Shown piece after piece: positions 1 through 40,596 of a DNA stretch of 40,596 bases. The position numbers were made by a program, and so were the translations under genes. The stretch spans positions 1 through 40,596 of the forward strand of contig CANQMP010000015.1 in the NCBI GenBank assembly GCA_947624975.1, written 5' to 3'. The first letter of the stretch is position 1; every line of letters begins with the position of its first letter. Source of the stretch: Candidatus Gastranaerophilales bacterium (lineage in GTDB: Bacteria; Cyanobacteriota; Vampirovibrionia; Gastranaerophilales; Gastranaerophilaceae). The notes beneath the pieces are model-generated. The model was not told the origin of the DNA and searched no databases. It saw only the letters and a list, made by a program, of their open reading frames with translations.

Positions 1-1
1 T

Positions 2-73
2 GTTCTTTCAAAAAATGTCGTACTCTACGGTGGAGTTGACCTTACGGGCGATGTTGCCAAAAAAGTTAAATAA
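2..73 (+). CDS. C-terminal end of an OmpH/Skp-like periplasmic protein (partial)
   Basis: The window opens inside a gene. Frame 2 gives 23 codons ending in TAA, with the tail VVLYGGVDLTGDVAKKVK. The pattern V-x-Y-G-G-x-D-(L/I)-T near the C-terminus is typical of OmpH/Skp-family periplasmic chaperones, which hold outer-membrane proteins during transit. A strong terminator follows within 40 bases, as expected for a real gene end. Only the tail is visible, so the family call rests on this short motif. Confidence 0.5.
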   Translation, partial: VLSKNVVLYGGVDLTGDVAKKVK

Positions 74-108
74 TTCCTTGAAATAAATAATAAAAAACAA
101 GAAATCAC

Positions 109-138
109 AAAAAAGCAACCCGAAACGGTTGCTTTTTT
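109..138 (+). terminator. Rho-independent terminator after the OmpH-like gene
   Basis: A six-base stem GCAACC/GGTTGC with a CGAAAC loop is flanked by an A run on the left and a T run on the right. The A/T flanks extend the stem. It sits 35 bases after the upstream stop codon. Confidence 0.85.
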
Positions 139-192
139 GTATTTTTCAAATCTTCATTTTGTAATTTTTAATTTAATTAAAAAGGAGAAAGT

Positions 193-240
193 ATGATGGG
201 TGAAACAATTTTCATTTCACACATCAACCATCTGATATAA
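193..240 (+). other. 15-codon ORF with a strong ribosome binding site, possibly a truncated gene
   Basis: AAAGGAG at 181-187 lies six bases upstream of an ATG-ATG start. The reading frame MMGETIFISHINHLI ends at TAA, six bases before a GC-rich palindromic repeat begins. A good ribosome binding site in front of so short a frame suggests either a very small peptide or the 5' stub of a gene cut off by the repeat. No family can be assigned. Confidence 0.25.
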
Positions 241-245
241 TATAA

Positions 246-321
246 CCCCTCACCCTAGCCCTCTCCTGCAGGGGGGGAGGGAACTAACCCACCCCTATCC
301 CCTCCCTTGGAAAGGGAGAGG
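246..321. repeat. GC-rich palindromic repeat (copy A)
   Basis: Two adjacent GC-rich dyads occur in an otherwise AT-rich sequence. The first begins CCCCTCACCCTAGCCCTCTC and folds on GGGGGGGAGGG around TGCA. The second has CCCCTCCC facing AGGGAGAGG around TTGGAA. The same blocks recur at 40161-40381, the second one inverted. The short palindrome CACTTCGTG follows at 334-342 and also has a relative in the other copy (40285-40295). Together with the short ORF at 193, this accounts for the 308-base stretch between the first terminator and the end of the Nif3 gene. Confidence 0.7.
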
Positions 322-381
322 AAAATATTTCGACACTTCGTGCGAATTGGTCGGATTTCTTTGCTTTCGCTCAATATGATA

Positions 382-1056
382 TCAAATTCTGAACGGGCTG
401 ATTTCCCTTGCGTAAACTACTTCGCAATCCTTGTTTATAAGTTTTTCAAATACCTGCAAAACTCCGATTTCACTTTCAAAATGCCCGATATCAAACAAAA
501 GAATTTCACTTTCAACCGCTGTGTGAAATTTTAAATCGCCCGTGACTAAAGCGTCAGCCCCGTTTTCCCGTGCCTCATTGATAAATTCCGAGCCTGAACC
601 CGAGCAGAATGCTATTTTTTTCAGAATTTTTTTGTCCGAATTATTCACATAACGTAAATTCGGCGAAATTCCTTTCAGTTTAAGCAAAAAGTCAGGAAGG
701 GAAATTTCAATATCCGTATACCTTAAAAAATCTGTGCCATAACCTTTTAGTCCTAATCGGTCAAGCAAAACATCGGTTGTACCGCCTTTTGTACGGTCTA
801 AATTCGTATGAGCAGAGTAAATATCAATGTTTTTGTATTTCAAGGGTACAAAAAACAACGGATGGTGTGAAATTATCATCTCGCATTGCTGCTTTTCCGC
901 CTGTCTGACAACGTTATCGGTTACTGTTAAACAAAGCATTACTTTTGAAACCTTTGATTTATCGGTTTGAACAAGATATCCCGAATAGTCCCAATTTCCA
1001 GCTAATTCAGGCGGCGCAAACCGCTCAATACGCCTGATAATCTCATTTTTGTCCAT
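382..1056 (-). CDS. nif3: Nif3-like dinuclear metal-centre protein
   Basis: This 224-residue protein belongs to the Nif3/YbgI/YqfO family, hexameric toroidal proteins with a two-metal site. Their biochemical role is unsettled, and some are labelled GTP cyclohydrolase I type 2. The metal-binding motifs are visible: ISHHPLFF near residues 62-69, SAHTNLD at 81-87, and DIGHFESE near the C-terminus. The usual N-W-D-N-x-G segment reads NWDYSGYLV here. The ATG at 1056 is chosen because GAGG lies just upstream; a longer frame to 1083 lacks such a site. It is the last gene of the minus-strand operon and overlaps the end of coaBC by 14 bases, so it is probably translationally coupled. Confidence 0.88.
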   Translation of the reverse strand: MDKNEIIRRIERFAPPELAGNWDYSGYLVQTDKSKVSKVMLCLTVTDNVVRQAEKQQCEMIISHHPLFFVPLKYKNIDIYSAHTNLDRTKGGTTDVLLDRLGLKGYGTDFLRYTDIEISLPDFLLKLKGISPNLRYVNNSDKKILKKIAFCSGSGSEFINEARENGADALVTGDLKFHTAVESEILLFDIGHFESEIGVLQVFEKLINKDCEVVYAREISPFRI

Positions 1057-2212
1057 AAATTTCCTCGAAAATCCTGTAAGCAATAGTCAATTTATCACTG
1101 CGTTCAAGTTTTTTCGTCCCGCCGTTTTTGTCCAGAATTGTTATTTCATTGTAATCGCTTGAAAATCCGATGTCTTTACGGGAAATATCGTTTGCTATCA
1201 AGTAATCACAACCTTTTTTGGCAATTTTTTCTTTTGCGTTTGCAAGTAAATTTTCGCTTTCGGCACAAAATCCGACAACGCAGGCGGGGCGATTTTTTGA
1301 GCTGCAAATTTCTTTTAAAATATCGGGATTTTTTGTCAATGTAAGCGTGATTTCATCATCGTTTTTTTTAATTTTTTGTTCGGAGTAGTTTTTTACCCTG
1401 TAATCCGCGACTGCTGCCGCCATAATTATGCAGTCTGTGTCGGGTAAATTATTTTCGACTGCGGATTTCATTTCTGATGCTGTATTTACATTTATCAGCC
1501 TGTAATCTCTTTGAATGTTGCAGGTTGTGATTAAGGTTACGTCAGCACCGAGCGATTTTGCGGTGTCAGCCAGTGCTAGTCCCATTTTGCCCGACGAACG
1601 ATTTGTAATATATCTTACGGGGTCAATGTTTTCAACCGTTCCGCCCGAAGTTATAAGGATTTTTTTGCCGTTAAGCGGTTTGTAATTGAGTAATTCCACG
1701 GTTTTTTCAAAAATTTTGTCTAAAGAACATAATCTTCCTTTGCCCTCGTAACCGCAGGCGAGATAACCTTCTTCGGGTTGTAATACGGTGTAGTGAAGTT
1801 TGTTCAAATTCTCTTGTATAATCGGGTTTTCCCACATGTTGCAATTCATTGCAGGGGCTAGGATTACGGGCTTTTTAAAGGCACAAACAACCGATGTGAG
1901 AAGGTTGTCGCAAATCCCTCGAGCGATTTTTGAGATAGTGTTTGCCGTTGCGGGTGCGATAACCATAATATCCGCTTCATCTGCAAGCGAAATATGTTCG
2001 GGGTTATAATCTTTTATGTCAAATTCTTTAACGGCAACGGGGTTTTTGCTCAAATTTTGCAGGGTTAAACGTGTGACAAAATTCAGTGCGTTAGGTGTGC
2101 AAACGACTTTGACATCGGCGTTTGCACGTTTGTACATTCTGATAAGTTCGCAAATTTTGTAAGCTGCAATTCCGCCTGATATGCCGACCAGTACTGTCTT
2201 TCCGCTTAACAT
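1043..2212 (-). CDS. coaBC: CoaBC: phosphopantothenoylcysteine decarboxylase / phosphopantothenate-cysteine ligase
   Basis: This bifunctional 389-residue enzyme carries out two consecutive steps of coenzyme A synthesis: ligation of cysteine to 4'-phosphopantothenate, then FMN-dependent decarboxylation. The N-terminal CoaC half shows GISGGIAAYK (10-19), the catalytic His in NPEHISLADEAD (His73), PAMNCNM (120-126) and LACGYEGKGR with Cys153. The CoaB half starts near residue 180 with ITSGGTVENIDPVRYITN, followed by SSGKMG and later AAAVADY. The length is normal for the fused protein. GGAG precedes the ATG, and the start overlaps the gmk stop by seven bases. Confidence 0.95.
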   Translation of the reverse strand: MLSGKTVLVGISGGIAAYKICELIRMYKRANADVKVVCTPNALNFVTRLTLQNLSKNPVAVKEFDIKDYNPEHISLADEADIMVIAPATANTISKIARGICDNLLTSVVCAFKKPVILAPAMNCNMWENPIIQENLNKLHYTVLQPEEGYLACGYEGKGRLCSLDKIFEKTVELLNYKPLNGKKILITSGGTVENIDPVRYITNRSSGKMGLALADTAKSLGADVTLITTCNIQRDYRLINVNTASEMKSAVENNLPDTDCIIMAAAVADYRVKNYSEQKIKKNDDEITLTLTKNPDILKEICSSKNRPACVVGFCAESENLLANAKEKIAKKGCDYLIANDISRKDIGFSSDYNEITILDKNGGTKKLERSDKLTIAYRIFEEIYGQK

Positions 2213-2766
2213 TGTGTTTCTCCGTTGATAATTTTTTCTAACTCATTTACGGCATTTTCCAAATTATCATTAATTACTTTATAATCGAAATTTTCCGCCC
2301 GTTCAAGTTCTTTTTTAACTTCGTTAAGTCGTTTTTGAATAGCGGTTTCATCTTCGGTGTGACGTCCTCTCAGTCTGTTTTCAAGTGCTTCAAAGGAGGG
2401 CGGAGCTATAAAAATCAAAACGGCTTCTTTCATTTGGTTTTTTACCTGCAAAGCACCTTTGGTGTCGATTTCGAGGATAATATTTTTCCCTTCATCAAGG
2501 CATTGATTAATATATTTTCGTTTTGTTCCGTAAAAATTCCCCGCAAACTCAGCCCATTCAAGAAATTTCCCTTCATCAATGCAGTTTTTAAAATCTTCTT
2601 TGGTGAGGAAAAAATAATTCACGCCGTTGATTTCGCCATCTCTTGGCAGTCTTGTCGTACAGGAAATCGACAGCATAAATTCGGGATTTCTTTCAAGAAA
2701 TTTTTTTATAACCGTGCCTTTTCCGACACCTGATGAACCCGATATTACGAATAATTTTTTACTCAT
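2206..2766 (-). CDS. gmk: Guanylate kinase
   Basis: Converts GMP to GDP with ATP. The 186-residue protein has the P-loop SGSSGVGKGT at residues 9-18, then SCTTRLPRDGEINGVNYFF (GMP-binding region) and LEIDTKGALQVK (Walker B region). Length and motif order match ordinary bacterial Gmk. The start overlaps the stop of the upstream transporter gene by four bases (ATGA), and no clear Shine-Dalgarno is present, so expression probably relies on coupling. gmk beside coaBC is a common arrangement; many genomes have rpoZ between them, but here there is no omega-subunit gene. Confidence 0.95.
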   Translation of the reverse strand: MSKKLFVISGSSGVGKGTVIKKFLERNPEFMLSISCTTRLPRDGEINGVNYFFLTKEDFKNCIDEGKFLEWAEFAGNFYGTKRKYINQCLDEGKNIILEIDTKGALQVKNQMKEAVLIFIAPPSFEALENRLRGRHTEDETAIQKRLNEVKKELERAENFDYKVINDNLENAVNELEKIINGETQC

Positions 2767-4166
2767 GCTTTTTTTCTCGTTTTCTCATAAATAAGCAGTA
2801 AGAAACAAATAACGACGCAAATCATTGTGGAAATCATCCAAAATCCTATTGCACCGTTCCATCCGAATTTATCTACCACAACACCTGTACCGCCCGATGA
2901 AAGTGCCGCTCCGATGTAACCGAAAATTCCCGTAAATCCGATAGATGCAGATGCAACTTTTTTTGAACTGCTTTCTACCGCACAGAGTCCGCCGATTAAC
3001 ATTTGCGGTCCTGCCGTGAATACACCTATCATTGCGGCGTAAACAAAGTCCATAAAGTTATTGTTTGCGGGGTTTGCGGCAAACGCCAAAAGACTCAGGA
3101 TTAAACATATCAAAAAGATTATGTTAATAGGTGTTCTGTTGCCTTTGTAAATTTTATCGGAAATCACACCCGCAAGGATAGCACCGCCTGCACCGACAAG
3201 TGCCAGAGAGCTTAATTTTGAACTTGCTAGCGTCAAAGAGTTTCCTTTAACTTCAACAAGATATTTGACAAGCCAATCTTCCGTTCCGAAACGAATTATA
3301 TATACAAAAATGTAAGCTATGGCAAGCATCCAGATAACGGGATTACAGATGATGTGTTTTTTAAATATTTCAAAATAAGAACTGTTTTCTTCATCATCTT
3401 GTTTTTGTTCATTATTTTCGCATTTAACGGGTTCTTCACGGAATGTTTCGACTTCTGGAAGTCCTAAAGTTTGCGGTTTATCTCTTAATCTGTCGTACAG
3501 CCACAAGCCGACAAGAATACAGATAATTGCGGGGATGAAAAATGCTGCCATCCAGCCGAATTTATCTATAACAAATCCCGAAATCATAACGGCGGAGAAT
3601 ACTCCTATTTGGTGAGAAGTTGACCATAACGACCATTTAGTACCTCTTTCGGAGTTTGAAAACCAGTAAGACAAGCTTTTTGCAACCGGAGGAAATCCGC
3701 ATGACTGAAACCAACCGTTAGCTCCCCAGAAAAACGCCATTATCCAAAGCAGAACGGATGCCGACGGAAGTCCGAAAAATGTTGCATGCCCGGGTGTTAT
3801 AAAAACCGCACTGAGAGCGAAAAATATGTTACATATTGCAGATAAAATCAACGCTGTAGGCAAAAATGTTCTTACGTTAGCTTTGTCTGCGATAACTCCG
3901 TTAACAAATTTTCCGATACCGTAAGTTATGTAAAGCGTTGAGCCTAAAATTCCGAGTTCGGTGTTTGAAAGGTGTAACGCTTCACCCATGGCGGGAAGTG
4001 CAACCGCAATATTTTTTCTGCAAATATGAAAAACAACATAAGCGATAAAACTTGAATAAAAAATTCTTAATCTGAAATGTGCATAAGTTTTTTTAACTTC
4101 ATCTTCGCTCATTGTAACCGGTTTTGCCGGAGGTTCTTTGAAAAACTCCAAAAATTTGTTAGTCAT
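2763..4166 (-). CDS. Organophosphate:phosphate antiporter-family MFS transporter (GlpT/UhpC-like)
   Basis: This 467-residue membrane protein has about twelve hydrophobic segments. Family hallmarks are HICRKNIAVALPAM in the first helix region, WGANGWFQSCGFPPVAKSL, and RDKPQTLGLPEVE in the central loop, which closely resembles the RDTPQSLGLP motif of GlpT/UhpT/UhpC. These proteins exchange inorganic phosphate for glycerol-3-phosphate or sugar phosphates; some, such as UhpC, act as sensors. The substrate cannot be read from the sequence. The ATG abuts the TAA of the exonuclease gene with no gap. AGGAAAATAA ahead of it, inside the exonuclease gene, is a plausible ribosome binding site. Confidence 0.88.
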   Translation of the reverse strand: MTNKFLEFFKEPPAKPVTMSEDEVKKTYAHFRLRIFYSSFIAYVVFHICRKNIAVALPAMGEALHLSNTELGILGSTLYITYGIGKFVNGVIADKANVRTFLPTALILSAICNIFFALSAVFITPGHATFFGLPSASVLLWIMAFFWGANGWFQSCGFPPVAKSLSYWFSNSERGTKWSLWSTSHQIGVFSAVMISGFVIDKFGWMAAFFIPAIICILVGLWLYDRLRDKPQTLGLPEVETFREEPVKCENNEQKQDDEENSSYFEIFKKHIICNPVIWMLAIAYIFVYIIRFGTEDWLVKYLVEVKGNSLTLASSKLSSLALVGAGGAILAGVISDKIYKGNRTPINIIFLICLILSLLAFAANPANNNFMDFVYAAMIGVFTAGPQMLIGGLCAVESSSKKVASASIGFTGIFGYIGAALSSGGTGVVVDKFGWNGAIGFWMISTMICVVICFLLLIYEKTRKKA

Positions 4167-5084
4167 TTATTTTCCTGCCTTTATAATCTGAATATTTCTG
4201 GTTTCGGTAATTTCCTGACGGGCATCTTTGATGATTTCTCTTTTTTCATCATCGAGTTTACAGCCGCAAACCAACCTGTCAATAAAGCCCGTATTCACTT
4301 TCACGGCTTTATCAAGAGCTCCGACTTCCTCCAAAACATCTTTAATCTGATGTAAATCGTAGCCGAAAGACTGTTTTGAATTATAAACAAGAGTTTCGCC
4401 CGATTGTGAAATTATCGGTTTTCCGCCCTGTTCAAAATACAGTTTAAAAACGGATTTTAAATCCTGCAATTCCGACTGCAAAGTCGCAACGGTCTGCTGA
4501 ATTCTCAAAAATCTTTCAAATAAATATTCTACATTATCAAGCTGTTTAAGTTCCCAATCGTATTTTTGCAGATAGAGTTTTTTTAATTTCGGATAAGCCA
4601 AAGCCAGTCCCATAGTGTCAGCCATGGCTCTGTGGTGATTATTAAGTTTAATGTTAAATTTTTCGGTTAAAGCTTCAAGTCCGTGTGAAAAAAGTTCGGG
4701 ATAAATTTCTTTAAACATTTGTTGTGAATCAATTCTTGGGTTGTTAATTTCCTGTCCCGTCGTTCTGAGGCTCGCCTCGTTTAAAAACGAATAATCAAAA
4801 ATACAATTATGAGCAACAATCGGGTAATCACCGATGAATTCAAGTATTTTCGGCATTATTTCAGCTTCTGTCGGTGCATCTTCGACCATTTCCTGTGTAA
4901 TTCCGTGTATAGCAATACTTGATTTTCTGATATGCTGCTGTGGGTTAATCAGTGTTTGAAATTCATCTTTAATTTTGCCGTTTTCAAGTCTTACTGCGGC
5001 GAATTCAACCAGTTTTTCCTTTGTATAATCCAGTCCCGTTGTCTCCGTATCGAGAACGATTTCAATTATCTTTTTCCTTGCCAT
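4167..5084 (-). CDS. DEDDh 3'-5' exonuclease (DnaQ-like) with unknown C-terminal domain
   Basis: The first 160 residues form a DnaQ/PolC-type exonuclease: Exo I LDTETTGLD (Asp12, Glu14), Exo II HNCIFDYSF (Asp97), and Exo III HHRAMADT (His151, Asp156). All catalytic residues of the DEDDh class are present, so it should remove nucleotides from DNA or RNA 3' ends. Residues from about 170 to 305 contain a predicted coiled coil near residues 195-225 and no domain I recognise. It could be a proofreading subunit or a stand-alone exonuclease. The ATG at 5084 is chosen because AGGAT precedes it; the frame reaching 5339 would overlap trxA. First gene of the operon. Confidence 0.85.
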   Translation of the reverse strand: MARKKIIEIVLDTETTGLDYTKEKLVEFAAVRLENGKIKDEFQTLINPQQHIRKSSIAIHGITQEMVEDAPTEAEIMPKILEFIGDYPIVAHNCIFDYSFLNEASLRTTGQEINNPRIDSQQMFKEIYPELFSHGLEALTEKFNIKLNNHHRAMADTMGLALAYPKLKKLYLQKYDWELKQLDNVEYLFERFLRIQQTVATLQSELQDLKSVFKLYFEQGGKPIISQSGETLVYNSKQSFGYDLHQIKDVLEEVGALDKAVKVNTGFIDRLVCGCKLDDEKREIIKDARQEITETRNIQIIKAGK

Positions 5085-5111
5085 TTTTTTATCCTGTAGA
5101 GTTCTGTTAAG

Positions 5112-5141
5112 ATAATAGCACAAAAAAAAAATCTGTGGTAA
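5112..5141 (-). promoter_or_regulatory. Candidate sigma-70 promoter for the exonuclease operon
   Basis: On the minus strand TTACCA (5136-5141) and TATTAT (5112-5117) are separated by 18 bases. The start site would fall about 20 bases before the exonuclease ATG. The -35 box matches the consensus at four of six positions, so the call is tentative. Confidence 0.4.
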
Positions 5142-5144
5142 GAT
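5136..5144 (+). promoter_or_regulatory. Candidate extended -10 promoter for trxA
   Basis: TGG-TAAGAT is an extended -10 element about 22 bases before the trxA ATG. No good -35 box is visible. The context ATCTGTGGTA recurs just ahead of ksgA (34667-34676), which weakly supports a promoter role. Confidence 0.35.
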
Positions 5145-5166
5145 AAGCAAAAAGGAGAAAATAAAA

Positions 5167-5484
5167 ATGGCTATTGATATTAATGATACTAATTTTGAAC
5201 AAGAAGTTTTGAATTGTGAACAGCCTGTTGTTGTAGACTTTTGGGCACCCTGGTGCGGGCCTTGCAGAAAACTCGGCCCTGTTCTCGATGAAATCGCAAC
5301 AGAATTTGAAAACAAAGTTAAATTTGTAAAAGTTAACACGGATGAAAACTTGAAAACCGCTCAAGATTACTCAATAAGCGGATTACCTAGCTTACTGGTA
5401 TTCAAAAACGGCAAGGCATTGGAAAGATTAGTCGGTTTGATGCCTAAATCAACCATTATTTCCAATATTGAAAAACATTTATAA
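5167..5484 (+). CDS. trxA: Thioredoxin
   Basis: A standard 105-residue thioredoxin that reduces protein disulfides in the cytoplasm. The active site WAPWCGPCRK holds the WCGPC motif, followed by the conserved KVNTDEN and the cis-proline segment SGLPSLLVFKNG. No signal peptide is present. AAAGGAGAAAATAAAA ahead of the ATG is a strong ribosome binding site. It is transcribed divergently from the exonuclease operon across an 82-base gap and ends at its own terminator, so it is monocistronic. Confidence 0.96.
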   Translation: MAIDINDTNFEQEVLNCEQPVVVDFWAPWCGPCRKLGPVLDEIATEFENKVKFVKVNTDENLKTAQDYSISGLPSLLVFKNGKALERLVGLMPKSTIISNIEKHL

Positions 5485-5503
5485 TTTTTAACAAAAATTT
5501 ACT

Positions 5504-5534
5504 AAAAAAACGGCAGTGAAACTGTCGTTTTTTT
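5504..5534 (+). terminator. Rho-independent terminator of trxA
   Basis: CGGCAG pairs with CTGTCG (one G-T pair) around a TGAAA loop. It is flanked by seven A and about eight T residues, 20 bases past the trxA stop. Confidence 0.88.
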
Positions 5535-5578
5535 ATGTTACGGAATGTAAATTTTATTTAAAATCTGCCCGAAATTAT

Positions 5579-5606
5579 TAAAGTTTCCCTTAAATAAAGC
5601 CGATAA
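5579..5606 (+). promoter_or_regulatory. Sigma-28 (FliA/SigD)-type promoter before the giant protein gene
   Basis: TAAAGTTT (5579-5586) and GCCGATAA (5599-5606) both match the enterobacterial sigma-28 consensus at all eight positions. The distance from TAAA to GCCGATAA is 16 bases, one more than the E. coli optimum and within the range described for sigma-28/SigD promoters. Transcription would begin near 5613, about 14 bases before the ATG, leaving AAAGGA in the leader. A second site with the same spacing is at 22565. Confidence 0.75.
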
Positions 5607-5626
5607 ATCAATTAAAGGAAACAATT

Positions 5627-8600
5627 ATGAGAATAAACGGATTACCAAATAAATTCGAAATATTCCAAGATTTCTACTATGAAATGAATGGAGAGCGTAT
5701 CTCCTATAATGAAGCTTTGACTTTATATTCAGAAATGGATGAGGAGGTAAAGGCTGAATTTGAAAAATATTATAAAGATGAAACAGGTTATGATGTATTA
5801 AATTATTCGGGTTATAATCTTGATATTACAGACTGTTTCAATGCCGACGGCACTGTTAAAGATGCTTATATTAACATAATCAGCCGTTACGACAGTATAA
5901 GAGCTGCACTGGACGCTTATGCAAAGAAAAATGATTTGATTATTGACCCTCAATGGGCGGGTTATTCTGCAGAAGAAATTATTCAGATGGAAAATGACGG
6001 AGTTTATATTCCTAAAGAAGTTTTAGACATTGCACACACAATATATGAAACAAGCGGAGCAAACATTGAAGATTCCGATGAAAGTGCGGACGATGAAAGT
6101 GAAACTACGACCGAAAAAGAGCCGTTTTTGGACTTAATTCCTAAGGCAAAAAAATATATCGAAAAATGTAACAATAAAAATGAAGAAGTAAGCGACAAAA
6201 TACAAGAACTCCTTCCCGAACAGGCAAAAGCGAAAAAAGCCTTTATTCAGCAGATACAAGACCAAAAGGCTCAATTAAAAGAATATGAAGAAATCATCAG
6301 AGAATGGAGAAGTTTACAGAACAAAATTAATAACGGCGAACCTTTGTCTTCATCCGAAGCAAAACGTTATGCCCAAATTACAGGCATGCTTGAAGATAAA
6401 AACACCAAAGAAGGCGTAGCCGAAACATTTGATAAATTTAAAATGGCGATGACTTTAAACGAAATCAACGTCATGGCAGTTTTGGGCGAAAAGCTTGCAA
6501 ATGATACCATTGAAATCGGTGATACGCTTGCAGATTACACTTCAAAGAAAAATTATAAAAACACCCGTTCTCAGGCAAGTTCAAGTATCGGTTTCTGGGG
6601 AGCTATACTTGCAATGATAAAAGGTAAAGCACTTGCAAAAGATGCGTCATTAACGGGTAATGATACTAAAGAATACATGGATGAAAGCCACGGTTCGGCA
6701 ATGAATATCGCAAGTATGATGGGTGTTCAAGGCTTTATGTCTGATGTAAGTGTTCCGCAGGAAGTAGAAGAACCTTCAGTTGATGAGCAGGCACAAATTC
6801 AGGAAAGCCAAACCGAAGGTCAACCCGAAGAAGTTCAGTCGGCAGAAGAAACATCGGATGCAGAAAATGTTGATGATACTCAGGCTAAAGAAGAAATCGA
6901 CAACCCCGAAGTTACCCCCGAAGAAGATTTTATTGTTAATGACGATTCCGTAAAAGATTTGAGCGGTGACGCTGATGACATTTTAGGAGATTTTATAAAA
7001 CAAATTGCAACGGCTTCCAAAAATAACAGCGCAGCTAAAAAAGACAGCACGTATGCAAAATTTGTTGATAAAAAACTTGCAAGATACATCAAAGAATACC
7101 AGTCTTGGGAAGAAGAACGCAAAAAAGAAATTGAAGAACTTGAAGAAGAAAATAAAAAATTAAAAGAAGAAATTGAAGAATTAACAGGTGAAACGGAAGA
7201 AGAAATTGATGAAGAACTCAATTCCGAAAAATCGAATGAGCAGGATGACGATGACAACAAAACGAAAGGTAATTTTATTGAGCGTTCACAAGCTAAAATG
7301 AAAAAAGCAAAAATAAAAGATAACAATAACAAAATTGAAAGCATACAAAACGAAGAAGATGATTCGCTTGAAACTTTCAAATCCAAAACGGACGGTATTA
7401 AATCACAACTTAACCAAAGAATCCCGAAAGAATCACAAGCTTACGGGGGCGATTTGGAATACGCCGAAAAGATTATTCCCGAAGGAATTGAGAAACTGAA
7501 TTTTACGGGCGCATCAGGTAAAACGCTCAAAAGAATGGGCAAATACAGAATTACTGTTGGTCTTGAACAAATAGCTTCATTACAGTTCAGAAAAGGTATG
7601 AAAAATGTTGCTAAAGGTACAATCAGTTCATTAATCGGTATGGAAGCGGCAATAAAAGGAAAATCACATGTTCCAAAACTCACTAAAAAAGTAACCGAAT
7701 CTGCGGTTAGCAACGAAGAAAAAGCTTTAAACAGTTTAACATCAATGGATTCTTCCATTGTTGAAATTACGGGAGATGACGCGGCATCACAACCTCATCT
7801 TGAAAATGCTCAGGAAAATTCGCAAGAAGGTGAAGGTGCAAACGGTGAAGAAAATTCTCAAGGCGTCGAAACCCCAGAAGGCACTGAACAAACAGCCGAA
7901 ACTCCCGTCGGAGCTGAGGAAAATGCAGTTTCGGAAGAACCGATAGTTCCTGAAGAAAACGCAGCGACACAAACTAATCAAACAGAAAATCCAACTACAT
8001 CCGATAATACTCAAGAAGAAGTCAATGTAATTGCTCAAGCAGCTCCCGAATCAGTCAAGGTTGAGCCCACGGGAACAACGGATTCAAATGATATCGAAAA
8101 TGCCGCTGATAAGGTTACCGAAAATACGTCAACAAACATTCAAAGTGCTCAAAGCAACCCTGAGGATGCTGTTAATGAAGCACAAGATGCGGGTGAAAAA
8201 GTAGGAGATGTTACAGGCGGCAAAGAAAAATCCGTAAGCAGTAAAGATGATAAAGAAGATATGGATACGGATAAAGCTGAAGAAGTCGTTGATGATGCTG
8301 CCGATGAAGGTCAGGATTCAAGTGATGATTCCGAAAAAGTTTTAAAAGATACGGAAAAAGACGAAAAACAACTTAAAAAAGAAACTCAAAAACTTGAAAA
8401 AGAAATGAAACGTGACCAGAAAGAAATTGAAAAATTAGCCGAAAGAAATCAGGAAGAGGTTCAAAAACAAACTGAGTTATTGGCACGTTACGAACAGATA
8501 TCCACAGAAAGCGAAAAGTTAGCAGAAGAAGATGAAGCTGCTGCTGCAAGCAGCGGAGATGAAACGCAAGGTACTACTACGGGATTCGCCGTAAGCAGTG

Positions 8601-10603
8601 CCGGAGGTTCAGATCATGTAGATGAATTGCAGAACAACAGTGCTGAAGTTGATGTAATTGCAACAGAATTCCAAAATTCCAATTTAACAGTTACAAATAA
8701 TCAGTCAAAAATTCAAAAACTTCAAAAGACAAATACTAAAAGATTAAAACAGTATGATAAGAAAAATAAAATCAGAGATAAAAAGATTCAAGAAGCCGAA
8801 AAGAAAGAAAACGAAAAAAATAAAAGAAACCAAAAATTACTTGGTATAGTCGGCATTCAAGAAAACATTTTTTCAATTACCTCCATAACAGGTCAAATAA
8901 TGGAAAAAGTTGTACTTCCTCCATGGGTGTCTGTTGTCGGAGCAATTATGCATACTGTTGGTGATATGGGTATGATTGCCTGCAGTGTTACAAAAGCTAT
9001 CATAAATCTTGCCATCGGTAATCTTACGGGTGCATTAATGGGACTTGCAACAACTGCATTATCGATGGTTGGCGGAGCTTCTTCCGTTACAAGCAAATTC
9101 GGCAGTGTTATGACGGCTGTATCTCAAGGTATGAGTGTTGTTTCAAACACTGCAGATTTGGTAAACAATGTAAGAGCCGTACAAGGTAAACAAGCCAACG
9201 GTTTGATGAGTAAAATTTCCGCAATCGCAGGTGCAGTAGGTTCTGTTTCAAGTTCGGCAGCATCACTTTCAGGCGGTTTAAGCAAAGGATTACAAGGTGC
9301 TGCACAAATCGCAGGAGTTGTCGGTTCGGTAACTTCTTCAACAGGCTCAATTATGGGCGAATTCGGCGGAAATCAGAAACTCGCAGGAATTTTGATGACT
9401 GTAGGAAGCAGCATGAGTTTAGCTTCTTCAGCTGTAGGTTTGCTGGCATCTTCAGGTAAGAACGAAGATACTAAAGACAGTAAAAAATCTGAAGAAAGCA
9501 AAAGTGAAAATACGAAACAAACCGACGGTAATTCAGAAACTAAAAATAATTCGGAAACTAAATCCGAAAATAATTCGGAAACCAAATCAGAAACGAAATC
9601 TGAAACCGAAACCAAGTCCGAAACGAAATCAGAAACAAAATCTTCAGAGTCCGAAACAAAAGAAACTTCAAGTGATACTTCGGAAAGCAAAGAAGCTAAA
9701 AGAAATGCAAAAAAAGCTGAAAAAGAAGCTAAGAAAGCTCAAAAAGAAGCTGACAATGCTGCGAAAAAAGCTCAGAAAGAGGCTGATAAGGCTGCGAAAA
9801 AAGCCGACAAAGCTGCAAAGAAAGCTCAAAAAGAAGCCGACAAAGCTGCGAAAAAAGCTCAGAAAGAGGCTGACAAGGCTGCTAAAAAAGCTGAAAAAGA
9901 AGCTAAAAAAGCTCAAAAAGAAGATAAAAAGGCAAAAGAAGATAATAAAGCAAAAGAAGAAAAACAAAATAAAGGCTCTCAATCGGTCGACAATAATTCT
10001 CAAAATAATTCTCAAAATCCCTCACAGTCTACACAAACACCTTCACAATCAGATAAAGGTCAAATTGCAGAACTTTCGCAAAAAACGGGCATGTCACAGC
10101 AAGAAGTTGCTGAAGCAAAAGCTGAACTCAAAAATGTAGCAGCAAATGATAATAACCAACCAAATAATCAGGCGAATAATCAAAATCAAGCAGACGCTCA
10201 GGAAGCTCCTAAATCGGTAACAACTGAAGATATGCAGGCTGAGTCAGCACAAACTCTTAAAACACAGCTTGAACAGATGAAAGCTGACAGCTTAGAAAAA
10301 GCAAATGCATCTGCACAAGAAAGTATGAATAAACTTTCTCAAAAGATTAACGAAGAACAGGCAAGTAAAATTGCTGCAAAACAAGCAAAAATGAAAAGAA
10401 TCGAAACCTTTAACAAAGTTATGGATATGACAGGTTACGCGGCTTCTGCTCTTACAAATATTCTCAGTTCAAAAGATAATCAGGAAAATAAAGCTAAAAA
10501 ACCTGCACCTATCATAAAATTGTCTGAAAGAGCCAAAAGAATTATTGCTATTGACAGTGCGGAAAGAAGCCGTTTGCTCAAAAAATACGGAAAAATCGGT
10601 TAA
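5627..10603 (+). CDS. Giant coiled-coil/low-complexity protein of 1658 residues with a hydrophobic core
   Basis: I do not recognise a family. The N-terminus (1-147) looks globular and has no signal peptide; it begins MRINGLPNKFEIF. After it come an acidic spacer (148-165), a helical stretch (198-235), a Glu/Gln-rich linker (376-438), a strong coiled coil (481-531), a long acidic disordered region (708-905), further coils (905-965 and 1028-1075), and a 180-residue hydrophobic Gly/Ala/Ser-rich region (about 1092-1275) with several possible membrane helices. Then follow SETK repeats (1283-1354), 11-residue KKAQKEADKAA repeats (1358-1444), an Asn/Gln-rich linker, a last coil, and a basic tail. 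AAAGGAAACAATT is the ribosome binding site. The sigma-28-like promoter hints at a flagellar-type or surface regulon; the function is unknown. Long antisense frames inside it are composition artefacts. Confidence 0.9.
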   Translation: MRINGLPNKFEIFQDFYYEMNGERISYNEALTLYSEMDEEVKAEFEKYYKDETGYDVLNYSGYNLDITDCFNADGTVKDAYINIISRYDSIRAALDAYAKKNDLIIDPQWAGYSAEEIIQMENDGVYIPKEVLDIAHTIYETSGANIEDSDESADDESETTTEKEPFLDLIPKAKKYIEKCNNKNEEVSDKIQELLPEQAKAKKAFIQQIQDQKAQLKEYEEIIREWRSLQNKINNGEPLSSSEAKRYAQITGMLEDKNTKEGVAETFDKFKMAMTLNEINVMAVLGEKLANDTIEIGDTLADYTSKKNYKNTRSQASSSIGFWGAILAMIKGKALAKDASLTGNDTKEYMDESHGSAMNIASMMGVQGFMSDVSVPQEVEEPSVDEQAQIQESQTEGQPEEVQSAEETSDAENVDDTQAKEEIDNPEVTPEEDFIVNDDSVKDLSGDADDILGDFIKQIATASKNNSAAKKDSTYAKFVDKKLARYIKEYQSWEEERKKEIEELEEENKKLKEEIEELTGETEEEIDEELNSEKSNEQDDDDNKTKGNFIERSQAKMKKAKIKDNNNKIESIQNEEDDSLETFKSKTDGIKSQLNQRIPKESQAYGGDLEYAEKIIPEGIEKLNFTGASGKTLKRMGKYRITVGLEQIASLQFRKGMKNVAKGTISSLIGMEAAIKGKSHVPKLTKKVTESAVSNEEKALNSLTSMDSSIVEITGDDAASQPHLENAQENSQEGEGANGEENSQGVETPEGTEQTAETPVGAEENAVSEEPIVPEENAATQTNQTENPTTSDNTQEEVNVIAQAAPESVKVEPTGTTDSNDIENAADKVTENTSTNIQSAQSNPEDAVNEAQDAGEKVGDVTGGKEKSVSSKDDKEDMDTDKAEEVVDDAADEGQDSSDDSEKVLKDTEKDEKQLKKETQKLEKEMKRDQKEIEKLAERNQEEVQKQTELLARYEQISTESEKLAEEDEAAAASSGDETQGTTTGFAVSSAGGSDHVDELQNNSAEVDVIATEFQNSNLTVTNNQSKIQKLQKTNTKRLKQYDKKNKIRDKKIQEAEKKENEKNKRNQKLLGIVGIQENIFSITSITGQIMEKVVLPPWVSVVGAIMHTVGDMGMIACSVTKAIINLAIGNLTGALMGLATTALSMVGGASSVTSKFGSVMTAVSQGMSVVSNTADLVNNVRAVQGKQANGLMSKISAIAGAVGSVSSSAASLSGGLSKGLQGAAQIAGVVGSVTSSTGSIMGEFGGNQKLAGILMTVGSSMSLASSAVGLLASSGKNEDTKDSKKSEESKSENTKQTDGNSETKNNSETKSENNSETKSETKSETETKSETKSETKSSESETKETSSDTSESKEAKRNAKKAEKEAKKAQKEADNAAKKAQKEADKAAKKADKAAKKAQKEADKAAKKAQKEADKAAKKAEKEAKKAQKEDKKAKEDNKAKEEKQNKGSQSVDNNSQNNSQNPSQSTQTPSQSDKGQIAELSQKTGMSQQEVAEAKAELKNVAANDNNQPNNQANNQNQADAQEAPKSVTTEDMQAESAQTLKTQLEQMKADSLEKANASAQESMNKLSQKINEEQASKIAAKQAKMKRIETFNKVMDMTGYAASALTNILSSKDNQENKAKKPAPIIKLSERAKRIIAIDSAERSRLLKKYGKIG
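9520..9960 (+). repeat. Tandem coding repeats: SETK units, then 33-bp KKAQKEADKAA units
   Basis: Inside the giant gene, 9520-9690 encodes repeated (S)ETKSE units. From about 9742 to 9920 it encodes an 11-residue unit KKAQKEADKAA (33 bp) in several near-identical copies, with a degenerate lysine-rich tail to 9960. The protein repeat is predicted to form a long charged single helix, as in TolA-type stalks. DNA repeats of this kind can change copy number by slippage or recombination. Confidence 0.85.
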
Positions 10604-10728
10604 TACATTAATCTTTCTATTTACATTTATTTACACATTAAACACTTTTATTTTTTTTCTGTTAGCATGGTAAAAAATACGGCAAAAAAATTTTTGTTCA
10701 TGTTTTATAACAGAAAAAGGATTTTACA

Positions 10729-11583
10729 TTGCAAAACACTCTTGTAAATAACTTAACGAAAAAATCTAATAGCTTTCTGCAGTCTGAAACTAACCGTTGT
10801 CTTTTTATTGAAAAAAAGCTTCATCAAATATTTTATGAAGAAATGAGCAAGCGAAATCCGATATTTTTGAGGGTTGAAGAATCCGTTATTCACAGAATTT
10901 CTCTTTTCATGTCGCAAACGATTTCACGTTCCTGCTCGATAGGCATTGCGGGTGAAACAGCAAGCGGTAAATCCACAATAGCTTACGATATCATCAGCAC
11001 TATAGAAAATTTTGCGTCCGAATACAATATAATTAACGCAATTACAAGGATTAACACTGACGATTATTATTACGACCGTTCCGAAATGGTGAAGAAAGCG
11101 GGAAGTTTTGCCGAATTTGCAAAGCATTACGATTTGGATGTTCCCGAAGCTCTTGAACTTGAATTGATGAAAAAACACATTAAATCTCTGCTTTTCGGGG
11201 ATACGGTATTTCTTCCGGAATACGACATGTCAGGAACGGCAATAAGACGTGATAATGTGAAACTCGCACTTCCGTCAAAAATTATTATTTCCGAAGGCTT
11301 GTTTACGTTAACCGAAAAAATTGCAGATGCGTTTGATTTTAAGATTTACGTTGATGTTACGCACAAAGTTCAAAAAGAAAGATTTTATAAACGTGCTGAG
11401 GAAAGAAATCTCGGCGATTCTGCAGATGAGGTTTACAAAAATGCATCGTTAAAGGCACAAACATACATTCATCCGACCGCAATGAAAGCCGATATAATCC
11501 TGTCGGGCGAGGCTGACAGAGAAAGTTACAGACATTTTATTTCCCGTATGCTGGATATCCTGAAAGAAGTTTATTTTAATTAA
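10729..11583 (+). CDS. Uridine kinase-like P-loop kinase
   Basis: This 284-residue protein of the uridine kinase/phosphoribulokinase superfamily has the P-loop GIAGETASGKST (72-83), then RINTDDYYYDRSEM, FLPEYDMSGTAIR and IIISEGLF (Walker B region), and an arginine-rich lid (KERFYKRAEERN). It probably phosphorylates a nucleoside or a small sugar-like substrate; which one is not certain. About 70 residues precede the P-loop, longer than in E. coli Udk. The start is TTG with AAAGGA eight bases upstream; no ATG fits better. It ends convergently, overlapping the NanQ-like gene by eight bases, and no terminator is visible. Confidence 0.72.
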   Translation: MQNTLVNNLTKKSNSFLQSETNRCLFIEKKLHQIFYEEMSKRNPIFLRVEESVIHRISLFMSQTISRSCSIGIAGETASGKSTIAYDIISTIENFASEYNIINAITRINTDDYYYDRSEMVKKAGSFAEFAKHYDLDVPEALELELMKKHIKSLLFGDTVFLPEYDMSGTAIRRDNVKLALPSKIIISEGLFTLTEKIADAFDFKIYVDVTHKVQKERFYKRAEERNLGDSADEVYKNASLKAQTYIHPTAMKADIILSGEADRESYRHFISRMLDILKEVYFN

Positions 11584-12019
11584 CCGCTATTTTTACGACG
11601 ACTTTTTTAACTTTTTCGGCATCTGATTTAATTTGCGGTTTATGAGCTTCGTGCGGAAAAATCATTGCGAATTTGCCGTTTTCAAGTTTAACGCTGTCGC
11701 AAACTCTGTTCGTCGTTTCAAAAAACATTACATCTCTTTTTTCATCGTATTCTTCACTGATTATAAGCCCTTTAATCGGTGTGTAATCGAGTTTTTCATC
11801 TCCGCTCAAAAGCATTTGAATATCAATATATTTTTTATGAGCTTCAAATTTACATTTTTCAAAGGGTTTCGGTTCGTATTCATCAATATTTGCGTAAGCG
11901 GATTTCGTAATTTCATAATGTCCCGTTTTTGTATTCGGGGTTAATTTTTGCAAAAAATCTCTTACATCATCCGAAATTTGCGGATAAAGAGCGATGTTTT
12001 CCAAACTGTCGATAATCAT
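11576..12019 (-). CDS. YhcH/YjgK/YiaL-family protein (NanQ-like sugar anomerase)
   Basis: The 147-residue protein matches the DUF386 cupin-like family, which includes the sialic-acid anomerase NanQ (YhcH). Visible features are EAHKKYIDIQMLLSG, corresponding to the family's H-x-x-x-D-(I/L)-Q segment, and FPHEAHKPQI, a metal-binding histidine pair. The probable role is interconversion of sugar anomers; the specific sugar is unknown, since no nan genes are present. AAGGAGAG precedes the ATG. The upstream 5'-nucleotidase-like gene ends 12 bases away, so the two are probably cotranscribed. Confidence 0.8.
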   Translation of the reverse strand: MIIDSLENIALYPQISDDVRDFLQKLTPNTKTGHYEITKSAYANIDEYEPKPFEKCKFEAHKKYIDIQMLLSGDEKLDYTPIKGLIISEEYDEKRDVMFFETTNRVCDSVKLENGKFAMIFPHEAHKPQIKSDAEKVKKVVVKIAVN

Positions 12020-12031
12020 TTAAAACTCTCC

Positions 12032-13567
12032 TTAAACTATTTTAATTCTTTTATCGTCGATTATTTCGACGGGTTTTTGTTTATGTGCGAAATAATTTTC
12101 AACACACTTACAGATATCATAATCGTAAATTTTTTCCGCTTTGTCAATCTTTTTTAACATTGTAAATCCGTCATGCCCTTCAGCGTAAAAATCAGTCAGA
12201 GCGGTTTTATAAAGCTTATCCGTTCTCGGATTCTTAATATCTATGGGGTTTTCATTTCCGTATTTGTCGATAAATGAGGCATTGAGAAGTTTTCCGTCTT
12301 TGGAAATATCATATTTTAATCCTGACACATGCAAAATTCCCGGTTTATTATTCGTACTTACCAGAGAATTTGCAGAAATTTTGAGTGCATCGACGATTTC
12401 TTTTTCCGTGTAATTTACTACTGCGAGATTATTTTTGAACGGTGAAATATCCTCCAGCCATCTGCTGTCAAGAATTCCGGGTTCAAAATAACCCCTCATT
12501 GTTGCCGCACCGAATAAAGCTATATCGGTGTTCAATTCGTCTTTCATACAGTCGCAGAGAAAGTTCGTATGGGCGCTGGGTTCCGTTGAACCGTTTTCGG
12601 GCGGAGGCGGAGCTGATGTTATTTCCCCGATAATTTTCGGTTTACCCAAAATCTTTTCAAACAGATAGCGTGCAACGGGGTTACGCTTGAAAGGACGTGT
12701 GCTTGAAACATTGTTTTGAAGTTTTCGGATAATTCCGTTTTTGTCCCATTCGACATTCAAAATTCCGAAATATCTTCCGTCCCTGCCTGCCTGCGTAATC
12801 ACAACGGGTTCGCCGGATTTTGAGTTAAAAAGGTTGTAATTCGGTTTAACACCGGTTATGAGTTCGTGGGAATGACCGCCCAAAATTATGTCAATGCCGT
12901 CTGTTTCCCGTGCGATTCTTTTATCGTAACTGAAACCGGCATGGGATAAGAGTATTATTTTGTTTACGCCTTGAGCTTTGAGTTTGTCGCATTCTTGCTG
13001 AATATCTTTTATTGTGTCGTCGATTTTATCAATTTTCAGTTCCTCAAAAATATGGCTGTGCTTAATTCTTGAGAACAAATCAATAGGTGTAACTCCTATT
13101 ATGCCGTATTTTGTTCCGTTAACCTCCTGAATAAAAGATTTTTCAACCTTTTTGGAAAGTGGGTTTTCTTCTTTTATTTTAATGTTGCAGGCAAGAAGTT
13201 TGTAGCCCATATGGGGAATTAATTCTTTTATGTTTGAAGGCGTGTCATATTCGTGATTTCCCATAGCCGAAGCCGTTATTCCCATTATGTTTTGGGCTTC
13301 GACCATAACTCTGTTCGATAACAACGGTTCGCCAAGCTGAATATCGCCTGATGAAAGTTTCAAAACGTCACACCCTTCATGGGAAAAACTGTCAAAAATT
13401 TTGCTTGCCGCTATTGTTCTTTCGGCATTTATTGACTTGCCGTGAATGTCGTTTATATAAAAAATGCTTGTTTTATCGTTTTTTTGACCGTTTAAGTTTG
13501 CAGAACTCCCCGGCAATTTCTGTATTGCCGCAGAAATTAAATTCAATTCAGGAGTTATTGCGGTCAT
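12032..13567 (-). CDS. 5'-nucleotidase/UshA-family metallophosphoesterase
   Basis: 511 residues with the two-domain layout of UshA-type 5'-nucleotidases. The metallophosphatase motifs are YINDIHGK, SSGDIQLGEPL, MGNHEYDT, LSHAG and GGHSHELI, all with intact metal ligands. The C-terminal substrate domain begins around residue 305. Family members hydrolyse nucleotides or UDP-sugars, usually in the periplasm. I see no signal peptide: the N-terminus MTAITPELNLISAAIQKLP is not Sec-like. The ATG at 13567 has GAGGG upstream; the frame extends six codons further, but those lie in the ribosome binding site. Confidence 0.85.
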   Translation of the reverse strand: MTAITPELNLISAAIQKLPGSSANLNGQKNDKTSIFYINDIHGKSINAERTIAASKIFDSFSHEGCDVLKLSSGDIQLGEPLLSNRVMVEAQNIMGITASAMGNHEYDTPSNIKELIPHMGYKLLACNIKIKEENPLSKKVEKSFIQEVNGTKYGIIGVTPIDLFSRIKHSHIFEELKIDKIDDTIKDIQQECDKLKAQGVNKIILLSHAGFSYDKRIARETDGIDIILGGHSHELITGVKPNYNLFNSKSGEPVVITQAGRDGRYFGILNVEWDKNGIIRKLQNNVSSTRPFKRNPVARYLFEKILGKPKIIGEITSAPPPPENGSTEPSAHTNFLCDCMKDELNTDIALFGAATMRGYFEPGILDSRWLEDISPFKNNLAVVNYTEKEIVDALKISANSLVSTNNKPGILHVSGLKYDISKDGKLLNASFIDKYGNENPIDIKNPRTDKLYKTALTDFYAEGHDGFTMLKKIDKAEKIYDYDICKCVENYFAHKQKPVEIIDDKRIKIV

Positions 13568-13642
13568 TTGTTTTCCCTCTAGCATGAAAGCATGAAAGAA
13601 AATTTTTTTGCCGATTATGATGAAAAATATTTACAAAAGTTA

Positions 13643-13879
13643 TTATTCAAACTCCATCGTCTGAATTTTCCAATGTTTTGAAAGCTCTTGTTTTAAAAGT
13701 TCCGCTTCACCTGACACTTCCAAAAGAATAATTCCTCTGTTCAGGCAAATATCTTCTCTTGACGGGTGAAGTCCGATACGAGTTCTGATTTCACAGCCAA
13801 ATTCGGTCGCTATACGCTGAAATTCAAGCGAAGTCTCAATTCTGTTTTCTAAACTGACACCGATTATTGTAACTGTCAT
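13643..13879 (-). CDS. ACT-like small regulator (TM1266/iron-hydrogenase regulator family)
   Basis: The 78-residue protein MTVTIIGVSLENRIET... has the beta-alpha-beta pattern of the TM1266 family, annotated as putative iron-only hydrogenase system regulators. Conserved parts are the opening strand, TRIGLHPSREDICLNRGIIL, and the closing strand WKIQTMEF. The start at 13879 is supported by AAGGAG; the upstream extension would read through the terminator hairpin region. No hydrogenase genes are in the window. A 75-base gap separates it from the nucleotidase-like gene downstream. Confidence 0.6.
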   Translation of the reverse strand: MTVTIIGVSLENRIETSLEFQRIATEFGCEIRTRIGLHPSREDICLNRGIILLEVSGEAELLKQELSKHWKIQTMEFE

Positions 13880-13913
13880 TTCTATCTCCTTTTTTATTAA
13901 GGATAAAAAATTT

Positions 13914-13946
13914 CGCAAAAAAATAACACCCACAATCGGGTGTTAT
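13914..13946 (-). terminator. Terminator of the glyS-side minus-strand unit
   Basis: On the minus strand ATAACACCC and GGGTGTTAT form a nine-base stem around a six-base loop, followed by seven T residues. It lies 18 bases beyond the stop of the gene at 13964. Confidence 0.85.
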
Positions 13947-13963
13947 ACTTTCTTTTGATTTGG

Positions 13964-14272
13964 CTATTCAGCCTCGTCCATAGCTTGAAGCTGTTTTTTC
14001 TTGTAATTGTGAATGACTGCGTCTACAAGAAGTTCATAGGATTTTGAATTTTCGATATTCGGAAATTCTTCCTTGAGTTGTTCTCTGACCATTGCTTCCA
14101 GCTTACGTTCGTCAGAATTTGATTTTAACTCGTCAACACCGCTTATCATGCTTATATAGTCGGCTGATGACTTGTCTTTATTGAAATTCATGAAGTTTAG
14201 CCAGCGGAGTTTCGGGCTAACCCCTTGTTTTAACTGTTTTACTATTTTTAAATTTTTAAATCGGTTTAACAT
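13964..14272 (-). CDS. Hypothetical 102-residue basic/acidic protein
   Basis: I do not recognise a family. The first 30 residues are basic with aromatic residues (KLRWLNFMNF), and the rest is acidic and helical, ending in IHNYKKKQLQAMDEAE. There is no signal peptide or membrane helix. GAAGGAA lies directly upstream of the ATG, and a terminator follows the stop, so it is a credible gene. It is 87 bases downstream of glyS on the same strand; a TAAAAT at 14302-14307 could be its own -10 box, but no -35 is clear. Confidence 0.7.
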   Translation of the reverse strand: MLNRFKNLKIVKQLKQGVSPKLRWLNFMNFNKDKSSADYISMISGVDELKSNSDERKLEAMVREQLKEEFPNIENSKSYELLVDAVIHNYKKKQLQAMDEAE

Positions 14273-14359
14273 TTCCTTCTACCTTTTTTCTTCTTTGTAC
14301 TATTTTAAAGTATCCTGAAAAAAATAATTTACTTATTTACAAAGAATATTTACAAAGCT

Positions 14360-16405
14360 TTACAATTTGCTGAAATCCGCGAGATGAGCGTATTTCGATT
14401 TTAACAAAGTTAACAATGCGAGTCTGTTTTCCTTAACATTTTCATCTTTGTCCATAACAAGTACGTCGTTAAAGAATTTTTCAACCGACGGATTAATGCT
14501 TTCAAGTTGTGCCAAATAAGTGTCGTAGTTGGCGTTTTCATCGACGGTTTTTATTTGATTTAAAAGCATACCTTCTGACGGTTCTTTGAACAGGTCTTTG
14601 TTAACCTGCTTTTTGCCGTCCTCTTTTAGAATTCTCATGACTCTGTTTGCACATTCAAGCATAGCGGGAGAATTCAATTTTGAAACCGCCTCAACCCGTT
14701 TTATGTAATCCGTGAGGTCTTTAAGCGGATTTTTGTTTGATGCACAAGCTTCCAGAACGTTTTTCGGATATTTATCCGATAAAAAGATAATTAACCTTTG
14801 GATGAAAAATTCATAAATATCGTCCGTGACTTTTCCGGAAACTCTGTTTACGCAAGAGCCTGCGATATTTTTGACTTTTTCGGTTATTCCTTCGCCTTTT
14901 ATTGCAACGGGCAAAAGAAGTAACGTTGCATTCACAAGTTCCGTTATGTCGATTTTCAGGTTGTTTGTAAGAATTGTTCTAATTATTCCGAGAGCCGCAC
15001 GGCGAACGCCAAGCGGGTCTGATGAACCTGTCGGCTTTTTACCTTCCGCAAAAACAGCACAAATATTGTCGATTTTGTCTGCTATACCGACAATTTGTCC
15101 CTCGTAAGTCTTTGCGGTTTCGCTTTCGGCATTTAACGGGAAGTAGTGTTCTTTGATACCTTCGGCAACATTGTCGCTTTCTCCCGAAACTCTTGCATAA
15201 TCCGCACCGATAAAGCCTTGAAGTTCCGTAAATTCAAACACCAATTTAGTGGCTAAATCCGCTTTGGCAAGCAGTGCCGTTCTTTCAACCGACGGATTAC
15301 TGCCCGCCATTAATTTTGAAAGTTTTACAAGTCTTTGGGCTTTGTCGTACATTGTTCCCATGCCTTTTTGGAAAGTTATGCCCTTGATGTCTTCAACGTA
15401 AGCACTAAGAGGTTTTTTAGTGTCCTCATTAAAGAAGAATACCGCATCATCAAGTCTTGCCTTTATAACACGAACATTTCCGGCTTTAATATTTTCAAAC
15501 TCATCGCCAAGATAGTTTGTCATTGTGATAAATTTGTTAATCAATTTTCCGTCTTTGTAGAGTGCGAAATACCTTTGATGAACCGCCATAACTGTTACGA
15601 CAAGTTCTTCGGGCAGACGAAGGTAATCTGGATTAAATTCACACACCGCAGGAACCGGATATTCGGTAATGAAGGTGACTTCTTCCAATAAATCGTCCGT
15701 ATAATAAGGTTCTGCACCCAATTTTGAAGCTTCTTCTTTGGCTTTTTCGATTATTCGCTGTTTTCTTTCTTCCTGATTAACGATTACACAGCAATTTCGC
15801 ATAATTTCAACGTAATCGTCAGGGTTGTTTATGTAAACGTTTTGTTGTGCAAACCTGTGTCCCCGTGTGACGTTTGAACTTTCTTTGTCAATAATTTTTA
15901 TTTTAACTTCTTCTTTATCGAGAATAGAAACAATCCATCTTATCGGACGTGAAAATTTTTCTTCGTTATTTGACCATCTCATAAAGTGAGAACCTTGAAG
16001 TTTAAGCACGATAGACGGAACATTTTCCTTCAAAAGTTCAACGACCGATTTGCCTTTAATAACGATTTTTGCGTGGATATAATCATCTTCAACGTATAAA
16101 TCATCGGGATTTATGCCGTTTTTTTTGCAGAAACCTTCTCCTGCTTTTGTAAGGTTTCCGTTTTCATCGTAGGCAACGTGTTTTACGGGGCCTTTGATGA
16201 TTTTTTCTTCATCTTTGCCGTCTTTTTCGAGTCCCGAAACGATTACGGCAAGACGTCTGGGGGTTGCGTAAACTTTTACGTCATCAAACGCAGCCTTATT
16301 TGTATTCAAAAATGTTTCAAATCCGTTTTTTAACTGCTGAATTGCAGACGGGATAAACTTATACGGTAATTCTTCACAACCTACTTCTAATAAATATTTA
16401 CTCAT
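14360..16405 (-). CDS. glyS: Glycyl-tRNA synthetase beta subunit
   Basis: The 681-residue beta chain of the heterotetrameric bacterial glycyl-tRNA synthetase; it handles tRNA recognition while the alpha chain activates glycine. The opening LLEVGCEELPYKFIPSA is diagnostic, with HRYFALYKDGKL and SSDPLGVRRAALGI typical of the HD-like and C-terminal regions. Length is near the usual 690. The alpha-subunit gene glyQ is not adjacent and not in the window. The predicted transcript start is only about 12 bases before the ATG, with AAAAAGG as a ribosome binding site. Confidence 0.96.
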   Translation of the reverse strand: MSKYLLEVGCEELPYKFIPSAIQQLKNGFETFLNTNKAAFDDVKVYATPRRLAVIVSGLEKDGKDEEKIIKGPVKHVAYDENGNLTKAGEGFCKKNGINPDDLYVEDDYIHAKIVIKGKSVVELLKENVPSIVLKLQGSHFMRWSNNEEKFSRPIRWIVSILDKEEVKIKIIDKESSNVTRGHRFAQQNVYINNPDDYVEIMRNCCVIVNQEERKQRIIEKAKEEASKLGAEPYYTDDLLEEVTFITEYPVPAVCEFNPDYLRLPEELVVTVMAVHQRYFALYKDGKLINKFITMTNYLGDEFENIKAGNVRVIKARLDDAVFFFNEDTKKPLSAYVEDIKGITFQKGMGTMYDKAQRLVKLSKLMAGSNPSVERTALLAKADLATKLVFEFTELQGFIGADYARVSGESDNVAEGIKEHYFPLNAESETAKTYEGQIVGIADKIDNICAVFAEGKKPTGSSDPLGVRRAALGIIRTILTNNLKIDITELVNATLLLLPVAIKGEGITEKVKNIAGSCVNRVSGKVTDDIYEFFIQRLIIFLSDKYPKNVLEACASNKNPLKDLTDYIKRVEAVSKLNSPAMLECANRVMRILKEDGKKQVNKDLFKEPSEGMLLNQIKTVDENANYDTYLAQLESINPSVEKFFNDVLVMDKDENVKENRLALLTLLKSKYAHLADFSKL

Positions 16406-16423
16406 CCTTTTTCCTCATTTACA

Positions 16424-16452
16424 GTTATACCAAAAGCAAGGATTAAATGCAA
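16424..16452 (-). promoter_or_regulatory. Sigma-70 promoter of glyS
   Basis: Minus-strand TTGCAT (16447-16452), 17-base spacer, TATAAC (16424-16429). Its -35 box is the mirror image of the mlaE -35 box one base away. Confidence 0.7.
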
Positions 16453-16453
16453 A

Positions 16454-16482
16454 TTGCATAAATTTTTCGTTTTAAGTATAAT
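16454..16482 (+). promoter_or_regulatory. Sigma-70 promoter of mlaE, predicted to give a leaderless mRNA
   Basis: TTGCAT (16454-16459), 17-base spacer, TATAAT (16477-16482). Seven bases past the -10 is 16489, the A of the mlaE ATG. No Shine-Dalgarno exists between the -10 box and the ATG. Confidence 0.8.
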
Positions 16483-16488
16483 TTATTT

Positions 16489-17298
16489 ATGAGTTCTTTA
16501 AGAAGGTATTACAAACAATCGGCGACTTACAAGATTTTTTCGGGTTTAACGGTTGAGTTATACAGGTTTTTGGAAACGCTCGGACAGATAGCTTTAAAAG
16601 GTTTTGAAACGGCGAAATACATCTTAAAAGGTCAGATAGACAAATCCGAATTAATTGAACAGTGTCGGAGGTTTGGAATTACGTCTTTGCCGATAACGCT
16701 TTCTATTGTCGGCATGACATCCATAATTGTTGCGTCGCAGGTGGCACTTGAAATGGTAAAACAGGGCGGCGGAAATTTTGTCGGACTTTTGATGACAATA
16801 TTAATTGTGAGGGAAGTCGGAGTCATCATGTCGGGTTTCGCGATAATTTCGATGATCGGTTCGTCTTTGGCGTCCGAAATTGCCACGATGCGTGTTACCG
16901 AGCAAATTGATGCCATAGAGGTTTTGAAAGTTAATCCCGTAAGGTATTTATTTGTTCCGCGGGTTTTATCGGGAATAATTATGATGCCTCCGGTTGTTGT
17001 TGTTGCCTCTGCCATCGGTGTTATAGCGGGTGCGGTTACGGCTAATCTTACATCGGGATTAGGTTACAGAGCGTTTTTTGATTCGGCATGGCTCGGAATT
17101 TACATGAAAGATTTGGGTGTTTGCCTTTTAAAAGCTCTGTTTTTCGGCGGCACAATAGCTTTAATAAGTTGTTCATGCGGATATTACGCAAAAGGCGGTG
17201 CAAAAGGTGTTGGTGAAGCGACAACAAAGGCAGTCGTATGGTCGTTTGTTGCGATAGTAATCTGGGATATGTTCTTTGCGATAGCGTTTTTCTTTTAA
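16489..17298 (+). CDS. mlaE: MlaE/TGD1-type lipid ABC transporter permease
   Basis: The 269-residue integral membrane protein belongs to the MlaE (YrbE/Ttg2B/TGD1) permease family. Hydrophobic segments run from about residue 65 to the C-terminus. Family segments include LPITLSIVGMTSIIVASQVA, REVGVIMSGFAI, and ASEIATMRVTEQIDAIEVLK, the conserved cytoplasmic coupling motif. In known systems it moves phospholipids between membranes with an MlaF ATPase and an MCE-domain protein. Here mlaF follows after 12 bases, but no MCE gene is adjacent. No Shine-Dalgarno precedes the ATG. Confidence 0.93.
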   Translation: MSSLRRYYKQSATYKIFSGLTVELYRFLETLGQIALKGFETAKYILKGQIDKSELIEQCRRFGITSLPITLSIVGMTSIIVASQVALEMVKQGGGNFVGLLMTILIVREVGVIMSGFAIISMIGSSLASEIATMRVTEQIDAIEVLKVNPVRYLFVPRVLSGIIMMPPVVVVASAIGVIAGAVTANLTSGLGYRAFFDSAWLGIYMKDLGVCLLKALFFGGTIALISCSCGYYAKGGAKGVGEATTKAVVWSFVAIVIWDMFFAIAFFF

Positions 17299-17310
17299 GA
17301 GGTAATTTTT

Positions 17311-18045
17311 ATGAGTATTGAGGTAAAAAATTTAATAAAAGCATTTGGCGAAAGACGTGTTATAGATGACGTTTCGTTTAAAGTAGAGGACGGTGAAACG
17401 CTTGCCATTGTAGGATTTTCGGGTTCGGGAAAAAGTACGATTTTAAAACTTATTTGCGGGCTTTTAACCCCTGACAGCGGCGAAATTATTACTTCTGAAG
17501 GTGATATTGCCATGGTATTTCAATATTCTGCCTTGTTTGATTCTTTGAATGTAGCTGATAATATAGCTTTTGCGTTGCATGAAAGAAAAGAACTCCGCCG
17601 AAAATACTCGGAAGAAGAAATTAAAAACATCGTTGCGGAGAAATTAGAGCTTGTGGGTTTGAAAGGCATTGAGCGGAAATTCCCATCCGAGCTTTCGGGC
17701 GGAATGCAAAAACGTGTAAGTTTTGCGCGTGCGATAGTGACTGAGCCGAATTCAATTCTCTACGACGAACCGACTGCGGGCTTAGACCCGATTTCATCGA
17801 CTTTAATTGAGGATTATATAGTAAGGCTGAAAGACGAAACTCACGCCGCATCAATAGTTGTAACCCACCAGATGTCGACAATTACGAGAACTGCCGATAA
17901 AGTTATTATGCTTTACAACGGTAAAATCGTTTTTCATGGCACGCCTCAGGAAATGTTGGAACAGAATAACGAATACACAAAACAGTTTGTAACGGCTTCG
18001 CTTGAAGGTCCGATGCAGATGTTAGCCGAAAACGGAGAGGGATAA
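17311..18045 (+). CDS. mlaF: MlaF-type ABC transporter ATPase
   Basis: The 244-residue ABC ATPase partners the MlaE permease. Walker A is GFSGSGKST (35-43), the signature is LSGGMQKRVSFARAI, Walker B is ILYDEPTAGLDP, and the H-loop is VVTHQMST. The Q-loop reads AMVFQYSALFDSLNV, typical of MlaF/TGD3. AGAGG lies before the ATG. The gene sits between mlaE and an aminotransferase gene with gaps of 12 and 3 bases, so all three are cotranscribed. Confidence 0.94.
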   Translation: MSIEVKNLIKAFGERRVIDDVSFKVEDGETLAIVGFSGSGKSTILKLICGLLTPDSGEIITSEGDIAMVFQYSALFDSLNVADNIAFALHERKELRRKYSEEEIKNIVAEKLELVGLKGIERKFPSELSGGMQKRVSFARAIVTEPNSILYDEPTAGLDPISSTLIEDYIVRLKDETHAASIVVTHQMSTITRTADKVIMLYNGKIVFHGTPQEMLEQNNEYTKQFVTASLEGPMQMLAENGEG

Positions 18046-18048
18046 ATT

Positions 18049-19302
18049 ATGAATATCGAAAAATTGTTTAACAACGAAGTAATGTCGCTTGACACTTATA
18101 TTATGTTCAAGTTAAAAGAGGAAACATCAAAGTTAAAAGATGAACTCATTGCTCGAAACAGAGCTCCTATTTCGCTTTCAATGGGTGCTCCGACCGCTAA
18201 TCCGCCGAAAGCCCTAATTGACAGGCTCAAAAAAATTCTGGATGAGGACGGAATTCACACTTATTCAATTCCTAAGGGCGAACAGTTTTTCAGGGAAGCT
18301 ATTGCAAAACGCATGAAAACACGTTTTGGGGTTGAGCTTGATGCTGAAACAGAGATATTTTCTCTTGTCGGTTCAAAAGAAGGTATCGCAAACCTTGTCA
18401 GATTTATTACAACGCCGAAGGAAAACGAGTTTGATAAAGATGTAATAATGGTTCCCGACCCGTGTTATGCCTCTTATCTGCAATTTATCAAATGTTCGGG
18501 GGCAAAAGCTTATCCAATGCCTTTGACGAAAGAAAACGATTTTAAACCCGATGTCGAAAAAATTTACGACCAAATTGTAAAAGACGGCTACAAACCCGAA
18601 AATATCAAGGCTTTGTTTATAAATTACCCCAATAACCCGATGGGAATTTCAACGACAAAAGAATATGTTCAGTCGGTAATAAATTTCTGTAAAAAATACG
18701 ATATATTGCTTGTTTCGGATGCTGCTTACTGTGATTTGTATTTTGCTGAGGATGAAAAGCCTTTCAGTATCTTTGAGTTAGACGGTGCAAAAGATGTCGG
18801 CATAGAATTTTTCAGTTTTTCAAAACCTTATGCGGTCACTGGCTGGCGTTTGGGCTGGGTTTGCGGAAACAAAGACATTATACAGCGTTTCGGCAAAGGT
18901 AAATCTACTATTGATAATGGCATATTCAAGGCATTACAAAAGGCTTGTGCGGAAATTTTAAATTCCGAAGAAGGCGAAAAATATATTGAGCATGGCAATT
19001 TGGGTTACGCAAGAAAACAAGCGATTATGGTTAAGGGATTTAAGGAACTCGGCTGGGAAATTGACGAAAGTAAAATTCCGCATACGACGTTTTACCTGTG
19101 GCTTCCCATTCCGAAAAAATACACCTCCGCCTTTGAATTTTGCCGTGATGTTTTGAGAAAATCGGGAGTGGTTCTCGTTCCGGGGAACGCTTTCGGAAAT
19201 TGCGGCGAGGGCTTTTTCAGACTGTCTTTTGTATGCTCGGATGAAAAATTACAAGAGGTTATAGACCGATTTAAGGCGGACGGATTTTATTACGACAGAT
19301 AA
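18049..19302 (+). CDS. PLP-dependent class I/II aminotransferase, LL-diaminopimelate aminotransferase-like
   Basis: 417 residues of fold-type I aminotransferase. Visible are FSLVGSKEGIANL (a segment also seen in DapL-type enzymes), the Asn-Asn-Pro pair in NYPNNPMG, the PLP-aspartate strand LLVSDAAYCDL, the Schiff-base lysine in FSFSKPYAVTGWRLGW, and the carboxylate-binding arginine in FFRLSF. DapL makes LL-diaminopimelate for lysine and peptidoglycan and is typical of cyanobacteria and relatives. The N-terminus (SLSMGAPTANPP) departs from classic DapL, so another amino-acid substrate is possible. GAGGG precedes the ATG. It is cotranscribed with mlaEF, an unrelated function. Confidence 0.85.
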   Translation: MNIEKLFNNEVMSLDTYIMFKLKEETSKLKDELIARNRAPISLSMGAPTANPPKALIDRLKKILDEDGIHTYSIPKGEQFFREAIAKRMKTRFGVELDAETEIFSLVGSKEGIANLVRFITTPKENEFDKDVIMVPDPCYASYLQFIKCSGAKAYPMPLTKENDFKPDVEKIYDQIVKDGYKPENIKALFINYPNNPMGISTTKEYVQSVINFCKKYDILLVSDAAYCDLYFAEDEKPFSIFELDGAKDVGIEFFSFSKPYAVTGWRLGWVCGNKDIIQRFGKGKSTIDNGIFKALQKACAEILNSEEGEKYIEHGNLGYARKQAIMVKGFKELGWEIDESKIPHTTFYLWLPIPKKYTSAFEFCRDVLRKSGVVLVPGNAFGNCGEGFFRLSFVCSDEKLQEVIDRFKADGFYYDR

Positions 19303-19330
19303 AAAAACAGGTCTTGACGACCTGTTTTTT
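19301..19330. terminator. Bidirectional terminator between the aminotransferase and DUF1858 genes
   Basis: CAGGTC/GACCTG with a TTGAC loop is flanked by seven A residues on the left and six T residues on the right, so it can serve both converging genes. The left arm starts directly after the aminotransferase stop codon. Confidence 0.88.
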
Positions 19331-19339
19331 GCGATTAAT

Positions 19340-19537
19340 TTATTTTTCCATTAATTCGTTAATTTCTGCGACCATTGCATCGGGGTCAAACCCGTGAACT
19401 TTTGCACCTGCTTCGAGATTTTCAAAATGTGCCGCAGCACATCCTATACAACCGAGTCCGTATTTTTGAAATACTGCAACGCTTTCGGGACACTGCTGTA
19501 CGATGTCCATGATGTTCATATCTTTTGTAATTGCCAT
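19340..19537 (-). CDS. DUF1858-type small CxxC protein
   Basis: This 65-residue protein matches the DUF1858/hybrid-cluster-associated disulfide domain family: the helical opening MNIMDIVQQCPESVAVFQKYGLGC is followed by GCIGCAAAHFENLEAG, a redox CxxC, and a short C-terminal helix. A thiol-disulfide or sulfur-carrier role is likely, but the partner is unknown. AAAGGAGG before the ATG at 19537 is a textbook ribosome binding site and settles the start against the longer frame. Confidence 0.85.
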   Translation of the reverse strand: MAITKDMNIMDIVQQCPESVAVFQKYGLGCIGCAAAHFENLEAGAKVHGFDPDAMVAEINELMEK

Positions 19538-19607
19538 AATAGCCTCCTTTTTTTTGACTTTTTTAAAATTTTCCTTAAAAAAATTATATAACAAAAAAAG
19601 GATTAGT

Positions 19608-19766
19608 ATGGATTTTATCAAAAAATTATTTAACGACGATGACAAAGTTATCGGATTATGCAGTTTCAAAAAGAAACCGTTGGTAATCCACTCGTTCAAC
19701 ACTGAATTTGGCAGCGATGAAATTTTGTTTGGTACGAATATTCGCAACAACTTTTTGTTAAGCTAA
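19608..19766 (+). CDS. Hypothetical 52-residue protein
   Basis: The frame MDFIKKLFNDDDKVIGLC... ends GTNIRNNFLLS. AAAAGG lies seven bases before the ATG. The first ten residues form an amphipathic stretch and the rest looks beta-rich. No family is recognised. It is transcribed divergently from the DUF1858 gene and overlaps the 3' end of the next minus-strand small gene by nine bases. Confidence 0.6.
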   Translation: MDFIKKLFNDDDKVIGLCSFKKKPLVIHSFNTEFGSDEILFGTNIRNNFLLS

Positions 19767-19952
19767 GCAATAGATGCCAAGACCCTTAACGGGGTCGCCA
19801 AGTGCGTTTACTACGACTCGTGTTTCGGGACGGTTCGGATTAGCTGCTCCGAAATTAAAAGCGTCTTTAACGAAATTTTCTCCGCCGCTGACTTTGTACG
19901 GATTTGAAATGTGTGTTGCTGATGTTACTCCAAGTAATTTACTAATTGGCAT
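19758..19952 (-). CDS. Hypothetical 64-residue protein
   Basis: Glycine-, asparagine- and proline-rich, without a signal peptide or membrane helix: it begins MPISKLLGVTSATHISNPYK and ends DPVKGLGIYCLA. GGAG lies nine bases upstream of the ATG. The plus-strand frame over the same bases lacks a ribosome binding site. The NPYK segment also occurs in the LysM protein at 36351, which may be chance. Confidence 0.6.
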   Translation of the reverse strand: MPISKLLGVTSATHISNPYKVSGGENFVKDAFNFGAANPNRPETRVVVNALGDPVKGLGIYCLA

Positions 19953-20049
19953 GACTGTACTCCATAATTTCCCTTACATATATAAAGTATTATTTATCCC
20001 AAAAATTGCCAAATTTCCCCAAAATATTAAGAATTATTAAGCACAAAAA

Positions 20050-20220
20050 TCAAGCAAGAAAATCCAAACGGTTTCCCTGAGGGGATTTCGGGTGGTTCAG
20101 GTTAAATTCTCCGCCTTGATTAATAACTCTGCCGTCTTGCTCTCTTTTCTTATTTTCAAACAGATTTACGGGATTTACCCGATAGATGTAATTGGGTTGA
20201 ATGGATTCGATGTTGTTCAT
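20050..20220 (-). CDS. Hypothetical 56-residue protein
   Basis: A short frame opens MNNIESIQPNYIYRVNPVNL and closes SPQGNRLDFLA; it is polar, Asn/Gln/Arg-rich and probably disordered. The upstream bases are almost pure A/T with no Shine-Dalgarno, and no convincing promoter spacing is seen, so the start is uncertain. It lies between two other small minus-strand genes. Composition like its neighbours and the lack of a competing frame support it modestly. Confidence 0.45.
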   Translation of the reverse strand: MNNIESIQPNYIYRVNPVNLFENKKREQDGRVINQGGEFNLNHPKSPQGNRLDFLA

Positions 20221-20279
20221 AAATTAAATAAAAATTTTAAAACCGTGAGATTTCAGAATTAAAAAAAATCTTTACAAAC

Positions 20280-20645
20280 TTAATAATCGCATTCTATTAA
20301 TTTTGAACGCATTTTTGTATCGACCCAGCTTTGAGTATAGTTGTAATCGTCGTTATTTATTACTGTTTTAACCAAAACGGCGTAAGTTATGTCGATAAAG
20401 TTAATTTTATCAATTCTTTCGACAACGAAGTCTTTACATCCGCAATTATGGCAGAATTTTGTTTCCGGAATAATTTGTCCGTTTTTAACGAAACCTTTGA
20501 GTTTCACTCCGCAGCAGGCGCAGCGCACAAGATACCATTGATTTTCGATTAATTCTCCGCAGTTGGGACAGTATGCAAAATCACAGTCAGGCGGTACTTG
20601 CGGGTGTGTGCAAATGTTGTTCTTTTTTAGTAAACTCCAAATCAT
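20280..20645 (-). CDS. Multi-zinc-ribbon small protein
   Basis: 121 residues with three cysteine pairs spaced as zinc ribbons: DFAYCPNCGE, VRCACCGVKL and KFCHNCGCKD, plus an N-terminal Cys-x-His. The C-terminal 45 residues (DKINFIDITYAVLVKTVI...) form a separate region. No enzyme motif is present; a nucleic-acid or protein-binding adaptor is likely. There is no Shine-Dalgarno; the -10 box at 20652 sits six bases before the ATG, suggesting a leaderless mRNA. Confidence 0.78.
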   Translation of the reverse strand: MIWSLLKKNNICTHPQVPPDCDFAYCPNCGELIENQWYLVRCACCGVKLKGFVKNGQIIPETKFCHNCGCKDFVVERIDKINFIDITYAVLVKTVINNDDYNYTQSWVDTKMRSKLIECDY

Positions 20646-20651
20646 ATTTTG

Positions 20652-20679
20652 TATTTAATGAAGTTTAAAAAAAAGTCAA
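20652..20679 (-). promoter_or_regulatory. Candidate leaderless promoter of the zinc-ribbon gene
   Basis: Minus-strand TTGACT (20674-20679), 16-base spacer, TAAATA (20652-20657), then six bases to the ATG. The expected start site coincides with the A of the ATG. Confidence 0.55.
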
Positions 20680-20683
20680 ACAT

Positions 20684-20709
20684 AAAAAAAAGTCCGTTTT
20701 GCAACGGAC
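20684..20709 (-). terminator. Terminator of the pilin-S74 gene
   Basis: GTCCGTT/AACGGAC form a seven-base stem with a four-base loop, followed on the minus strand by eight T residues. It is 26 bases past the stop codon. Confidence 0.9.
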
Positions 20710-20734
20710 GGTGATAATATGCTAAACTATCAGC

Positions 20735-21730
20735 TTATTTACCTTCCAATTTGTCTAAGCGTTTTGAAATTTCTTCTAATTTTTTATTTTGTGCTTTTAG
20801 AATTTCGTCATGTGCTTTGACTTCTTTTGTAAGTGTTTGAACATTTTTATCAAGTTGTTTAACAGCATTTACAAGCGTATAAATTATATCATCTATACGA
20901 ACTGTTAAAAATCCGTCTGTACTTTTTCTAACAGCATTAGGAAGTATTTTTTGTAATTCTTGTGCCATAACACCTATATGAGGTTCTTTTTGAGGATCTT
21001 TTTTATAAGTGAAGTTGTAAACTTTCATTTGTTGGATTTTATTTAAACCGGAATTATTTTCACCTTGGATGTATTTCAACCGCTTGTCGGATGTGACTTC
21101 TACACCATTGACGGTAAATTCCCCTTTTACATCAAGCTTTCCCGGAATATCGACGGCGGAAAGTTTACTCCCGAGAGCAATAGCATAGTCGCTATCAGCT
21201 GATGCTCCATATCCGATTGCTACGGCATATTTATGGGTTGCCTTACCACCCAGAGCTATTGAGCAATCTCCAGCAGCTATAGCACTTATGAGTGATATCT
21301 CCTTTTCACCTGATTCGGCAAAATCATCAAATCCCACAGCTACTGAATTTTTACCTGTAGCCTTAGCATTGCCCACTGCTATTGAAGGTTTTTCTGAAGT
21401 CTTAATTTTACCGATAACTTTATCTCCATTTTTAAACAGAATATCGTCTTTATCATCTCCATTTTTATTTATCACAAGTATTGCATTGTCATCACTACCT
21501 GTTGTCACTCCGCTCTGACCAATCACTGCTTTTGTTGCCGTAGTAAACGTATTACCTGATTTATCTGACGGGTCTGCCCAATACCAAGGACCATCGGGTG
21601 ATGCTGCACGATTTGAACGCATTCTTGTCGTAATAATCGGCGCCATCGCAGCCAATACTATGCTCATTATGAGCATTACAACCATCATTTCAGCCAAAGA
21701 AAATGCTGATTTTTTCATATTTTCACTCAT
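20735..21730 (-). CDS. Type IV prepilin-like protein fused to YadA-type head repeats and a peptidase S74 self-cleaving chaperone
   Basis: 331 residues in three parts. Residues 1-36 are a class III prepilin leader and helix: MKKSA precedes a cleavage point before Phe10, Glu14 is the +5 glutamate, and a hydrophobic helix follows. Residues about 115-190 carry YadA-head-like repeats (SIAVGNAKATGKNSVAVG, YAVAIGYGASA, YAIALGSK), which in adhesins form trimeric left-handed beta-rolls. Residues 214-331 are a peptidase S74 intramolecular chaperone as in phage tailspikes: SDKRLK supplies the Ser214/Lys219 dyad for autocleavage, followed by HIGVMAQELQKILP and a terminal coiled coil. The likely product is a trimeric surface fibre on a pilin anchor, with the chaperone cut off after folding. 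GGAGAAAAC precedes the ATG, and a consensus promoter lies upstream. Confidence 0.9.
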   Translation of the reverse strand: MSENMKKSAFSLAEMMVVMLIMSIVLAAMAPIITTRMRSNRAASPDGPWYWADPSDKSGNTFTTATKAVIGQSGVTTGSDDNAILVINKNGDDKDDILFKNGDKVIGKIKTSEKPSIAVGNAKATGKNSVAVGFDDFAESGEKEISLISAIAAGDCSIALGGKATHKYAVAIGYGASADSDYAIALGSKLSAVDIPGKLDVKGEFTVNGVEVTSDKRLKYIQGENNSGLNKIQQMKVYNFTYKKDPQKEPHIGVMAQELQKILPNAVRKSTDGFLTVRIDDIIYTLVNAVKQLDKNVQTLTKEVKAHDEILKAQNKKLEEISKRLDKLEGK

Positions 21731-21765
21731 GTTTTCTCCAAATTTTTATACCACTATATTAAAAA

Positions 21766-21779
21766 TGTTACCGATAACA
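21766..21779. promoter_or_regulatory. Inverted repeat in the pilin-S74 leader (possible operator)
   Basis: TGTTA-CCGA-TAACA is a perfect 5-4-5 inverted repeat. It lies about 10-25 bases downstream of the predicted start site, where a repressor or an RNA hairpin could act. It is short, so chance is possible. Confidence 0.35.
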
Positions 21780-21796
21780 GATACGCTACCACCGCA

Positions 21797-21825
21797 ATTT
21801 TACTATATGACCGATGTTATGTCAA
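21797..21825 (-). promoter_or_regulatory. Consensus sigma-70 promoter of the pilin-S74 gene
   Basis: Minus-strand TTGACA (21820-21825), 17-base spacer, TAAAAT (21797-21802). The -35 box is perfect and the -10 differs at one position. Transcription would start near 21790, giving a leader of about 60 bases. The promoter begins just after the engB stop. Confidence 0.85.
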
Positions 21826-21829
21826 TATT

Positions 21830-22417
21830 TTAATTTGAAAAATTATTTATTAATGAAAAAATATGCTCAAAAACGGTTTCGTTATATTGCTTATCGACGG
21901 CACTGAACGGTAAAACAACACCCCCGAAAGATTTTTCAACGGATTTTATTACGTTCAATGTTTTGGATTTCGGAACGTAATCCATTTTTGTAACTATCGT
22001 AAAAATCGGCAAATCGTATTGATTAACCCATTCCCGCATCTGAAAATCGTTTTTTTGGATTTCATGACGCCCGTCAATAAGTTGAATTAAAGACTTTATC
22101 TGCTTTCTCTTTAACAAATATTCTTCCAAATACTTTTGCCACTTGTTTTGAGCATCTTTCGACACTTTTGCGTACCCGTACCCCGGTAAATCCGCGACCA
22201 TAAAGTCATTTTCAAATTGAAAAAAGTTAATAAGCCTTGTTTTCCCCGGGGTATTGGATGTTTTTGCAAGCTTTTTTTGATTAGCAAGAGCGTTGATAAA
22301 AGATGATTTGCCGACATTGGATCGCCCCAAAAGCGGAAATTCGGGCAGTGTGTATTCGGGACACTGCGACAATTTCTCCGCACTTATTAAAAACTTCGCC
22401 TGCATAAACTTGCTCAT
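21830..22417 (-). CDS. engB: EngB/YsxC ribosome-biogenesis GTPase
   Basis: The 195-residue TRAFAC GTPase assists large-subunit assembly. G1 is GRSNVGKSSF, G2/switch I is SNTPGKTRLINFF, G3 is DLPGYGYAK, and G4 is TKMD, all in the normal order and spacing for the family. The ATG at 22417 has only a weak AGG nearby. A possible -10 box ends eight bases upstream, so the mRNA may be almost leaderless. Monocistronic; the pilin-S74 gene downstream has its own promoter. Confidence 0.95.
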   Translation of the reverse strand: MSKFMQAKFLISAEKLSQCPEYTLPEFPLLGRSNVGKSSFINALANQKKLAKTSNTPGKTRLINFFQFENDFMVADLPGYGYAKVSKDAQNKWQKYLEEYLLKRKQIKSLIQLIDGRHEIQKNDFQMREWVNQYDLPIFTIVTKMDYVPKSKTLNVIKSVEKSFGGVVLPFSAVDKQYNETVFEHIFSLINNFSN

Positions 22418-22425
22418 AATTACCT

Positions 22426-22453
22426 ATGATAACACATTATTTAATCATGTTAA
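22426..22453 (-). promoter_or_regulatory. Candidate promoter of engB
   Basis: Minus-strand TTAACA (22448-22453), 16-base spacer, TATCAT (22426-22431), eight bases before the ATG. The predicted start site falls within two bases of the ATG. Confidence 0.45.
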
Positions 22454-22564
22454 ATCAATTATCCGAATTATTCCGTTAATTTGTTTACATTTCGTTAAAC
22501 AAAAAACAATATTTCTTTTTTTTAAATTTTTCGTAACAATCCTTAATAAATACCATTGAAAAAT

Positions 22565-22592
22565 TAAAGTTCCGACCGTTATGTGCCGATAT
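22565..22592 (+). promoter_or_regulatory. Second sigma-28-type promoter, before the 52-residue CxxC protein
   Basis: TAAAGTTC (22565-22572) and GCCGATAT (22585-22592) are separated, TAAA to GCCG, by 16 bases, identical to the site at 5579. GCCGATAT is the Bacillus SigD version of the -10 box. Expected start site is near 22599, with CGGAG in the leader. Confidence 0.72.
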
Positions 22593-22623
22593 AAAATTTA
22601 TAGTCAGAACGGAGAAACAAATT

Positions 22624-22782
22624 ATGTTAAAAAAGATAATATCCCCATCGTGTAATATATGCGAAAGTGTGGAATTTATATTAAGAGGAGCGAGAAAACG
22701 CCGCAATTTGGCGTTAGCGTCCGCAAAAATGATTAATGCGGATGCGGGTATAGAAAAAGTGCATCTGCATGCGGTAAAATAG
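22624..22782 (+). CDS. Small CxxC protein (52 residues) behind a sigma-28-like promoter
   Basis: The frame starts MLKKIISPSCNICESVEF, continues through a basic patch RGARKRRN, and ends EKVHLHAVK. Cys10 and Cys13 form a CNIC pair that could bind metal or be redox-active. No family is recognised, and it is not an obvious FlgM anti-sigma factor. CGGAG precedes the ATG, and two overlapping terminator-like hairpins follow, so promoter, ribosome binding site, frame and terminator agree on a genuine monocistronic small gene. Confidence 0.7.
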   Translation: MLKKIISPSCNICESVEFILRGARKRRNLALASAKMINADAGIEKVHLHAVK

Positions 22783-22792
22783 CACTTTTTTT

Positions 22793-22822
22793 AAAAAAGA
22801 CCTCAAAAAGGTCTTTTTTTTT
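22793..22822. terminator. Bidirectional terminator after the small CxxC gene
   Basis: GACCT/AGGTC around CAAAA is flanked by six A and nine T residues; it also serves the converging dehydrogenase gene. A second hairpin, AAAAAGTGC (22754-22762) with GCACTTTTT (22782-22790), spans the last codons and the stop of the small gene. Confidence 0.85.
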
Positions 22823-23852
22823 ACGGTTTTATCAAAAATTTTATCGCTTTTCCGTCAATATGCTGCTGCATAGCCCATTCGACTTTTTCCAACGGCAGAG
22901 TACCCGTTATAAGCTTTTCAACCTCAACATCGCCCGAGGCAATATAATCCAGCGCCATTCTGAAATACTTTGGAGTATGATGAAACACGCTCATGAGCTT
23001 TATATCGCCGTAATGCATTTTTGTCGTGTCAAAAGTTACCGTTGAACCCGATTTACAACCGCCGAAAAAGTGAACTGTACCGCCCGGTCTTACGCAAGAG
23101 AAAATTCTCTCCCAAATTTCGGGCAAACCGACACATTCCACAGCAACATCAAGCCCTTTATGTTCTTCCGTAAAATCCCTAAAGATTTTTTCGGGATTAG
23201 GATATTTTTTTAAATCAACAATTTCATCGGCATGTGCAAATTCTTCCGCCGCTTTTAATTTTATCGGATTTCTGCCGGCAACGATAACTTTTGCACCTTT
23301 CAGTTTCGCAAGCCTTGCAAACATCAAACCGATAGGCCCGATACCGATAATTCCGACCGTCTGACCCGCTTTTATGTCGGTTCTTTCAACCCCGTGAACA
23401 ACATTGGCAAGAGGTTCGCAAAAAGCAGCTTTGTCAAAACTCAAATCATCAGGCAAAATTAACATATTTTTTTGAACAATTCGTGCCGGAACGGTTATAT
23501 ATTCAGCGTATGCACCGTTAAGCAAATTTAGGTTTTCACACAAATTGTACTCGCCTTTTCTGCAATAAAAACATTCACCGCAAGGGGCTGAGTTTGCCGC
23601 AACAACTCTGTCGCCTTCTTTAAAATTCTCGACACCTCTGCCGACTTTCTCGACAATTCCCGCAAATTCATGCCCGAAACCCGACGGTACAGACTTGATT
23701 AAGACGGGATGTCCGCGTCTGAATGTTTTTACGTCAGTTCCGCAAGTTAAAGCGGAAATTACTTTAACCGTAACTTCACCCTGCTCGGGCGGTTTTATCG
23801 GAACTTCTTCAAATTTTATATTCTGTGGGCCGTAATATTGAATAGCTTTCAT
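22821..23852 (-). CDS. Zinc-type medium-chain dehydrogenase (threonine/sorbitol dehydrogenase-like)
   Basis: 343 residues of the MDR superfamily. Catalytic zinc ligands appear in ALTCGTDVKT and GHEFAGIVEKVG, structural zinc cysteines in APCGECFYCRKGEYNLCEN, and the NAD-binding strand in VGIIGIGPIGLMFA. It should oxidise a secondary alcohol or polyol with NAD(P); the substrate is unknown. GGAG precedes the ATG, which overlaps the upstream dehydrogenase stop by four bases. The pair may work on successive or related substrates. Confidence 0.88.
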   Translation of the reverse strand: MKAIQYYGPQNIKFEEVPIKPPEQGEVTVKVISALTCGTDVKTFRRGHPVLIKSVPSGFGHEFAGIVEKVGRGVENFKEGDRVVAANSAPCGECFYCRKGEYNLCENLNLLNGAYAEYITVPARIVQKNMLILPDDLSFDKAAFCEPLANVVHGVERTDIKAGQTVGIIGIGPIGLMFARLAKLKGAKVIVAGRNPIKLKAAEEFAHADEIVDLKKYPNPEKIFRDFTEEHKGLDVAVECVGLPEIWERIFSCVRPGGTVHFFGGCKSGSTVTFDTTKMHYGDIKLMSVFHHTPKYFRMALDYIASGDVEVEKLITGTLPLEKVEWAMQQHIDGKAIKFLIKP

Positions 23853-24835
23853 TGTTTTTCTCCGATTTTTATATAAGCTTTCATAATTCTGTTAGACATT
23901 GTATCATCAAAAGCTTTTTGTATATCATCAAATTCATAAACTGTTGAAATGTCCGCTACATTGACTTTTCCGCTCTTTAAAAGTTCCAGAGAGTCTTTTA
24001 AATCAGCAGGAGAAGGCGAATAACTTCCCGTAACGGTAAGTTCTCTGTAATAAATCTCGTTATTGGGATATGCCGTTTCATCGTGCGGTGTGCTTGAAAA
24101 TACAACGATTTTACCGCCGTTTCGGACATGTTTTAAGGCTGTGGTTAAGGCTTTGTCCGCACCTGATGTCATAAAAATTGCATCCGCTTTAAAATCTTCC
24201 GCCAAAGTCTTAAATGCGTTAATCCCGAAAGATTTCAAAAATTCCACACGTTCGTCAAGTAAATCACACCCGAAAACATTTGTTCCGTACGCTTTCAGAG
24301 CTTGCGCGGTAAGAACTCCGATAGAGCCAAGCCCGATTACAAGTGCCGTGTCGCCATCAAGCAGATTTGAACGCTTAATAGAACGAACGATACAACCCAA
24401 AGGCTCATAAAACGAGGCTTCCTCGCAGGTTAAGTTTTCGGGTTTAAGGTGTGCAACATTTTGTAAATGTTCTTCCGATAAGTAAACATATTCCGAAAAC
24501 CCGCCGGGGATAATGTTTGTCGACTTGAAATGCTCGCACATCGAAACATTTCCATGCCTGCAATAAACACATTTTCCGCAGGGTATGTGGTGAGAAGTAA
24601 CGATTACGTCGCCTTTTTTGAAACCCGTTTCGGAATTTATATCAACGATTTGAGCTACAATTTCGTGACCGAGAACCGTTCCGTCTTTTGAAATTTTATG
24701 AACCAATTTAACTATATCCGAACCGCAAAGTCCGCAGCCCAAAACTTTAACAACAGCACCTTTTCTTCCGTCAAGAGTGATTTTCGGGGTTTCTTTCAAA
24801 ATTATTTTTTCGTTATTTATTACAGCTTTTTTCAT
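23849..24835 (-). CDS. Zinc-type medium-chain dehydrogenase, paralogue of the downstream gene
   Basis: 328 residues. Zinc ligands lie in GCGLCGSDIVK, GHEIVAQIV and PCGKCVYCRHGNVSMCE; the Rossmann motif is VIGLGSIGVLTAQA. It shares the architecture of the downstream dehydrogenase but is clearly diverged, so it is not a recent duplicate. The ATG at 24835 is preferred over 24853 because the chain then begins MKKAVINNEK like other family members. A TGG-TAAAAT extended -10 ends eight bases upstream and there is no Shine-Dalgarno, so a nearly leaderless mRNA is likely. Confidence 0.85.
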   Translation of the reverse strand: MKKAVINNEKIILKETPKITLDGRKGAVVKVLGCGLCGSDIVKLVHKISKDGTVLGHEIVAQIVDINSETGFKKGDVIVTSHHIPCGKCVYCRHGNVSMCEHFKSTNIIPGGFSEYVYLSEEHLQNVAHLKPENLTCEEASFYEPLGCIVRSIKRSNLLDGDTALVIGLGSIGVLTAQALKAYGTNVFGCDLLDERVEFLKSFGINAFKTLAEDFKADAIFMTSGADKALTTALKHVRNGGKIVVFSSTPHDETAYPNNEIYYRELTVTGSYSPSPADLKDSLELLKSGKVNVADISTVYEFDDIQKAFDDTMSNRIMKAYIKIGEKQ

Positions 24836-24843
24836 CCCAAAAA

Positions 24844-24852
24844 ATTTTACCA
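24844..24852 (-). promoter_or_regulatory. Extended -10 promoter of the dehydrogenase pair
   Basis: Minus-strand TGG-TAAAAT, eight bases before the ATG. The -35 region is only T-rich. Only a few bases separate it from the divergent GNAT promoter. Confidence 0.45.
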
Positions 24853-24857
24853 TAAAC

Positions 24858-24886
24858 TTGAAAAGAATAAAAATAAAGTATATAAT
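24858..24886 (+). promoter_or_regulatory. Sigma-70 promoter of the GNAT gene, predicted leaderless
   Basis: TTGAAA (24858-24863), 17-base spacer, TATAAT (24881-24886). The ATG follows after six bases, so the predicted start site is its A. Confidence 0.78.
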
Positions 24887-24892
24887 CAGGAT

Positions 24893-25858
24893 ATGACTAT
24901 CATAAGACGACTTAACTGCTTTGATGCGCCAAAAATTAAAAAAATGATTTCTTACCTTGGAGATGACAGATTTTCACGTGCGATTACGGCAGAGGCATTC
25001 GCGGTTTTACATGCAATTTTTCCGCTAAAATACAAATTTGTTCCCGAGTCGTTCATCCTGCTTGAAAATAATGAAATTCTTGGATTAATTACGATTGCCC
25101 CGACAAACGGAAACCCTTATAAAATAAACATTACACGACTCGTATTTAAACAAAATTTGTATGATGTCGGCAAACAGCTTGTTGAATTTATTGTTGCAAA
25201 ATACGGTGCAAAAGGAGCTATTTCGTTTAATGTTATTGTCGACCAGTCGCACGATGAACTTTTAAATCTTTTCATGCAGGGCTGCGGATTTAGACATTGC
25301 AGTTTTGAAAACCTTTGGAAACTTGATAATTTCGTTCCGCAAATAAACGATATCGCACCTTTCAGACGATGCCAGAACAGTGATTGTAAGGCGGTCGCAA
25401 ATCTTTATAACTCGGAATTGAAAACTCATTACAAATATTCGCTCGCAAGAATTAAAGAAGAATTTAAAGAACCTGTTTTTGCGGGAATGACAAATTTTTA
25501 CAAAAATCGGTACGTTTTGGAAAATTCAGGAAATATTACCGCATATATGTCGATTACGACAAGCGATAATTTTAATTTTATAATTGATATTTCTTTGAAT
25601 AACGGGTTTGAACTGCATTATGATGCGTTAATAAATTTTGCTCTCTCGGAGATTTCCGCCCGTAAAACAAAATTCTGTGCGTTTGTAAAACACAGGCAAT
25701 ACACATTTAATGCTGATGAGTTTGAAAAATATCTTCACGAAAGGAATTTGAACTGCATACAAACTCAATGCGTTCTGGTAAAAGACTTTTACAAACCGCT
25801 GAAACAAACCGAAAGCCCGCTGCAAATTTTTCGGTTCGGAGAATTTTCTTCAAATTAA
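24893..25858 (+). CDS. GNAT-family acetyltransferase, probably with two GNAT folds
   Basis: 321 residues. The N-terminal half (LLENNEILGLITIAP, strands then KQLVEFIVAKYGAKG and MQGCGFRHC) has the beta4-alpha3 layout of GNAT domains. The C-terminal half (CQNSDCKAVANLYNSEL...) starts like a second one. The acetyl-CoA loop is degenerate, so activity is uncertain. The true start is the ATG at 24893; the frame extends upstream through the divergent promoter but has no start signal there. AGGA is too close to the ATG for a normal Shine-Dalgarno, consistent with a leaderless mRNA. Confidence 0.75.
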   Translation: MTIIRRLNCFDAPKIKKMISYLGDDRFSRAITAEAFAVLHAIFPLKYKFVPESFILLENNEILGLITIAPTNGNPYKINITRLVFKQNLYDVGKQLVEFIVAKYGAKGAISFNVIVDQSHDELLNLFMQGCGFRHCSFENLWKLDNFVPQINDIAPFRRCQNSDCKAVANLYNSELKTHYKYSLARIKEEFKEPVFAGMTNFYKNRYVLENSGNITAYMSITTSDNFNFIIDISLNNGFELHYDALINFALSEISARKTKFCAFVKHRQYTFNADEFEKYLHERNLNCIQTQCVLVKDFYKPLKQTESPLQIFRFGEFSSN

Positions 25859-25876
25859 ACGATTTATTTTTATTTG

Positions 25877-25885
25877 TGTTAAAAT
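25877..25885 (+). promoter_or_regulatory. Candidate extended -10 promoter of the YhaM-like gene
   Basis: TGT-TAAAAT, 25 bases before the ATG, leaving AAAAAGGAA in the leader. No -35 box is evident. Confidence 0.4.
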
Positions 25886-25910
25886 TTTTTTATATAAAAA
25901 GGAATTGCTA

Positions 25911-26747
25911 ATGTTTGATACAAATGTTGATTATGAAGTCGTAATATTTTCCATAGGCGACACCAAAGCCGGAACCAAAATGGGAAAACTTCAGTTGAAA
26001 AACCTCTCCGATAATTCGCTTTTAAACTGTATTCTCTGGGAAGAAACTTTAAACCGCTTCGACAGTAAAATTTTCCGAACAGGCAATATCGTGAGAATTG
26101 TTTCCGCATCGTTTAACGAAAAATTTAACAACTGCCTTGTATCTGCTCTCGCACTCGTAAAAGAGGCAAAAACAGGCTTGGATGAACGGGAAAGAGAAGA
26201 AGCTTACGCAGAATTGGTCGGCTATTTCGATAAAATTGAAGATGAAAAACTTAATAAGTTTTTGACAACGTTTTTTATGGAGCATAAAGAAAAAATTAAA
26301 ATTACTCCTGCGGCAAAATTAATGCACCATAACTATATCGGCGGGTTGATGGTTCATATTCTCGAATGCCTTAAATATGCACAAATAAACATGGAAGCAT
26401 CGAATTACAGATTTAACCGTGACCATATACTTGCAGCTTGTATTCTGCACGATATAGGAAAAATCTTTGAGTACACCATTGATTTGGAAACGGGACTGAT
26501 AGATTACGATGAAAACTTTAGAAAAGAATGGTTAACACATTCGCAATACGGGTTTACGATTTGCATGTCAAACGGATTTAAAGAAGTTGCCAAAATGATA
26601 GCCGCACACCACGGAAGAAGTGATTGGGGTGCGATAATTGATTTGGATCAGAAAGACATTGAACCCGAACTGTATTTTATCCATCTTGTTGATAATTTGT
26701 CGGCGAAGTTCGGCAAAATAAACGTAAAATATTTGGAAGGGGTGTAA
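25911..26747 (+). CDS. YhaM-like 3'-5' exoribonuclease (OB fold plus HD domain)
   Basis: 278 residues. The N-terminal 80 residues form an OB-like beta domain (GKLQLKNLSDNSLLNCILW), followed by an HD phosphohydrolase domain with HHNYIGGLMVHILECL, CILHDIGKIFEY (the HD pair), HSQYGFTICMS and IAAHHGRSDWG. This is the order seen in YhaM, which trims RNA or single-stranded DNA from the 3' end. The metal ligands are intact. The ATG at 25911 has AAGGAA upstream, while an in-frame TTG at 25905 is poorer. First gene of a nucleotide-related run with the two thymidylate kinase-like genes. Confidence 0.85.
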   Translation: MFDTNVDYEVVIFSIGDTKAGTKMGKLQLKNLSDNSLLNCILWEETLNRFDSKIFRTGNIVRIVSASFNEKFNNCLVSALALVKEAKTGLDEREREEAYAELVGYFDKIEDEKLNKFLTTFFMEHKEKIKITPAAKLMHHNYIGGLMVHILECLKYAQINMEASNYRFNRDHILAACILHDIGKIFEYTIDLETGLIDYDENFRKEWLTHSQYGFTICMSNGFKEVAKMIAAHHGRSDWGAIIDLDQKDIEPELYFIHLVDNLSAKFGKINVKYLEGV

Positions 26748-26751
26748 GATT

Positions 26752-27438
26752 TTGTCAAAACTCACCGAAAAACACAACTATAAAGGCACATTGATTTGTG
26801 TGGAAGGTATAGACGGGTCGGGTAAATCCACTCAACTGGCACTTTTGCGTGACTGGTTAAAATCTATCGGACAGGATGTAATTTTTACCGAATGGAATTC
26901 GTCCGAACTTATCAGCCAGACCACAAAACTTGCGAAAAAGAAAAATATGCTTTCTCCTCGGACTTTTTCACTTTTGCATGCCGTGGATTTTGCAGACAGA
27001 CTTAAACAGGTCATCGACCCTGCCTTGAAAGCAGGATTTATCGTACTTGCGGACAGGTACGCTTACACGGCTTTTGCAAGAGATGTGGCAAGAGGCGTTG
27101 ATGCAAAATGGGTCAGAAATGTTTATAACTTCGCCATAAAACCCGATTTGGCAATATATTTTGACATTAACCCGAAAGAATCCATGGAAAGAATTTGTGC
27201 TAACCGTGCTCCAAAATTCTACGAGGCAGGCATGGATTTGAAATTGAGCAGTGACCCCTATGAAAGCTACATGATTTTTCAGGGCAGAGTAATAAAAGAA
27301 TATCAGAAAATGGTTAAAGAATTCGGACTCGTTAAACTCGATGCGATGGATACAATTCATTCAAAACAAGTTACCATAAGGAAAATGCTCAAAGAAGTTC
27401 TAAAAGAAAAAGGAGTGGACTTGAATGACGAAATTTAA
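26752..27438 (+). CDS. tmk: Thymidylate kinase-like protein, first of a tandem pair
   Basis: 228 residues with the Tmk fold: P-loop EGIDGSGKSTQL, the dTMP-side DRYAYTAFARDV motif, and IYFDINP. Tmk phosphorylates dTMP to dTDP. The segment after the P-loop (FTEWNSSELISQTTKLAKKK) and the lid region (SMERICANRAPKFYEAGMDL) differ from classic Tmk, where DRYxxSxxAYQ is usual; here it is DRYxxTxxARD. So the substrate may be another nucleoside monophosphate. The start is TTG with GGAAGGGG upstream. It overlaps the next paralogue by 14 bases. Confidence 0.75.
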   Translation: MSKLTEKHNYKGTLICVEGIDGSGKSTQLALLRDWLKSIGQDVIFTEWNSSELISQTTKLAKKKNMLSPRTFSLLHAVDFADRLKQVIDPALKAGFIVLADRYAYTAFARDVARGVDAKWVRNVYNFAIKPDLAIYFDINPKESMERICANRAPKFYEAGMDLKLSSDPYESYMIFQGRVIKEYQKMVKEFGLVKLDAMDTIHSKQVTIRKMLKEVLKEKGVDLNDEI

Positions 27439-28096
27439 AACAAAAAACGGATATGACGGTTTACTCATAGTAATAGAAGGTACTGACGGGTCGGGAAAAT
27501 CCACCCAGCTTGAACTTTTGAAAAAATCAATTCAGGCACAGTCTTACGGTGTAATGGTTTCCGAGTGGAAAACCTCAAGACTTATTGCAGGTGTAATTGA
27601 TGATGCAAAAGACCGAAACCTGCTTAACGCAACGACTTACAGCCTTTTGTATGCCGCAGATTTCGCAGACAGGCTGGAAAACCAGATTATTCCCGCATTA
27701 AAATCGGGATTTATTGTTCTTTTGGACAGATACTATTACACGGCACTGGCACGTGACGTGGTCAGAGGTCAGGATATCGAATGGGTTAAAAACCTTTACG
27801 GCTACGCACCCGAGCCTGATTTGGTATTCTATCTTGACATGCCAGTTGATGTCTTGCTTAAACGAATTATCGGCACAACAGGTTTGGATTTTTATGAAAG
27901 CGGCAGAGATGTCGGATTTTCAACCGATTTTTACAAGTCTTTTGAAATTTATCAGAAAAAATGCCTTGAACAGTACAACAATATGAAATCCGAGTTTAAT
28001 TTTAAAAGCATTGACGGGACAAAATCCATCAAAGAAATTCATTCCGTTATGAGCGAAGAAGTACAAAAACTCCTTAATTCAGGTGTTTTGCAATAA
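27425..28096 (+). CDS. tmk: Thymidylate kinase-like protein, second of a tandem pair
   Basis: 223 residues, collinear with the upstream protein: EGTDGSGKSTQL, SEWKTSRLI, DRYYYTALARDVVRG and VFYLDMPVDVLLKRI. The two proteins align over their whole length but differ at well over half the positions by eye, so the duplication is old. Both keep the P-loop and the DRY motif. AAAGGAG lies ahead of the ATG, inside the upstream gene. Either could be the essential dTMP kinase; the other may act on another nucleotide, or the two may form a heterodimer. Confidence 0.75.
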   Translation: MTKFKTKNGYDGLLIVIEGTDGSGKSTQLELLKKSIQAQSYGVMVSEWKTSRLIAGVIDDAKDRNLLNATTYSLLYAADFADRLENQIIPALKSGFIVLLDRYYYTALARDVVRGQDIEWVKNLYGYAPEPDLVFYLDMPVDVLLKRIIGTTGLDFYESGRDVGFSTDFYKSFEIYQKKCLEQYNNMKSEFNFKSIDGTKSIKEIHSVMSEEVQKLLNSGVLQ

Positions 28097-28148
28097 TTTC
28101 GTATAAACAGATGTGTACAATTTCAAAAAAATCATTATTATAAACAGT

Positions 28149-28673
28149 ATGAAAAAGTTTTTTCTTACAATTTTTACCGTTATTTTATGCTGTAACGTCG
28201 GATTTTGCGAGGATTTGTGGGACAATTTCGGTGACACAAATGTCTACGGGCAGCAGAGCGTTACAGACGACGAGTTTGAAAAAGCCTTAGAAAGCAAGCA
28301 AAAAAAGAAAAATAAGAAAAATAAAAATGTTCCGAAAGGAGAAAATTTCTCTCAAAGCAACGAAACGCAGGCTATTATTGATAAATCAAAAGAACCTTTA
28401 ATTCTGTTAATTCCAGTTGCTTTAAAATTTAAGGATGCGGAAATTCCTATCGGGCATTACGAAGTTGAAGGGGTCAAAGAGGACGGAAATATTTATTTCA
28501 AACTCTATCAGGCACATCACCTTATCGCAAAAATTCCCGCACAGGAAACTAACGACGATTTTGGCGAGCCGACTATAAATTTTGTTAAGCTTTTACCGCA
28601 CGGAAATTATCATGTGCAAATAATTTTCGGCGGAATGGATTTTAACGCTTATTCAATTATTGACATGGAATAA
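28149..28673 (+). CDS. Secreted hypothetical protein
   Basis: 174 residues. The N-terminus MKKFFLTIFTVILCCNVGFC is a clear Sec signal sequence; cysteines near its end leave open whether it is a lipoprotein. A lysine-rich spacer (KQKKKNKKNKN) follows, then a beta-rich domain from about residue 80 (LILLIPVALKFKDAEIPIGH). The domain is not recognised. An upstream GTG at 28113 is rejected because it lacks a ribosome binding site and would bury the signal peptide. TATTAT seven bases before the ATG suggests a possible leaderless start. Its last codons contain the -35 box of deoB. Confidence 0.78.
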   Translation: MKKFFLTIFTVILCCNVGFCEDLWDNFGDTNVYGQQSVTDDEFEKALESKQKKKNKKNKNVPKGENFSQSNETQAIIDKSKEPLILLIPVALKFKDAEIPIGHYEVEGVKEDGNIYFKLYQAHHLIAKIPAQETNDDFGEPTINFVKLLPHGNYHVQIIFGGMDFNAYSIIDME

Positions 28674-28688
28674 ACAAATTGGTAAAAT
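28660..28688 (+). promoter_or_regulatory. Consensus sigma-70 promoter of deoB, predicted leaderless
   Basis: TTGACA (28660-28665), 17-base spacer, TGG-extended TAAAAT (28683-28688), then seven bases to the ATG. The -35 box is perfect and lies in the last codons of the upstream gene. No Shine-Dalgarno is present. Confidence 0.82.
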
Positions 28689-28695
28689 CGAAGTT

Positions 28696-29871
28696 ATGAA
28701 AAGGACGATAATTTTAGTAATAGATTCTATGGGCATAGGTGCAATGGAGGACTGCAGGGATTTCGGCGATGTTCCCGAATGCAACACGCTCAAAAATGTG
28801 TGCAAATTTAACGGCGGACTAAGAGTCCCGAATATGCAGAAAATGGGATTAGGCAATATTCAAGACTTTGCGGGAATTGCCCGTGTTGAAAACCCCGTTG
28901 CAAAATACGGCACGATGATAGAAAAATCCAAAGGCAAAGACACAACAACAGGTCACTGGGAAATGGCAGGTCTGATTTCCGAAAACCCTTTTTCCACTTA
29001 TCCGAACGGATTTCCCCAAGAACTTATTGAAAAATTTATACAAGAAACGGACTGCAAAGGAGTTTTGGCAAACCGTCCCGCAAGCGGTACTGCGATTATT
29101 GCGGAATTATATAAAGAACATCACGAAACAAAATTTCCCATAGTTTATACAAGTGCCGACAGTGTTTTTCAGATAGCTGTTGACACGGATTTAATCCCGC
29201 TTGAAACGCTCTATAAGTGGTGTGAAAAGGCAAGGAAAATTCTTGATGGAGGCGGTTACAATGTTTCAAGAGTAATTGCAAGACCTTACAAGCTTATTGA
29301 CGGCACTCCGACGAGAATTTCAAAAGACAGACGGGATTATTCAATGGTTCCCTCGCACACGATTTTAAACGATATTAAAGATAAAGGCGGAAAAGTTATC
29401 GGTATCGGAAAAATTGAAGATATTTTTTCAAAGTCCGGTATCACGCACGCCGTTCATACGGGTTCTAATAAAGAAGGTCTTGAACTGACTCTGAAAGCCG
29501 TTAAAAACGAATTGGATTTGGAAAAAATTTCTTATGAAAAAGGTAAAACTTACAGCGATTTTTCGCTAATTTTTACAAATCTAGTTGACACGGATATGCT
29601 TTACGGGCATAGAAACGACGCTAAAGGCTACGGTAAGGCGATAGAAGAAGTTGACAGTTACGTTGATGATATAGTTCAAGCTATGGACAATGAAGATTTG
29701 TTGATAATAACCGCCGACCACGGGTGCGACCCCACGGTTGAAGGCACTGACCATACAAGAGAAAAAGTTCCCGTGCTTGTATATTCAAAAAATATAAAGC
29801 CTGAAAATCTCGGTGTCATTGAAGGGTTTGACTATGTCGCAAATCAGGTTAAAAAACATCTTTTAGCATGA
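28696..29871 (+). CDS. deoB: Phosphopentomutase
   Basis: 391 residues, normal for DeoB, which interconverts (deoxy)ribose-1-phosphate and -5-phosphate in nucleoside salvage. Motifs of the alkaline phosphatase superfamily are visible: IDSMGIGAMED (metal Asp), GKDTTTGHWEM (phosphorylated Thr), NLVDTDMLYGHRND, ITADHGCDPT and GTDHTREKVP. The start at 28696 gives MKRTIILVID, the usual N-terminus. It ends 13 bases before the convergent fucosyltransferase gene, with no hairpin terminator between. Confidence 0.95.
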   Translation: MKRTIILVIDSMGIGAMEDCRDFGDVPECNTLKNVCKFNGGLRVPNMQKMGLGNIQDFAGIARVENPVAKYGTMIEKSKGKDTTTGHWEMAGLISENPFSTYPNGFPQELIEKFIQETDCKGVLANRPASGTAIIAELYKEHHETKFPIVYTSADSVFQIAVDTDLIPLETLYKWCEKARKILDGGGYNVSRVIARPYKLIDGTPTRISKDRRDYSMVPSHTILNDIKDKGGKVIGIGKIEDIFSKSGITHAVHTGSNKEGLELTLKAVKNELDLEKISYEKGKTYSDFSLIFTNLVDTDMLYGHRNDAKGYGKAIEEVDSYVDDIVQAMDNEDLLIITADHGCDPTVEGTDHTREKVPVLVYSKNIKPENLGVIEGFDYVANQVKKHLLA

Positions 29872-29884
29872 CGATATAATATAT

Positions 29885-30883
29885 TCAAATATTTTTGGCT
29901 TTGATTTTATGCCATTCAGGGCATAGTATATCCGTCTTGTTAAATAACCAGGGGTCGGGTGCTACAATTATTTTGTTCGGATTTTCATTCAACCATGCAG
30001 CCCACCATGAAAATGTAGAATTAGGAATTATTGCGTGCTTGCATAATTTCATTAATTCCAAATCCAATACTATTTTATTCGGATTATTTTTCCCGATATC
30101 AACAAAAATCAATTCAGTATCGGGTTCAATATCAAAATTTTCTTTTATATATTGAATGTCATCGCTGAATACAAAAAATTTTGGATTATCAACTTTAGAT
30201 TTTATATACTTTATGGCTTCTTGTTGATAAGAAAAACTCAACATCCATCCCAGTCGTCTGTAATCTTTACATACCCTGAAGTTTAACAATACCGAGTTTG
30301 AATTTTCTATTTGTTCTTTCATCGCAAGATATTCGATGTCAAAAGGAATTTTTGTTTTAAAATCCGACAAAAGTTCATCTCTTATATCTTTGAAATATTT
30401 TTCGGTTTGAAAAAAGCCGAAATAGTATAACGCATCTTCTTTAAAAACATTTTCATCATAGAAAAATGATTCTTTTTCAAAGTATTTATCTTTGTCAGGA
30501 AGCATTTTATTGTAATCAGTCTGACTTGTATCGGTTTTAATATCGTAATATCTGTCTAACACATATTTATTAAATTCTATTTTTGACGAAATATCGTAAA
30601 CAACTTTTTTATTTTTGACTTCGGCAAGTTTTTTTGCAAATGCATGGATGAACATTTGATTACCTAACCTGCCAAGCATTCTTACATAAAGGGTTTTATC
30701 TTTTGTGTTATCTTTTATCAGAAGTCTAATATTTTCACGGAAATCAGAGATTATATCATCAATTATCTTTGGGGAAATAAATTTTAGTGATATTGCTAAT
30801 CCGAAAAATCTTATTTTCAAACGAATCTGATTTTTTGGTTGTGTAAAAATCAGTTGGGTTTCAATATTAATCAGTTTTGGCAT
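29885..30883 (-). CDS. GT11-family alpha-1,2-fucosyltransferase-like glycosyltransferase
   Basis: 332 residues. RMLGRLGNQMFIHAFAKKLA and the C-terminal HAIIPNSTFSWWAAWLN are signatures of GT11 enzymes that add fucose from GDP-fucose to surface glycans. The donor-binding region, normally HxRRGDY, reads LNFRVCKDYRRLGW, so the usual His and second Arg are absent and specificity may differ. No signal peptide; a cytoplasmic or membrane-associated enzyme is expected. GGAGG lies very close to the ATG, with AAGGAG further upstream. It stands alone among housekeeping genes. Confidence 0.82.
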   Translation of the reverse strand: MPKLINIETQLIFTQPKNQIRLKIRFFGLAISLKFISPKIIDDIISDFRENIRLLIKDNTKDKTLYVRMLGRLGNQMFIHAFAKKLAEVKNKKVVYDISSKIEFNKYVLDRYYDIKTDTSQTDYNKMLPDKDKYFEKESFFYDENVFKEDALYYFGFFQTEKYFKDIRDELLSDFKTKIPFDIEYLAMKEQIENSNSVLLNFRVCKDYRRLGWMLSFSYQQEAIKYIKSKVDNPKFFVFSDDIQYIKENFDIEPDTELIFVDIGKNNPNKIVLDLELMKLCKHAIIPNSTFSWWAAWLNENPNKIIVAPDPWLFNKTDILCPEWHKIKAKNI

Positions 30884-30931
30884 TTTCCTCCAAAATTAAT
30901 CTCCTTAAAAATTATTTGTCATTATAGTTAA

Positions 30932-30960
30932 ATATTAGTTGAAATAGTTAAAAATGTCAA
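30932..30960 (-). promoter_or_regulatory. Sigma-70 promoter of the fucosyltransferase gene
   Basis: Minus-strand TTGACA (30955-30960), 17-base spacer, TAATAT (30932-30937). A leader of about 40 bases follows. Confidence 0.7.
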
Positions 30961-30980
30961 TATTATTTTTGAATACCTTA

Positions 30981-30986
30981 TATAAT
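30981..30986 (+). promoter_or_regulatory. -10 box of the HTH gene, predicted leaderless
   Basis: TATAAT, six bases before the ATG, with no Shine-Dalgarno. A -35 box is not clear. Confidence 0.5.
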
Positions 30987-30992
30987 GAATGT

Positions 30993-31220
30993 ATGGATAC
31001 CAGAGAACAATTAAAACATTTACTTCTTACTAAAAATATGACTATGACCGAATTGTGTCGTAAAATGTCGCAGAGATTAAATAAAGTTTATACAATTCAT
31101 AATATATCCGGTAAACTTAAAAGAAATACAATAAAATATAATGAAATAATAATGTTGTATGATATTTTAGGTTATGAACTTGTAGTAAGAGAAAAACAAA
31201 ACAGACAATATTTCAGATAA
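30993..31220 (+). CDS. Small helix-turn-helix protein
   Basis: 75 residues beginning MDTREQLKHLLLTKNMTMTE. The segment LLLTKNMTMTELCRKMSQ resembles the first helices of an XRE/Cro-type HTH, followed by IHNISGKLKRNTIKYNEI, and the chain ends with the basic VVREKQNRQYFR. It probably binds DNA, but a target cannot be named. The divergent fucosyltransferase promoter is a candidate target by position. The start at 30993 follows TATAAT by six bases; the upstream extension is unlikely. Confidence 0.65.
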   Translation: MDTREQLKHLLLTKNMTMTELCRKMSQRLNKVYTIHNISGKLKRNTIKYNEIIMLYDILGYELVVREKQNRQYFR

Positions 31221-31231
31221 AATTTTGCATG

Positions 31232-31260
31232 TTGAAATTTTTATAAAGTTGTATTAATAT
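31232..31260 (+). promoter_or_regulatory. Sigma-70 promoter of the ferredoxin gene
   Basis: TTGAAA (31232-31237), 17-base spacer, TAATAT (31255-31260). The leader is about 45 bases and contains AAAAGGAG. Confidence 0.7.
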
Positions 31261-31311
31261 AACTGTGTGATTAATTTCACAAACGTAATTAATATAAAAG
31301 GAGAATGTAAA

Positions 31312-31488
31312 ATGGCAGTAAAAGTAAATGATTCTTGTATCGGATGCGGTGCTTGCGAATCTATTTGTGATGCAGTATTTTCAGTAGACGGTGTTGCTCA
31401 GGTTAACGAGTCGGCTGTAGCTGATAATATGGATTGCGTTAAAGAAGCAGCAGATTCATGCCCGGTTTCCGCTATCGAAGTTGAATAA
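31312..31488 (+). CDS. 4Fe-4S ferredoxin, Thermotoga type
   Basis: 58 residues. Cysteines at 9, 12, 15 and 50 (CIGCGAC...SCPVSAIEV) can bind one [4Fe-4S] cluster. Cys19 and Cys42 occupy the places of the disulfide in Thermotoga maritima ferredoxin, with a constant offset of one residue across all six. It is an electron carrier for anaerobic metabolism. AAAAGGAG precedes the ATG. It is monocistronic, with its own promoter and terminator, as expected for an abundant protein. Confidence 0.92.
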   Translation: MAVKVNDSCIGCGACESICDAVFSVDGVAQVNESAVADNMDCVKEAADSCPVSAIEVE

Positions 31489-31502
31489 TTAATTTTATTC
31501 AT

Positions 31503-31532
31503 AAAAAAAAAGACCCGAAAGGGTCTTTTTTT
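31503..31532. terminator. Bidirectional terminator between ferredoxin and pckA
   Basis: AGACCC/GGGTCT with a GAAA tetraloop, flanked by A and T runs on both sides. Confidence 0.92.
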
Positions 31533-31547
31533 ATTGCTTTTTTATCG

Positions 31548-33209
31548 CTACACCGAAGCGAGTGCCGTTGCTTCTTTAACAACAGATTCAAGAGCTTCCA
31601 AAGCGTCAGCGGGAAGTTTATCAATGCCTGCTTTTTCTGTTTCTCTTGATTTAACAAAGTTAATTCTGTCGTTCATACGAGCAACGAATTGGCTTGCATA
31701 ATCCTTGTTAGAGAACGATGCGTCAAATCCTTCAACATCCATGATTTGAATGTCAGAGAAGTTTTCCCATTTATGGAAGTTAGCCGAACCTTCAACGATA
31801 GCTTCGATAATACCCAATGTATGAGCCGGTTTAACTTTTGTACCCATAAATTCGCCTGTGTTCAGGATGTAGCAGTCAACGCCGTCTGCGATTAACTGTT
31901 TAAATCTTGAATAGTCAACGGACAAAGGATAAACTCTGAACGGGTTAGCGTAAGGTTCAACAACCAGAGCGTTCGGGTCAACACCCGCAGCCAGTCTTTC
32001 TGCCGATGAACGTTTTGTTGCTAAAGTTGCACCCATTGCAGAGCCTAATGATGCACCTGATAACTTCAATACAGGAGGTATTGTCGGGTCTTTCATTAAC
32101 CAGAAAATAGCATTTATCGGCTGGTCAATTCTGTCAACTCTGTTCGGCGACCAAAGTTTTGACTTAACAGCACGTCCGTTTCCGTTTCTGATATCTTCCG
32201 TTACGGAAACTACTTTACCGTCAGCGAGTGCAATAGCACCTGCGTTCTGCTGAGTCAAAATGTATTTGTTATCGTCGCAGCCAATCGGGTAATCCGCTGT
32301 TTTATCAAAGTAAGCGGGTTCAAGTGCGATAGTGTATTTATCGTGAACATTGATGATAAATGCATCATCATGAAGAACCGTAATATTGTATTTGTTATTG
32401 TGTTTAGCGTGAGTAATTGTTGATTTACCCGAACCTGACAAACCAAATACAGCCACCTGGAATGATTTTCCGCCTTCAAGGTTATAACGTTTCATACCGC
32501 CGTGGCATGATGCGTAACCGTTACGTGCGGCAGAACCCCATGCAAGCGTCAATGTACCTTTTTTGTGTTCTCCAAAATATCTCATACCCAAAATACAAGC
32601 ACAGTTGTGTTCAGGGTCAAAGAATGTCAAACCGTACGGAAAATCAGGATGTGACCAGTCAGGATCAGAGAATACATAAATATCTCCTTCATTGATTTCT
32701 CTTGAGTCAGCGTACATTTGAGCGTACTGTTCATTGATGTATTGGAAGTTTAACATCCAAGAATACATAATGTTTTCAAAACCTTCAGGAATTAACAGGT
32801 GAGCTTTAATCATATAGTCTTTATCAAGACCTACGACAGCTTCGGTTTTATACATCAATTTGTCACGTGTTGCATAAACCGCTTCACGAATAATCGGCAA
32901 AAGGTATTTCAAATCGCAATTAGGTTCGCCGACGATTTTTCTTGCAGCGGCACATCTTCCGACTACCGTACCGTCATTGAATAACAACTGGTTTGCACCT
33001 TGAGGAAGTCCGATTTTTTCGGGCATGTAAACGGGCATTCCCGTCAACTCGATAGTTCCTGAGCTGCTTTTTGCGAGTTTGTAAGCTTCGGAAACCGATT
33101 TGACTTCTTCAACATTGTTTCCGAAAAACGGTGCAGTAATTGTTGCACGAGCAGCGGACATCATTTGTTTTAATTCTTCCGAATTAGTAAAAAATTCTTT
33201 TGTTGCCAT
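31548..33209 (-). CDS. pckA: Phosphoenolpyruvate carboxykinase (ATP)
   Basis: 553 residues. This enzyme interconverts oxaloacetate plus ATP with PEP, CO2 and ADP; in fermenters it often runs in the carboxylating direction. The kinase-1 P-loop GLSGSGKSTI, ALEPAYFDKT and HDDAFIIN identify the ATP-type enzyme. It has a somewhat long N-terminus compared with E. coli Pck. AAAGGAGATG is the ribosome binding site. The gene has its own promoter, overlapping the stop of the gshA-like gene, and ends at the shared ferredoxin terminator. Confidence 0.95.
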   Translation of the reverse strand: MATKEFFTNSEELKQMMSAARATITAPFFGNNVEEVKSVSEAYKLAKSSSGTIELTGMPVYMPEKIGLPQGANQLLFNDGTVVGRCAAARKIVGEPNCDLKYLLPIIREAVYATRDKLMYKTEAVVGLDKDYMIKAHLLIPEGFENIMYSWMLNFQYINEQYAQMYADSREINEGDIYVFSDPDWSHPDFPYGLTFFDPEHNCACILGMRYFGEHKKGTLTLAWGSAARNGYASCHGGMKRYNLEGGKSFQVAVFGLSGSGKSTITHAKHNNKYNITVLHDDAFIINVHDKYTIALEPAYFDKTADYPIGCDDNKYILTQQNAGAIALADGKVVSVTEDIRNGNGRAVKSKLWSPNRVDRIDQPINAIFWLMKDPTIPPVLKLSGASLGSAMGATLATKRSSAERLAAGVDPNALVVEPYANPFRVYPLSVDYSRFKQLIADGVDCYILNTGEFMGTKVKPAHTLGIIEAIVEGSANFHKWENFSDIQIMDVEGFDASFSNKDYASQFVARMNDRINFVKSRETEKAGIDKLPADALEALESVVKEATALASV

Positions 33210-33258
33210 AAAACATCTCCTTTATTAAGTGTACAAATTACATTCATTGTTCTCTGTT

Positions 33259-33287
33259 ATTCTATCACAAAACAAAAAGAAATTCAA
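33259..33287 (-). promoter_or_regulatory. Sigma-70 promoter of pckA
   Basis: Minus-strand TTGAAT (33282-33287), 17-base spacer, TGA-extended TAGAAT (33259-33264). The -35 box overlaps the stop codon of the upstream gene. Leader about 43 bases. Confidence 0.7.
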
Positions 33288-34594
33288 CGATTAATATATT
33301 TTATAAGTTTTTTGATATCTTTGTTCCACGAGCCGTACCAATTTTTTATTATAACGTCTGCGGGACAAATTCCGTTCAAAGCGTACTCTTTTATAGGCTC
33401 TAAGTATTTTTCTTCGTCTAAATCAGCTTCTATTAAGGATTTTTCGGCAATATAAAGAATATCTTTTACAATATCTTTAACCAAAAACTTGCCGATTTGA
33501 GCGTTCAAGGCACTTTTGGGAACATTATAACGCAGTTCCGAATAATCTCTGTAGTCAAAATCTTTGAGAAGTTCTTCCGTTTCGGACATTGCGGATTTAT
33601 TATATAAAATTCCCTTATAAATTGCGGGAATTGAATATTGCAAACCGCCTCCAACACAGTCGTGGTTTCTGATTTCTAGAAAATTTCGCATACGAACTTC
33701 GGGAAAATAAAGGTTTGCGTGAAGTTCAAAATCCTCTAAACTTGCTTCATTGCCTTCAAATCCGTCAGCCATGAATTCCGAAAAACTCATTTTGCCGTTA
33801 ATCGGAACAACATTTGCTCCGCGGTTAATAAAAATCATCGGACTTTCAAGGACGTAATTCGCATATTCTTCAAACGAAAACTTTTCGTCAATTTGCCCGA
33901 CAAATCCGCATCTGTCGTTATCCGTGTTAAGCCAGCTCAATGCCCTGAAACTTTTGTAGCCTGTGTCAACGCCGCCTCTTATCGGAGAATTTGCAAACAT
34001 GGCAGTCATAAAGGGGGTAAGTTTGTTTGCAATTCTGAATTTATTCATCGCATCTTCTTCGCTCTCAAAATCAATACAGCATTGAATTCCTGCCGTTTCT
34101 CTCATCATAACGTCGGATAAAATTCCCCAGAGATATTTTGCCATAATTTTGTAACGTCTTTTTGGGATGAGATTAATGGATTTGTGCGTTGATAAAGGCG
34201 AAACACCGTAGTTTAAAAGAGTCATGCCAAATTTATCGAGTATGGGTTTAAATTTTTTATTAATCGAATTGACTTTCTGTTCAAGGTCAAAAATGGTATC
34301 TTCGGGCTTTAAGCTCAATTCCACCTGACTTCCGGGTTCTAACGTAATTGTGTCATGCTCCTGTTTTAACCCGATAATATTGTATTCATCGGTTATGTAG
34401 TCCCAATTTTCTTCTCTTGCAAAATTCCTTAAAAAACTGCACACACCGTTTTCAAAAGCGTAATCAACCGCTTTGAACGTGGACAAAGATATCGGAAGTC
34501 TTTCGTATTCAATCCCTATTTTTAAATCCGTCTTACATCCTTTTTGAAACAACTGCAATATGTCGGACTTTTCTAATTTTGTACGGGTCTGCAT
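33284..34594 (-). CDS. gshA: Glutamate-cysteine ligase, GCS2 (plant/cyanobacterial) type
   Basis: 436 residues. Recognisable segments are KIGIEYERLPIS (substrate/metal-binding start), TLEPGSQVELSL, MRETAGIQCCIDF and EVRMRNFLEIRNHD, in the order of the GCS2 family found in plants, cyanobacteria and alphaproteobacteria. It would make gamma-glutamylcysteine, the first step to glutathione. No gshB is in the window, so the end product is open. AAGGAG precedes the ATG; a TGG-TATAAT extended -10 lies 23 bases upstream. Confidence 0.88.
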   Translation of the reverse strand: MQTRTKLEKSDILQLFQKGCKTDLKIGIEYERLPISLSTFKAVDYAFENGVCSFLRNFAREENWDYITDEYNIIGLKQEHDTITLEPGSQVELSLKPEDTIFDLEQKVNSINKKFKPILDKFGMTLLNYGVSPLSTHKSINLIPKRRYKIMAKYLWGILSDVMMRETAGIQCCIDFESEEDAMNKFRIANKLTPFMTAMFANSPIRGGVDTGYKSFRALSWLNTDNDRCGFVGQIDEKFSFEEYANYVLESPMIFINRGANVVPINGKMSFSEFMADGFEGNEASLEDFELHANLYFPEVRMRNFLEIRNHDCVGGGLQYSIPAIYKGILYNKSAMSETEELLKDFDYRDYSELRYNVPKSALNAQIGKFLVKDIVKDILYIAEKSLIEADLDEEKYLEPIKEYALNGICPADVIIKNWYGSWNKDIKKLIKYINR

Positions 34595-34616
34595 TTATTT
34601 GTACTCCTTATGTTTT

Positions 34617-34625
34617 ATTATACCA
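34617..34625 (-). promoter_or_regulatory. Extended -10 promoter of the gshA-like gene
   Basis: Minus-strand TGG-TATAAT. The -35 position is weak, as is common with extended -10 promoters. Confidence 0.55.
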
Positions 34626-34671
34626 CCCACAAAATTATCAGAATAAACTATTTAAAACATTTACCTATCTG

Positions 34672-34683
34672 TGGTATTATAAT
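34672..34683 (+). promoter_or_regulatory. -10 region of ksgA, predicted (nearly) leaderless
   Basis: TGG-TATTATAAT contains both an extended TATTAT (34675-34680) and a TATAAT (34678-34683). The latter is seven bases before the ATG. No Shine-Dalgarno and no clear -35. Confidence 0.5.
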
Positions 34684-34690
34684 AGTCAAG

Positions 34691-35521
34691 ATGAATTACT
34701 GCGAACGGGCAAAATATTTCAGGACAAAAAAAAGATTAGGTCAAAATTTCTTAATTGACAGTCAGGTTATATCGGATATTATTGATTTTGCGAACATAAA
34801 ACCCGACGATACCGTTGTTGAAATCGGTGCGGGAGTCGGGTTTGTGACAGAACAGCTTGTAAAGCATGCAAAAAAAGTTATTGCCGTTGAACTTGATGAA
34901 GAAGCGATTAGAGAACTTGAAAAACTTGACGCTGACAATTTGGAAATTATTCACAAAGATATTTTAAAAACGGACTTGTCAGAGCTTTGCGAAGGGAAAA
35001 TCAAAGTTGTTGCAAATATTCCGTATTATATTACAAGCCCGATTATTGCCCATCTTCTGGGTGAAATTGATGATTTGAATAACAAAAACAGAAACAAAAT
35101 TACGGATATACTGTTAATGGTTCAGGAAGAAGTCGCAAAAAGGATGTGTGCAAACGAAAATTCGCCCTCAAAACAGTACGGACTTTTGACAATACTTTCG
35201 CAGTTTTGGGCTGAGGTTGAAATAGTCAAACTTGTGGGCAGACGTTCGTTTTATCCCGCTCCGAAAGTCAATTCGGCACTTGTTAAACTTACCGTTAGAG
35301 AAAAACCGCTGTTAGAATTGAGCGATTATAAACACTTTAGAAAAACCGTAAAATCCGCATTTTCACAAAGAAGAAAAAACTTGAAAAATTGCCTTTTATC
35401 AGGCGGTTTTGAGAAAGAAAAAATTAAAGAAACCTTAGAAAAATTAAATCTTGATGAAAATATTCGAGGCGAAAAACTTTCGATAGAGATATTCGGAAAA
35501 CTTTCGGAGGCACTTTTGTGA
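34691..35521 (+). CDS. ksgA: 16S rRNA (adenine1518-N6/adenine1519-N6)-dimethyltransferase
   Basis: 276 residues. KsgA/RsmA dimethylates two adjacent adenines in helix 45 of 16S rRNA late in small-subunit assembly. KKRLGQNFLID, VVEIGAGVGFVTE (SAM binding) and VANIPYYITSPI (catalytic NIPY) are all present. The start at 34691 gives a normal N-terminus; the longer frame would include non-conserved hydrophobic residues. Its stop overlaps the GTG start of ispE (GTGA), so the pair is coupled. Confidence 0.95.
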   Translation: MNYCERAKYFRTKKRLGQNFLIDSQVISDIIDFANIKPDDTVVEIGAGVGFVTEQLVKHAKKVIAVELDEEAIRELEKLDADNLEIIHKDILKTDLSELCEGKIKVVANIPYYITSPIIAHLLGEIDDLNNKNRNKITDILLMVQEEVAKRMCANENSPSKQYGLLTILSQFWAEVEIVKLVGRRSFYPAPKVNSALVKLTVREKPLLELSDYKHFRKTVKSAFSQRRKNLKNCLLSGGFEKEKIKETLEKLNLDENIRGEKLSIEIFGKLSEALL

Positions 35522-36330
35522 AAATTAAAATTCAATGTCCCGCAAAAATTAACTTGACCTTAAAAGTTCTGAACAAACGTCCTGACGGATTTCACGATAT
35601 CGAAAGCGTTATGCAAAGCGTGAGTTTGTATGATTTTTTATCAATAAATGCCGAACCTTCCGCAAAAAATGAAATATCTCTTTCGGGAAACAGTACGGAA
35701 ATTCCCTATGACGAGAGCAACCTTGTTTATAAGGCGGTAAAAATATTCCTTGAAAACACAAATCTTCCTTCGCATAAAATTGAAATTTATATTGAAAAAA
35801 ACATCCCTGTAAGTGCTGGTTTGGCGGGCGGAAGTACCGATGCTGCGGGAACGATTTTCGGATTAAATGAACTTTTTAAAAGACCTTTACAGAAGGAAAA
35901 GCTTCACGAACTTTGTGCGAAATTAGGTTCTGATTTGAACTTTTGCCTTGAAGGGGGCAGGAAAATTACAAAAGGCAGAGGCGAAATCCTTGAAAATACA
36001 AAGTTTGAAGAATTTTATCTTTCACTCATAAAACCCGAAAACTTCGGCATCAGTGCAAAAGAAGCTTACACAAAATTTTCCGCAAAAAAAGAAAAAAATT
36101 TTAAAAGCGAGTTTGGCAATAATTTTTCAAACGACCTTGAATGGGCTGTTATAGACGATTACGACGAATTAAAAACGATAAAAAGACTTTACCCGAAATC
36201 CGTAATGTCAGGTTCAGGCTCGGCATATTTCATCATCGGGAAAGAGTTCAAACCCGTTAACGGTTACAGAATTTATAACAATTTAAAAGCAATTCCTAAC
36301 GGTGTAAGCATAAAAAAAGACCTCTCATAA
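35518..36330 (+). CDS. ispE: 4-diphosphocytidyl-2-C-methyl-D-erythritol kinase
   Basis: 270 residues of the GHMP kinase family. IspE phosphorylates CDP-ME in the MEP isoprenoid pathway. CPAKINLTLKVLNKRPDGFH, the ATP loop PVSAGLAGGSTDAAG, GSDLNFCLEGG and SVMSGSGSAYF are diagnostic. The start codon is GTG with CGGAGG upstream and overlaps the ksgA stop. The last codons and the stop lie inside the terminator hairpin. Confidence 0.95.
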   Translation: MKIKIQCPAKINLTLKVLNKRPDGFHDIESVMQSVSLYDFLSINAEPSAKNEISLSGNSTEIPYDESNLVYKAVKIFLENTNLPSHKIEIYIEKNIPVSAGLAGGSTDAAGTIFGLNELFKRPLQKEKLHELCAKLGSDLNFCLEGGRKITKGRGEILENTKFEEFYLSLIKPENFGISAKEAYTKFSAKKEKNFKSEFGNNFSNDLEWAVIDDYDELKTIKRLYPKSVMSGSGSAYFIIGKEFKPVNGYRIYNNLKAIPNGVSIKKDLS

Positions 36331-36341
36331 GAGAGGTCTTT
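36312..36341. terminator. Bidirectional terminator between ispE and the LysM gene
   Basis: GACCTCTC/GAGAGGTC form an eight-base stem with loop ATAA that contains the ispE stop codon. Seven A residues to the left make it a strong terminator for the minus-strand LysM gene; the plus-strand T run is shorter. Confidence 0.88.
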
Positions 36342-36350
36342 TCGGGGTTA

Positions 36351-37832
36351 TTATTTTTCTTCGACAAATTCGCCGATTTTATGCTGTTTTCTGAACGCCT
36401 GACTTGTGATTTGACCGCGGAATCTTTCGTTACAGAATTTATCTTTATCTCTGAGTACGGATTTTTCATAATCCTTTTGAGCTTGAATTCTGTCTTTGTT
36501 TCCTTCGGCTTTTTCGCAACCGCTCGGGATAAGAATTTCTGTACCGACAAGAAATCCTTCATAAGCTTTTTTGTCATCACAATTATATGAATTGTGGAAA
36601 CGTTTAAGTTTATCGGCATTGAGTCTTTTGATTTCGTCAATGCTTACGCCGTATTTCTTGGAAAGTTTTGCCAGAGATTCACCGTTTTGAACGATTACCT
36701 TACAAGGTTCTTTTTCCGGTTCAGCAGGCGGTTCTTCCTGAAGAACTTCTTCCTGATGAACTTCTTCTTCCGGAACTTCTTCTTGTACCGGTGGAATATC
36801 TGCCGGCGGAACTTCTTCCGGTTCATCGTGAGTCGGTTCCGGTGACGGTAATTGTTCGTTAAGTTTCGGTTCATAAACTCTGTCCTCGACTCCGCCCGGA
36901 TCTTTTCCTGCAAGTAATGCTCCGAGCACACCGCCTATGGGTGCAGTAACCGCTGCTGCATTAACGGATGCTTTAGCTCCAGCTACTGCTCCTGCTGCAG
37001 CTCCCGCAGATGAGGCAGCTGAAGTTGATAAACTTTTGGACACTATATCAAACGGTGCGCCGACAGCTCCGCCAAGTGCCGCAAAAATTCCCGCACTTGC
37101 GATATTAATTAACGTAGAATAATCTTTTTCATAATTACCGCCCGTAGATTTTACTATTTTACGCAAAGTTTTGTCGTCACAACCGAGTACCTGACCCATC
37201 AAACGTGCTTCTTTCAAGCTCATGTGATAGTTATCAACCTCTAAATCATTTGTTGCAGGGTTCATTAAACCTTTAACAAATTTTTTGATTTTCTCCTGAG
37301 AAAGATTACCGTTCTCGTCATAGAAAACTTCTTTGTTGTTTTCCAAAATTTTCAAAGCTTTTTTGTTTTTAAGAAGTTTATTCTGTACGGTGAGGGATTC
37401 TGCAATATCTTTTGCCTCACTTCTCGATTTATTTTCTTTCCTTAAAGAGTCATAAATCTGTTTGTACTTTTCTTTTGACGCTTTTTCAGCATTTTTAAAT
37501 TCTTCTTTGTTGTCAAAAGTTTTTGTCATGTAAAATTCGTATTTTTCTTTTTCGTTTTTTACATAGGCTTTTGCAAGTTTTTTGGCTTCTTTTTCGTCTT
37601 TGCCGCTCATAATGAATAAATTTTCGATTTCTTTGGTTTGGTTTTTCTCATAACCCTTTAGTTTGTAAGGATTGTAACCAACATACTCCATCTCGGAAAC
37701 ATCATTGTTTGTTTCAACCGTAACGGTTTTTCCTCCGAGAGGCACGGACATCATTTTGCCATTTTCTACCACAAGTGCAGGCTTAGTAAGCTGTACCTGT
37801 CCATTGATTCTTTCAACTCCATTTAATCCCAT
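36351..37832 (-). CDS. LysM-domain protein with hydrophobic Gly/Ala segment
   Basis: 493 residues. After a short N-terminal region without a signal peptide (MGLNGVERINGQVQL) comes a charged helical stretch (62-170), a globular part (170-240), and a Gly/Ala/Ser-rich hydrophobic segment (about 243-310) that could enter a membrane. A Pro/Glu-rich linker (320-376) leads to a LysM domain (377-437: VIVQNGESLAKLSKKYGVS...GTEILIPSG), which binds peptidoglycan or chitin-type glycans. The overall plan (unusual N-terminus, coils, hydrophobic Gly/Ala segment, acidic linker) resembles the giant protein at 5627, but direct homology is not shown. AAAGGGG precedes the ATG. Confidence 0.82.
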   Translation of the reverse strand: MGLNGVERINGQVQLTKPALVVENGKMMSVPLGGKTVTVETNNDVSEMEYVGYNPYKLKGYEKNQTKEIENLFIMSGKDEKEAKKLAKAYVKNEKEKYEFYMTKTFDNKEEFKNAEKASKEKYKQIYDSLRKENKSRSEAKDIAESLTVQNKLLKNKKALKILENNKEVFYDENGNLSQEKIKKFVKGLMNPATNDLEVDNYHMSLKEARLMGQVLGCDDKTLRKIVKSTGGNYEKDYSTLINIASAGIFAALGGAVGAPFDIVSKSLSTSAASSAGAAAGAVAGAKASVNAAAVTAPIGGVLGALLAGKDPGGVEDRVYEPKLNEQLPSPEPTHDEPEEVPPADIPPVQEEVPEEEVHQEEVLQEEPPAEPEKEPCKVIVQNGESLAKLSKKYGVSIDEIKRLNADKLKRFHNSYNCDDKKAYEGFLVGTEILIPSGCEKAEGNKDRIQAQKDYEKSVLRDKDKFCNERFRGQITSQAFRKQHKIGEFVEEK

Positions 37833-37927
37833 AATTTTCCCCTTTCATGATTAAATATATGTATCCCCTATATACCTTTATAAAAAATTTTTTGTTTTAA
37901 AAATTGCATGTTAAAAAGAGAATTTAT

Positions 37928-37979
37928 TTTGCTAAAATTCTTAAAATGCTTGATAAATAAGCGTTTTGGGCATAGCAAA
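37928..37979. repeat. Nested dyad in the LysM/ABC divergent intergenic region
   Basis: An outer pair TTTGCTA/TAGCAAA encloses an inner pair AAAATGCTT/AAGCGTTTT (one G-T pair). The 223-base gap otherwise holds AT-rich sequence and the ABC gene promoter. It may be an operator or a structured leader. Confidence 0.5.
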
Positions 37980-38020
37980 TTTAACTTAACATTTGTTTAC
38001 AAAAACACCTTGTCAGACTA

Positions 38021-38049
38021 TTCACATATTGGAAACAATGATGTATTAT
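38021..38049 (+). promoter_or_regulatory. Sigma-70 promoter of the DppD-like gene, predicted leaderless
   Basis: TTCACA (38021-38026), 17-base spacer, TATTAT (38044-38049), then six bases to the ATG at 38056. No Shine-Dalgarno. Confidence 0.62.
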
Positions 38050-38055
38050 AATTTT

Positions 38056-39018
38056 ATGACTATTTTAGAAGTAAAAAATCTGAATTTAGGGTTTAACTGT
38101 GAATGCGGATTTCGTCAGGCGTTGTTTGACGTATCATTTTCGTTGGAGAAGGGTAAAATGCACTCTCTTGTCGGCGAATCGGGGTGCGGAAAAACGGTTA
38201 GTGCAATGAGTATCTTGCGTTTGCTGCCGAAAACTGCAAAAATTACAAGCGGAGAGATTATTTTTAAGGGTGAAAACCTGCTTGAATGTACTGATATGCG
38301 AAAAATAAGGGGTGCAAAAATTGCTTTAATCCCTCAAGATCCGATGACATCGCTAAATCCGCTGTACACGATAGGCAACCAGTTAATCGAGGTTATAAAA
38401 ATTCATCAAAACTTGAGAGGTGACGAGGCTTATAAGACGGCTGTGGAAGCATTACAGGCGGTTCAAATACCTTGTGCGGAAGAAAGAATGAAGTCTTACC
38501 CGCATGAATTTTCGGGCGGAATGAAACAGCGTGCAATTATTGCCATGGCACTTTGCTGTAAGGCGGAAATCCTTATAGCCGATGAGCCGACAACGGCACT
38601 TGACGTAACAATACAGGCACAGATTATGAATTTGCTTGACGAAATAAAAAGAGAAAAAGGCACATCAATTCTTTTGATAACGCATGATTTGGCACTTGTG
38701 GGTGAAAATTCGGATTATATTTCGGTGATGTACGCAGGCAGAATAGTTGAGAATGCTCCGTCGAAAGAATTTTTTGCGAATCCGAAACATCCGTATTCAC
38801 GGGCATTAATGCGTTCACTACCGACAAACAGGGACAGTGAGCTTGAAACGATACAGGGTCAACCGCCGTCAATTATGCAAGACATCAGCGGGTGCAGATT
38901 TCATCCGAGATGTGAAAGATGTATAGATATATGTACACAAGAAGTTCCCGTGCTTGACAATGTAGGAATAAATCATTACAGTGCGTGTTTCCGAAACGGC
39001 GAACAACTCTTATTTTGA
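38056..39018 (+). CDS. Oligopeptide/dipeptide ABC transporter ATPase (DppD/OppD-like)
   Basis: 320 residues. Walker A GESGCGKT, Q-loop IALIPQDPMTSLNP, signature FSGGMKQRAII, Walker B LIADEPTTALDVT, and the C-terminal oligopeptide-transporter zone with cysteines GCRFHPRCERCIDIC mark the DppD/OppD subfamily, which powers uptake of peptides or nickel. No permease, binding-protein or DppF partner is in the window; the operon is either scattered or the ATPase is an orphan. The ATG at 38056 follows the predicted promoter directly. The gene overlaps the convergent methyltransferase by nine bases. Confidence 0.88.
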   Translation: MTILEVKNLNLGFNCECGFRQALFDVSFSLEKGKMHSLVGESGCGKTVSAMSILRLLPKTAKITSGEIIFKGENLLECTDMRKIRGAKIALIPQDPMTSLNPLYTIGNQLIEVIKIHQNLRGDEAYKTAVEALQAVQIPCAEERMKSYPHEFSGGMKQRAIIAMALCCKAEILIADEPTTALDVTIQAQIMNLLDEIKREKGTSILLITHDLALVGENSDYISVMYAGRIVENAPSKEFFANPKHPYSRALMRSLPTNRDSELETIQGQPPSIMQDISGCRFHPRCERCIDICTQEVPVLDNVGINHYSACFRNGEQLLF

Positions 39019-39747
39019 TAATTTACAGTTAACAAATATTTCGGCACCGTTATTGGGCATATATTCAACCATTTTATACAGACCGTCTAATAATTTATCG
39101 TCGATAAAATTAAGTTTCATTAATTTTGCCATTTTCAGATGGTTAAACGGCTTTATAAAGTAAGAACCTTTATCCAAAATTTCGAGGTCATGTTTGCTTA
39201 AAAATTCTGACAGTTCATCTAAATTAAAAGTTGTATTTTGTTGAAGTTTTTTTGCGAGGTCGGTTAAATTTCCGAGTTTTGGAATTAATCCGCTCTCGTA
39301 TGCCCAGAGCAGGTGAAAGCTCTGAGAATTCGGCACATTGATATGTAATATGGTATCTTTGTTTAACAGCTGTTTTACTTTTTCAATTAAATCGTCAGGA
39401 GAAATAATTTCATGCAATAATGCGCTAATTAAAACGAAATCAAAATCAAATTTTTTAAGTTCATCAATTTTATTTTCAACAAAATCATTTATTATTGTAA
39501 GATTTTTGAAATCACTCTGACGAATTTTTTTAACGAAATAACTTGATGGTTCAACAATTACAAAATTTTGATAATTTTTGTAATAATTCACGATACTATC
39601 AACACCGCAGCCGATTTCAAGAACATTTTCGGGTTTATAACGATCAAGAATTTCCAAAACTTTTTTTCTTCTGTACTTAACCATGATTTCTTCAAACGGC
39701 TCATCCAAATAGTCGTGCGAATATTTTTCAATATCTCTTGTAATCAC
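39010..39747 (-). CDS. Class I SAM-dependent methyltransferase
   Basis: 245 residues. Motif I NVLEIGCGVDSIV binds S-adenosylmethionine, followed by FVIVEPSSYF (motif II acid) and DFVLISALLHEI (motif IV). Such enzymes often modify surface glycans or small metabolites; the acceptor is unknown. The start is GTG at 39747 with GGGGAGGG upstream. The start overlaps the TGA of the small G10-tract gene (GTGA), implying translational coupling. Confidence 0.85.
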   Translation of the reverse strand: MITRDIEKYSHDYLDEPFEEIMVKYRRKKVLEILDRYKPENVLEIGCGVDSIVNYYKNYQNFVIVEPSSYFVKKIRQSDFKNLTIINDFVENKIDELKKFDFDFVLISALLHEIISPDDLIEKVKQLLNKDTILHINVPNSQSFHLLWAYESGLIPKLGNLTDLAKKLQQNTTFNLDELSEFLSKHDLEILDKGSYFIKPFNHLKMAKLMKLNFIDDKLLDGLYKMVEYMPNNGAEIFVNCKLSK

Positions 39748-39980
39748 ATTTCCCTCCCCGATAAATCAAATGTATTAAACTGATTATTAATACATTGGTT
39801 TAAATTTTCGGGTACTAAAACTCCGAAATAATACTTCATATTGAAAAGAAAATAAAAAATATCACAATGCGTGAAATGATTTATTATAAGGGGAAATGTT
39901 TCTATCGGGCTGAAACTCTTACCTAATGCGGGTTTGCCCCCCCCCCACAACTGTAATTCGCTTATATCAAGCTTTTTCAT
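39744..39980 (-). CDS. Small protein with a G10 tract (candidate phase-variable gene)
   Basis: 78 residues, no recognised family: MKKLDISELQLWGGGKPALG, a hydrophobic middle (CDIFYFLFNMKYYFGVLV) and an Asn-rich end. Codons 12-15 lie in a run of ten G on the coding strand. Losing or gaining one G brings a stop within about six codons in either alternative frame. GAAGG precedes the ATG, and a promoter lies upstream at 40014. The stop overlaps the methyltransferase start. It could also be the remnant of a larger gene. Confidence 0.6.
   Translation of the reverse strand: MKKLDISELQLWGGGKPALGKSFSPIETFPLIINHFTHCDIFYFLFNMKYYFGVLVPENLNQCINNQFNTFDLSGREM
39937..39946. repeat. C10/G10 homopolymer within a coding region
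   Basis: Ten consecutive C on the plus strand, unusual in this AT-rich sequence. It lies at codons 12-15 of the 78-residue gene. The exact length may vary in the population or be a sequencing uncertainty. Confidence 0.9.
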
Positions 39981-40013
39981 TATATTACCTTCTCTTTATT
40001 ATACTATGTATCA

Positions 40014-40041
40014 ATTATACAATATTTTTGAAAAAATGCAA
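40014..40041 (-). promoter_or_regulatory. Sigma-70 promoter of the G10-tract gene and methyltransferase
   Basis: Minus-strand TTGCAT (40036-40041), 16-base spacer, TATAAT (40014-40019). A second TATAAT at 39998-40003 lacks a good -35. Confidence 0.65.
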
Positions 40042-40044
40042 GCG

Positions 40045-40082
40045 GGTTGGATAAAAATTTTTTATAAAATTTTAATCCAACC
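40045..40082. repeat. 38-base near-perfect hairpin
   Basis: GGTTGGAT and ATCCAACC enclose AT-rich arms that also pair, with one mismatch and a TTAT loop. It has no T run on either side, so it is not a typical terminator. It sits just upstream of the minus-strand promoter at 40014. Confidence 0.6.
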
Positions 40083-40137
40083 ATAAAAAAGTTAAAGGAG
40101 AAAAGCGGATTACGAGAGGGAAATTTTTCTTAATGAA

Positions 40138-40381
40138 CTAAGCGAATTTAGAAATTTCGGTTAGGGTGGGGTTTTCCCCTCCCTTTTCCAAGGGAGGGGG
40201 CAGGGGTGGGTTTAATTCTCTGCATGAAATCTTAAAATCAGACGTCATTACGAGCGAATGCGAAGTAATCCAGCCTTTTTATCCGCACGAAGTGCCGATA
40301 TAAAATTGACCCCTCACCCGAATTTCTAAGTTCACTACGTTCACTAAGAAATTCTTCCCTCTCCCGCAAGGGGCGAGGGGG
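40138..40381. repeat. Composite GC-rich palindromic repeat region (copy B)
   Basis: From left to right: a GAATTTAGAAATTTCGG arm, then an inverted copy of the AACCCACCCC/CCCCTCCC block of copy A (about 40161-40213). A dyad ATTAC-N13-GTAAT follows within GTCATTACGAGCGAATGCGA (40244-40273), then GCAC-GAA-GTGC (40285-40295). Last is the CCCCTCACCC...CTCTCCCGCAAGGGGCGAGGG block (40310-40381), split by GAATTTCTAAGTTCACTACG and its partner. Such dispersed repeats occur in many bacteria. No gene is seen in the 595 bases from 39981 to 40575. Confidence 0.7.
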
Positions 40382-40513
40382 ATTTTCAATCAAGGGATGA
40401 GGAAAAATCTCACGTTAACACCATATATTGCGTGCAGACTCAGTCTGCCACTTTTCACTTCTCACTTTTTTATTTTTTTGTTAAAATTTTTTAAAATTTT
40501 TTAACTTCCCCCC

Positions 40514-40542
40514 TTGCATTTTTTTGAAAAATAGTTTATAAT
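40514..40542 (+). promoter_or_regulatory. Sigma-70 promoter of the gene starting at 40576
   Basis: TTGCAT (40514-40519), 17-base spacer, TATAAT (40537-40542). The leader is about 27 bases and contains AAAGGA. Confidence 0.78.
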
Positions 40543-40575
40543 GAGAATGTATAGAAAAAACGAAAGGAAAAAACT

Positions 40576-40596
40576 ATGAAGAAAATTACTACAACG
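40576..40596 (+). CDS. Start of a gene truncated by the window edge
   Basis: ATG followed by six codons (MKKITTT) after AAAGGAAAAAACT, behind a consensus promoter. The lysine start would fit a signal peptide, but too little is visible for any assignment. Confidence 0.6.

What the first reader, a model, noticed from the sequence alone, without database searches (positions are those of the whole stretch)
5579..5640. Full-consensus sigma-28 promoter drives a giant protein of unknown function
TAAAGTTT and GCCGATAA both match the FliA consensus completely, with TAAA-N16-GCCGATAA spacing and a start site about 14 bases before the ATG. No flagellar or chemotaxis gene is in the window. The 1658-residue protein may therefore belong to a motility or late-surface regulon, or an alternative sigma factor here may control a non-flagellar structure.
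Basis: partly seen in the sequence, partly recalled or inferred. Interest (0 to 1): 0.8.

Follow-up and report, generated by a model that had tools for sequence, protein, structure and literature searches.

The report
Sigma-28 regulon in a flagellum-less bacterium
A gut bacterium that appears to have lost its swimming flagellum has kept the flagellum's late-gene switch (sigma-28 and its promoters) and uses it on at least 16 gene units, including the giant gene here, most likely to supply a second, motor-less flagellum-like export machine.

Summary
The promoter is real. TAAAGTTT-N12-GCCGATAA lies 20 bases before the start codon of the 1658-aa ORF. It recurs before that gene's orthologs in 40 of 41 distinct upstream regions, but before none of the unrelated genes checked.

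The genome (Candidatus Gastranaerophilales) encodes one FliA/WhiG-type sigma factor above the curated cut-off. It holds 19 near-identical sites against 3 in the control; 16 of the 19 sit 17-50 bases before a ribosome-binding site and start codon.

Yet flagellin, MotB plug and hook protein were not found; MotB is missing in all 35 family genomes searched. What remains is a rod/FliE/FliF/FliH/FlhA/FliOPQR export apparatus. In a flagellated relative (G045) an orthologous second set coexists with a canonical flagellar set, and our FlhA groups with second-set copies (100/100 support).

Best explanation: sigma-28 was retained to express late proteins of this second, non-rotating system. The regulon's first-gene products lack Sec signals; they include a muramidase and proteins with conserved ends and variable middles. 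The giant protein is probably a late, exported or envelope-inserted component. Its export and role are inferred, not shown. I found no earlier description in the held papers.

The parts
5579..5586 (+). -35 element TAAAGTTT of the sigma-28 promoter
   Evidence: Sequence; conserved before orthologs
5587..5598 (+). 12-base spacer
   Evidence: Sequence; spacer length 12 in 16 of 19 genome sites, 11 in 3; spacer sequence not conserved
5599..5606 (+). -10 element GCCGATAA
   Evidence: Sequence; CCGATA conserved before orthologs
5611..5614 (+). Predicted transcription start (inference: 5-8 bases after the -10 element)
   Evidence: Inferred from promoter geometry; not tested
5614..5619 (+). Shine-Dalgarno AAAGGA
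   Evidence: Sequence
5627..10603 (+). 1658-aa protein (P0001), no signal peptide, late exported or envelope-inserted component by inference
   Evidence: no Pfam family at E up to 1 and no NCBIfam match
5933..6037 (+). Residues 103-137, motif D-P-x-W/Y...S-x-x-EII-x-M...GVxIP, the most widely conserved stretch, shared with divergent homologs of other genera and with one other sigma-28 unit (L086)
8306..8908 (+). Residues 894-1094, predicted coiled-coil hairpin
   Evidence: AlphaFold model, two long helices, pLDDT mostly 80-90 in the first and in the early part of the second
8894..9451 (+). Residues 1090-1275, weakly hydrophobic Gly/Ala/Ser-rich helices
   Evidence: Hydropathy; low-confidence model; conserved in orthologs
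5510..5534 (+). Terminator-like hairpin ACGGCAG-TGAAA-CTGTCGT plus T run, end of the upstream thioredoxin-like gene
5167..5484 (+). Upstream thioredoxin-like gene, separate unit
   Evidence: ORF; WCGPC motif in the translation printed

Best explanation
The site is a genuine sigma-28 (FliA/WhiG-type) promoter. It belongs to a regulon of at least 16 units in a Candidatus Gastranaerophilales bacterium whose family has lost the swimming flagellum. Shown by sequence: the promoter and its conservation; one FliA/WhiG sigma factor above cut-off; the regulon; no detectable flagellin, MotB plug or hook protein; and a retained flagellum-type export apparatus (FlgB/C/F/G rod, FliE, FliF, FliG-like, FliH, FlhA, FliO/P/Q/R, a FliN-domain protein) orthologous, for the genes compared, to a second system that coexists with a canonical flagellar set in a flagellated relative. 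Inferred: sigma-28 now switches on late products of this second, non-rotating type III system. These lack Sec signals and include a muramidase, proteins with conserved ends and variable middles (the plan of flagellar axial proteins), and the 1658-aa protein. The giant protein, with a coiled-coil hairpin followed by weakly hydrophobic helices, would be a late exported or envelope-inserted component, translocator- or scaffold-like.
For: Promoter in 40 of 41 ortholog upstream regions, no unrelated gene among 280 control ORFs. FliA/WhiG sigma over the NCBIfam cut-off, best PDB matches are WhiG/FliA-type factors. 19 genome sites against 3 control, 16 with SD and start codon at 17-50 nt. Same gene families behind sites in sister species. 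Motif mean 6.3 per genome in the family, 1.75 in MotB-bearing genomes of the order. Flagellin absent, MotB plug absent in 35 of 35 family genomes, present in 20 of 22 others of the order; only rod genes found with the rod/hook family. Export apparatus present. Second set orthologous in G045, G040, G044, G037 and G042; FlhA tree 100/100. First-gene products without Sec-like N-termini, and conserved-end architecture. SLT gene in the system-2 rod operon of relatives and SLT gene under a sigma-28 site next to flhA here.
Against: No transcript, export or localisation data. No significant fold or family match for the giant protein. FlhB, FliI and FlgM were not searched in this genome, so completeness of the apparatus is not shown. 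No exact sigma-28 site directly precedes the apparatus operons, so the link between regulon and apparatus rests on co-occurrence and on the muramidase. Some units are not obviously export-related (HD-GAF protein, TPR protein with a signal peptide).
Confidence: 0.6

Rival explanations
1. Sigma-28 was repurposed as a general late-stage or surface regulator with no functional tie to the type III apparatus; the giant protein is an intracellular or envelope scaffold that is not exported.
For: Most regulon genes have no known family; regulatory proteins (HD-GAF) are among them; no site directly before apparatus operons. Chlamydia offers a precedent of sigma-28 for non-flagellar late genes, hctB and tsp (PMC10597470).
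Against: Muramidase without a Sec-like N-terminus under a site next to flhA; conserved-end, variable-middle proteins; apparatus kept throughout the family (FlhA in 35 of 35).
Confidence: 0.22
2. A decaying flagellum: sigma-28 and the apparatus are remnants of the swimming flagellum on the way out.
For: Earlier papers read incomplete sets as reduction (PMC3787301, PMC4040986).
Against: FlhA groups with a second, paralogous set and not with the flagellar copy (69-77% against 37-39%; tree); FlgC and FliF likewise. FlhA is intact across about 35 genomes, and regulon sites are more numerous than in flagellated relatives.
Confidence: 0.1
3. The second set in relatives is itself part of their flagellum (two FlhA copies in one machine), so the family here carries a truncated but true flagellar basal body, perhaps used for export as proposed for Buchnera.
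For: Rod and FliE proteins are hallmarks of flagella and have no counterpart in injectisomes (PMC3459982). Di Rienzi et al. list a cluster with fliF, fliH, flhA, fliI and flgE in ACD20.
Against: G045 has a separate canonical FlgB-FlgC-FliE-FliF-FliG(N, M, C)-FliH-FliI run besides FliPQR and FlhA copy A; the second FliG-like protein has no FliG domain match. The full canonical set was traced in one genome only.
Confidence: 0.15
4. Another sigma-70-family factor, not the FliA-type one, reads the motif.
For: Several other sigma-70-family proteins are present, for example at C12:13735.
Against: Only the C40 protein passes the FliA/WhiG cut-off, and the motif is the textbook sigma-28 consensus.
Confidence: 0.05

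Closest known systems
FliA/SigD (sigma-28) late flagellar promoters
   Same: Both promoter elements, cognate sigma family, short leader before the start codon
   Different: Spacer of 12 rather than 11; targets are not flagellin, motor or chemotaxis genes in the units seen; no flagellum detected
[quoted passage not shown]
   Same: Sigma-28-dependent non-flagellar genes coexpressed with a flagellar export machine (title of Barrero-Tobon and Hendrixson 2012 seen; the rest own knowledge)
   Different: There the flagellum is complete and swimming; here flagellin and motor are missing
Chlamydia trachomatis sigma-28 regulon
   Same: Sigma-28 kept in a bacterium without flagella and used for late genes (PMC10597470)
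   Different: Two genes only (hctB, tsp) there; at least 16 units here, of other families
Buchnera flagellar basal bodies
   Same: Flagellum reduced to the basal body and proposed as an export device (cited in PMC3459982)
   Different: Here the machine descends from a second, paralogous set and is accompanied by a conserved sigma-28 regulon
Type III translocators (IpaB/SseC family)
   Same: Coiled coil followed by hydrophobic helices, no Sec signal (general knowledge)
   Different: No sequence or fold match; several times longer

Membership tests
Sigma-28 promoter | -35 TAAAGTTT and -10 GCCGATAA | tested here: met
Sigma-28 promoter | Spacing of about 11 between the two 8-base elements | tested here: met
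   12 here and in 15 other sites of the genome, 11 in three; one base longer than E. coli, and consistently so
Sigma-28 promoter | Cognate sigma factor in the genome | tested here: met
   TIGR02479, 233.8 bits, cut-off 189.6
Sigma-28 promoter | Transcript starting 5-8 bases after the -10 element | not testable with these tools
   No RNA data
Functional flagellum | Flagellin | tested here: not met
   PF00669 absent, control genomes positive
Functional flagellum | Stator MotB | tested here: not met
   PF13677 absent in 35 of 35 family genomes, present in 20 of 22 others of the order
Functional flagellum | Hook protein FlgE | tested here: not met
   PF00460 finds three rod genes only; FlgE of a relative scores 1e-9 with that family, so it should have been seen
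Functional flagellum | Canonical FliG with C-terminal domain | tested here: inconclusive
   The FliG-like protein of the fliF operon has no FliG domain; the whole genome was not searched with FliG_C
Flagellum-type type III export apparatus | FlhA, FliP, FliQ, FliR, FliH | tested here: met
Flagellum-type type III export apparatus | FlhB and FliI | not tested
Flagellum-type type III export apparatus | FliE, FlgB, FlgC, which injectisomes lack | tested here: met
   criterion from PMC3459982
Injectisome (non-flagellar T3SS) | SctV/SctJ equivalog scores | tested here: not met
   FlhA 588 bits against a SctV cut-off of 692; FliF 50 against 162 for SctJ
Injectisome (non-flagellar T3SS) | Secretin, needle and tip proteins | not tested
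   Not searched
Type III translocator (SseC/IpaB) | Sequence match to a known family | tested here: not met
   No Pfam family at E up to 1

The most novel reading that the evidence does not exclude
Gastranaerophilales carry an old, second, motor-less flagellum-derived type III system that lives beside true flagella in swimming families. In the gut family it has taken over sigma-28 and a set of lineage-specific substrates, with the 1658-aa protein as a translocator- or scaffold-like component used in contact with host or neighbouring cells.
Probability: 0.4. Interest if true: 0.88.

Novelty: new variant of a known kind. Interest (0 to 1): 0.72.

Why it matters
It would be a natural case of the flagellar late-gene switch surviving loss of the flagellum and serving another export machine. 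It gives a testable function to the partial flagellar gene sets reported in gut Melainabacteria and so far read as reduction, and names at least 16 candidate secreted or surface units in a common but poorly understood gut lineage. The two-system arrangement in relatives also bears on how non-rotating type III systems arise from flagella.

Tried and rejected
Structure: AlphaFold models of residues 1-370 and 893-1280 (pLDDT 67 and 61) gave no significant PDB match; a profile search of the PDB gave one hit at E 0.034 to a cilia protein, taken as chance. Family libraries: nothing for the giant protein. A first genome-contig scan with the single protein found nothing; the alignment-based scan worked. 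A profile of the EII...IP motif did not score the L086 copy, which was seen only by pattern, so that kinship is tentative. Idea that the system is simply a degraded flagellum: judged unlikely on the FlhA tree and identities. The two-mismatch motif scan is near its control level (124 against 106) and was not used for counting. Searches were malformed requests of mine. Rfam: nothing in the window. Text search found no paper on a type III system of Gastranaerophilales, in the held library only.

Full report
Observation. The sequence at 5579-5606 is TAAAGTTT-CCCTTAAATAAA-GCCGATAA, followed by AAAGGA and an ATG at 5627. Both elements match the sigma-28 consensus completely; the spacer of 12 is one base longer than the E. 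coli FliA optimum of 11 (own knowledge). A match of the form TAAA, 14-17 bases, GCCGATAA is expected 0.11 times in the window. The upstream thioredoxin-like gene ends in a terminator-like hairpin read by eye at 5510-5534, and no sigma-70-like promoter was found in 5300-5800, so the 1658-aa gene probably has this promoter as its own.

Conservation. All 33 genomes of the genus that were searched, this one included, match the protein, one of them only with C-terminal fragments, and one sister genus matches weakly. Forty named loci also match, many titled Candidatus Gastranaerophilales or Melainabacteria; the two sets overlap. The upstream motif was found in 29 of 29 loci of the first set and 38 of 40 of the second; in the other two it lies further upstream, before a likely GTG start. 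Counted as distinct upstream regions, 40 of 41 have it within 130 bases; among 280 other ORFs of the same loci one does, and that one is itself an ortholog. The spacer sequence is not conserved. Homologs in other genera, whose N-termini differ, keep the promoter too. Selection on the two elements is the natural reading.

Sigma factor and regulon. The genome (1.91 Mb, 59 contigs, 99.95% complete) holds one FliA/WhiG protein over the NCBIfam cut-off, at C40:4119-4781; its best PDB matches are WhiG/FliA-type factors. The stringent pattern AAAGTTT-N10-14-CCGWTAW has 19 matches against 3 for the reversed control; 16 have a spacer of 12 and 3 of 11, and 16 of 19 lie 17-50 nt before a ribosome-binding site and start codon. 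Downstream genes include proteins beginning MG(M/L)(A/S)(A/G)xQAR (three with exact sites at L056, L059 and L061, and one with a near-site ending GCCGTCAA at L087), an SLT muramidase convergent with flhA, a protein with an MgtE_N domain, an HD-GAF protein and an EF-hand/RHS-repeat protein. The same families follow sites in sister species. The motif averages 6.3 per genome in this family and 1.75 in MotB-bearing genomes of the order.

No flagellum, but an export apparatus. Flagellin, MotB plug (0 of 35 family genomes, 20 of 22 others of the order) and hook protein were not found. Present are FliE, FliF, a FliG-like protein, FliH and FlhA on C16, rod genes on C22, and FliO/P/Q/R with a FliN-domain protein on C3. 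FlhA and FliF score below the equivalog cut-offs, but higher as flagellar than as injectisome proteins.

A second system. In flagellated relatives two sets exist. In G045 one contig carries FliP/Q/R, an FlhB-like ORF and FlhA, and further on FlgB/FlgC/FliE/FliF/FliG (N, M and C domains)/FliH/FliI; another carries FlgF/FlgG/FlgB/FlgC/SLT/FliE/FliF/two FliG-like/FliH/FlhA/FliI. Second clusters also occur in G040, G044, G037 and in part G042, and flagellar FlhA copies were seen in G044, G037 and G042, but a full canonical set was traced only in G045. Our FlhA is 69-77% identical to the second copies and 37-39% to the first; a tree separates the two kinds with full support. Our FlgC (62-66% against 32%) and FliF (48-51% against 27%) are likewise closer to the second set. 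Our FliP is only 46-49% identical to the flagellar FliP of these genomes, as expected if it too belongs to the second system; the second FliP of the relatives was not located.

Mechanism. The first proteins of the regulon units examined show no Sec-like N-terminus; a TPR protein behind the short first ORF of one unit does. A muramidase without a signal would need another route out, and an SLT gene sits in the second-system rod operon of relatives. Three of the QAR proteins compared have conserved ends and a variable middle, the plan of flagellar axial proteins. I therefore infer that sigma-28 drives late products of the second system. The giant protein has a conserved N-terminal part with an EII...GVxIP motif, a predicted coiled-coil hairpin and weakly hydrophobic helices, and a low-complexity Lys/Ala/Glu tail. 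This recalls type III translocators, but neither sequence nor fold supports membership. Export, site of action and role remain inference.

Prior knowledge. Di Rienzi et al. [quoted passage not shown] Soo et al. 2014 judged most sets unable to encode a functional flagellum (PMC4040986). Neither describes a second system or a sigma-28 regulon in the passages found. Sigma-28 in Chlamydia (PMC10597470) and basal-body-only Buchnera (cited in PMC3459982) are the nearest precedents.

Noticed in passing
L153:8623-10074 (G000:C8); L225:7038-8519 in G045: A gene for a protein that matches only the C-terminal half of FlhA (profile positions about 307-655), present in nearly all genomes searched; in G045 it lies beside FliJ-like, FliK-like, FlgD-like and FlgE genes.
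   Followed up: partly
window 36351-37832 (minus): 493-aa protein with a LysM domain and no obvious Sec signal; no sigma-28 site in the 150 bases before it.
   Followed up: partly
L202:14360-16129 (G000:C18, minus): 589-aa weak paralog of the coiled-coil part of the giant protein, with counterparts in several sister genomes; no full sigma-28 site upstream.
   Followed up: partly
upstream of the sites in L060 and L067: Short tandem repeats of CATAG (CATAGCATAGCATAGCATAG) about 20-50 bases before the -35 element.
   Followed up: no
G047 and G050 (genus g14, family f6): A second lineage without MotB plug and with only the second-type FlhA score also has many sigma-28 sites (7 and 10), suggesting a parallel loss of the flagellum with the regulon kept.
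   Followed up: no
window 27867-27894 (minus): A second TAAA-N16-GCCGATAA match, antisense inside the ORF 27425-28096 and without the GTTT part; most likely chance.
   Followed up: yes

Follow-up and report, generated by a model that had tools for sequence, protein, structure and literature searches.

The window analysed here, a stretch of 40,596 nucleotides, is contig C15 of a 1.9 Mb Gastranaerophilales MAG that is 99.95% complete. It contains a gene for a protein of 52 residues, short enough to be easily missed by ordinary annotation, and a second gene under the same type of promoter. The features of the two loci, all on the forward strand, are as follows.

22532..22549, +, candidate activator box CGTAACAATCCTTAATAA, position-locked in orthologues
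22565..22592, +, sigma-28-type promoter TAAAGTTC-N12-GCCGATAT, recognised from the sequence and a genome pattern search and kept 5' of orthologues; the two positions are the first base of TAAAGTTC and the last of GCCGATAT
22611..22615, +, ribosome binding site GGAGA, 8 nt 5' of the ATG at 22624
22624..22782, +, 52-aa gene (stop codon 22780-22782), recognised by tblastn, profile search and pN/pS
22663..22743, +, codons for residues 14-40, predicted to form the only helix (AlphaFold2, 71 sequences)
22793..22819, +, intrinsic terminator hairpin followed by a T run (-11.1 kcal/mol, z -3.7)
5579..5606, +, the other sigma-28-type promoter of the window, with the same 16-base gap
5627..10603, +, gene for an acidic 1658-aa protein of the same regulon, under the promoter at 5579..5606

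An initial annotation, made from the sequence of the window, had described most of this arrangement. Its promoter with a TAAA-to-GCCG distance of 16 bases, the same as at 5579, is present, as both gaps measure 16; its ribosome binding site corresponds to the GGAGA, and its 52-codon frame with CNIC is the gene listed. The GGAG holds an about constant position in most orthologues of the same genus. Where several terminators had been claimed, a single hairpin was found. This hairpin also faces the end of a convergent dehydrogenase-like gene (22821-23852), which it probably serves as well. A search of the window against Rfam gave no match.

Since the frame is short and the DNA AT-rich, frame and motif might have arisen by chance. 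The homologue search that the initial annotation had proposed speaks against this, as tblastn located the gene in 68 of 97 relatives, representing 34 of 55 genera. A profile search extended the count to 163 of 386 genomes of the phylum, with nearly all matches within one family of Gastranaerophilales and one in a class-level relative. Substitutions were biased towards synonymous changes, which had been named as supporting evidence: mean pN/pS was 0.23 over the first 43 codons in the genus and near genera. Because the frame is conserved with a pN/pS of about 0.23, it is, as judged from these comparisons, a real gene under purifying selection. Gene conservation, the codon substitution pattern and the promoter conservation described below all contradict an origin by chance, the probability of which we regard as practically negligible.

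The encoded protein is basic, with a computed net charge of +6, and its hydropathy profile revealed no apparent signal peptide or membrane segment. The AlphaFold2 model contains one helix, with a pLDDT of about 89-90 in the helix core and lower values at the ends (mean 75.8). The hallmark of the family is one basic amphipathic helix, S-V-x-F-I-L-R-G-A-K-K-R-R, and the model suggests that the protein may have the form of a helical binding partner. The initial annotation had characterised the protein by its CxxC. This did not hold up: of 70 distinct family members, 41 have the CxxC and 29 have lost it, and in the wide alignment it is missing from those members that come from other families of the order. 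Besides M1, only R26, R27 and A30 are invariant in that alignment, and V16, L20, A23, K25, G42 and K52 are nearly so. A functional centre or zinc-ribbon identity based on the CxxC was rejected on the count of 41/70. Searches of Pfam (at E 0.001), NCBIfam and PHROGs with the protein returned no family, and homology to FlgM was rejected for want of a Pfam match at that threshold. PDB profile searches returned matches at chance level only. Residues 14-28 (window 22663-22707) weakly resemble the uS7 helix FAVKWILQAAQKRR of the mitochondrial structure 7pkq (E 0.013). As a single uS7 chain was matched, this likeness is probably due to chance; a second profile gave other chance-level matches, to DIM1 and S18.

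We defined the regulon by a pattern search of the genome. TAAAG-N14..16-CCGATAW matched 16 times in 1.9 Mb, as against once for the reversed pattern. Eleven of these matches are intergenic and are followed within 20-35 nt by a start codon that in most cases has a clear ribosome binding site; the five strict sites inside genes were set aside from the regulon count. The eleven genes comprise those at window positions 5627 (1658 aa) and 22624 (52 aa), two near-identical genes on contigs C8 and C10 whose products begin MGMSASQARLL, and seven others encoding 48-165 aa. No family match of weight was obtained among the products scanned, which were all but the 48-aa product from C3 and the 52-aa product from C16. 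Nor did the regulon products show any apparent Sec-like signal peptide or marked membrane segment, save for the hydrophobic middle of the 1658-aa protein. The latter has long, acidic, coiled-coil-like ends and a hydrophobic middle rich in Gly, Ala and Ser (about residues 1240-1420). It shows no apparent signal peptide, and family searches gave no convincing match to it. Type III translocators can likewise combine coiled-coil-like ends with a hydrophobic middle, and the protein is a candidate export substrate.

The initial annotation had suggested looking for the promoter motif upstream of orthologues. For the 70 orthologues with enough upstream DNA, we scored the region up to 100 nt from the start: 49 carried all 11 consensus bases TAAAG/CCGATA and 13 carried 10, so that at least 10 of 11 bases were present in 62 of 70 orthologues, compared with 0.8% of control windows. 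When one sequence was taken per genus, 29 of 33 scored at least 12 of 15, and the promoter is kept upstream of orthologues in some 30 genera. It persists across families whose proteins share only 40-55% identity, although related sequences are not independent. The two outcomes that the initial annotation had named as refuting it, a frame not kept in close relatives and a motif missing 5' of orthologues, were both checked, and neither was observed. The genome encodes a FliA/WhiG-family sigma factor (TIGR02479; 233.8 bits against a cut-off of 189.6). With the TAAA and GCCGATAW boxes, FliA in the genome and conservation 5' of orthologues, the earlier assignment to the sigma-28 type stands, and so does the proposal of a shared regulon of undescribed proteins, as the same promoter precedes 11 mostly undescribed genes. 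From the genome sequence, a sigma-28-type regulon thus appears well supported, and sigma-28 polymerase would be the enzyme that reads these promoters. The gene immediately preceding fliA, in the same orientation, encodes a 189-aa protein without known family (L135:5024-5593, -). Two near-identical paralogues of 609 and 616 aa, beginning MGMSASQARLLSITARL, are encoded on different contigs (L137:4023-5852 and L138:4026-5876); their sigma-28 promoters and leaders are near-identical as well. The findings that lie beyond the initial annotation are the genome-wide extent of the regulon, a second element upstream of its promoters and the lack of detectable flagellin.

The second element, CGTAACAATCCTTAATAA, lies about 58 bp before the expected start and is made up of a pair of TWAMA-like half-sites at a spacing of 10 bp. 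A T occupies position -31 from TAAAG in 94% of 68 orthologue sequences, and a half-site is found there in 55% of one-per-genus sequences, compared with roughly 10% at most other positions. Both half-sites are present in 11 of 33 one-per-genus sequences, where 2.4 were expected and the maximum in 300 shuffles was 8. Among the eleven promoters of this genome the box occurs in 4, against 0.9 expected with a maximum of 4, and for this reason the box as a regulon-wide feature is only suggestive. A response regulator, encoded at L133:8375-9088, and a kinase adjoin the FlhA operon. The regulator scores 203.8 bits to the RpaB model and 207.1 to that of MtrA, both below cut-off. In cyanobacteria, the HLR1 element of RpaB comprises two (G/T)TTACA(T/A)(T/A) repeats 2 nt apart (PMC9241938). 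The box resembles HLR1 in that a TTACA-like unit occurs twice in direct orientation, spaced by one turn of the helix, some 45-60 bp ahead of the start (PMC9241938), and the RpaB-like score of the regulator beside the FlhA operon extends the resemblance. Unlike in HLR1, the spacing here is 10 or 11 and the half-sites are degenerate; the regulator, falling below the RpaB equivalog cut-off, is slightly closer to MtrA. Sigma-28 promoters that depend on an activator are known: that of the E. coli aer gene is activated by CRP, whose site has its centre about 50 bp before the start (PMC2859248). The two cases share a sigma-28 promoter with an activator site, here a candidate one, upstream, but aer is one gene under CRP, whereas the present box recurs at several promoters of the regulon and across a bacterial order.

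A search for flagellin (PF00669) in the 33 genomes of the genus was negative throughout; other families of the order commonly carry it. The regulon does not qualify as a flagellar late-gene regulon, as no flagellin was detected among the targets or in the genome. An earlier survey interpreted the non-flagellated genomes as retaining only part of the flagellar gene set, from which no functional flagellum could be built (PMC4040986). In the present genome, the core export gate (FlhA, FlhB, FliP, FliQ, FliR) is present, with one full-length copy each of FliP and FlhB and one full-length FlhA plus a shorter C-terminal relative. The genes lie in a FliE-FliF-unknown-FliH-FlhA run on C16 and a FliR-FliQ-FliP-FliO-FliN run on C3, the latter next to genes for a secretin, a pilus-type ATPase and T2SSF. 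The secretin adjoining FliOPQR may belong to a type IV pilus. Most genomes of the genus gave two to three matches in a search for rod proteins. At L238:10579-19212, FliR, FliQ, FliP, FliO and a FliN-domain protein run in one direction with T2SSF, a T2SSE ATPase and a secretin, which looks as if export gate and pilus genes share one cluster. Upstream of the FliE-FlhA run, L133:300-760 holds tandem-looking copies of a G/C-rich intergenic sequence (ccctcaccctagccctctcccgcag...). In most genomes there is a second FHIPEP match of about 170-180 bits in a frame of about 490-510 aa (for example G021:C59:4355-5395), confined to the C-terminal half of FlhA (profile 307-655); this protein of about 495 aa is possibly a separate FlhA-cytoplasmic-domain-like protein.

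In flagellated relatives, FliP and full-length FlhA are usually each present twice. A tree built from 20 FlhA proteins separated the flagellar copies from a clade uniting the second copies with those of the flagellin-less genus, with values of 100/100 for both clades; G084, the deepest row of the second clade, sits on a long branch and its placement is unsure. According to this tree, the retained export set is distinct from the flagellar set and was present before flagellin was lost. Because the FlhA of the genus falls in the second clade, the retained genes look like a separate type III-like apparatus rather than flagellar debris. The FlhA of this genome scores 701.9 bits against a cut-off of 772.1 for flagellar FlhA and 588 against 692.25 for SctV, and being below both it is filed under neither. 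Our literature search, in which some papers were represented by title and abstract, found no report of type III secretion in this class.

These observations suggest the following model, to which as a whole we assign a probability of about 0.55. The 52-aa gene would form a one-gene transcription unit whose promoter is read by a FliA-type sigma-28 RNA polymerase, probably with the help of a response regulator of the OmpR family that binds the 10-bp-spaced repeat. Its product would be one basic amphipathic helix with floppy ends, 52 residues in all. In this flagellin-less lineage, sigma-28 would drive about a dozen such units, and their products would serve the second, flagellum-like type III export apparatus, taken here as FliE, FliF, FliH, FlhA, FlhB, FliO, FliP, FliQ, FliR and FliN. 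The small protein would bind a component or product of this system, as a regulator or adaptor or, less likely, as cargo. The sequences themselves show the gene, its promoter, the regulon, the lack of detectable flagellin and the second export set; the reading of the promoters by sigma-28, service to the export apparatus and the partner-binding role (regulator, adaptor or cargo) are what we infer from them. The link between small gene and export machine is drawn from shared sigma-28 control, not from gene order. Against the model, the neighbours of the gene at the examined loci are housekeeping genes that vary from genus to genus, with no operon joining it to export genes, and its neighbourhood yielded no functional link. 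Some genera with the second export set lack the gene or give weak matches only (g3 and most of g21). As the gene is also found in flagellated relatives, it could belong to general sigma-28 biology. More tentatively, and at somewhat below even odds, Gastranaerophilales and close relatives in the class may possess an ancestral second type III machine, distinct from the flagellum and hitherto taken for its remnants, with its own sigma-28/response-regulator regulon of undescribed exported proteins, in which the 52-residue protein couples sigma-28 activity to export.

Other roles for the protein have to be weighed against that of a helical partner of the export system. It could itself be cargo of the second apparatus or one of its small structural components, comparable to those of a rod or needle; the late-class (sigma-28) promoter, the helical form and the lack of an apparent signal peptide are in keeping with this, but a product of only 52 residues, with one 27-residue helix, a basic KKRR core and no Pfam or NCBIfam family match, makes it unlikely. 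FlgM (PF04316) was undetected in all sampled genomes of the order, flagellated or not, though sigma-28 is universal in them, and a small, mostly flexible protein with one helix, made from a sigma-28-type promoter as FlgM is, might stand in for it as an exported anti-sigma-28 factor with feedback. The protein, however, is a strongly basic single helix without homology or sequence likeness to FlgM. Furthermore, the class-level genomes G086 and G091 also lack detectable FlgM, and a single-sequence search found no 52-aa protein there, so that we hold this substitution to be quite unlikely. The net charge and the RKRR core, together with the weak uS7 likeness, would also suit a small RNA- or ribosome-binding protein with a role comparable to that of HctB, the sigma-28-driven histone-like protein of Chlamydia. 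Here the match to a single uS7 chain, the chance-level DIM1 and S18 matches of the second profile, and a conserved face that carries hydrophobic and small residues besides arginines leave the proposal very doubtful. It is highly improbable, finally, that sigma-28 and the export genes represent flagellar relics in decay, with a regulon that no longer serves any function: FlhA, FliP and FlhB are open and full-length across the genus, the separate FlhA clade is common to flagellated relatives, and the promoters are conserved and the gene is under purifying selection.

The system resembles the FliA/sigma-28 class 3 regulon of E. coli and Salmonella in its TAAA and GCCGATAW boxes and its FliA/WhiG-family sigma factor. 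It differs from that regulon in that neither flagellin nor FlgM was detected, the products are unrelated undescribed proteins, a conserved box lies upstream of the promoters, and the gap is 16 (or 15); the usual sigma-28 promoter gap is 15. Chlamydia trachomatis has sigma-28 without flagella, and knockdown data there led to a two-gene regulon, hctB and tsp (PMC10597470). As in that organism, sigma-28 has been kept without flagella beside type III export genes and would here likewise be used for a basic protein (PMC10597470), but the regulon here has about 11 genes, not two, and a different content. The present lineage thus adds a case, beside Chlamydia, of sigma-28 retained after loss of the flagellum. 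Flagellin-less Gastranaerophilales are uncultured animal-gut bacteria within the cyanobacterial phylum, and if the proposed model is true they gain a candidate route for delivering proteins outside the cell, for which the 52-residue gene and its promoter provide a short, testable handle. Elsewhere in the window, positions 20735-21730 (-) encode a 331-aa chain that combines a prepilin N-methylation motif with both a YadA head repeat and a Peptidase_S74 chaperone domain.
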